DNA of 32,300 nucleotides, taken from IMG/VR virus record IMGVR_UViG_3300034092_003340, positions 1 through 32,300 of that record. The stretch is one strand, 5' to 3'. This document shows, in pieces, positions 1 through 32,300 of the stretch; position 1 is the first letter of the stretch, and every line of letters begins with the position of its first letter. Both the position numbers and the translations under genes were made by a program. Source of the stretch: a virus. The notes below the pieces were generated by a model. It had not been told where the DNA came from. It saw nothing but the letters and a program-made list of their open reading frames with translations, and searched no databases.

Positions 1-896
1 GGGCAGCAAGCATTAATAAACTTGTTGAAGCTGCAGAAAAATTGAGTACACCAAAAGCTTCATACGGAGACGATCGTATTTGGAGCCCAGTAGTTGATAA
101 AGCTGGAAACGGTTATGCCGTGATTCGCTTTTTACCAGCTCTTGAAGGTGAAGATCTGCCATGGGTTCGCTTTTGGGATCATGGTTTTAAGGGACCAACT
201 GGTCGTTGGTACATTGAAAATTCTCTTACCAGTATTGGTCAACCTGACCCGGTAAGTGAGATCAATAGCGTGCTTTGGAACAGCGGCAATGAAAAAGACA
301 AAGAGATTGCTCGCGAGCGTAAGCGTCGTTTACATTATGTCTCTAATATTCTTGTGCTTAGTGACCCAGCAAATCCAGACAACGAAGGTAAAGTTTTCTT
401 GTACAAATATGGCAAGAAAATCTTTGACAAGATTATGGATATTATGCAACCACAGTTTCAAGATGAGACTCCAATCAACCCATTTGATTTTTGGGCCGGT
501 GCAAACTTCAAGTTGAAAATTCGCAACTTTGAAGGCTATCGTAACTATGATAAGTCTGAATTTGAAGGAGCTTCTGAACTTTTCAGCGGAGACGAAGCTA
601 AGCTTGAGAAGACTTACAATTCGTTGTACTCATTAAAGGACTTTATTGATCCTGCAAACTATAAGTCGTATGCAGATCTTAAACGTAAGCTTGTTGAAGT
701 TCTTGGTGCAGAGGCACTTGCCGGTTCTTCTACTGAACCAGAAAGCGTGAATGTCGCTGCTGCTGCAGTTGGAAAAACAGTTGAACAGACTCCAAGTTAT
801 AAAAGTACTGAATCGACATTCTCTGCATCAAGCACAGATGACGATGATGACGATGAGTCGCTTAGCTACTTTGCAAAGCTTGCTCAAGGTGGTTAA
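1..896 (+). CDS. 32: gp32 single-stranded DNA-binding protein (5' truncated by window)
   Basis: This is the T4-type helix-destabilising protein that coats single-stranded DNA in phage replication, recombination and repair. The reading frame is open from base 3, so the true start lies to the left; the TTG at 42 is not needed as a start. The core contains the family patterns GNGYAVIRFLPA, HGFKGPTGRWYIENSL, NILVLSDPANPDNEGKVF and YKYGKKIFDKI. The tail ends in a Ser/Thr-rich stretch, a run of six aspartates and a short SYFAKLAQGG end, which matches the acidic C-terminal arm that contacts partner proteins. No cysteine is visible, so the His-Cys3 zinc site of T4 gp32 is absent. This looks like the cyanophage-type version. 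It is followed by a hairpin terminator. Confidence 0.93.
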   Translation, partial: AASINKLVEAAEKLSTPKASYGDDRIWSPVVDKAGNGYAVIRFLPALEGEDLPWVRFWDHGFKGPTGRWYIENSLTSIGQPDPVSEINSVLWNSGNEKDKEIARERKRRLHYVSNILVLSDPANPDNEGKVFLYKYGKKIFDKIMDIMQPQFQDETPINPFDFWAGANFKLKIRNFEGYRNYDKSEFEGASELFSGDEAKLEKTYNSLYSLKDFIDPANYKSYADLKRKLVEVLGAEALAGSSTEPESVNVAAAAVGKTVEQTPSYKSTESTFSASSTDDDDDDESLSYFAKLAQGG

Positions 897-910
897 TGTT
901 TAAAGATTAG

Positions 911-945
911 AAAAAAACAGGGGACAGAACTTCTGTCCCCTGTTT
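911..945. terminator. Bidirectional hairpin terminator
   Basis: A perfect inverted repeat at 915-945 has 15-base arms (AAACAGGGGACAGAA and its complement) centred on base 930. Rightward it ends gp32, but the T-tract after the stem is weak (TTTGC). Leftward the stem is followed by seven T residues (911-917 on the minus strand), so it reads better as the terminator of the leftward tape-measure operon, whose transcript would then cross the thioredoxin-like gene in antisense. Confidence 0.85.
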
Positions 946-962
946 GCATATATACTACTAAT

Positions 963-1238
963 ATGATCTTTCTAATAAAGGTATTTACATACTTAAATTG
1001 TACTGATTGTTTACGTCATCTAAAAACACTACGTGACTATTGTGAACGCACTCCTACAAGTTTGCAAATAATTGATATTGACAAGGAAGAAAATATACCG
1101 CTTATATTTGAATATAAAATAGATGGCATACCGCACACAATATGCTATAATATACGTGGTGAAATTATGCATAGTTTTCCAGGAGTAAAAACTCCTGAAG
1201 AGTTTGACAATATTGTATATTATCGAACTGCAGATTAA
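963..1238 (+). CDS. Thioredoxin/glutaredoxin-like small redox protein
   Basis: This 91-aa protein has the size of phage thioredoxins such as T4 NrdC. A CxxC pair (C13-T-D-C16) lies after the first beta strand, and a GIPHT segment with a likely cis-proline at P57 sits where thioredoxin folds have theirs. The family reduces disulfides, for example in phage ribonucleotide reductase, but the substrate here is unknown. The ATG is 17 nt after the gp32 hairpin. A degenerate TATATACT (949-956) sits 6 nt before the ATG and could be a promoter, but the match is poor. The 3' end overlaps the convergent tape-measure gene by four bases (1235-1238), so its mRNA may be affected by antisense transcription. 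Confidence 0.72.
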   Translation: MIFLIKVFTYLNCTDCLRHLKTLRDYCERTPTSLQIIDIDKEENIPLIFEYKIDGIPHTICYNIRGEIMHSFPGVKTPEEFDNIVYYRTAD

Positions 1239-2947
1239 TAACCCATTGCACTGCCAGTTAGTATTGGCATCATTTGTGGCATATTATTATTTACATTGCT
1301 GCTACTAATATTATTAGTATTGCCGCCATTATTGTTATTAACAACTATCGTTGGTGCTATATTTGCAACGTTGCCGGCAGTCGCTAGGGTGTTGCCAGTT
1401 GTTAATGGTGTTGCTTTGATGTTTGCTTTCCACTTAAAGTCTGAAGCAGCATACTCATCCCATGAACCATAACCTGCAGCCATTGCCTTTTCAGTTTTGC
1501 TTAGTTCGGTAAAATTATTTGTAGATGTAGCCTTTAATATTTTTTCAGAAGACGTTGCAGCGGTTGCTAATTTTTCTGATGTAGAATTAGTTGATTCTTT
1601 TTCTTTTGGAGAACTGCTGTATGCATACTCATATAAAGAATCTGGTATTGCTAATTTTAAATAATAAGACATTCCTCCTTTTGCCTTTGGATCTGGTAAT
1701 ACTGCTCGTAATACAGCCTTATTAAAATTATTTACAACTTCACTCATATCATCTGAAATAGTTGTTAATGAATCCATTGCCGAAGTAAAAAATACACTAA
1801 TTTTATCAGGTAGTGATGTAAAGAAATCAGTAACCATCATAGGTATTTCACCTATAAATTTACCAATTTCAGCATACATTCCAAACAGTGGATCAATTAT
1901 ATACTTTGAATATAAACCAGTAAAGGAAAAACTATCTAAAAATTTAGAAAATTCTGAAAATCCAAGTTTTTCAGATACCCAAGATATTCCATCTTTTACA
2001 AGATCTAGCAGACCTCCGATTAATCCATCAAATGCACCAACTAAAAACCCCTTTAATCCACCGATTAATCCATCTTTCTTAAAGCCGTCAATTGCACCCA
2101 TAATACCACTTATTATTCCAGTGAGTGCTAAAGTAAATGGACCGCCTAAAAATTTAAATAAACCAGCAAATTTGCTTCCAAGCGTCAAACCAATCTTAAA
2201 AAACCTAAACATCCCGCCAAATATATCCGTAAGAGCAGAAAAGGCGCTTCCTATTATTCCAGATGTAGCTGTTATAGTCTTTAATACTGGTGAATTTCCA
2301 AATATTGAAAAGATTTTACCAAGTAGCATAAAAATTTTACTTGATTTAAATTTATTTAAGAGACCGCCAATCTTTTCTATTACAGTAAATGTTCCTTTAA
2401 ATAAAGGAGAATTTTTTAAACTTAATACAATGCCAGTAAAAAATTTGCTAACTGTAGAAAAAACACTAGATATTTTTTGAAATAGTTTTGCATTTTTTAG
2501 TGCAGCAAATATTGGAGACGTGAGCTGAGATATAAATCCTGTTACAAATCCACCCATTAATGCAGCCACAGACAGCAATCCCCCAAATATTCCGCCTGGC
2601 ATTTCAAATTTAGTTGTTTTAACACCACTCTTAGTCTTTTCTGGTTTTAACTTTCCAAGTGCGTCAAGCAATTCATCACGATTTTCACGCTCTTGTAATT
2701 TGTTGCCTTCTAATCGCTTTGCTAACACTACATTAGATCGTATTAATACATCAAATTTGCCTTTTAAATCGCCTGCTATGCCTACTAATTTATCTAAAAA
2801 AGTAGGAACATCTGTCGTATTTTCTTTAGCAACATTTGATGCAAGTGTAAAATCATAGTTATCGATTGTATCAAGAATAAGATCTTGAGACAAATTAGAA
2901 CTTTGTAATTCTTTTACAACCTGGGCTAGTGACGATTCTGCGGTCAT
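1235..2947 (-). CDS. 29: Tail tape measure protein, gp29-like
   Basis: This 570-aa protein is close to the 590 aa of T4 gp29, which sets tail tube length and sits in the baseplate hub. The N-terminal 110 residues are helical and charged. Residues about 115-345 are glycine- and phenylalanine-rich with repeated hydrophobic helices of the kind seen in tape measures. The C-terminus is Asn/Thr-rich and low complexity. Position supports the call: it follows gp26 and its frameshifted extension, as tape measures follow tail-assembly chaperones in other phages. Its ATG overlaps the TGA of the extension (ATGA), which suggests translational coupling. The hydrophobic region could suggest a membrane protein, but length and context favour a tape measure. 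Confidence 0.72.
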   Translation of the reverse strand: MTAESSLAQVVKELQSSNLSQDLILDTIDNYDFTLASNVAKENTTDVPTFLDKLVGIAGDLKGKFDVLIRSNVVLAKRLEGNKLQERENRDELLDALGKLKPEKTKSGVKTTKFEMPGGIFGGLLSVAALMGGFVTGFISQLTSPIFAALKNAKLFQKISSVFSTVSKFFTGIVLSLKNSPLFKGTFTVIEKIGGLLNKFKSSKIFMLLGKIFSIFGNSPVLKTITATSGIIGSAFSALTDIFGGMFRFFKIGLTLGSKFAGLFKFLGGPFTLALTGIISGIMGAIDGFKKDGLIGGLKGFLVGAFDGLIGGLLDLVKDGISWVSEKLGFSEFSKFLDSFSFTGLYSKYIIDPLFGMYAEIGKFIGEIPMMVTDFFTSLPDKISVFFTSAMDSLTTISDDMSEVVNNFNKAVLRAVLPDPKAKGGMSYYLKLAIPDSLYEYAYSSSPKEKESTNSTSEKLATAATSSEKILKATSTNNFTELSKTEKAMAAGYGSWDEYAASDFKWKANIKATPLTTGNTLATAGNVANIAPTIVVNNNNGGNTNNISSSNVNNNMPQMMPILTGSAMGY

Positions 2948-3824
2948 TTTTTACGTTTTTCTTCTTCTTCTCTTATGTGTTTTATTAGCATTGCAATATA
3001 AATTTCCCTCTCCCATGGTATCATTGTATCTAATTCAGTTAAACTATATTTGTGATGCTGCATTAATGCAAAATTTGTTTGATAATAGTTAGACAACGAT
3101 TCATGCGAGAGGGCTATTCGAAAAAAGCTTGTGTGCCTACAAGTGTAATATCATTGTCAGTCTTACAACCAGTACAATTAAATTTTACACTATGTTGTAG
3201 TTTAGGAGAGTTTGATATATACTCTTCAATTTTATTAAGTTGAGCTCGGCTTAAGCTGTTAACAAATGTTAGCAACTCTTCGCGAGACGACTGTGCTGAG
3301 GGATACACTCCACTGTCATCAAAGATTGAATCAATTGAAGCAATAAGCATATTTGTTATTGTGTCCATATCAACTTCAGATGTGCTTATAATCGTTGACA
3401 TATCATTTACACGTATATGTCTTAGAACCACACCAATTTTATCAGTTAACATAATTTTGTTGCTAATTTCTTTAACTGGCCACGTTACTTCAATATCATC
3501 AATATTAACAGACACCTCGTTGTAAGTTTCACAATGATCGCACTTACATTTGATATTGCTAACTTCACCTACGCTCTTTGCTCGTAACTTTAAGAAAATA
3601 TACTCTAAGTCAAACGAAGTCAAATCGTTTGGGTCAACGACACCGAATGTACAGGCTCGTATAATGTCTTTAATCGCGGACATCATTTCTGATGAGCTGT
3701 TTGACTCCTGTGCGAGCAGCAATATTTTTTCTTCCTTTACAAGAAAAGGACGATATTCAATTGACTGTGATGTAGATGGTACAGTCAATACATATTTTGG
3801 GGATTCTAGGATTGGTAATGGCAT
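2944..3824 (-). CDS. gp26 -1 frameshift product with gp51-like/tail-chaperone extension (predicted)
   Basis: Slippage by -1 at 3120-3126 would join residues 1-235 of gp26 to a 58-residue frame ending at TGA 2946-2944, giving 293 aa. The extension begins RIALSHESLSNYYQTNF, continues with LMQHHKYSLTELDTMIPWER and ends in a charged EEEEKRKK tail. The central Leu-Thr-Glu-Leu-Asp then Pro-Trp-Glu-Arg pattern resembles small proteins coded just before phage tape measures. The frame has no ATG before residue 20 of the extension, so independent initiation would lose its conserved-looking start. Lambda G/GT and P2 E/E' make tail-assembly chaperones in this way. T4 codes gp26 and gp51 separately. The frameshift is inferred from sequence only. 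Confidence 0.72.
3114..3824 (-). CDS. 26: gp26-like baseplate hub assembly protein
   Basis: This 236-aa protein belongs to the T4 gp26-type baseplate family (T4 gp26 is 208 aa), which acts in assembly of the central hub. It opens with MPLPILESPKYVLTVPSTSQ and has an all-alpha middle part. Two cysteine clusters, C93-x-C95-xx-C98 and C217-xx-C220, look like a zinc site. The last codons are GCT TTT TTC GAA TAG, and the slippery run lies four codons from the stop. An AATAAATA element (3835-3842, minus strand) lies 10 nt before the ATG, in the short gap after the tube-like gene, so this gene may have its own late promoter. Confidence 0.75.
   Translation of the reverse strand: MPLPILESPKYVLTVPSTSQSIEYRPFLVKEEKILLLAQESNSSSEMMSAIKDIIRACTFGVVDPNDLTSFDLEYIFLKLRAKSVGEVSNIKCKCDHCETYNEVSVNIDDIEVTWPVKEISNKIMLTDKIGVVLRHIRVNDMSTIISTSEVDMDTITNMLIASIDSIFDDSGVYPSAQSSREELLTFVNSLSRAQLNKIEEYISNSPKLQHSVKFNCTGCKTDNDITLVGTQAFFE
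3120..3126 (-). other. -1 programmed ribosomal frameshift site T TTT TTC
   Basis: In the gp26 frame the codons read GCT TTT TTC GAA TAG, so the heptamer T_TTT_TTC fits the X_XXY_YYZ rule exactly. The next codon after a -1 slip is CGA at 3120-3118, and the frame stays open to 2944. A 5-bp hairpin (CTTGT/ACAAG, about 3129-3144) lies just upstream of the heptamer on the minus strand, with an AGG in its loop that could act as an internal Shine-Dalgarno-like stimulator. No clear downstream stem or pseudoknot was seen by eye. Confidence 0.75.
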
Positions 3825-3834
3825 AATATAATGT

Positions 3835-3842
3835 TATTTATT
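3835..3842 (-). promoter_or_regulatory. Putative late promoter AATAAATA before gp26
   Basis: The minus strand reads AATAAATA, one base from the T4 late consensus TATAAATA. It ends 10 nt before the gp26 ATG and lies in the short gap after the upstream stop codon. The predicted leader is about 5 nt. Confidence 0.45.
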
Positions 3843-3848
3843 GTTTAA

Positions 3849-4376
3849 TTATTTCTTAATATCTAATTTATCATACGTAAATACTACAGATATTTTTTGT
3901 ATTGTTGATTCAGCATTATTATCTAGTTCAATAGAATTCAAAGTTATTGGATATGCGTTTTGCAATTTAACATTTTGAATTTCTTTGTCATTTTCGTTTA
4001 GCTGCGTAATAGTAATATCAGTCTTGTAAGTTTGGTGATCTTTAGCGAGTAGATAGGAATCAATGTTTATTATTTTTTTCATCCATTCATCTATCGCCTT
4101 TTTAATGGCGTTATTATTAGTTGAAATAAATGTCATTGTTACATCATCTTCAATATAACCAGTTGGTATTTTTAATGGACGACGAGTGCCTATATCATAG
4201 TCTAATGTTGTAATTTGTTTTCCAGGTATATTAACAGACTCACATAAAAATGAAATATCCCTTGATACAGATGATGAACCCGGTAAACTAGCAAATGTTA
4301 CTGAAAATCTATTTGGACGCGCTAAGCCCCCATTTCGCATTATTGCGGATTTAAAATCATTTATTGAAGATGACAT
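3849..4376 (-). CDS. Tail-tube-fold protein, gp54/gp19 family
   Basis: This 175-aa protein has the size of T4 gp19 tail tube (163 aa). Its N-terminal GGLARPNRFSVTFASLP, the CESVNIPGKQITTLD segment and the C-terminal ISVVFTYDKLD are typical of gp19-like tube proteins. It lies in an operon with gp4, gp26 and the tape measure rather than next to a sheath gene. That makes a baseplate-tube initiator (gp54-like) or a second tube paralogue at least as likely as the main tube subunit. It starts 3 nt after the upstream stop and has no promoter or Shine-Dalgarno of its own, so it is probably co-transcribed with the upstream gene. Confidence 0.6.
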   Translation of the reverse strand: MSSSINDFKSAIMRNGGLARPNRFSVTFASLPGSSSVSRDISFLCESVNIPGKQITTLDYDIGTRRPLKIPTGYIEDDVTMTFISTNNNAIKKAIDEWMKKIINIDSYLLAKDHQTYKTDITITQLNENDKEIQNVKLQNAYPITLNSIELDNNAESTIQKISVVFTYDKLDIKK

Positions 4377-4379
4377 AGT

Positions 4380-4964
4380 TTAGATTAGTGTGCGTGTTTT
4401 TTGCCAGATTGAGGCATTCTTTTGACCAACGAAAGAATCAGTTGGTAGAAAAAGTGCAGTTTCCCATTCCTTTGGAAGCACCTCAACAGTTTTAGAAGTG
4501 ATGTGTGCATACAAATAGTGTTTAAAACATGGAGCGTATGCACGCAATTTTGATGTGCCATTTAGTAAATCATATGATAGTTTAAACCGTGTAGTTTCAT
4601 CTAATTTATTGTTGTTCATATAATCCATCAAGCGATCAAAAAATATTGCGCGTTGACGAGGTGGAAGATAGTGTAGATTCAATCCATAGAATCCTTTTTT
4701 TGCTGGGCCTACCATGAGTATAAGTGGAAATCTATCATAATACGGCAGCGTCTCTTTGTATTTTGGATCATATAAAAACATAAACATACGACCAATAAGA
4801 GGTTTATTTCTTACTGTCAATGAGTCGTCGTTTAATACTTTCGATGGAGATACATTTGTAAGTGTACGTATTTTACGATAAAACCATTCTCTGGATTCTT
4901 TTGTACGAGGCAAGAATCCAGTTTTTTCTGCATCAGACTGAATTTTAGAAAAAAGAGACGGCAT
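4380..4964 (-). CDS. Conserved T4-like structural/assembly protein, possibly gp2-like DNA end protector
   Basis: This 194-aa protein has a conserved-looking core: GRMFMFLYDPKYKETLPYYD, then RFPLILMVGPAKKGFYGLNL, then HYLPPRQRAIFFDRLMDY. It ends with a PKEWETALFLPTDSF segment. From memory, cyanophage homologues of this pattern are annotated as DNA end protector. In T4, gene 2 lies next to gene 4, and this gene is directly downstream of gp4, which fits. T4 gp2 is longer (274 aa), so the identity is tentative. Gene 2 of T4 protects the packaged DNA ends from host RecBCD. A perfect late promoter octamer sits 5 nt before the ATG. Confidence 0.5.
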   Translation of the reverse strand: MPSLFSKIQSDAEKTGFLPRTKESREWFYRKIRTLTNVSPSKVLNDDSLTVRNKPLIGRMFMFLYDPKYKETLPYYDRFPLILMVGPAKKGFYGLNLHYLPPRQRAIFFDRLMDYMNNNKLDETTRFKLSYDLLNGTSKLRAYAPCFKHYLYAHITSKTVEVLPKEWETALFLPTDSFVGQKNASIWQKTRTLI

Positions 4965-4969
4965 ATATC

Positions 4970-4977
4970 TATTTATA
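4970..4977 (-). promoter_or_regulatory. T4-type late promoter TATAAATA, 5 nt from ATG
   Basis: The minus strand carries a perfect TATAAATA followed by a 5-nt spacer and the ATG at 4964. In T4 the octamer occupies about -13 to -6, so the predicted first transcribed base is the A of the ATG or within a base or two of it. Confidence 0.7.
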
Positions 4978-4985
4978 ATGTAGAT

Positions 4986-5441
4986 TTATGTCAATAATTT
5001 TATACCAAGTCCCTTTATGGTATCTTCTGTCCAGATGGCAAAAATCCAACCACGATCTGCACAATACTCGTTTGCAGCTGACCATTTGGATTGATTTTTT
5101 ACATATGTAAGCACTTCAGTAATATATGCTTTCGTTTTTCGGGTACGCACCTTTGGTTCTTGAGTTTGTTTCTTTGGCTTTATCTCAATGAGATATGTTT
5201 GACCAGACTTAAATTGTATTTTTAAGTCTACAAAATACCGGTGTAATTTATTATCAGTTTTACATCGATAGGGCACAATTGTTTCTTCACTGCTCCATTT
5301 CACAACGTTAGCATTCTCATCACACCATTTAAATACTTGACGTTCCCAAAGTGATCGGTAACATATTGCAGTATAGTCACCGTCATATTTTCCTGGATGT
5401 ATTGGCCGATACTTACCACTATAATACTGCCCACGTTTCAT
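4986..5441 (-). CDS. 4: gp4 head completion protein
   Basis: This 151-aa protein matches T4 gp4 (also called gp50/gp65, about 150 aa), which completes filled heads before tail joining. The start at 5441 (MKRGQYYSGKYRPIHPGKYD) aligns with the family start; an in-frame ATG at 5531 would add 30 residues without family resemblance. Conserved segments include YRSLWERQVFKWCDEN, VVKWSSEETIVPY and YFVDLKIQFKSGQTYLIEIK. D72 with E86-I-K88 forms a PD-(D/E)xK nuclease-like triad, with E33 upstream, as noted for this family. A 7/8 late promoter (TATAAGTA) lies 5 nt before the ATG. Only 12 bp separate it from the divergent gp48-like gene. Confidence 0.85.
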   Translation of the reverse strand: MKRGQYYSGKYRPIHPGKYDGDYTAICYRSLWERQVFKWCDENANVVKWSSEETIVPYRCKTDNKLHRYFVDLKIQFKSGQTYLIEIKPKKQTQEPKVRTRKTKAYITEVLTYVKNQSKWSAANEYCADRGWIFAIWTEDTIKGLGIKLLT

Positions 5442-5448
5442 ATAAATA
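5441..5448 (+). promoter_or_regulatory. Late promoter TATAAATA of the gp48-like operon, 5 nt from ATG
   Basis: A perfect TATAAATA ends 5 nt before the ATG at 5454. Its first base is the A/T pair of the gp4 start codon on the other strand. It is the left half of an 18-bp near-palindrome (5439-5456). Confidence 0.75.
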
Positions 5449-5454
5449 CTTATA
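5447..5454 (-). promoter_or_regulatory. Divergent late promoter TATAAGTA of gp4, 5 nt from ATG
   Basis: The minus strand reads TATAAGTA, 7 of 8 matches to the late consensus, ending 5 nt before the gp4 ATG at 5441. It overlaps the plus-strand promoter by two bases and the start codon of the divergent gene by one. Confidence 0.55.
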
Positions 5455-6179
5455 TGGCACTTAATTTTCCAGAAGACGCAAACACAAGTCGTCCATACGT
5501 GTTTTTTCAGTGCACCGCACGAAACAGCCAAGTTATAGCACTGCCGATTCCAGGATCGCTACAGTTTAGTGATGGTGCTACATACAACAATACTGAGCTC
5601 GGATTTTTAGGGGGTAGTTTAGCTAATATTGCATCAACAGTATCTACTCAGGGCCTTAGTGGTGAATCAGTAAAAACTGCACTGGCTAATGAATTTTTAA
5701 ATAAAAAATCTGAATATAGTGGAGCATCGATAGGTACTTTAGTACAAGGGATAACTACAATGACTGGAGCAAATGAAGGTCTTCAAAGCGCAATAAGTAT
5801 AGGCACTGGAACAACGGTAAATAAAAATATAACAACTGAATTTACATCTACAAATACACGCGTATTTTCATTTCAGTTTCAACTCATACCACGAACATCT
5901 AGTGAAAGTACTAAAATAAAAAATATAGTAAAGACCTTTAGAGAAGGATTATATCCAGAATCAATTGGTTTTCAATTAAAATATCCCCCAAAATGGAAAA
6001 TAAGATTTCCACAAAACAGCCATTTACCAAAGATTGGAGAGACATATTTAACTGAAGTAAATACTACATACAATGGATCTACAAATATGTGGAGAGATGA
6101 CGGTTCGCCACTTGAAACAACTATACAAGTGTCCTTTATGGAAACAAAGGCGTATACATACGACACAATACCTAAATAA
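5454..6179 (+). CDS. 48: Baseplate tail-tube cap protein, gp48-like
   Basis: This 241-aa protein is probably the junction between the baseplate and the tail tube. The C-terminal half holds the telling pattern FSFQFQLIPRTSSESTKIKN, then FREGLYPE, YPPKWKIRF, the GETYLTEVNTTYNGSTNMW segment, and ETTIQVSFMETKAYTYDTIP, as in cyanophage gp48/gp54-like proteins. The start at 5454 (MALNFPEDANTSRPYVFFQC) is chosen over an upstream in-frame ATG at 5397, which lies inside gp4. The promoter position agrees. T4 gp48 is longer (364 aa), so gp54 is the alternative. It is the first gene of the rightward baseplate operon. Confidence 0.6.
   Translation: MALNFPEDANTSRPYVFFQCTARNSQVIALPIPGSLQFSDGATYNNTELGFLGGSLANIASTVSTQGLSGESVKTALANEFLNKKSEYSGASIGTLVQGITTMTGANEGLQSAISIGTGTTVNKNITTEFTSTNTRVFSFQFQLIPRTSSESTKIKNIVKTFREGLYPESIGFQLKYPPKWKIRFPQNSHLPKIGETYLTEVNTTYNGSTNMWRDDGSPLETTIQVSFMETKAYTYDTIPK
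6171..6178 (+). promoter_or_regulatory. Weak late-promoter-like CCTAAATA before gp53
   Basis: CCTAAATA matches the late consensus at 6 of 8 positions and lies 4 nt before the gp53 ATG. It is formed by the last codons and stop of the upstream gene (CCT AAA TAA), so it may be chance. Confidence 0.25.
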
Positions 6180-6182
6180 TAT

Positions 6183-7172
6183 ATGCCAAACTTTTTTGCA
6201 AAATATCCAAAAGTAAATTATGACCTGGTTTCTGATGGGTCTATATTTGAATTAACTGATATCTCTCGTTCTGTAGTATTAAACACAAATAAGATACAGG
6301 ACGATAATGCGCTCTACACATACTATGAAATAGAAGACGGAGAAAGACCCGATATAGTATCACATAAATTATATGATGATGTACAATATTATTGGACATT
6401 TTTTATAATAAATAATTTTTTACGTGACGGTTACGCGTCATCTTGGCCGCTATCTTATAGAAATTTTACAAAGATGATTGAGAGTGAATATGGTAAATAT
6501 TCTGCACTATCAATTGTCCCTGTTGTTGATCCAGCAGTTGATCTAAATGGCCGAGGTAAACTAGACATGTCATGCATACCGCTTGATGAAAAATATTTGC
6601 CATACTTAAAATTTGTTTCTCAAGATCGTGAGTATCGTTCAAGCATAGCGCAGTATGACAGCGGTCGCCAACAATTAGTCGTATATGATTGTCATAAAGT
6701 TAATATCACTGGCACAAGAATAGAAATATCTAGAGAAGCATTTATAGAAAATAGCAATCTTAGTTATACAATTGCGTGTGATGACACAATGCCAGCTGAA
6801 TTAAAGACAGAATGGATAAATTTAGTTTATACACAAATTTTAAAATATGATCCAGTTGGATATGCCGAACATATTGAAGCAAATACACCCCCAGAACAAT
6901 ATGTTTCTAATAAAACATTAAAAGTTGCATCAATAGAATACCGATGGAGCAACTATGTCAATGCTGCATATGAATATGTTGATCCAATTGGCGTCATACG
7001 TTCTGCATATGATATTTTAACTGACGAGAATGTAGTTATTCCAAAATACAAATCATTTTATGAGTATGAAAATGAAATAAACGAAAGTAAACGAGTTATA
7101 CAAGTCATACGCCCAGATTTTATCTCTGATTTTGCAGACGAATATTTTAATGTTTTAAATGATACTCTTTGA
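6183..7172 (+). CDS. 53: gp53 baseplate wedge protein
   Basis: This 329-aa protein carries the gp53 N-terminal domain: YYEIEDGERPDIVSHKLYDD followed by VQYYWTFFIINNFLRDG, a LysM-like fold in this family. T4 gp53 (196 aa) joins wedges to the hub. The C-terminal 150 residues are an extension not present in T4, with tyrosine-rich segments (YRWSNYVNAAYEYVDPIG). Gene order gp4, gp48-like, gp53 recalls the T4 arrangement, where gene 53 is close to gene 4. It begins 3 nt after the upstream stop. The gp53 stop (7170-7172) lies 2 nt before the ATG of the next gene. Confidence 0.82.
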   Translation: MPNFFAKYPKVNYDLVSDGSIFELTDISRSVVLNTNKIQDDNALYTYYEIEDGERPDIVSHKLYDDVQYYWTFFIINNFLRDGYASSWPLSYRNFTKMIESEYGKYSALSIVPVVDPAVDLNGRGKLDMSCIPLDEKYLPYLKFVSQDREYRSSIAQYDSGRQQLVVYDCHKVNITGTRIEISREAFIENSNLSYTIACDDTMPAELKTEWINLVYTQILKYDPVGYAEHIEANTPPEQYVSNKTLKVASIEYRWSNYVNAAYEYVDPIGVIRSAYDILTDENVVIPKYKSFYEYENEINESKRVIQVIRPDFISDFADEYFNVLNDTL

Positions 7173-7174
7173 TT

Positions 7175-8665
7175 ATGGCAACTACGTCTAATGCAAACAA
7201 TCCGGCGATCAATACACCAAAGACTGGCTATGCTGGAGATAATTCTGGCGTAAAGACACCTGGCGCCTTTAAAGTTGTCAAAATGGACATGATAAATTCA
7301 AAGGGCATAACTAAAGATTTAAAAGCCCTTAACCTAGTTGATTCATTTACTATAACGACTGAATTATTTTCACCGGTAGTTACATTTACAGCAACTATAC
7401 GAGATAATGAAAATTTCATTGATACATTTGATATATGTGGTCAAGAAATTATTGAAGTTGAAATAGATCCTGTAAATATTGGAAAGGCAATAAAACAAAC
7501 ATTTTATGTAAAAGAGTATGTAAATTATACAAAAACCCTTGATTTTCCAAATACTCAAATATACTCACTCGTCGCAATTTCAGAATTTGCGTATCGTAGT
7601 AGTCTAATGAATATTTGCCGACCAGTTGATAAGGAAAAAACAGTTGCTCAAAATATTGAAACTATTTTTATAGATGATTTGAGTCTAAAGGAGTTTGCAG
7701 TTGACGGAGACGTCTCAACCAAATTTGAAGGTATTATAAACATTCAACGACCATTAAAAGCAGCAGAATGGTTACGTTCACGCTGTTTTGAAGAAGACGG
7801 CTCTCCATTTTTTCTTTATAGTGACGTAACGCAGCAAGGCAAAGTATACCTGTCTTCTTGGAAAAGTTTAAATAATGCACCAGTTTTGTATAAAAAACCT
7901 AAAAATTCATTTAGATATCGTCAACAATCAGAAAAAACACCAGGTACTGCAGAACACACAAAGGAAGAACGGTCTCGCATACTTAGTATGTCATCAAATA
8001 TAAAATTTGATAGACTTGCTTCTGCCAATGCTGGAGCATACGCTAGTCGATTAAACGTAACTGACTACACTGCAAAGTCATACTACACTTTAGATTTTAA
8101 AAGTAAAGCAACTAAAGATTGGACACCTCAAAAATATAAAATAAAAAATAGAGAAGGCGCCATTGTCGAAGATGCAACGATGCATAATATTCCTTCTGCA
8201 AATACTGCAAGTGTTCATATTAATACTGCAATAAATCCAGATGGCAAAGGTAATTCAGTTACTAATGCGCTATATCCTAACATATCAATAGCAAATGCAT
8301 TTATTGCGCGATTAAACGAAATTAATCATGAAATTGTAGTGTATGGGGACAGCGCACTAAACCCAGGTGTAAAAATAGATTTGGAAGTACCAAAGGCTTT
8401 ACGAGATAGAACTGAATATGTAGAAGATCCTGTGGTGTCAGGCACATTTATGATTACTGTTGTCGCTCATGTTTTTTCAAATGGTATCTATACAAATAAA
8501 TTAAAATTAGTTCGTCTTGGAGGAGTTGAGGCTTTAAGTGGCGCCGATGGCATATACATACCTTCAAATACATCTACATCTGAAGTTGCAGTTACACCAA
8601 ATATTAATCCAAATCCAAATAATACTGTCCCATTGCCGGGTCAAACAGGAAATATATTACCATAA
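7175..8665 (+). CDS. Baseplate central hub protein, gp27-like (inferred)
   Basis: This 496-aa protein begins MATTSNANNPAINTPKTGY. Residues about 28-110 form a typical hub/gpD-like opening: LVDSFTITTELFSPVVTFTA, then IRDNENFIDTFDICGQEIIE. A later segment, RPLKAAEWLRSRCFEEDGSP then FFLYSDVTQQGKVYLSSWKS, is shared by hub proteins of contractile tails. It lies directly upstream of the gp5 OB-domain gene, and T4 gp27 forms the hub trimer with gp5. T4 gp27 is 391 aa, and the identity is inferred from pattern and order. It ends with a proline-asparagine-rich tail. No Shine-Dalgarno is visible before the ATG. Confidence 0.6.
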   Translation: MATTSNANNPAINTPKTGYAGDNSGVKTPGAFKVVKMDMINSKGITKDLKALNLVDSFTITTELFSPVVTFTATIRDNENFIDTFDICGQEIIEVEIDPVNIGKAIKQTFYVKEYVNYTKTLDFPNTQIYSLVAISEFAYRSSLMNICRPVDKEKTVAQNIETIFIDDLSLKEFAVDGDVSTKFEGIINIQRPLKAAEWLRSRCFEEDGSPFFLYSDVTQQGKVYLSSWKSLNNAPVLYKKPKNSFRYRQQSEKTPGTAEHTKEERSRILSMSSNIKFDRLASANAGAYASRLNVTDYTAKSYYTLDFKSKATKDWTPQKYKIKNREGAIVEDATMHNIPSANTASVHINTAINPDGKGNSVTNALYPNISIANAFIARLNEINHEIVVYGDSALNPGVKIDLEVPKALRDRTEYVEDPVVSGTFMITVVAHVFSNGIYTNKLKLVRLGGVEALSGADGIYIPSNTSTSEVAVTPNINPNPNNTVPLPGQTGNILP

Positions 8666-8669
8666 TAAA

Positions 8670-9305
8670 ATGAAAATTGAACATTGGTTTACAGGAATTG
8701 TAGAAAATATTGCAGACCCGCTAAATGCAGGTCGAGTACAGGTACGTATCTATGAATATCATGAACTTGATGATGTCAATAGTATACCAAGTGAAAACTT
8801 GCCATGGGCTACTCCGCTACTACCAATTACGAGCGCGTCAAATACCTCAATTGGTACCGGAGCAACTGGACTTATGGTTGGTAGTTGGGTTTTTGGTTTT
8901 TTTAGAGATGCAGATCAACAAGATCCAGTAATACTTGCAAGTATACCAGGAGTCGCTTCGGTAAATGGTGCCGATATACCACGAGATGCAAGCAGTTCTT
9001 CTGTCGGCATTGCCTATTCTGGGGCAACAAACACTTCACAACTTGTTGAAAATTCTCCGGTAGCAAATCAAGCAAATACATCTGCACTTGATGGAGAGAG
9101 TTCGCCACAAGCACAGAGTAGTACAAATTCTTCAGCAGAGGTAAATAATTTTGTAAATAAAGTTCTTTCAGAATCAACAGACGAAAATACATCTTCGACT
9201 CGAAGCAGCGGCGTCTCCGGAACCAACGATCCCATACCGGGCCTCGATGACTCTGAACAAGTTGATAATAACACTGGTGAGCTATTACCAGATTTGCCAG
9301 AATAA
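8670..9305 (+). CDS. 5: gp5 N-terminal OB-fold hub protein without lysozyme or needle
   Basis: This 211-aa protein carries only the OB domain of T4 gp5. Residues about 5-95 read HWFTGIVENIADPLNAGRVQ, VRIYEYHELDDVN, NLPWATPLLPI and GSWVFGFFRDADQQDPVILA, the pattern of gp5/VgrG OB domains that bind the hub trimer. The remaining 110 residues are a Ser/Asn/Thr-rich, probably disordered tail ending GELLPDLPE. No lysozyme and no beta-helix follow in this frame. Those roles appear in the next two genes. An in-frame ATG further upstream lies inside the hub gene and is not used. T4 gp5 is 575 aa in one chain and is cut during maturation. Confidence 0.82.
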   Translation: MKIEHWFTGIVENIADPLNAGRVQVRIYEYHELDDVNSIPSENLPWATPLLPITSASNTSIGTGATGLMVGSWVFGFFRDADQQDPVILASIPGVASVNGADIPRDASSSSVGIAYSGATNTSQLVENSPVANQANTSALDGESSPQAQSSTNSSAEVNNFVNKVLSESTDENTSSTRSSGVSGTNDPIPGLDDSEQVDNNTGELLPDLPE

Positions 9306-9308
9306 ACT

Positions 9309-9316
9309 AATAAATA
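9309..9316 (+). promoter_or_regulatory. Putative late promoter AATAAATA before the M15 peptidase
   Basis: AATAAATA matches 7 of 8 positions and lies 27 nt before the ATG at 9344, in the 38-nt gap after the OB-domain gene. It would give a leader of about 22 nt without a Shine-Dalgarno. Confidence 0.4.
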
Positions 9317-9343
9317 GTTTAAATGAAAATTAAATAATAAACT

Positions 9344-10156
9344 ATGGCAAATGTTTCAAATCAGTGGTGTGCACAAAAACTAAATGAGTTTTTGAAATCT
9401 AGTTTTAAAATTGAAAGTGAAGATTTTCCAGCCGACACCAGCAGTTTATATAGTTGGTCAAATTGGCCAAGTGGAAGGGGCGGAAAATATTTTGACAGAG
9501 TCTTAAACCCTAAGCTTCTATATAAAGGTGATATAATAATTAGAGACACTGCTCAAGACTATATTGCGGTAGTGTATGAAGGAGGAGCAGTATCAGGAAA
9601 ATACAAAATTGCTGAAGGCAACTCATCGCTAAAGAAATTTGTTAAAAAAGAGACGTCTGGACCAGTGACATATGTATTGCGAGCGCGTGGAGCAAAAAGT
9701 GACAATGTTACGCCAACAACAGCTCCAGAAGGATCATTTGCCGATTGGTTTGCCAAACAAGGTTTTCGTCGTTTTACTGCGCAAAATTTTACTAGTTACT
9801 TTAATAAGATTAGTCAAGGAGGCGTCCGTAATTCTGAACCGCCTAAAGAAAAATGGAATAATATTGTGCCGACACTGCGAATTGTCGAAGATCTTTGTGA
9901 TTCGTTTGGCACAACTTGCACTATTACCAGCTCTTATCGTTCGCCAGCATATAATGCAAGTACTCCAGGCGCTGCAAAATATAGTTTGCATTTGGAGTTT
10001 AAAGCTTTAGATATTTCGTTTCCTGGGGTTAGCGCAAGCACTGTGTACGCACGATTAAAACAATGGCGAGATAATGGTAAGTGGACTGGCGGCCTTGGCA
10101 GTTATCCAGGCTTTACACATATAGACACCCGAAGCTATAACACAAACTGGGGATAA
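9344..10156 (+). CDS. M15-family zinc peptidase (peptidoglycan-cutting tail enzyme or endolysin)
   Basis: This 270-aa protein has a C-terminal Peptidase_M15-type domain at residues about 135-270. The segment SSYRSPAYNASTPGAAKYSL is followed by HLEFKALDISF, then GGLGSYPGFTHIDTR. The predicted zinc ligands are H216, D223 and H259, with D261 beside the last. The usual SxHxxGxAxD motif is kept except that the glycine is F219. The family cleaves peptide cross-links of peptidoglycan (D-Ala-D-Ala carboxypeptidase or endopeptidase). The N-terminal 120 residues are an unassigned mostly beta region. Placed between the gp5 OB and needle genes, it probably replaces the gp5 lysozyme. A free endolysin is the alternative. 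No signal peptide is seen. Confidence 0.82.
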   Translation: MANVSNQWCAQKLNEFLKSSFKIESEDFPADTSSLYSWSNWPSGRGGKYFDRVLNPKLLYKGDIIIRDTAQDYIAVVYEGGAVSGKYKIAEGNSSLKKFVKKETSGPVTYVLRARGAKSDNVTPTTAPEGSFADWFAKQGFRRFTAQNFTSYFNKISQGGVRNSEPPKEKWNNIVPTLRIVEDLCDSFGTTCTITSSYRSPAYNASTPGAAKYSLHLEFKALDISFPGVSASTVYARLKQWRDNGKWTGGLGSYPGFTHIDTRSYNTNWG

Positions 10157-10180
10157 TTTATATTTCATTATATTATAATT

Positions 10181-10188
10181 CATAAATA
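10181..10188 (+). promoter_or_regulatory. Putative late promoter CATAAATA before the needle gene
   Basis: CATAAATA (7 of 8) lies in the 74-nt gap before the needle gene and would give a leader of about 37 nt. A poorer TATAAGTT runs directly into the ATG at 10231. Confidence 0.4.
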
Positions 10189-10230
10189 TTCAAATGCAGT
10201 ATGCTTCATCATTTTTTTAATATATAAGTT

Positions 10231-11067
10231 ATGCCAAGTTTACATAATCAACCATTTCCTACAAATCAGTCAGTCTATCCGTATAACAACGTGACGCAGA
10301 CACGGTCTGGACATGTCTTTGAGGTTGATGACACACTTGGCAATGAGCGTATACATGAAAAACATAAGTCTGGGACATGCCGCACAATTGATGCGACTGG
10401 TGCGCTTTCAGTAACTGTTGTATCAAATCGCTATACAACTGTATGTGGCGAAGATTCTATAACAATTATAGGCAATGCAAACATCACAGTAAATGGTTCT
10501 GCAAACTTAACTGTAAATGGCGACTACAACCTTGAAGTCAATGGTAGTATGAATCAAACTGTTAAGGGTCAGTATCGTTTAAAGGTTGGTGGAGCATACA
10601 AAAATGAAGTGCTTGGCGACAAGGCAGAAAATATTGCTGGTAAAAAGGACAGCATAGTTGGCAACGGAGTAAACAATACAGTACGAGGTGGTGGTATAAA
10701 AAACATGGTAGTTGGCAGTATTGAAGAGACTGTAGCTGGAGGATATACTGGAATATACACCGGTTCAAGTAGTACAACAGCATTGCTTGGAGCAAGCATG
10801 ACCGCTCCAGCTGGTGCAGCTACAATTGGTGGCATGACTGCAGCAATTGATGGTGTATCAATGTTAACTCTAACATCACTTGGACCAACTATGATGTATT
10901 CAACTGTAACAAATATGACAACACCACTTGTAAATGTACTTGGCGGAGCACTAATTGCTGCTGGTGATGTTCGTGCTTTAGGAGGAATTACTGGTTTAGC
11001 TACTCACATGCATTTAGGAGATGGTACTGGCAATGCACCTGCCCCAACTGCCCCAGGAATAGGATAA
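10231..11067 (+). CDS. gp5 C-terminal/VgrG-like beta-helix needle protein
   Basis: This 278-aa protein matches the membrane-puncturing needle part of gp5/VgrG. The N-terminus has HVFEVDDTLGNERIHEKHKS, a segment typical just before gp5/VgrG beta-helices. Residues about 65-180 hold short repeats of the kind VNGxxNLxVNG and VKGxxxLKVGG, which build a trimeric triple-stranded beta-helix. The C-terminus has THMHLGDGTGNAPAPTAPGI, like the H-x-H end of phage spike proteins that may hold a metal at the tip. In T4 this region is fused to the lysozyme; here it is a separate gene with its own ATG. Confidence 0.82.
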   Translation: MPSLHNQPFPTNQSVYPYNNVTQTRSGHVFEVDDTLGNERIHEKHKSGTCRTIDATGALSVTVVSNRYTTVCGEDSITIIGNANITVNGSANLTVNGDYNLEVNGSMNQTVKGQYRLKVGGAYKNEVLGDKAENIAGKKDSIVGNGVNNTVRGGGIKNMVVGSIEETVAGGYTGIYTGSSSTTALLGASMTAPAGAATIGGMTAAIDGVSMLTLTSLGPTMMYSTVTNMTTPLVNVLGGALIAAGDVRALGGITGLATHMHLGDGTGNAPAPTAPGIG

Positions 11068-11071
11068 TAAT

Positions 11072-13483
11072 ATGTCAACACTAATAGATTTAAGCTTTTT
11101 ATACCTTAGCGTCGATGATGATAATGGTAGCAACCCAGGTGGAGTCACTGTGACATATAATGGCACAGATTTTAATGCACAAACTTTTGTTAATGGAGTA
11201 TATCAAATAACACAAGAGGTTGTATTTAATGCAGTAAATAATAATGTGATTCTCCCTATGCATGGATTTGAAAGTGGAGATAAAATTTCATTTGCAACAA
11301 TAAACAATACTACTGGACTTACAGTTAATGTATTATATGATGTAGTGTTAATCCCTTCGGATGACGGTGGACTTATTACTTATGATTTAGGCGAATTTAA
11401 ATTATCATTAAATAACACACTAGTTGATTTTACTACAAATGGAACTGGTACTGTAAAAATAAGATCTAATAGTGGATTTTTTAATTTATCGAATGGTCTA
11501 TTTGATCAAAATGCCTTTGGTTTAGATTTAATACAAATACCATTTTCTCAGGTTGATATGCAGGTAACTCATGATAGTGGAATACCTTACATATCAAGTA
11601 TACCAAAAAATGTAGGTCGCTATGACTATACTATAGTTACTACACTAAAAGGCGATCCAACGTGCAAAGGGTGGTTTACTACGGAATATCATAAACCAGT
11701 TCCAACAAACATACCACCTTGGTATGGCCAATCTTATAGATCACAAGTTGAATCGCTAAAAGACCCCAGTAAATATTTAACTATATTACCACTCCCGTTT
11801 GAAATAGTGGTTTTAGAAGATGAACGAGTGTATGATGGAAAGCCTAAAGGACCAGAATTTGAAACAATTCCAAAATTAATAGAATCTCCTGATCCAAATA
11901 ACCCAATAAACATACCAGTTAGAGTAAAATATTTTGGAGAAAAACTAGTTGCACCTCTTTCAGCGCCAATTGAAATAGGAGTCTATACAATTGAATATGA
12001 ATGTACTGATTTTAATTATGTTGGCGGTGCTACAACTACATATACGATTCGTAACCTAACAAATATAGAAGCAGAGGCCGCAGCAGCAGAATATCAAGGA
12101 AAAGTTGATATATTTAATAAAGCAACATCTGATACTGGAAATGGAAATATTTATGAAGGAGCTTTAGGCGGTATAAGCAGTAGTAGCAGTTTAAGTAATT
12201 CAAGTTATGCGTCATCATCAAATGCGATGACGAAAAAAGAATTTGTTGAGACCGGAATATTAACAATACTTGACAAAGCTGATATCAGGGGCTTGGGCAC
12301 AATAAAAACGCTTGCAGAGTGCGCGCAAAGTTTACCTCAACGTTTAATGATATTTGCAGCTGCTAAAATAGCAGCATTTGTTTTAAGTTATATACCAGGG
12401 TTAGGCATTATAAAGCTATTAACTTCAATAATGGAGTTGATAGAGATGGTGAAAAAGATAATGGCGCTTATTGAGTTTGTTAAAGAGAACCCATGGGCTG
12501 CATTGAATATGGTACTTGAAAATAGTGGTGCATATGATGCATTAGGCAAATTAGCAAATGAGCAAATTGCTGCGATACAAGAAAGTTTTCCAGGCATGAC
12601 TGGTGATGTCGGTCAATTTGTAAAAGATGTTGCAAATGGACTTGTTGATATTTGTAACCTTGATATGTCACTTATAAAGGCCGATAATACAAAGGTGCCT
12701 GAAGCAGTTGTAGGATTTATCCCTGCAACTTCACGGCAACCAGTTGAAGCTAAAGCTCGCTATGACCTTTTTCAATTTCGTTTGAGAGATGCATTAAACA
12801 AAGATTCTGAAAAGATAAACACCATGAATGCTGCTGGAAATGTGGTTGGAGTACAGGAATATGTTTCAATGCTTACTGCGGTGCACGAACTTGCATATAA
12901 TTATCATGATCGTATAGCATCCACTGGAAATGCATTAGGCCTATTAGATCCAGGTAATGACATTGGAGAATTTAGTGGCACGCTCGGATCAGTATATGGT
13001 GTACTAGGCGATGCTACAAGCATATTATCAAGTGTTTATCCAGACACTGCCTCTACGACAACCACTTCAAGTGGCACAAAAAAATCTTCAGGTTTTTCAG
13101 TAAATACATTAAATGCTGGACTTGGTTCAATTGCAAATACAATTGATGGAGTTACAGCTGGATTAAGTTCAGTTACAAGTTTTGCAATGGGCGAAACTGG
13201 ATTCTCCATAACTGCACTTAAAAATGAATTTAATTTTTCTGCTAAAGAAATGCTTAAGAAAAATCCATTTTGGTCAAAAGAAACAATTGCAGAGTATAAT
13301 GCCAGAGTCAACAAAATAAAGTCTGAGATGGAAAACAACGTAGATGCAATACGTAACAATCCAGCAAACGCGAAAGCATCTGCCGCTGAGGCGACCACTC
13401 TAAGTTCAGGTCCTTCTACTAGTGGAATTTCATCACTTATATCATCTGCCAGTTCGTCTCTTAGTTCGTTGATTAGATCATAG
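11072..13483 (+). CDS. Large structural protein of unknown function with beta modules and a hydrophobic helical part
   Basis: This 803-aa protein was not recognised as a named family. Residues about 50-130 look like a common phage structural module (MHGFESGDKISF, later VDFTTNGTGTVKI). Residues about 244-325 resemble an MBG/Ig-like domain (ERVYDGKPKGPEFE, then IEIGVYTIEYECTDFNYVGG). A Glu-Ala helix and a Ser-rich linker follow. Then comes a strongly hydrophobic stretch near residues 425-470 (AAKIAAFVLSYIPGLGIIKL) and a mostly helical C-terminal half ending in Ser-rich sequence. AGGA at 11061-11064 is a rare possible Shine-Dalgarno, but it also encodes the last codons of the needle gene. Position after the needle and before gp25 suggests a baseplate or hub role. 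Confidence 0.5.
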   Translation: MSTLIDLSFLYLSVDDDNGSNPGGVTVTYNGTDFNAQTFVNGVYQITQEVVFNAVNNNVILPMHGFESGDKISFATINNTTGLTVNVLYDVVLIPSDDGGLITYDLGEFKLSLNNTLVDFTTNGTGTVKIRSNSGFFNLSNGLFDQNAFGLDLIQIPFSQVDMQVTHDSGIPYISSIPKNVGRYDYTIVTTLKGDPTCKGWFTTEYHKPVPTNIPPWYGQSYRSQVESLKDPSKYLTILPLPFEIVVLEDERVYDGKPKGPEFETIPKLIESPDPNNPINIPVRVKYFGEKLVAPLSAPIEIGVYTIEYECTDFNYVGGATTTYTIRNLTNIEAEAAAAEYQGKVDIFNKATSDTGNGNIYEGALGGISSSSSLSNSSYASSSNAMTKKEFVETGILTILDKADIRGLGTIKTLAECAQSLPQRLMIFAAAKIAAFVLSYIPGLGIIKLLTSIMELIEMVKKIMALIEFVKENPWAALNMVLENSGAYDALGKLANEQIAAIQESFPGMTGDVGQFVKDVANGLVDICNLDMSLIKADNTKVPEAVVGFIPATSRQPVEAKARYDLFQFRLRDALNKDSEKINTMNAAGNVVGVQEYVSMLTAVHELAYNYHDRIASTGNALGLLDPGNDIGEFSGTLGSVYGVLGDATSILSSVYPDTASTTTTSSGTKKSSGFSVNTLNAGLGSIANTIDGVTAGLSSVTSFAMGETGFSITALKNEFNFSAKEMLKKNPFWSKETIAEYNARVNKIKSEMENNVDAIRNNPANAKASAAEATTLSSGPSTSGISSLISSASSSLSSLIRS

Positions 13484-13515
13484 GGTTTGTATAATTTACC
13501 GCGTATTATAAATTA

Positions 13516-13523
13516 TATAAATA
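13516..13523 (+). promoter_or_regulatory. Late promoter TATAAATA of the gp25-gp6-gp7 unit, 5 nt from ATG
   Basis: A perfect TATAAATA ends 5 nt before the gp25 ATG at 13529. The 45-nt gap after the 803-aa gene contains no other obvious element. Confidence 0.7.
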
Positions 13524-13528
13524 GAAAT

Positions 13529-13960
13529 ATGAGTAAAACGCTATCGGACTATAATGATTCTAAGTCATCAAATGTGGCTAGAAAAAATTTATATTCCGAT
13601 ATAGACAACAGTTTTGCTATACACCCGATTTATAATGACATACGTCCAATTCTTGATATTGATTCAATACGGCAAAGTTTAAAAAATTTGTTGTTAACAA
13701 ATCAATATGATCGGCTGTTTCAACCAGAAATCGCTTCGGACATTCGTGCTTTGCTGTTTGAAAATGCAAACATGTTTACAGAATATGAGCTAAAGGCAAA
13801 AATAGAACAGATGATTGACCTCTATGAACCACGTATAAGCGACTATGAAGTGACTGTAGTGGACGAGTCTGATCAAAATGCATATCGGGTGGGCATAACT
13901 TTTCAAGCATCATACAATTCAACTGCTGAAATTGTAATATATTTAACACGAGTACGATAA
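13529..13960 (+). CDS. 25: gp25 baseplate wedge protein
   Basis: This 143-aa protein belongs to the gpW/gp25 lysozyme-like baseplate family (T4 gp25 is 132 aa), a core part of every contractile-tail wedge. Family features are FAIHPIYNDIRPILDIDSIR near the start, the PEIASDIRALLFEN segment in the middle, EPRISDYEVTV, and a final beta hairpin. The start at 13529 (MSKTLSDYNDSK) is chosen over an in-frame ATG at 13487, which lies upstream of the promoter and adds 14 residues with no family look. The stop overlaps the gp6 start (TAATG at 13958-13962). Confidence 0.85.
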   Translation: MSKTLSDYNDSKSSNVARKNLYSDIDNSFAIHPIYNDIRPILDIDSIRQSLKNLLLTNQYDRLFQPEIASDIRALLFENANMFTEYELKAKIEQMIDLYEPRISDYEVTVVDESDQNAYRVGITFQASYNSTAEIVIYLTRVR

Positions 13961-15828
13961 TGGAAATTCCAACACAATCAGTAAATGTTACAGAATTAGA
14001 TTTTGATCAAATCAAGGCTAATCTAATAGAATATTTCAAGGCTGGAGACAGTCCATTTAAAGACTGGGATTATGCTGGGTCTGGATTAAATATGTTGCTT
14101 GATGTGCTCTCGCATAACACACATTACAATGCATTACTCGCGCACATGGCAGTCAATGAAAGTTTTATTGATACTGCGCAGTTACGACAAAACGTGGTGT
14201 CTGCCGCAAAGTTAATTGGATATACCCCACGCAGTTATGCCTCTGCAAAGGCACAAATAAACGTAACTGTAACGCCAAGAAATACATTATTAAATGAATA
14301 TGTTTTTCCAGTGGGTTCAACTTTTTCATCAAATATAACAGACCTTTCAAAAAGTCAAACCTATAAATTTACAAATTTAAATGATATTGTCTGCACAAAA
14401 AATTCTAGTGGAGACTTGGTAGCAAATAACATTGACATATATCAAGGTACATTCATTAAAAAGAGAATTCAAATAAATTCTACACAAAGTAATAACGAAT
14501 ATATTATAGACGATAAAAATATTGATACAAGCACGTTAAAAGTAGCGGTATATCAGACTGGACGATCAGAAATTAACGAAGTATATTCTTTATTTACAGA
14601 TATTAATAGTGTTGATGATACAACCCCAATTTATTTCTTATACGAAAACTATAATGGCAACTATGTAATATCATTTGGTGATGGTATATTTGGCAAAAAA
14701 CCAGATAACTTAAACGTTTTAGAGTTAACATATTTGGTTACTGATGGCACTGGCGCAAACTCTTCAAATATTTTTTCATACTCTGATTTTTTTGATTCAA
14801 CTCAACTAACTCGAGTTAGTTTAAATACAGTTGCACGTGCGGTTGGCGGGTCAGATCGTGAGTCTATTAGTAGTATAAAATATAACGCGCCACTTCAATA
14901 TGTTTCACAAAATCGTGCAGTGACTGCTGATGACTACAAAACATTGGTGCATAGTTATTTAACAAATGTAAAATCCGTAGCTGTGTGGGGAGGCGAAGAT
15001 AATGATCCACCACAATATGGTAAAGTTTTTATATCTGCAAAAAAATCGGATTCTTCATCAGTTTTAATGCCAAATGAAAAACAAGGATTGCTGACATATT
15101 TAAGTGATAAAAAAGTACTCTCAATATTTCCTGAAATAGTTGATCCTGAATATGTTGATATTGTGCTTGATGTACTCTTTAAGTATAACCGTAACCTGAC
15201 TACGCACACAAAAACACAACTTGAAACAAAGGTTAAAGAAAGCATAGACACATTTAATAGTCAATATTTGGAATCTTTTGATGGTGTGTTTCGTCATTCA
15301 TTTTTATCAAAGACTGTTGATGGAACAAGTCCTGCAATATTAAATTCACTTATACGAGTGTTTATCTCTAAAAGTTTTACACTAGTTAGTGGACAACCAG
15401 AAAAAATAACAATAAAATTTGGTACATCATTAACAGTTGATGATAATATTGCCATTGTAAATTCTACTGGTTGGGATTATGATGGAGTTACATATTATAT
15501 TGGTGAGGAAGCACATCCAACACTGTCTGACATACGCTTGCTGTATGTCTATTATTATGATGCCAATGATAAACCAATTATTCGTAATAAAAATGTTGGT
15601 ACGCTTACACTGAGTACTGGAGTAATGGAAATAGAACCGCTACTCGCTGACACTAACACCACAATGATAATAGACGTAATACCACTATCAAATGACCTTG
15701 CACCTAAACGCAATCAACTTATGCGCATTGATACAACACGCCTAAATGTTTATGGCGAAGTTGACCTAATTGCCGTTGGTGGTTCAAATCGTTCAGTGCA
15801 ATATAATACATTTAGTAGAGACCGTTAA
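13960..15828 (+). CDS. 6: gp6 baseplate wedge protein
   Basis: This 622-aa protein matches T4 gp6 (660 aa), a member of the gpJ-like family whose dimers form the ring that links the baseplate wedges. The N-terminus has the family pattern FKDWDYAGSGLNMLLDVLSH, then NTHYNALLAHMAVNESFIDT, and AKLIGYTPRSYASAKA. The region YENYNGNYVISFGDGIFGKK and the RAVTADDYKTLVHSYL motif near residue 325 are also typical. It starts inside the gp25 stop codon, so translation is probably coupled. Order gp25, gp6, gp7 fits the inner wedge. Confidence 0.9.
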   Translation: MEIPTQSVNVTELDFDQIKANLIEYFKAGDSPFKDWDYAGSGLNMLLDVLSHNTHYNALLAHMAVNESFIDTAQLRQNVVSAAKLIGYTPRSYASAKAQINVTVTPRNTLLNEYVFPVGSTFSSNITDLSKSQTYKFTNLNDIVCTKNSSGDLVANNIDIYQGTFIKKRIQINSTQSNNEYIIDDKNIDTSTLKVAVYQTGRSEINEVYSLFTDINSVDDTTPIYFLYENYNGNYVISFGDGIFGKKPDNLNVLELTYLVTDGTGANSSNIFSYSDFFDSTQLTRVSLNTVARAVGGSDRESISSIKYNAPLQYVSQNRAVTADDYKTLVHSYLTNVKSVAVWGGEDNDPPQYGKVFISAKKSDSSSVLMPNEKQGLLTYLSDKKVLSIFPEIVDPEYVDIVLDVLFKYNRNLTTHTKTQLETKVKESIDTFNSQYLESFDGVFRHSFLSKTVDGTSPAILNSLIRVFISKSFTLVSGQPEKITIKFGTSLTVDDNIAIVNSTGWDYDGVTYYIGEEAHPTLSDIRLLYVYYYDANDKPIIRNKNVGTLTLSTGVMEIEPLLADTNTTMIIDVIPLSNDLAPKRNQLMRIDTTRLNVYGEVDLIAVGGSNRSVQYNTFSRDR

Positions 15829-15830
15829 GT

Positions 15831-18314
15831 ATGCTTTTAAGTATAGCAAATTCGCGCCCGCGTAATATAGAATCGATACAAACCGAAAGTTTGTATCCAG
15901 ATTCTTTAAAAGAGTCTGCGAGCAATCTTATCAATTTTATTGAGCGCTATTATGAGCACCTAAATCGTACTGGTTTGCCGTCAAATGAAATTGCTGCCAT
16001 TACTCGCGAAAAAGATATTGATATTGTATCCGATAAATATCTAACCCAAATACAAAGCCTAATTGCACGCAATATTCCAAATTCGCGTGTGCTTGATAAA
16101 GTCACTCTCTATCGCGTTATTATACAATATTATCATACACGCGGTTCGGAAGACAGCATACACACATTTTTCAAACTTTTCTTTGACGAAATTGTAAGCA
16201 TATTTTACCCTAAAAATTACCTATTTGACTTGTCAGGCGGCAGCGGTCGTTGGGCCCCAATTGACATACCATCATTACGTACATCACGCACAAACCCAAA
16301 TAAAAATACACTATTAGTAGTTTCTGACTATAGGATTGGACCATTTCCAAGTTCAAATCCCGGACCGTATACTGTTACGTTAAGTGCTTTTTCAGAAGAT
16401 CTTTGGACTTATGGCGGAGTAGAAAAGTCATTTAATCTGCCATATATACAAAAAGTTAATGTTGCCACTGAAGGAGCAGATCCTGTTTATCGTTGGGTCT
16501 ATCGCTATAAGGATGAATTTGAGTTATACAGCACAAATGACACGCCTTGGCCAGATGAAGCAACTTGGGACGTCTTTGCGCGTAACATTGAATATGTTAA
16601 TTTTATATCATCAACAAGTTTGTTAGAGAGTGGAGCATACAATCTTTATGAGGATGGACTCCCTGTTTTATTTGAATCTGCCGAAGATGATGGTATAATA
16701 GACATACAAAATATAGAGTATAGTAGGTTAACTATAACTCCTATAGTTCCATCTACAGACACCGAAGAAATACTTGATGAGTCTGGTAAAGTTTTAGTTG
16801 ATGAGTCTATTACAAACAACGAAATAATTACTGAAAAAATAATTACTCTTGGTGATGATAGTATAGACATTTCAGTTTTTGGTTTAGAGACTGAAAAGGG
16901 CACGGCAGACTATATATTAACTCAAAAAGGACTGCCTCCTGAAGACAATGGTATTGTCACAGAAGCTGCGGGCGGCTCAACATATGCAGTTGACACTTCA
17001 AATGTCGAGTATGCTCATGCATTTAGCGTAACGGCAAGCCCAGAATATACATCTAAAATTGGTGACCTTATACATTCATTAGAAGATGCACCAACCCCAA
17101 CAATTTATCGCTGTGAAGACCTGGATCCAATTCTATGGAGTGTAATTCCAAGTGATGAAGATGTATGGACATATTCTGATAACAAATCATTTGCTTCTAA
17201 TCTATATAAGTTGCATGACGGTTATTATTGGCAAAATTATTCATATGAAATTAAAAGTGAGTTACCATATGATGAGTGGGGTGATGATTATTTGCGGTTT
17301 GTACACCCTTCTGGGTTAAAACTATTTAGTGCTATAATCTTTGAATTTATTGCTCGTAGTGAATGGTACAATGTCATTGACTATGTCGTTCGCAAACCGC
17401 AGGAAAGTTATTTATGGCTAAATGCATATCATCCTCCAGTACTCGGCTATCATAGCCCTCGTAGTCAACCAGGTTGGTTAACAGCAAACGAAAGACTGCT
17501 AACAATTATACTTACAAGACTGCTAGATCGCAACGCGCCAGAGTCTCTAGTACGTATGGTTCAACTTGCCCTTCGCGTATTTGCAATTAATGCCAATTAT
17601 AGAGACAAGGTAGTCTATGAAGACTATCAACGTTGGATAAAATTCTTTGATCCAAACGAACTAGTCTCTGGCTTTTCACACAAGACTATTGCTCAGGCAA
17701 GTGCGCCATACACACCAAATGCTGATCGACTGTTTAGTAATATATCAAGTTTTATAACAGTTAAAGCACCCGATCTTTCATACTATCCATGGTTTTATAG
17801 TGAATTAATTCCACTTGATCCAACATATGAAGACACGGACCCAGAATATGATGAAGCAGTCGTCGAATCTTTTGATATAACTATGGAAGCCTATATGAAT
17901 AGTACTCTTGAAGACAAAGAGGCATTGATATATAGATATCCATTTGTTTCTCAAGATTCTGACACAGTTTTAACAGAAAATGAGAACTCCACATTTATAT
18001 CTGAAGGACAGATGAATACGCAGTCTGCTACAATCACACCAAATAAATTTACTGCGGCTGAAGGTCAGTCTGTACGATTCTATGTAAACACTGCATTTGT
18101 GCCAGATGAAACGATGCTCTATTATACCATAACTGGAAATGATGTAGTGTCTTCAAGCGGTAGTTTTATAATTAAAAATAATTCTGGTTTTTTTAGAATT
18201 GTACCAAGCTTAACTGTAAATGCACAAACACCAACATTTACGGTTTCAATACGAAAAGGCGCAGTTAATGGTCCAATACTTGTTACAAGCGCGGTAATAA
18301 CTATAACAGTATAA
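15831..18314 (+). CDS. 7: gp7 baseplate wedge protein
   Basis: This 827-aa protein is the likely gp7 wedge subunit (T4 gp7 is 1032 aa), which joins the inner wedge to gp8 and gp10. Cyanophage-like patterns near the start include LINFIERYYEHLNRTGLPSN, the LIARNIPNSRVLDKVTLYR segment, and YYHTRGSEDSIHTFFKLFFD. Acidic Glu/Asp-rich segments occur near residues 280-370. The C-terminal 90 residues form a separate beta domain (SATITPNKFTAAEGQSVRFY and later). It starts 2 nt after gp6. Its stop codon lies inside the TATAAATA promoter of the next gene. Confidence 0.75.
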   Translation: MLLSIANSRPRNIESIQTESLYPDSLKESASNLINFIERYYEHLNRTGLPSNEIAAITREKDIDIVSDKYLTQIQSLIARNIPNSRVLDKVTLYRVIIQYYHTRGSEDSIHTFFKLFFDEIVSIFYPKNYLFDLSGGSGRWAPIDIPSLRTSRTNPNKNTLLVVSDYRIGPFPSSNPGPYTVTLSAFSEDLWTYGGVEKSFNLPYIQKVNVATEGADPVYRWVYRYKDEFELYSTNDTPWPDEATWDVFARNIEYVNFISSTSLLESGAYNLYEDGLPVLFESAEDDGIIDIQNIEYSRLTITPIVPSTDTEEILDESGKVLVDESITNNEIITEKIITLGDDSIDISVFGLETEKGTADYILTQKGLPPEDNGIVTEAAGGSTYAVDTSNVEYAHAFSVTASPEYTSKIGDLIHSLEDAPTPTIYRCEDLDPILWSVIPSDEDVWTYSDNKSFASNLYKLHDGYYWQNYSYEIKSELPYDEWGDDYLRFVHPSGLKLFSAIIFEFIARSEWYNVIDYVVRKPQESYLWLNAYHPPVLGYHSPRSQPGWLTANERLLTIILTRLLDRNAPESLVRMVQLALRVFAINANYRDKVVYEDYQRWIKFFDPNELVSGFSHKTIAQASAPYTPNADRLFSNISSFITVKAPDLSYYPWFYSELIPLDPTYEDTDPEYDEAVVESFDITMEAYMNSTLEDKEALIYRYPFVSQDSDTVLTENENSTFISEGQMNTQSATITPNKFTAAEGQSVRFYVNTAFVPDETMLYYTITGNDVVSSSGSFIIKNNSGFFRIVPSLTVNAQTPTFTVSIRKGAVNGPILVTSAVITITV

Positions 18315-18317
18315 ATA
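18310..18317 (+). promoter_or_regulatory. Late promoter TATAAATA of fibre gene 1, 6 nt from ATG
   Basis: A perfect octamer ends 6 nt before the ATG at 18324 and includes the TAA stop codon of gp7 (18312-18314). It separates the baseplate wedge genes from the fibre cassette. Confidence 0.7.
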
Positions 18318-18323
18318 ATAGAT

Positions 18324-19358
18324 ATGCCAGATATTAAATTTTCACAATTAGAAGTTGTAACTGCGGCGGCAGCAAATGATTCTGTACCAATTATTGACGC
18401 CTCTAACCCACTTATGTCAGAAAATGGCAGTAATGCAATTATATCTATAGGTGATCTTGCAGATTCATTGTTTGACGGACTTTCTGATGGTGCATTGAGC
18501 AGTGCCAAGATTCAAACAAACCCCACATTTACTGGCGATGTCACACTGCCAGCCACTACGACTATTGGCGGTGTGACTGGTACTGAAATAAGCTTTTTGT
18601 CAGGATTGAGAGATAATATACAATCTCAACTTGATGGTTTTACTTTTGGCGGTCTAACTAGTACAGAAATAGGTTACCTCAGTGGAATAACGTCTAGCGT
18701 TCAAACACAGTTAAACTCTAAAGCACCTCGTGAATCTCCTACATTCACTGGAACGGTGTCTGGTATTACCGCCACTATGGTTGGGCTCAGCGATGTTGAC
18801 AATACGAGTGATGCAAGCAAACCTGTTTCAACTGCAACACAAACAGCATTAAACTTAAAGGCGAACCTAGCAAGTCCAACATTTACTGGAACTGTAGCTG
18901 GTATAACTGCAACTATGGTAGGACTGGGCGCTGTCACAAATGAAAGCAAGGGCACGATGTTTAGCAGTCCTACCTTTACAGGGACTCCGCTATCAACGAC
19001 AGCGAGCGTTGGCACAAATACTACACAAATTGCTACGACAGCCTTTGTGCAATCTGAAATAATTAATAGTTATAACAACATATTAGAAATATCCACATCT
19101 ACGCTGACTCTTAGCAGCACTCATTATAATAAATATGTGCGTCTTTCAAATGCGGGTGCTATAACTATTATACTACCCGTTTTAACGTCAGCTCCAGTAG
19201 GAACTACAATTACATTTAGACGCAACACTGGAGCAGGTTCATTGACGCTAACTGCAGCAAATGGTGTTACAGTTAATAATAATGATGCTGCAACTGTGCT
19301 TGCTGGTGAAGTGTGTGCAATAAAAAATATAAGTAGCAATACTTGGGACTTTATTTGA
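18324..19358 (+). CDS. Tail fibre protein 1 (shared N-terminal anchor and SPTFTGTV repeats)
   Basis: This 344-aa protein is one of three paralogous fibres. The N-terminal about 55 residues (MPDIKFSQLEVVTAAAANDS onward) align with the starts of the genes at 20258 and 21686, so this is a common attachment domain. The middle has repeats of NPTFTGDVTLPATTTIGG, SPTFTGTVSGITATMVGLS and SPTFTGTVAGITATMVGLG, each with NTSD..KPVST..ALNLKA, which are typical trimeric beta fibre repeats. The C-terminus (STLTLSSTHYNKYVRLSNAG, ending ISSNTWDFI) is a compact beta domain without an obvious receptor-binding insert. A one-base gap separates its stop from the FGE-like gene, so the two may act together. Confidence 0.75.
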   Translation: MPDIKFSQLEVVTAAAANDSVPIIDASNPLMSENGSNAIISIGDLADSLFDGLSDGALSSAKIQTNPTFTGDVTLPATTTIGGVTGTEISFLSGLRDNIQSQLDGFTFGGLTSTEIGYLSGITSSVQTQLNSKAPRESPTFTGTVSGITATMVGLSDVDNTSDASKPVSTATQTALNLKANLASPTFTGTVAGITATMVGLGAVTNESKGTMFSSPTFTGTPLSTTASVGTNTTQIATTAFVQSEIINSYNNILEISTSTLTLSSTHYNKYVRLSNAGAITIILPVLTSAPVGTTITFRRNTGAGSLTLTAANGVTVNNNDAATVLAGEVCAIKNISSNTWDFI

Positions 19359-19359
19359 T

Positions 19360-20238
19360 ATGTTATTTTCTGCAGTTAAAAGAAAGCGTCGGCGACGTAA
19401 TGGAGGATCAAACGCATGGGCTTTCATTCCACAGGGGGCCTTCACGATGGGGGACTCGTTGGATGGCACACAGAATGCTCCAATTCGCACAGTGACCTTG
19501 GATGCTTTCTATATGGGCAAATATGAAGTGACAAGGGGCGAATGGAATGAAGTACGTACTTGGGGATTAACCAATGGATATACAGATTTAGCTTCAGAAA
19601 TTCCGATGGCTCCATCTATGGGGTTCGGCGCAGCTAGCAATCACCCTATTGGTTATGTCACTTGGTTTGATGCTGTAAAATGGTGTAATGCACGTAGTCA
19701 AAAGGAAGGACTTATTCCAATTTACTACACTGATATCGCTCAGACAACAGTCTACAAGACTGGAAGTACAAATCTACCTAGCACGCATGTAAAATGGGAT
19801 GCTAATGGTTACAGGCTTCCGACTGAGGCTGAATGGGAAAAAGCAGCGAGAGGAGGACTAAACGGAAAAAGATATCCGTTAGGTGATACTATTACACAAG
19901 TTGAAGCAAATTATATGAATTTTACCGGGCAAGGCGGGGCAGATCGGCCGAATACTACTGCAGTAGGAACCTTTCCACCAAACAGCTATGGATTATATGA
20001 TATGGCAGGTAATATTAGTGAGTTGTGTTGGGATTATTATGCAGAAAGTTATAACCCAACCGATCTGACTAATCCACGTGGACCAACTTCAGGTATAAAC
20101 TTTAACAGCAGAGTAGTTCGAGGCGGTAGTTGGGCTTCGACAAACACGACAGATGTAGGAGTAGCACTTAGAAATGGTGGCGGTCAACCAGGATCTTCAA
20201 ACGCGACCGGTTTCCGAGTTGTTCGCAACATAATATAA
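19360..20238 (+). CDS. FGE-sulfatase/C-type-lectin-fold protein, likely adhesin
   Basis: This 292-aa protein has an FGE-sulfatase domain (residues about 18-292). Signature segments are AFIPQGAFTMGDS, FYMGKYEVTRGEW, YRLPTEAEWEKAARGG (151-166), NSYGLYDMAGNISELC (208-223), VVRGGSW (252-258) and GFRVVR (284-289). The two catalytic cysteines of formylglycine-generating enzymes are absent: the segment after GGSW reads ASTNTTDVGVALRN. Binding rather than catalysis is therefore likely. The same fold is used as a variable adhesin in phage Mtd-like and DGR-diversified proteins. The first 16 residues are very basic (KRKRRRRNGG). G runs near the start look richer in G+C than the neighbours, which hints at transfer. 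It starts 1 nt after fibre 1. Confidence 0.82.
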   Translation: MLFSAVKRKRRRRNGGSNAWAFIPQGAFTMGDSLDGTQNAPIRTVTLDAFYMGKYEVTRGEWNEVRTWGLTNGYTDLASEIPMAPSMGFGAASNHPIGYVTWFDAVKWCNARSQKEGLIPIYYTDIAQTTVYKTGSTNLPSTHVKWDANGYRLPTEAEWEKAARGGLNGKRYPLGDTITQVEANYMNFTGQGGADRPNTTAVGTFPPNSYGLYDMAGNISELCWDYYAESYNPTDLTNPRGPTSGINFNSRVVRGGSWASTNTTDVGVALRNGGGQPGSSNATGFRVVRNII

Positions 20239-20243
20239 TTCTA

Positions 20244-20251
20244 TATAAATA
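20244..20251 (+). promoter_or_regulatory. Late promoter TATAAATA of fibre gene 2, 6 nt from ATG
   Basis: A perfect octamer lies in the 19-nt gap between the FGE-like gene and fibre 2 and ends 6 nt before the ATG at 20258. Confidence 0.7.
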
Positions 20252-20257
20252 TCGTAT

Positions 20258-21673
20258 ATGGCTACCATAAAAATTTCACAGTTAAGCGAACTAACAGCTG
20301 ACACAGATGTAACGTCAAATGACCTCTTACAAATAATTAATATTGAGCAGACTTCGTCAACATATCCAACTGGTACAAATCGTAAAATTAAAGCAAGCAC
20401 ACTTGCAAATGGACTCTCTCGACTGTCGACAACCATACCACAAGTTATACAAGATGAACTAGACAGCAAAGTATCACTTGAAAACTTTAATAGTGCCGGT
20501 TTAAAAATTGCAATTCCAGTTGTTGCTGCATCTCCTGGAATCAATTTTACACTATCAAACATAACTCCGTCGTCTAGTATGGATGGAGTGACCCTTGCAT
20601 CTGGCAATCGTGTACTCCTAAAAGATCAAAGCGCACCTGCTCAAAATGGAATCTATGTTGTTCAGACAACAGGGTCCCCACTTCGTGCCACAGACTTTAA
20701 TGAGGTAATAGAGATTAATGATGGTTATGTACTTGTAGATGGTGGCAATACTCTTAAAGGCAGTTCATGGGTTGTAACGAGTGATGTCGCTGTAGTTGGC
20801 ACTGATCCAATAGTCTTTACCCAATTTTCTTCTGCTATAAGTGGACTATCAAAGTCAGCAGTTGGACTAGGTAATGTTGATAATACAAGTGATCTTAATA
20901 AACCAATATCTACAGACACTGCGACTGCATTAAACCTTAAAGCAAATATTTTAAATCCAACATTCTCTGGAACAGTAGGCGGCATTACAAAGAGCATGGT
21001 TGGACTTGGTAATGTTGATAATACAAGTGATCTTAATAAACCAATATCTACAGACACTGCGACTGCATTAAACCTTAAAGCAAATCTTGCAAGCCCAATA
21101 TTCTCTGGAAATGTAGCACTACCAAGTACAACTACTGTTGGTGGCACTACAATTAGCTTTGTTCCAGCGGGAGCAGTTATGGCTTTTGCTATGGGTAGTG
21201 CACCGGCAGGTTGGCTATGGGCTAATGGTCAGGCAGTCGACCGAGCAGGGGCTTCTGGTTATCCAGCACTTTTTGCAGCTATTGGCACGACATATGGCGC
21301 AGGAAATAATAGTACAACTTTCAATCTACCTGATTTGAGGGGGTATTTCGTTCGTGCTTGGGGAACTAATGGTGATGGTACAACAACTGGTGCATTTGGC
21401 GCAAAACAAAGTCAAATGTTCCAAGACCACACTCACAATGGTTATACAGATGTTCAAGGGAATCATACTCACACATATACTGAACCAAGATATGATAAGG
21501 TTGATGCAGGGAGTGATGGAACTAAAGTAGCGCAGGTTCAAACTGGAACAACTAGTGCTTCGGGGGCGCACTCTCACAATGTATATACACATGGAGTTAA
21601 TGCCGGATGGTGGACAGCGGGTGGTGAAACCCGCCCAGCAAACATCGCAATGCTGTATTGCATAAAATTCTAA
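20258..21673 (+). CDS. Tail fibre protein 2 with phage tail collar domain
   Basis: This 471-aa protein shares its N-terminal anchor (MATIKISQLSELTADTDVTS then NDLLQIINIEQ) with the neighbouring fibres. Residues about 113-185 are a fibre module seen in many phages (ASGNRVLLKDQSAPAQNGIY). Two near-identical 46-residue units (GLGNVDNTSDLNKPISTDTA) follow. From about residue 302 comes a tail collar domain: PAGAVMAFAMGSAPAGWLWA, then FNLPDLRGYFVRAWG, with H-x-H pairs in DHTHNG (390-395), NHTHTY and AHSHN, and it ends ETRPANIAMLYCIKF. Collar domains occur in T4 gp12 short tail fibres, where such histidines bind metal. It may be a short-tail-fibre equivalent. Confidence 0.8.
   Translation: MATIKISQLSELTADTDVTSNDLLQIINIEQTSSTYPTGTNRKIKASTLANGLSRLSTTIPQVIQDELDSKVSLENFNSAGLKIAIPVVAASPGINFTLSNITPSSSMDGVTLASGNRVLLKDQSAPAQNGIYVVQTTGSPLRATDFNEVIEINDGYVLVDGGNTLKGSSWVVTSDVAVVGTDPIVFTQFSSAISGLSKSAVGLGNVDNTSDLNKPISTDTATALNLKANILNPTFSGTVGGITKSMVGLGNVDNTSDLNKPISTDTATALNLKANLASPIFSGNVALPSTTTVGGTTISFVPAGAVMAFAMGSAPAGWLWANGQAVDRAGASGYPALFAAIGTTYGAGNNSTTFNLPDLRGYFVRAWGTNGDGTTTGAFGAKQSQMFQDHTHNGYTDVQGNHTHTYTEPRYDKVDAGSDGTKVAQVQTGTTSASGAHSHNVYTHGVNAGWWTAGGETRPANIAMLYCIKF
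20861..21085 (+). repeat. Two 87-bp near-identical direct repeats (period 138 bp)
   Basis: The copies at 20861-20947 and 20999-21085 differ at one visible position (GGACTAG versus GGACTTG). They encode the GLGNVDNTSDLNKPIST unit of fibre 2. Nucleotide identity also at third codon positions points to recent duplication or gene conversion rather than selection on protein alone. Confidence 0.85.
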
Positions 21674-21679
21674 TAAATA
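21672..21679 (+). promoter_or_regulatory. Putative late promoter AATAAATA of fibre gene 3, 6 nt from ATG
   Basis: AATAAATA (7 of 8) begins within the stop codon of fibre 2 and ends 6 nt before the ATG at 21686, the same spacing as for the two other paralogous fibre genes. Confidence 0.6.
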
Positions 21680-21685
21680 TAAAAT

Positions 21686-23419
21686 ATGCCAGTTAAAATT
21701 ACAGACCTAGATACGGCAACTACTATTACGAGTAATGATCTCATTCAAATCATTGATGTTGATGATCGAACAATGAGTCCTGTAGGGACAAATAGAAAGA
21801 TTACTGCGTCTAATGCAGCAAATCAACTAGCAAATTTGATTTCGAGTGTGCCACCTATAATGGTAACTGTCTTATCAACAAAGGCAAATCTTAATTCTCC
21901 TACATTTGATGGAAATGTGGTGCTACCAACCACAACCTCTATAGGACCAGTTAATAGTGCTGAAATAGGACGTCTAAGTGGAGTTACTAGTGGTATTCAA
22001 GGACAGTTGGATCTTAAGGCAAACCGTGCAAATCCAACCTTTACTGGAACAGTAACTGGAATCACAAAGGTTCACGTGGGATTAGAAAATGTAGACAATC
22101 AAAGCAAGGCTACAATGTTTCATAATCCTACATTTACTGGAAATGTATTTTTACCAAATTTAACTACAACAATTGGATCTGTTTCTGGAACTGAAATTAG
22201 TCGATTGAGTGGCGTTACCGATAATATACAATCGCAGTTGAATGTCAAAATAGGTAATATTACTGCTGAATCACCAATTGGTATTACTGGTACGGGTGCT
22301 TCTAGAAATATTTCTTTAGACGTTGTACCGGCGAATAAAGGAGGGGCTGGAACTACAAGTGGTTTACTTAAAGCAAATGGTTCTGGCATAGTATCACAGG
22401 CGAGTGATACTACAGATTATGTTTCACCAAATACATTAAAAACTTTTGCACCTGCTGCAAAAGCCTGGATAAATTTTAATGGCAGTGAAGCAGCATCGAT
22501 TGATAAATCTGCAATAACAACTAGGTCTGGCACGGTATTTCGCGGGGTTGGTTCAACAACTGCAATAATTACAAGTACAAATCATGGTTTGCCAGATGGT
22601 TATACTATATACGCGTCGACTGGAGTTGCCATTGGACCATATCCAATCCAAGTTACCGGACCAGATACATTTAATATTTCTACGATTGCTGCCACCGCGT
22701 TAAGTAATGTTGCAATATCATACGCGGTTCACACGGTTACAAAATCTGGAACAGTCGGCCAAAATACTACAGCTACAATACGAAGCGTAAATCATGGTTT
22801 GCCTGCCGATCATAAAATTAGTATTACTGCTATTAGTGGTTTAGCTGCTGGAATATACACTGTTCGTAATCCTCAACAACATACATTTGATATTACTGTA
22901 GCAGCAAATACTACTGTCATAACTAATATGCCAATAACATACACTCAACATACAGTATCTCGACCAACCGGTTCGAATATTGCAACAATTCAAAGTGTAA
23001 ATCATGGTCTTCGCAATGGGGAATCTATATATGCATCAACCGGTGTTGTTGTTGGATATTATGAGATAACACGATTAGATAATAATCGATTTACTATAAT
23101 TACTGCTGCCAATACAGCTATTGCTGAAACAGCAATAGCATACAAGGCATATGTATCATCAAGTATGATTAGATCATCATATAATATTTCATATATAAAT
23201 AAGAGCGCAATTGGACAATACAAACTTTATTTTTCTACTCCTATGATTGATAGTAATTATTGTGTAGTTGCTTCTGGAGTTGGTACAACAATAGACGATA
23301 TATGGCAAGGACCATCACCACATACATTTTTACAAGACTCTTTTACTTTGTACACTGGACAAGATACTGATGCAAAGATTGATTGGCCATTAATATGCGC
23401 TACGGTTTTTGGTAATTAA
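21686..23419 (+). CDS. Tail fibre protein 3 with three 70-residue repeats
   Basis: This 577-aa protein shares the anchor domain (MPVKITDLDTATTITSNDLI) and fibre repeats (NPTFTGTVTGITKVHVGLEN) with its neighbours. Residues about 285-490 contain three units marked by NHGLPDG, NHGLPAD and NHGLRNG, spaced 70 residues apart, each a predicted small beta domain. The C-terminal about 90 residues (SMIRSSYNISYINKSAIGQY then KLYFSTPMIDSNYCVVASG) match a receptor-proximal end domain found on many phage fibres. It is the longest of the three paralogues. A TATAAATA inside the coding region (23194-23201) is probably chance. Confidence 0.75.
   Translation: MPVKITDLDTATTITSNDLIQIIDVDDRTMSPVGTNRKITASNAANQLANLISSVPPIMVTVLSTKANLNSPTFDGNVVLPTTTSIGPVNSAEIGRLSGVTSGIQGQLDLKANRANPTFTGTVTGITKVHVGLENVDNQSKATMFHNPTFTGNVFLPNLTTTIGSVSGTEISRLSGVTDNIQSQLNVKIGNITAESPIGITGTGASRNISLDVVPANKGGAGTTSGLLKANGSGIVSQASDTTDYVSPNTLKTFAPAAKAWINFNGSEAASIDKSAITTRSGTVFRGVGSTTAIITSTNHGLPDGYTIYASTGVAIGPYPIQVTGPDTFNISTIAATALSNVAISYAVHTVTKSGTVGQNTTATIRSVNHGLPADHKISITAISGLAAGIYTVRNPQQHTFDITVAANTTVITNMPITYTQHTVSRPTGSNIATIQSVNHGLRNGESIYASTGVVVGYYEITRLDNNRFTIITAANTAIAETAIAYKAYVSSSMIRSSYNISYINKSAIGQYKLYFSTPMIDSNYCVVASGVGTTIDDIWQGPSPHTFLQDSFTLYTGQDTDAKIDWPLICATVFGN
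22575..23010 (+). repeat. Tandem 210-bp coding repeats in fibre 3
   Basis: The core AATCATGG occurs near 22579, 22789 and 22999, exactly 210 bp apart. Each marks the same point in a diverged 70-residue beta module. The units differ enough in DNA that they are not recent copies. Confidence 0.7.
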
Positions 23420-23428
23420 AAATTTCTA

Positions 23429-23436
23429 TATAAATA
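23429..23436 (+). promoter_or_regulatory. Late promoter TATAAATA before gp8
   Basis: A perfect octamer lies in the 35-nt gap after fibre 3 and ends 18 nt before the gp8 ATG. The predicted leader of about 13 nt is A/T only, without a Shine-Dalgarno. Confidence 0.65.
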
Positions 23437-23454
23437 CATTAAATAAAAATATAT

Positions 23455-24834
23455 ATGGCAGCAATCGTAACAGACTCTTTTCGTAGAAACAACGCTCAAT
23501 TTTTTCTAGACAATATTGCAGACAGTACATATTATCTTGGGCTTGGTAAATCTGAACAATGGGCGACCGACGAGGAGTCAACAAGTTTAGTTATACCTAT
23601 TCCTCTTGGAATTCCTTCAGATGACTCTGATATAAAATCAAATTTAACTACATTAATTAAGATTAATGCGGTTAATAGCGGACTGGTAATTCCACAAATA
23701 AAATGGAAAGCTGGCGCTCGCTATAAGGCATACAGTCCAGCTGATCCCGATTGTTTTTATCCTAGTACACTTGTTGGTGGAGGAGAAGTTAATCCATGCT
23801 ATGCAGTTATAAGTGGACGAATTTACCTATGCTTAAAGGCTGGTGACGGAGCAGTTGCCAACATTCCAGTGTCCACTGACTATCGTGCCCTTAGTTATGG
23901 CAGTGATGGTTATATATGGATACTTGTTGATAATGTAGTTACTGCAACTGCAAATATCAATACTGATCAATTTATTAGCATTTCTTCTGGAGTTGCTGCT
24001 GATTCAATTTCAGCAGCAATTGAAAATGATGGTGGAGGGTTATTATACGGGTTTACAATAACTTCTGGAGGCAGTGGATATACATCTACAAATTCTGTTC
24101 AGTTTGTTGCGCGAAAAATCAATGACACCGAAATTACAATAACATGCCCAGTAAATATAAATTCTACTACTGGGGCGATTGAAAGTGTGCTATTGCCTGC
24201 TGACTATTCTTATATCGCGGAGTCTTCAAAAGGTATAGTTGATGGATATTTTATTTTTGATCCAGCTGAAACTGGATCTGGAGCAGTTATAGTTCCACAT
24301 ATTGCTCCTGCCGGTGGATTTGCATACAAACCATCAGCAACTTTACCATCGTGGTATGTTGGAATCGCGGTAGACGCAGTTGATACAATTTCGGATGATG
24401 GGTTGTATATACCATATCGTCAAATATCGGTATTAAAAGATATAGAATATTCTGAAGGTTCATCAATTGATACACTAGCCGCGCTTCGTTACCTAACATT
24501 AGCGTCTGCTCCAACAAGTACTCCTGCAGTTGGTAGTTTAATAACCTTTGGTACGACTGGAATAAAGGCGTATTTTGATAACTATTCTACTGTTTCTGTT
24601 GGTGGAAGCACCCAACATCGTGTTTATTTTCACCAAAACTCAACTACTGGATATGGTGTGGTACCATCAACTGGTTCATTTACAGCACCTAATAATAACA
24701 CTATAAATTATTTAACAGTAAATAACAATGAGTATACACCACGTAGTGGCGAAGTTATATTTGCTGAAAATCGCAAAAAAATAAATCGTCAAAGTGCTCA
24801 AACTGAAGAAATCAAGATTATTATTCAATTCTAA
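23455..24834 (+). CDS. 8: gp8 baseplate wedge protein
   Basis: This 459-aa protein is the likely gp8 wedge subunit (T4 gp8 is 334 aa). The N-terminus follows the cyanophage gp8 pattern: IVTDSFRRNNAQFFLDNIAD, YYLGLGKSEQW, then VIPQIKWKAGARYKAYSP and YAVISGRIYLCLKAGDG followed by DGYIWILVDN. An inserted-looking GGSGYTSTNSVQF segment lies near residue 205, and a related GGSGYG unit occurs in the next protein. The C-terminus carries an extra beta domain (GTTGIKAYFDNYSTVSVGG). Its stop overlaps the next start (TAATG), so the two are probably translationally coupled. Confidence 0.78.
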   Translation: MAAIVTDSFRRNNAQFFLDNIADSTYYLGLGKSEQWATDEESTSLVIPIPLGIPSDDSDIKSNLTTLIKINAVNSGLVIPQIKWKAGARYKAYSPADPDCFYPSTLVGGGEVNPCYAVISGRIYLCLKAGDGAVANIPVSTDYRALSYGSDGYIWILVDNVVTATANINTDQFISISSGVAADSISAAIENDGGGLLYGFTITSGGSGYTSTNSVQFVARKINDTEITITCPVNINSTTGAIESVLLPADYSYIAESSKGIVDGYFIFDPAETGSGAVIVPHIAPAGGFAYKPSATLPSWYVGIAVDAVDTISDDGLYIPYRQISVLKDIEYSEGSSIDTLAALRYLTLASAPTSTPAVGSLITFGTTGIKAYFDNYSTVSVGGSTQHRVYFHQNSTTGYGVVPSTGSFTAPNNNTINYLTVNNNEYTPRSGEVIFAENRKKINRQSAQTEEIKIIIQF

Positions 24835-27800
24835 TGTCTGTTACAACGTACAACACTACATATCATGATGATTATAATGCGTCTGGAAATGGCGATAAAA
24901 ATTATCTTCGCGTATTATTTAAACCTGGTTATAGTGTACAGGTAAGAGAACTTAATCAGTTGCAGTCTGCACTGCAAGATCAAGTTAATCGCCTTGGCAG
25001 CAGTGTTTGGAAAAATGATACTGCAGTAATTGGCGGCAAGACTTCTTTTTTGCCCAGTGTACGCTCACTTACATTAAACCTATCAACTGCAGTTTCATCT
25101 GTTGCCGAAACTGCATTTACTGTCGCTCAAATTGCTGAGACTGCAAAAACTATTGAATATGCTTCAGGTCTTCGTGGTGAAATACTTGGTTATAGACAAA
25201 TAGAGGCAAACATCTATAGGTTTTATTTTACATACATCAATACGGGAAATGCCGGCGAAACTGAATTTGATGATGACACACTCGCTGGTTATAGTCTAAT
25301 ATTGCGTTCTTCAGATTTAAATTTAACTGAAAATGAGTTGCCATCAGTATCAAATCTAACTTATATTTCTATTGGGTTTGCGTCTGGAATTGTTTGTGAA
25401 GAAGGTGTATTTTTTACAAAGGGATCATTTGTAGCAGTTCCACGTCAAACGGTTTTCATTGATAAGGCGTCTGAAGAAACACTTCTTTCTGGTTATGCAG
25501 TATTAAAGATTGATGAAAATATTGTCACCTATTCAAGCGATAATACATTACTTGATAATGCAAATGGCACTCCAAACTATAGTGCTCCAGGCGCCGATCG
25601 CTATTCAATAGACTTAACATTGCAATGGATCACATCAACTGTGTATGCAGCAGATGTATCAAATTCATATATAAAACTGCTTGTAATAAATTCTTCGCGT
25701 CCATTAGAAGTTGTTGAAACTGCAGAATACTCGGAAATTGTTGATATACTTGCAAAGCGTACAAGCGAAGAGTCTGGTAACTATACAGTAAATCCATTTT
25801 CTATACAAATACGTGAGACATTTGATGGCGATAATTTACCAGCAAATTGTATTGTAGTTGGGCGGCGCTATCGCATTCAAGATCTTGGTAGCACTACTGC
25901 TCCTCTTACTGATTGGGTTGCTCTCGGCGCAGCTTCGCCTGCAATTGTAGGTTCTGAATTTGTAGCAGTTTTACCACCAGGAGACGGAACATCAGGCACT
26001 GCATTAGTAAATGAAACCAATGGCGGCCGCGTTAGTGAGGTTGCATATATACATGGTGCATACAAGGCAGATGATCTAGATCAAATAGGATATACATTTG
26101 AAACTGTCGCTCAGCAAAAGGCAGCAATTGAAGATGCACGAGGTAAATTTACTGTTACTCTCGATCCATCTATTGCTTATGTTGATGGGTACCGAGTAGC
26201 ACTTGATAAAAGTTTAAACTTAACCTCTCCAAAGGCTCTTGAGACTGGAGAGTTTAATGTCAGTGTGAGTGCAAATATAGGCAACTATTTTATTGGTGAT
26301 ATACAACGTGCCGGCACTGACAATGGGAATAATTCTACCTTTCCATCGATTTCAACAATTACAAATACATATAACCTGTATGCGTACAACACGACATTAT
26401 CAACTACAGCACCTCCAGCAGAAGGTGATAATGTAGTCCTTATTGGCACTTGTCGCATAAAGGCGTTTGAACCAACTGGCGCGTCATCTACAGAATTTAA
26501 ATGTTATGTATATGATGTAAAGTTTAATTCTACAGCACAAACTGCTAATTGGAATGCACGTCGATTTGATAACATTGATCAAATTTATGGAAATGAATTT
26601 TTGTTTAATGTAACTGGTGGAAATTTACAAGAAACAACATCAAGTACAAACTTGTTTGAACTTCCATATGCACAAACAAAGACTCTTCAAAATATATCAT
26701 ATTATGTTCAACAAACTTTTAGCGGAGATACTGCACCAAATACATATATAACTCTTAATGTTGGTGATAATAAAATATTTACTGACACAAGTGATATTAC
26801 ATTAATAGTTAATGGAACCGCTAAAACACAAAGTGAATATACTGCAACGATATCATCGAATGCAAAAACTATTACAATAGTACCGCGCAATAGCAACTGG
26901 TCATCAGGCGCAGTTTATAGTGCGCTTGCAAAAGTTAAGGTCGTAAATGCCAGTACCGCAGCGCGAGTTACAAAGAGTGTGGCATCTACTACAGACAGTG
27001 GCGTTACACCAGCGTCTGGAGGTGCGTCTCGCATATACACTCTTAAAAATACCGATATTATCCGACTAGTAAGTGTGTTTTCTGCTGACACACCTCGTAA
27101 AAATATTACCTCATCATTTAAACTAATTGATGACGGCCAACGCGATAACATCTATACAAATGGACGCATCCAATATATTGGTTCTGGCCAATTAAATGCT
27201 AATATTGATATTACATATGAATATTATGACCGTCTTGGCGGAGTCTCTGGTCGTGATCTCGTGATGTATAATGTTGACTCTTATAGTTCAAATAACAACA
27301 GCGTTGGCACCCCATATGATAATATACCAACATACTCTGGGATTAAACTTTCTGATGTGCTAGACTTTAGACAAGACATACTCTATACTGTAAATTCAGG
27401 TGTTGTTGGAAGCGTTGTATCAAATATTGGAAAAGCCATTATTGATCCAAATACCCCTATAACTTGCGCAGCTACATTTTATTTACCACGTATTGATAAG
27501 GTTACAGTAAATTCTAGAAATGAGTTTGCGATTATTCAAGGCATTCCATCTCTAACTCCAGTTGAGCCTGGAGCGCCAAAAAATTCAATGACACTCTATT
27601 CATTGAACGTTCCAGCATACACGCCAAATGTGTCTGAAATTGTAAAAAATTATATCGACAATCGTCGATATACAATGCGAGACATTGGTGCCCTTGAAAA
27701 ACGTATAGGCAATATTGAATATTATACTTCGTTATCATTACTAGAACGTTCTGCTAATGATAAACCAATTTTTGATGATGCGGGCGAACGATTTAAAAAT

Positions 27801-30665
27801 GGAATACTAGTTGATAATTTTATTGGTCATGGAGTTGGCGACGTCTTTGATCCTCAATATCAATGCGCAGTTGACCGTGACGCTGGACTGTTACGTCCTC
27901 GATACAATACTCATAACATTGACCTTGCAATTGACAGTCCGCTAACAACAACTACTACAGTTACAAATACTACGAGTGGTTCAATTACACGCACTACGCT
28001 TGCAGACAATGGGAAAATACGAGTACATGACAGTATAATTACGCTGTCTTACGACGAGGTTGAACTTGTTTCGCACCTAAAAGCGACTGCACACATTAGT
28101 GTTCACCCGCACATATATGCAAAGATTAATGGGAATATACGTCTGTCTCCTGCTGCCGATAATTGGAAAGACACAATCACTCGCCCAGATCTTATTGTAA
28201 CTGATGACAGCGCATTTGATGCAATCAAGTTTATTGCAGAAGATCCAGCACTTGACATACTTGGCACAGATTGGAATAACTGGACTAGACAATGGGGTGC
28301 GAGTAGTACAACTACTACACGCGGAGCATTTATAAGAGGTCGTGGCATACCTACGACAACCACTACACAACGCGCATATACTGACACTCGTACAGGCACA
28401 AATACTACTCTTGGTTTTTCATTTGTGCCAAAAAGTCTTGGCGAAAGTGTTGTTGATACTTCAATTATACCATTTATACGTTCACGAATTGTATATTTCC
28501 ATGCAACTGGATTAAAGGCGTCTACTCGAGTCTATCCATTCTTTGAAGATCGTGATATATCAGCATACACAAATCAAATATTAAATAACGATTCAACCAA
28601 ATTTATCATTCCTACAACAGTAAATGATAACACTACTCGCCGTTTTGATGGAATCTTATCAAACCAATTACCATCTCCAGAGTCTGGTTATAGCGCATAT
28701 GGCGCAACATTAACTACTGACACATCTGGAGAACTCTATGGTTCATTTATCATACCAAATAATAGTTCGATTCGATTCCGTACTGGTGATCGTACATTTA
28801 AGTTGACTGATGATCCGCGAAATGCATCTTCAGAAACTACGTATGCACTATCAAAATATACTGCAAGTGGTATACTTGAGACTGTGCAAGAGACGATATT
28901 GTCTACGAAAACGCCACAATTTACTGTAACCCCAATTTCAGAAACTGTTTCTGGAACTGTAGTCACAAGCACTACAACATATCGTGACCCGCTTGCTCAG
29001 TCATTTATAATTAGTTCAGAAGACTATCCAACTGGTGCATTTATAACTTCAGTTGACCTATACTTTGCTCAAAAGGCACTTTTCCAACCGGTTGAAATTT
29101 ATATTGTAACAATGGAAAACGGTGCACCAACACGCACAATAGTCCCATACTCACGCACATTCTGTCGCCCATCTGAGGTACAAATAAGTGCTAATGGTTC
29201 ATTGCCCACAAACTTTAGGTTTAGTGATCCTGTTTTCTTAAAGAGTGATGAAGAGTATGCAGTGGTAGTATCATCAAATGATGGTGATTATCGTTGCTGG
29301 TATGCAATACTTGGTGAAGCTGATGTGATTACTGGTAAACGTATAGAAAAACAAGAATATCTTGGTACATTTTTTACGAGTGCAAATGCCTTTACTTGGA
29401 CTCCTCAACAAGAACAGGACCTAAAATTTAGAATTAACCGTGCACAATTCTTTAACCCAGCAACGACGACAATCAAGTCTGGAGACATTAATTTTAGAAC
29501 ACAATTACACACTGGTGTCGAAACAATTGAAATTGTAGACGGTGGTAGTGGATATGGGTTGCCTCCAACAATAACATTCGATCCAAGCAGAGGTACTCGC
29601 GCAGAAGCTGTAATTGATCCATTTACCGGTAGTATTTCACGCGTAATTATACATGATCGTGGAGCAGGATATAATAATGCTCCTACAGTAATAGTAACAA
29701 AAAATACTGCAGACAGCAACACTCCAGTAGTACCCAACTTGGTTGCAAAACTGGCGGAAATTCCGGTGTCTATTTTTAACTTACGTCAACCAAACTTAGC
29801 ATTTAATAATTCTGCAATATCTCATAGGATTCAATTTGGAAATGAATCTCCAGAACGTATTGAAGCAAATAGCGATAATTATATTCCTAGTAGTTATGGT
29901 AATTTAAGTTCTCATATACTTACATCACGTAATCAAAATGTCCCGTTTGGACCACGCGCAGTGCTTACATCAAATCTTATGTCTGTTGATTCTGCAATAT
30001 CACCTGTGATTGATGTTGATGGCTCATCATTGCTAACAATTGCAAATATTATCAATGATGACTCTACGGATGAAGGTTATACTGTATATGAATCTAGTAC
30101 TTCTACCGGAGGTTCAACTACTACACTTATAAAAGGTACAGCAACTTGGACAACAAATGCGTTTGTTGGAAAAACATTAAAAATAACGAGCGGCACACTA
30201 AGTGGAAAAGAATTTACAATAACTGCTAATAACGCGACTACTCTTACATTCTCTCCAACAGCTGCCTCTGAAGTTGGTAGTGGTGTGACATATTCAATTG
30301 TAAGTCCATTAGAAAATGGATCTGCAACTGCTCGATATATTACGCGTAAAGTTAACTTAAACTCTCCTTCTGATCGATTAAATATTTATCTATCAACAAA
30401 TCGTCCTACATTTGAAACAGACATTAAAGTTTATGTTAAATTGGGATTTGATACAACTACTACAGATGATCAATTAGTATGGACAGAATTAACTCCAACA
30501 AATCCAATACCAATTAATACAAACATTGATATATATTCTGAAACTGAATATGTAATTGACCCAGGTGATGACTTTGTTTCTTTCCAGGTAAAAGTTATAC
30601 TCATGTCAAATAATATTTTTGATATACCGACAATTCGAGATTTTAGAGCAATTGCAACAGTATAA
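24834..30665 (+). CDS. Giant DUF4815-type virion structural protein
   Basis: This 1943-aa protein opens with the DUF4815 pattern: YNTTYHDDYNASGNGDKNYL, then RVLFKPGYSVQVRELNQLQS and LQDQVNRLGSSVWKND. Such proteins are widespread in marine T4-like phages and are found in virions, but their exact place is not established. Position directly after gp8 suggests an outer baseplate or fibre-attachment role, perhaps replacing gp10 or gp9. Residues about 337-394 hold a module common in phage structural proteins (GRRYRIQDLGSTTAPLTDWV). GGSGY-type units lie near 1565-1625. A TLIKGTATWTTNAFVGKTLK module lies near 1758-1823. The last 100 residues form a beta domain. These look like domain insertions into a long core. 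Confidence 0.75.
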   Translation: MSVTTYNTTYHDDYNASGNGDKNYLRVLFKPGYSVQVRELNQLQSALQDQVNRLGSSVWKNDTAVIGGKTSFLPSVRSLTLNLSTAVSSVAETAFTVAQIAETAKTIEYASGLRGEILGYRQIEANIYRFYFTYINTGNAGETEFDDDTLAGYSLILRSSDLNLTENELPSVSNLTYISIGFASGIVCEEGVFFTKGSFVAVPRQTVFIDKASEETLLSGYAVLKIDENIVTYSSDNTLLDNANGTPNYSAPGADRYSIDLTLQWITSTVYAADVSNSYIKLLVINSSRPLEVVETAEYSEIVDILAKRTSEESGNYTVNPFSIQIRETFDGDNLPANCIVVGRRYRIQDLGSTTAPLTDWVALGAASPAIVGSEFVAVLPPGDGTSGTALVNETNGGRVSEVAYIHGAYKADDLDQIGYTFETVAQQKAAIEDARGKFTVTLDPSIAYVDGYRVALDKSLNLTSPKALETGEFNVSVSANIGNYFIGDIQRAGTDNGNNSTFPSISTITNTYNLYAYNTTLSTTAPPAEGDNVVLIGTCRIKAFEPTGASSTEFKCYVYDVKFNSTAQTANWNARRFDNIDQIYGNEFLFNVTGGNLQETTSSTNLFELPYAQTKTLQNISYYVQQTFSGDTAPNTYITLNVGDNKIFTDTSDITLIVNGTAKTQSEYTATISSNAKTITIVPRNSNWSSGAVYSALAKVKVVNASTAARVTKSVASTTDSGVTPASGGASRIYTLKNTDIIRLVSVFSADTPRKNITSSFKLIDDGQRDNIYTNGRIQYIGSGQLNANIDITYEYYDRLGGVSGRDLVMYNVDSYSSNNNSVGTPYDNIPTYSGIKLSDVLDFRQDILYTVNSGVVGSVVSNIGKAIIDPNTPITCAATFYLPRIDKVTVNSRNEFAIIQGIPSLTPVEPGAPKNSMTLYSLNVPAYTPNVSEIVKNYIDNRRYTMRDIGALEKRIGNIEYYTSLSLLERSANDKPIFDDAGERFKNGILVDNFIGHGVGDVFDPQYQCAVDRDAGLLRPRYNTHNIDLAIDSPLTTTTTVTNTTSGSITRTTLADNGKIRVHDSIITLSYDEVELVSHLKATAHISVHPHIYAKINGNIRLSPAADNWKDTITRPDLIVTDDSAFDAIKFIAEDPALDILGTDWNNWTRQWGASSTTTTRGAFIRGRGIPTTTTTQRAYTDTRTGTNTTLGFSFVPKSLGESVVDTSIIPFIRSRIVYFHATGLKASTRVYPFFEDRDISAYTNQILNNDSTKFIIPTTVNDNTTRRFDGILSNQLPSPESGYSAYGATLTTDTSGELYGSFIIPNNSSIRFRTGDRTFKLTDDPRNASSETTYALSKYTASGILETVQETILSTKTPQFTVTPISETVSGTVVTSTTTYRDPLAQSFIISSEDYPTGAFITSVDLYFAQKALFQPVEIYIVTMENGAPTRTIVPYSRTFCRPSEVQISANGSLPTNFRFSDPVFLKSDEEYAVVVSSNDGDYRCWYAILGEADVITGKRIEKQEYLGTFFTSANAFTWTPQQEQDLKFRINRAQFFNPATTTIKSGDINFRTQLHTGVETIEIVDGGSGYGLPPTITFDPSRGTRAEAVIDPFTGSISRVIIHDRGAGYNNAPTVIVTKNTADSNTPVVPNLVAKLAEIPVSIFNLRQPNLAFNNSAISHRIQFGNESPERIEANSDNYIPSSYGNLSSHILTSRNQNVPFGPRAVLTSNLMSVDSAISPVIDVDGSSLLTIANIINDDSTDEGYTVYESSTSTGGSTTTLIKGTATWTTNAFVGKTLKITSGTLSGKEFTITANNATTLTFSPTAASEVGSGVTYSIVSPLENGSATARYITRKVNLNSPSDRLNIYLSTNRPTFETDIKVYVKLGFDTTTTDDQLVWTELTPTNPIPINTNIDIYSETEYVIDPGDDFVSFQVKVILMSNNIFDIPTIRDFRAIATV

Positions 30666-30670
30666 AATTT

Positions 30671-30901
30671 ATGGCCACTCGAAAAAAAATTAAAGTAGAA
30701 GAAAATCCAACGCTTGAAAGAGACTCTTTTTCAAATGCTATTCTAAACACAGACACAACAGCATATGTTGCAGCTCGCAATCGAAAAAAGCATATACGCC
30801 GTCAAGAGCGAATAATTGCAGACTTACAAGCAAAGGTTGAAGAGTTGTTAGCTTGGAAACTTGAAATAGTTGAAATGTTAACAAAAAAAGAGAATAAATA
30901 A
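30671..30901 (+). CDS. Small basic coiled-coil protein
   Basis: This 76-aa protein has a basic start (MATRKKIKVEE), a middle region AYVAARNRKKHIRRQERIIA and a predicted coiled coil at the end (DLQAKVEELLAWKLEIVEML). No function is known to me. It starts 5 nt after the DUF4815 stop. A poor promoter-like TATAAAAT overlaps that stop. Its own stop codon lies in the AATAAATA element of the following fibre gene. A role as a small structural or assembly factor is possible but unsupported. Confidence 0.6.
   Translation: MATRKKIKVEENPTLERDSFSNAILNTDTTAYVAARNRKKHIRRQERIIADLQAKVEELLAWKLEIVEMLTKKENK
30893..30900 (+). promoter_or_regulatory. Putative late promoter AATAAATA, 6 nt from ATG of the last fibre gene
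   Basis: AATAAATA (7 of 8) ends 6 nt before the ATG at 30907 and overlaps the stop codon of the small coiled-coil gene (AAT AAA TAA). Confidence 0.5.
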
Positions 30902-30906
30902 AGATA

Positions 30907-32300
30907 ATGGATTCAATTCAATTTTCAGAGTTTTCTACAACTGGTGTTAATATATCTGACACCTTTGATATTTGGCGTCAAAAAACAAATGGTATAGTAT
31001 CAGAAATAACTGATATACAAACTTCTATATCACCACTATTTTATACGTCTGGCCAAAATACATCTGCTCTTTTGCGAACAGTTACGCTAGACACGCCACA
31101 GACTATAACTGGTGCCAAAACATTTAGTGGAGGGACATTATCTTCTCCAACCATAAAAATTGGAAATTCTGGTTTATATGACTCAGGTAATGTATTATCA
31201 AGTACAACACCAATTAAAACTGATAAACTAATTTTAGAATCACAATTACAATTTGGAACTCATTCATATAGCATACCAAACAATAACCCAAGTGAAGCTT
31301 CTATTTTAGGTAAGTCTGGAGATGCTTTATCATGGACTACGCTAAGTAGCATAATTTCTCAGGTTCAAAGCGAAGGTGCTGCAAATGTCGTAAGCACAAA
31401 TGAAATTCTTCCAGTTGGTTCTCTCGTCGATTATGCTCCAAATGGTACCACATTTTCTTCAGACTGGTTGCGTTGTACAGGATCACGTTTTCAGGGGAGT
31501 GCATATCCAGAACTTGCGACTGCATTATTAAATAAATATGCTGCAATCTATACAACTCAAACTGGAAATACTATTGCTCCTTCAGTGTCATATAATGCTT
31601 CTTGGTGGTATACTCTACCAAACATAAGCGGAGCACTTATAAAAGCAAAACCGGACAATGTAATCGATACCTTTATCGACCGTGGAAATGTTTTTGATAT
31701 AATACGAGGCACAGAGTCTATTCAAAGTTTGTCGCTTGCAAATGGCGGCACCGGGGTTTTAAATTTAAGGCATGACCCTACACTAACAGTTAATGTCGAT
31801 CGTCAATTAGGAATAGCACCACTTGCAATTACACCTGATAAACTTGCAAATAATTCTGTTGACCCTTCTAAACTGAGTCTTGGTGGGCCATCATGGGATT
31901 CCACTTCTGCTGCCTTGTTTGAAGGCAATGATCCTAATACTCGTCGAAGAGTTGCAACGCGTGAGTATGTCGACACACTCGTATTCAAAAAGGGTCCTGC
32001 TGCGCGATTAGTAAGCAAACCAAGTCATGCGCCACACAGTTCTGCACCAGGTTTTGGTGAATTTTGTTATATAAATCATGACGGAGTTCCAATAATAACT
32101 GGAGGCAGTCCATATAGTAGATTTGGACACGCCGACAAATATTCGCATTGCGAAATGCCATTGCCTGATAATAGAAAAGCAGTAGAATTGCATGTCACAC
32201 GATACAGTGCATGTGCCCTTGACAATGAAGGCGAGTTATGGGCAATTGGACTCATTTGGCATAACCCCTATAACATGGTGCCATTTCCTGGAACAGCAAA
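30907..32300 (+). CDS. Tail fibre/structural protein, 3' truncated by window end
   Basis: The frame opens at ATG 30907 (MDSIQFSEFSTTGVNISDTF then DIWRQKTNGIVSEI) and is still open at the last base, giving at least 464 residues. The DTFDIWRQKTN start is like the N-termini of T4-like marine phage fibres. A collar-like domain follows near residue 170 (LPVGSLVDYAPNGTTFSSDW then LRCTGSRFQGSAYPELATAL), with LPNISGALIKAKPD after it. Next comes SLANGGTGVLNL, then TRRRVATREYVDTL. The visible end (RLVSKPSHAPHSSAPGFGEF then CALDNEGELWAIGL) resembles an RCC1-like propeller blade. It is probably a large receptor-binding fibre. It starts 5 nt after the coiled-coil gene. Confidence 0.7.
   Translation, partial: MDSIQFSEFSTTGVNISDTFDIWRQKTNGIVSEITDIQTSISPLFYTSGQNTSALLRTVTLDTPQTITGAKTFSGGTLSSPTIKIGNSGLYDSGNVLSSTTPIKTDKLILESQLQFGTHSYSIPNNNPSEASILGKSGDALSWTTLSSIISQVQSEGAANVVSTNEILPVGSLVDYAPNGTTFSSDWLRCTGSRFQGSAYPELATALLNKYAAIYTTQTGNTIAPSVSYNASWWYTLPNISGALIKAKPDNVIDTFIDRGNVFDIIRGTESIQSLSLANGGTGVLNLRHDPTLTVNVDRQLGIAPLAITPDKLANNSVDPSKLSLGGPSWDSTSAALFEGNDPNTRRRVATREYVDTLVFKKGPAARLVSKPSHAPHSSAPGFGEFCYINHDGVPIITGGSPYSRFGHADKYSHCEMPLPDNRKAVELHVTRYSACALDNEGELWAIGLIWHNPYNMVPFPGTA

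Follow-up and report, generated by a model that had tools for sequence, protein, structure and literature searches.

A T4-like phage very likely makes two tail assembly chaperones from one message by −1 frameshifting at a site followed by a covarying RNA stem

Based on sequence, conservation, homology and covariation, we propose that a T4-like phage makes two tail assembly chaperones from a single message by programmed −1 ribosomal frameshifting, with an RNA stem downstream of the slip site and, in many relatives, a Shine-Dalgarno-like sequence upstream of it as stimulators. We assign this reading a probability of about 0.92. The window, that is, the whole stretch of 32,300 nucleotides that was analysed (positions 1 to 32,300 of IMG/VR record IMGVR_UViG_3300034092_003340), carries a gp26-type gene that ends on a slippery heptamer and is continued in the −1 frame by a gp51-type domain. 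All features of the frameshift locus lie on the minus strand, which the initial annotation had left unstated. They are given here from upstream to downstream; h is the first T of the heptamer, from which positions h+n and h−n are counted.

3849–4376, minus strand: upstream gene, gp19-type tail tube protein (PF06841, E=1e-8; phrog_45, E=2e-43)
3114–3824, minus strand: gp26-type putative short chaperone (TAC-N), 236 aa, zero frame, stop codon TAG at 3116–3114 (PF12322 T4_baseplate, E=1.5e-56; phrog_150, E=2e-60; confident AlphaFold2 model, pLDDT 92.9)
3136–3140, minus strand: position of the candidate Shine-Dalgarno-like stimulator (GTAGG here, weak; GAGGG in many relatives), last base 9 nt before the heptamer; excess over synonymous shuffles, z=−13.5
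3120–3126, minus strand: slippery heptamer U UUU UUC in X_XXY_YYZ phase, in phase in 405/405 relatives
3114–3119, minus strand: 6-nt spacer GAAUAG, including the zero-frame stop; pairing depleted at h+10 to h+12 relative to synonymous shuffles
3102–3113, minus strand: 5' arm of the downstream stem, CCCUCUC-G-CAUG (3113–3107 and 3105–3102); 11/11 pairs form in the window; covariation
3006–3017, minus strand: 3' arm of the stem, CAUG-G-GAGAGGG (3017–3014 and 3012–3006), within the PWER-E codons; covariation; MFE −32.3 kcal/mol
2944–3120, minus strand: 58-codon −1-frame extension (TAC-C or gp51-type domain), first codon CGA at 3120–3118, TGA at 2946–2944 (phrog_634, E=3.4e-27; C-terminus of phrog_150); predicted all-helical by AlphaFold2, pLDDT 79.5
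1235–2947, minus strand: downstream gene, 570 aa, probable tape measure protein by position, length variation and fast divergence in relatives

The 3' end of gp26 reads GCT TTT TTC GAA TAG, and the first T of T_TTT_TTC (3126) occupies codon position 3, the phase required of an X_XXY_YYZ site. The initial annotation had placed such a heptamer here, and its sequence, its location at 3126–3120 and its phase proved exact. It had also described 58 open codons after a −1 slip, ending in an ATGA overlap with the next gene; the frame indeed reads FF-R-IALSHESLSNYYQ..., an Arg codon (CGA) plus 57 more, and its TGA overlaps the ATG at 2947. Relatives were gathered from IMG/VR through peptide patterns in other parts of gp26, a choice that puts no selection on the heptamer. 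Among 408 loci with gp26, a few of them public records, 405 have a complete gene end; TTTTTT[C/T/A/G] stands in the same phase in every one, so that the proposed check on heptamer conservation turned up no relative in which the site is destroyed. The extension is detected in the −1 frame in 400 of the 405, and the remaining five end at a contig edge. All members of a 64-member set have NNT as the codon preceding the two Phe codons, whether it encodes Ser, Asp, Asn or Ala, and TTT as the first Phe codon. From codon usage, with the 64 sequences treated as independent and relatedness ignored, the nominal log10 P is about −17 for the former and about −9 for the latter. The zero-frame stop ranges from h+7 to h+31 among relatives while the heptamer stays constant. 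Nine of the loci (L049, L061, L064, L074, L076, L077, L078, L081 and L089) have this stop 31 nt past the heptamer start, which gives gp26 a longer tail reaching into the stem region.

Of 15 named isolates whose arrangement differs from that of T4, 13 have the heptamer, among them phages of Prochlorococcus, Synechococcus, Pelagibacter, Methylophilales, Vibrio, Sinorhizobium, Rhizobium, Stenotrophomonas and Pseudomonas; the remaining two belong to the Ackermannviridae. In these, SFP10 and Menlow (L414:2240-2480 and L415:2240-2480), a −1-frame extension with an MPWHLD motif follows gp26 without a canonical heptamer. Shewanella phage Thanatos-2 has the T4 arrangement, and its gp26 (L086:1813-2367) carries an out-of-phase TTTTTTC near its end, possibly a relic of a lost frameshift site.

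What does the extension encode? The initial annotation proposed an alignment with gp51, and the two are homologous: phrog_634 (gp51, 'baseplate hub assembly catalyst') is matched both by the 57 residues past the junction Arg (E=3e-27) and by T4 gp51 itself (E=1e-23), and the extension also matches the C-terminal end of phrog_150 (E=8e-6). In T4, gp26 (208 aa) and gp51 (249 aa) are products of separate, divergent genes. PF12322 is common to both (E=9e-64 and E=4e-52, respectively), the two proteins align to each other with E=2e-6, and only gp51 continues into the phrog_634 domain; T4 gp51 is thus a gp26 paralogue with the extension fused to it, and seems to be the fused form encoded by a gene of its own. 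By homology, the two kinds of product for which T4 has two genes are encoded by one gene in the window. An older comparison found cyanophage gp51 to be only about 20% of the length of other T4-type gp51 proteins and to resemble their C-terminus (PMC3037559), a shortness that a frameshift explains. The distance from the heptamer to PWER is 36 residues wherever it is readable (390 loci). Foldseek searches with the gp26 model and the extension model returned nothing significant; the HK97 chaperone 2ob9 appeared against the gp26 model as a weak entry (E=2.5, TM 0.45 by target length), and a PDB sequence search with gp26 gave nothing relevant. The central idea of the initial annotation, that a T4-type phage joins gp26 to a gp51-type domain by −1 frameshifting, is borne out by heptamer conservation, by this homology and by the lack of a conserved separate start.

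That idea had, however, already been published. Vladimirov and colleagues reportedly found frameshifting in several T4-like groups, with genes 26 and 51 separate in T4. According to the papers that report their work (PMC10885494, PMC12846349), Vladimirov, Gautam and Davidson (2022, Virology 566:9-15) assigned the tail assembly chaperones of T4-like phages; some of these phages carry the short and fused chaperone genes separately instead of frameshifting (PMC10885494), and poly-T −1 signals occur in TAC-N genes (PMC12846349). As far as these reports go, our locus is the same in kind, with gp26 as TAC-N, a gp51-type domain as TAC-C and a poly-T slip site, and the frameshift of this gene pair is a known one. 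What is added here is a covarying stem anchored to the slip site and a Shine-Dalgarno-like motif, neither of which was in the initial annotation. In the accessible literature, outside which most subscription papers fall, we found no stimulator of either type described for such genes; Vladimirov et al. (2022) may mention them.

Folding after the heptamer is stronger than in control stretches of gp26, owing to a stem in which h+13..19 and h+21..24 pair with h+114..120 and h+109..112. In the window this corresponds to 3113–3102 with 3017–3006, where 11 of 11 pairs form, 84 nt are enclosed and the spacer after the heptamer is 6 nt, inside the 5–9 nt usual for −1 stimulators (PMC5009743). The 123-nt segment of the window folds at −32.3 kcal/mol, a stability reached by 0 of 200 dinucleotide shuffles. 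Against synonymous shuffles the mean z is −2.50 over 162 non-redundant sequences, and −4.17 for the window. No local hairpin within 90 nt downstream was found in the window (z +0.36); the folding signal there requires the 3' arm at h+120 to be part of the folded segment. Averaged over all 162, the gain in pairing over synonymous shuffles peaks from h+13 to h+22, with a loss at h+10 to h+12.

The stem is kept by paired mutations and seems not to have been described before. Two of its pairs, (h+17,h+116) and (h+14,h+119), join third codon positions, so that changes at both are largely synonymous. In the unselected set of 162 they take the first two places among 717 wobble-wobble tests, with p 4e-14 and 1e-13 against 1e-4 for the next, and with Leu/Glu or Arg codons held fixed their tables read 37/12/3/48 and 69/7/3/27. 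Independent contrasts on a tree from gp26 alone give 13 concordant, 0 discordant and 9 unchanged for the first pair, and 14, 0 and 8 for the second; for columns paired in other ways the outcome is mixed. When 18,336 column pairs are ranked by an APC-corrected G-test, the two come 6th and 8th, most pairs above them being nearby columns upstream in gp26. Over 148 sequences, 73.0% of stem cells are paired versus 69.1% after shuffling, and 108 are double-changed versus 56.5, values that 0 of 500 shuffles reach in either case; sliding the partner to other positions leaves 35–62% of cells paired. In alignment A1 the cells paired, the double-changed cells and the covariation score exceed shuffles, while the count of double-changed pairs and the count of pair types do not. 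The 74-sequence alignment A2 was chosen for pairing, and its RNAalifold result is accordingly not independent evidence, as the unselected 162 are. For the pair h+13/h+120 the full set gives no excess (rank 5519).

Roughly half of the sequences use the h+114..120 partner: 74 of the 162 form six or more of the 7 outer pairs, and it is the best diagonal in 81. Among the 88 not counted in the 74, 79 are predicted to pair the same 5' arm with partners elsewhere, as in P-SSM2-like phages, where AGUAUGGCUCA is predicted to pair with UGAGUCAUACU. The 5' arm keeps its position while the partner changes, so the fixed point is the distance to the heptamer. We think it rather likely that T4-like phages set the chaperone ratio by an RNA stimulator with a 5' arm held at 6 nt past the slip site and a 3' partner that has been re-invented repeatedly (near h+35, h+45, h+65, h+90 and h+115), and that in the window's lineage the pairing may even constrain amino acids. 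In that lineage an Ala/Gly just past the junction tends to accompany a Glu/Gln 36 codons further on, a tendency that on this reading arises because the two bases pair; the base pair behind it shows no excess in the wider set.

Could the frameshift and the stem both be real, and the stem serve mRNA stability or the expression of the next gene? We regard this as improbable, though it is the strongest of the alternatives. Neither the zero-frame stop, which lies anywhere from h+7 to h+31, nor the 3' partner, which differs between lineages, holds its place as the 5' arm does at h+13; what is constant is the distance to the heptamer, which lies within the range typical of stimulators (PMC5009743).

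Many relatives carry a Shine-Dalgarno-like GAGG(G) whose last base lies 9 nt upstream of the heptamer, and pairing with the anti-Shine-Dalgarno sequence is strongest for the 8-mer that begins around h−15. Over the 162 sequences this pairing averages −6.04 kcal/mol, versus −4.55 in synonymous shuffles (z=−13.5). Part of this comes from a conserved Gly codon, and synonymous choice adds further: the Glu before this Gly is GAG in 66 of 98, against a background of 24%, and other Gly codons of gp26 show no comparable excess. The motif is apparently new. The window's own version is only GTAGG, weak at −2.4 kcal/mol, and across the sequences the strength of the motif and that of the structure are uncorrelated. 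The small hairpin that the initial annotation noted directly upstream of the heptamer does exist (CTTGT-AGGCAC-ACAAG), but it is not conserved; all five pairs are kept in 1 of the 162 sequences, and we rejected it as a stimulator.

A different view treats the extension as a gene in its own right (gp51) with its own translation start, perhaps coupled to the gp26 stop; most public records take this view in annotating a separate 'baseplate hub assembly catalyst'. It is also favoured by Rhizobium and Stenotrophomonas phages, where a −1-frame ATG overlaps the gp26 stop (L411:2193, L412:2229 and L413:2220). Yet the −1 frame of 35 among 64 relatives is free of ATG, GTG and TTG between its upstream stop and 51 nt past the heptamer start, the position of the start codon varies where one exists, and the 64 thus show no conserved separate start, which the initial annotation had named as evidence against its reading. 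Moreover, the conserved residues of the extension begin near the junction, T4 gp51 is a full fusion, and a separate start needs no heptamer, which is nevertheless in phase in all 405, including the phages with the overlapping ATG. We consider this explanation very unlikely. As an observation apart, those Rhizobium and Stenotrophomonas phages have both heptamer and ATG, and a free extension protein could also be made in them. Fusion by transcriptional slippage is the least probable account of all: the site is a T run, of 7 or 8 T in some relatives, but it has only six T in 45 of 64, which is short for slippage by bacterial RNA polymerase, such slippage needs no codon phase whereas phase is conserved here, and a stem at a 6-nt spacer and a Shine-Dalgarno-like motif are features that act on ribosomes.

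In the frameshifting model that we favour, most ribosomes would stop at the TAG at 3116–3114 and release gp26 (TAC-N). A fraction would slip one base back on U UUU UUC, promoted by the RNA stem beginning 6 nt after the heptamer and, in many relatives, also by the upstream Shine-Dalgarno-like sequence, and would append the 58-residue gp51-type domain to give TAC-NC. By analogy with lambda gpG and gpGT, the two forms may coat the tape measure protein and recruit tail tube subunits in a set ratio (PMC5009743). The likeness to lambda G/GT and P2 E/E' is one of logic and gene position: a short protein and its −1 extension just before the tape measure gene, here a probable one. Lambda slips on G GGA AAG; here the site is U UUU UUN with a covarying stem. 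The architecture of the cassette, with its Shine-Dalgarno-like motif present in the family but weak in the window, is that of E. coli dnaX, in which a Shine-Dalgarno-like motif lies about 10 nt upstream of a slippery heptamer and a stem follows. The gene and the heptamer differ from those of dnaX, and the present stem, which can have 84 nt between its arms, changes its 3' partner from lineage to lineage. Another comparison is with the TAC frameshift of Vandenendeviridae and Andersonviridae, with a conserved poly-T slip site and an open −1 frame before the tape measure gene; the accessible text of that report describes the motif without a covarying stem (PMC12846349).

What are the implications for these phages and their annotation? 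A 2016 review lists T4 as an exception to the conserved tail-gene frameshift (PMC5009743); judging from sequence, the same gene pair appears to be frameshift-encoded throughout a large, mostly environmental T4-like group. The conserved stem makes the motif observation directly testable, the prediction being that the chaperone ratio depends on wobble bases separated by 99 and 105 nt. Annotations routinely either omit the extension or list it as a 'baseplate hub assembly catalyst' of its own, and none of the public records inspected marks gp26 as a joined, frameshifted gene. The cyanophage records L084 and L085 leave the extension unannotated, with a gap between gp26 and the next gene.

As to the neighbouring genes, the initial annotation had called the downstream gene the tape measure. 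Its position and variable length fit, and we retain the assignment as probable, although a profile match detected no similarity to T4 gp29. A small thioredoxin-like protein (window 963-1238; Pfam matches weak and below cut-off) adjoins the tail genes. Elsewhere in the window (19360-20238), a tail-region protein has, judged by eye, a domain like that of the formylglycine-generating (sulfatase-modifying) enzyme, a fold also known in variable receptor-binding proteins.

Follow-up and report, generated by a model that had tools for sequence, protein, structure and literature searches.

The 18-bp module CATATAAATACTTATATG, at positions 5439-5456 on both strands of the 32,300-nt stretch of viral DNA analysed here (the window: positions 1 to 32,300 of IMG/VR record IMGVR_UViG_3300034092_003340), is probably a bidirectional T4-type late promoter, with gp55-dependent starts at the A of each of its two divergent AUGs and leaderless mRNAs for both gp4 and gp48. 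What is unusual in it is the placement of the octamers, 5-6 nt before start codons, rather than their number. The window itself encodes structural and replication genes typical of the T4 superfamily (Kyanoviridae-like), with PHROG matches for gp4, gp48, gp2, gp53, gp25-like and gp32.

The module, which is kept in relatives, combines two start codons with two overlapping late octamers. On the plus strand, the exact octamer TATAAATA (5441-5448) stands 5 nt before the ATG of gp48 and, on the minus strand, TATAAGTA (5447-5454), one base from the consensus, stands 5 nt before the ATG of gp4; the gap between the two genes is 12 bp, the opposite-strand octamers share 2 bp, and the first base of each octamer is the first base of the opposite gene's ATG. 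Sequence and coordinates thus agree with the first-pass annotation, which had described an 18-bp near-palindrome with these spacers and this overlap, each octamer reaching into the other gene's start codon. The module differs from its own reverse complement at 2 of 18 positions. Searched for at up to three mismatches, it is matched twice in the window (by itself, on both strands) against a mean of 0.15 in shuffled sequence, and since two matches were reached in only 2 of 100 shuffles, such a near-palindrome is improbable by chance. The octamers themselves are not enriched in the window, with 7 copies of TATAAATA against 5.7 expected and 2 of TATAAGTA against 2.7.

The two genes bear the names first given to them. 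The gp4-like head closure protein (151 aa; 4986-5441, minus strand; phrog_218, E 5e-57) heads a minus-strand operon in which PHROG matches place gp2 next (DNA end protector; 4380-4964, minus strand, ATG at 4964; phrog_429), followed by a tail-tube-like gene and a baseplate-hub gene, whilst the gp48-like baseplate tail-tube cap (241 aa; 5454-6179, plus strand; phrog_230, E 3e-32) heads the plus-strand operon. In Pfam, the gp4 frame also hits the TnsA-like endonuclease N-terminal domain (PF08722, E 8e-18), and gp48 is short here, whereas frames that follow this 18-mer elsewhere (e.g., locus L136) reach as much as 380 aa. Further along the window, 19360-20238, amid tail-fibre genes, bears a by-eye likeness to formylglycine-generating-enzyme/SUMF1-type proteins. 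An in-frame ATG does exist upstream of gp48, at 5397 within gp4, and the alternative gp4 start at 5531, which had been taken for an ATG, is a TTG. Even so, gp4 and gp48 likely start at the ATGs at 5441 and 5454, because in many of the 59 distinct junctions gathered from relatives, reading upstream, a stop codon is reached before any other in-frame start (38 of 59 for gp48 and 42 of 59 for gp4), and because the match to the gp4 profile starts at profile position 2 with residue 5, numbering from the ATG at 5441.

T4 late octamers occupy -13 to -6 relative to the start site (PMC1524935), and the first octamer base is likewise numbered -13 in PMC2988020. With a spacer of 5 nt, this register would make the A of the AUG the +1 position of gp4 and gp48 alike, at 5454 for gp48 and at 5441 for gp4, with a predicted leader of 0 nt in each case. 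We infer these exact start sites from the T4 register; translation from a 5′-terminal AUG and mutual exclusion are inferences too. Each gp55-dependent promoter would then initiate at the first base of the start codon it serves, and both gp4 and gp48 would be translated from an AUG at the very end of their mRNAs. The apparent paradox raised by the first-pass annotation, that the gap leaves no room for a leader unless transcription starts in the opposite gene, disappears because the mRNAs would be leaderless: the T4 register would put the starts on the AUGs, and octamer-to-ATG offsets of 5-9 nt are usual in this phage.

Indeed, the spacing of 5-9 nt between octamer and ATG is a property of the phage as a whole, beyond the one junction. 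An ORF start follows five of the seven TATAAATA sites in the window by 5-6 nt; besides gp48 these are gp2 (4970-4977, minus strand, 5 nt before ATG 4964, which matches the leaderless geometry), the gp25-like baseplate wedge gene (13516-13523, plus strand, 5 nt before ATG 13529) and the genes starting at ATG 18324 (18310-18317, plus strand, 6 nt) and ATG 20258 (20244-20251, plus strand, 6 nt), the other two sites having no such start. Variant octamers add two cases, gp4 itself (TATAAGTA, offset 5) and ATG 21686 (AATAAATA at 21672-21679, plus strand, offset 6). The same placement was examined over 57 kb of G001, a 174-kb IMG/VR record and near-identical relative whose gp4 and gp48 proteins are identical to those of the window, by counting ATGs of ORFs of at least 50 aa downstream of the octamer, with 55 letter permutations of the octamer as control. 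ORF starts lie at offsets of 5-9 nt for 18 of 28 TATAAATA sites compared to 39 of 607 permuted-octamer sites (0.47 expected), where the T4 register would predict leaders of 0-4 nt, and at offsets of 5-6 nt for 10 of 28 compared to 13 of 607 (0.19 expected). In 47 kb of T4, none of 17 TATAAATA sites has an ORF start at 5-9 nt, hence none at 5-6 nt, the offsets there peaking at 26-28 nt. The pelagiphage HTVC008M has 3 of 10 TATAAATA sites at 5-6 nt, and of its 18 NATAAATA sites 5 lie at exactly 5 nt before an ORF start, that of gp2 among them.

Leaderless mRNAs are expected to do without Shine-Dalgarno sites, and cores of this kind precede only 1 of 22 genes in the window and 3 of 44 ORFs in G001, as opposed to 26 of 39 in T4. 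Other phages are in between, with 13 of 23 genes in HTVC008M, 7 of 16 in Melnitz, 7 of 17 in C48C1 and 5 of 17 in Syn9, all of these counts being made on hand-picked gene lists. Leaderless use would not be universal in the family, since at gaps of 42-55 bp the leaders predicted for most distinct junctions are 14-40 nt long.

The best surviving of the alternatives, albeit an unlikely one, is that the octamers are real but minor, gp4 and gp48 being expressed mainly from longer RNAs that begin inside the opposite gene and carry an internal non-Shine-Dalgarno ribosome site. Non-Shine-Dalgarno initiation is known in other bacteria (PMC6847099), and sigma-70-like matches are present in the neighbourhood. 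These matches, however, are at chance level (22 vs 19.9), none of the heptamers ATAAATA, ATAACTA and ATAAGTA occurs on the plus strand of the window at 1-5441 or on the minus strand at 5454-6760, and a leader beginning within the opposite gene was rejected on both strands on these grounds. Moreover, the 5-9 nt offset recurs across the genome, non-divergent genes included.

Promoter function on both strands is also what the relatives point to. Relatives of gp4 and gp48 were gathered by protein similarity and by motif scan. In all, 146 sequences, counting the window itself and two reference phages, gave a junction with gp4 and gp48 in divergent orientation, and 59 of these junctions are distinct; 7 of the 117 loci found by protein yielded no junction, and where an ATG lay nearer, as it did in four junctions, the next one in frame was taken. 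Octamers are present on both strands in 56 of the 59 distinct junctions (57 for gp48, 58 for gp4), counting as octamers four one-base variants (ATAAGTA, ATAACTA, ATAATTA, ATACATA) that were picked after the junctions were seen; in strict counts, gp48 has TATAAATA in 57 of 59 and gp4 has NATAAATA in 34 of 59. Together with the late regulators encoded by G001 (see below), this supports the first-pass proposal of two overlapping divergent T4-type late promoters. The joint conservation that it proposed to look for in related phages is seen for the two octamers, whilst the gap ranges from 12 to 55 bp and is exactly 12 bp in 16 of 59 distinct junctions. Among finds by protein similarity alone the gap is 12 bp in 11 of 50, including L049 and L059, where the nearest ATG gives a gap of 6 bp and the next one 12 bp, and which are classed as leadered in the tree analysis below. 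Five of the 16 distinct 12-bp junctions (L136, L151, L153, L199, L233) come from the motif scan only and speak for existence and not frequency. The same holds for every 12-bp row whose gp4 is less than 50% identical. In junctions with gaps of 42-52 bp and long leaders (e.g., L115, L245, L249, L064, L070, L079), the gp4 start codon still has a gp48-strand TATAAATA directly against it (CATATAAATA), so that the overlap between octamer and opposite start persists though space does not demand it.

The 16 distinct 12-bp junctions are not equally strict on both strands. The gp48 octamer is TATAAATA in all of them, whilst the gp4 octamer is TATAAGTA in 12, TATAACTA in one, TATAATTA in one, TATACATA in two and the consensus in none. 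It could therefore be argued that the promoter works for gp48 only, the gp4 octamer having decayed and gp4 being expressed in some other way, and the absence of a consensus gp4 octamer from all 16 is what speaks for it. Against it, the gp4 octamer keeps 7 of its 8 bases even where gp4 is down to 44% identity with that of the window (the rows below 50% being found via motif scan), and no other upstream promoter candidate stands out, which makes this explanation quite improbable. If both promoters work, a consensus octamer for gp48 facing a one-off octamer for gp4 suggests a standing bias toward gp48 rather than an even balance. Departure from the consensus might also leave the gp4 octamer with little or no activity. 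That the arrangement balances head and tail gene expression, as was first supposed, is doubtful on this account, and head versus tail is not a clean description in any case, because the minus-strand operon headed by gp4 also holds tail genes (tail-tube-like and baseplate-hub).

The idea that only one polymerase could occupy the junction at a time fares better. The T4 late open complex is melted from -12 to +2 (PMC7892883), and on this footing the melted bases would be 5442-5455 for gp48 and 5440-5453 for gp4. As these two stretches almost coincide, only one open complex should form at a time, and the early claim is sound as an extrapolation from the T4 complex. The T4 gp4|gp53 promoters, with octamers 7 bp apart, would exclude each other as well; what would be new here is the leaderless compaction rather than the exclusion.

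A strong dyad in a strongly conserved module could also mean that the near-palindrome is chiefly an operator, another protein-binding site or a cruciform, its likeness to promoters being secondary. The dyad needs no such function, since symmetry is bound to result when a 12-bp gap holds divergent octamers that each leave 5 nt to their own ATG, and the compact dyad vanishes as the gap widens, whereas both octamers remain. Nor does the junction favour the perfect palindrome CATATAAATATTTATATG, which is found in none of the 16 distinct 12-bp junctions and was rejected as a functional form at gp4|gp48. Palindromes of this kind can exist outside leaderless late promoters, which speaks for an operator: a motif scan of IMG/VR, whose figures are for the matches listed and whose pattern analysis covers 120 loci, gave at least 37 sites with CATATAAATATTTATATG, of which 21 have ORFs on both sides and, among the matches listed, none has gp4|gp48. 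In these 21 loci none of the 18 other TATAAATA sites is at an offset of 5-9 nt, and the perfect palindromes were set aside as instances of the same device. On the whole, we regard an operator or similar site as very unlikely to be the main role of the module.

The perfect palindrome is seen between other divergent gene pairs, with RuvC-like or HNH genes beside unknowns, in L142, L154, L176, L178, L133 and others; 2 of 10 flanking proteins examined matched PHROGs (RuvC-like, HNH), and a gp55-like gene is present in 4 of 10 large records examined. The exact 18-mer of the window occurs at a minimum of 36 sites in IMG/VR. Among the 36 listed, a relative of gp4 lies on the side expected in 32 cases and in no case is the order reversed, gp48 being confirmed opposite gp4 in 31 of those 32.

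Chance matching in AT-rich intergenic sequence, which the window octamer counts at shuffle expectation might suggest, is hardly credible, because the signal is in positions and not in counts and because over the 16 distinct 12-bp junctions the mean information content of the 12 bases that separate the ATGs is 1.86 bits (a value inflated by the five motif-ascertained rows) compared to 0.1-1.2 bits (gp4) and 0.2-1.7 bits (gp48) at the third codon positions flanking them.

The bidirectional late promoter proposed here has a clear counterpart in T4, where a head-completion gene is likewise divergent from a baseplate gene (gp4|gp53), with back-to-back octamers. Because T4 genes 4 and 53 diverge and each is preceded by TATAAATA on its own strand, back-to-back late promoters beside gp4 appear to be an old plan. 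The T4 version differs in its gap of 47 bp and its octamer-to-ATG distances of 26 and 28 nt, which leave room for ribosome sites, as opposed to the 12-bp gap, the octamer overlap, the predicted leaderless mRNAs and the missing Shine-Dalgarno sites of the window junction. The cyanophage, pelagiphage and OM43-phage relatives Syn9, HTVC008M, Melnitz and C48C1 have in common with the window a T4-like gp4/gp48/gp2 neighbourhood; gp4 and gp48 are divergent in Syn9, Melnitz and C48C1, with gaps of 37-55 bp unlike here, and co-directional in HTVC008M. The 12-bp arrangement looks like a compaction of the older T4-superfamily plan. The degree of compaction changes over the gp4 tree: among 21 compact, 16 half and 24 leadered rows, the compact label takes at least 8 changes, 5 of which are forced by well-supported branches, and a single gp4 clade for the exact 18-mer is rejected (p-AU 1.2e-5, for a group defined once the motif had been seen and with distant rows ascertained by motif). 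The presence of the 18-mer in separate gp4 lineages implies either long retention or repeated origin.

The regulators that this reading calls for are encoded by the relative G001, as they are by T4, which shares the octamer: gp55 (E 1e-50), gp33 (E 3e-23) and gp45 (E 2e-8, over the curated cut-off). They were not found in the 32-kb window, itself a fragment; gp33 is present in 6 of 6 records searched, and gp55 together with gp45 in 2 of 6, the remaining records being shorter fragments. As to the host, psbA was not found in any of 6 records searched, a gp4 search of a genome contig collection returned no relative, and a DNA-level search of a phage collection returned short patches only.

ARAGORN places 19 tRNA genes at 8135-16785 of L129 (about 19.1-27.8 kb of G001), where a group I intron is also found (15686-15874, minus strand). 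A tRNA-Met(CAT) at L129 13536-13615 on the minus strand has an acceptor stem opening with a C1-A72 mismatch, which is a mark of bacterial initiator tRNA. By eye it has no GGG/CCC anticodon stem, it is not among the Rfam tRNA matches, and it has a partial DNA match in the relative G005, where ARAGORN calls no tRNA-Met. A phage initiator-like tRNA would fit leaderless translation. G005 also carries a tmRNA gene (L261, 1571-1890, minus strand; ARAGORN tag GKNTLALAA), and Melnitz is annotated with a tmRNA as well.

Leaderless expression has precedents, the lambda cI mRNA made from PRM being one. Bacterial and phage leaderless mRNAs, with mycobacterial, corynebacterial and archaeal cases too, have a 5′-terminal AUG and no Shine-Dalgarno site, just as predicted here; unlike them, the form predicted here would be tied to a phage-coded late sigma factor and recurrent across late genes. 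Our literature searches, which covered open PMC papers, returned no report of leaderless late transcripts, pervasive or otherwise, in T4-like phages. It is tempting to go further and propose that, among the T4-like phages, one lineage infecting aquatic bacteria switched its late programme to leaderless mRNAs, with Shine-Dalgarno sites lost, octamers pulled to 5-9 nt before starts genome-wide, two promoters and two starts fused into the 18-bp gp4|gp48 module, the exact 18-mer arising in separate gp4 lineages by convergence or surviving there by long retention, and a phage initiator-like tRNA perhaps assisting; we hold this wider scenario to have an even chance of being right.

T4 late transcription is a textbook system, in which transcripts have leaders and mostly Shine-Dalgarno sites. 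Whatever the outcome for the wider scenario, the junction offers a minimal bidirectional promoter for testing whether two polymerases exclude each other. If a sister group does start its late transcripts at the AUG, a phage can couple its own sigma factor directly to the choice of start codon; octamers could then be used to call gene starts in such phages, and the annotation of start codons and operons would be altered in many uncultured aquatic phages.
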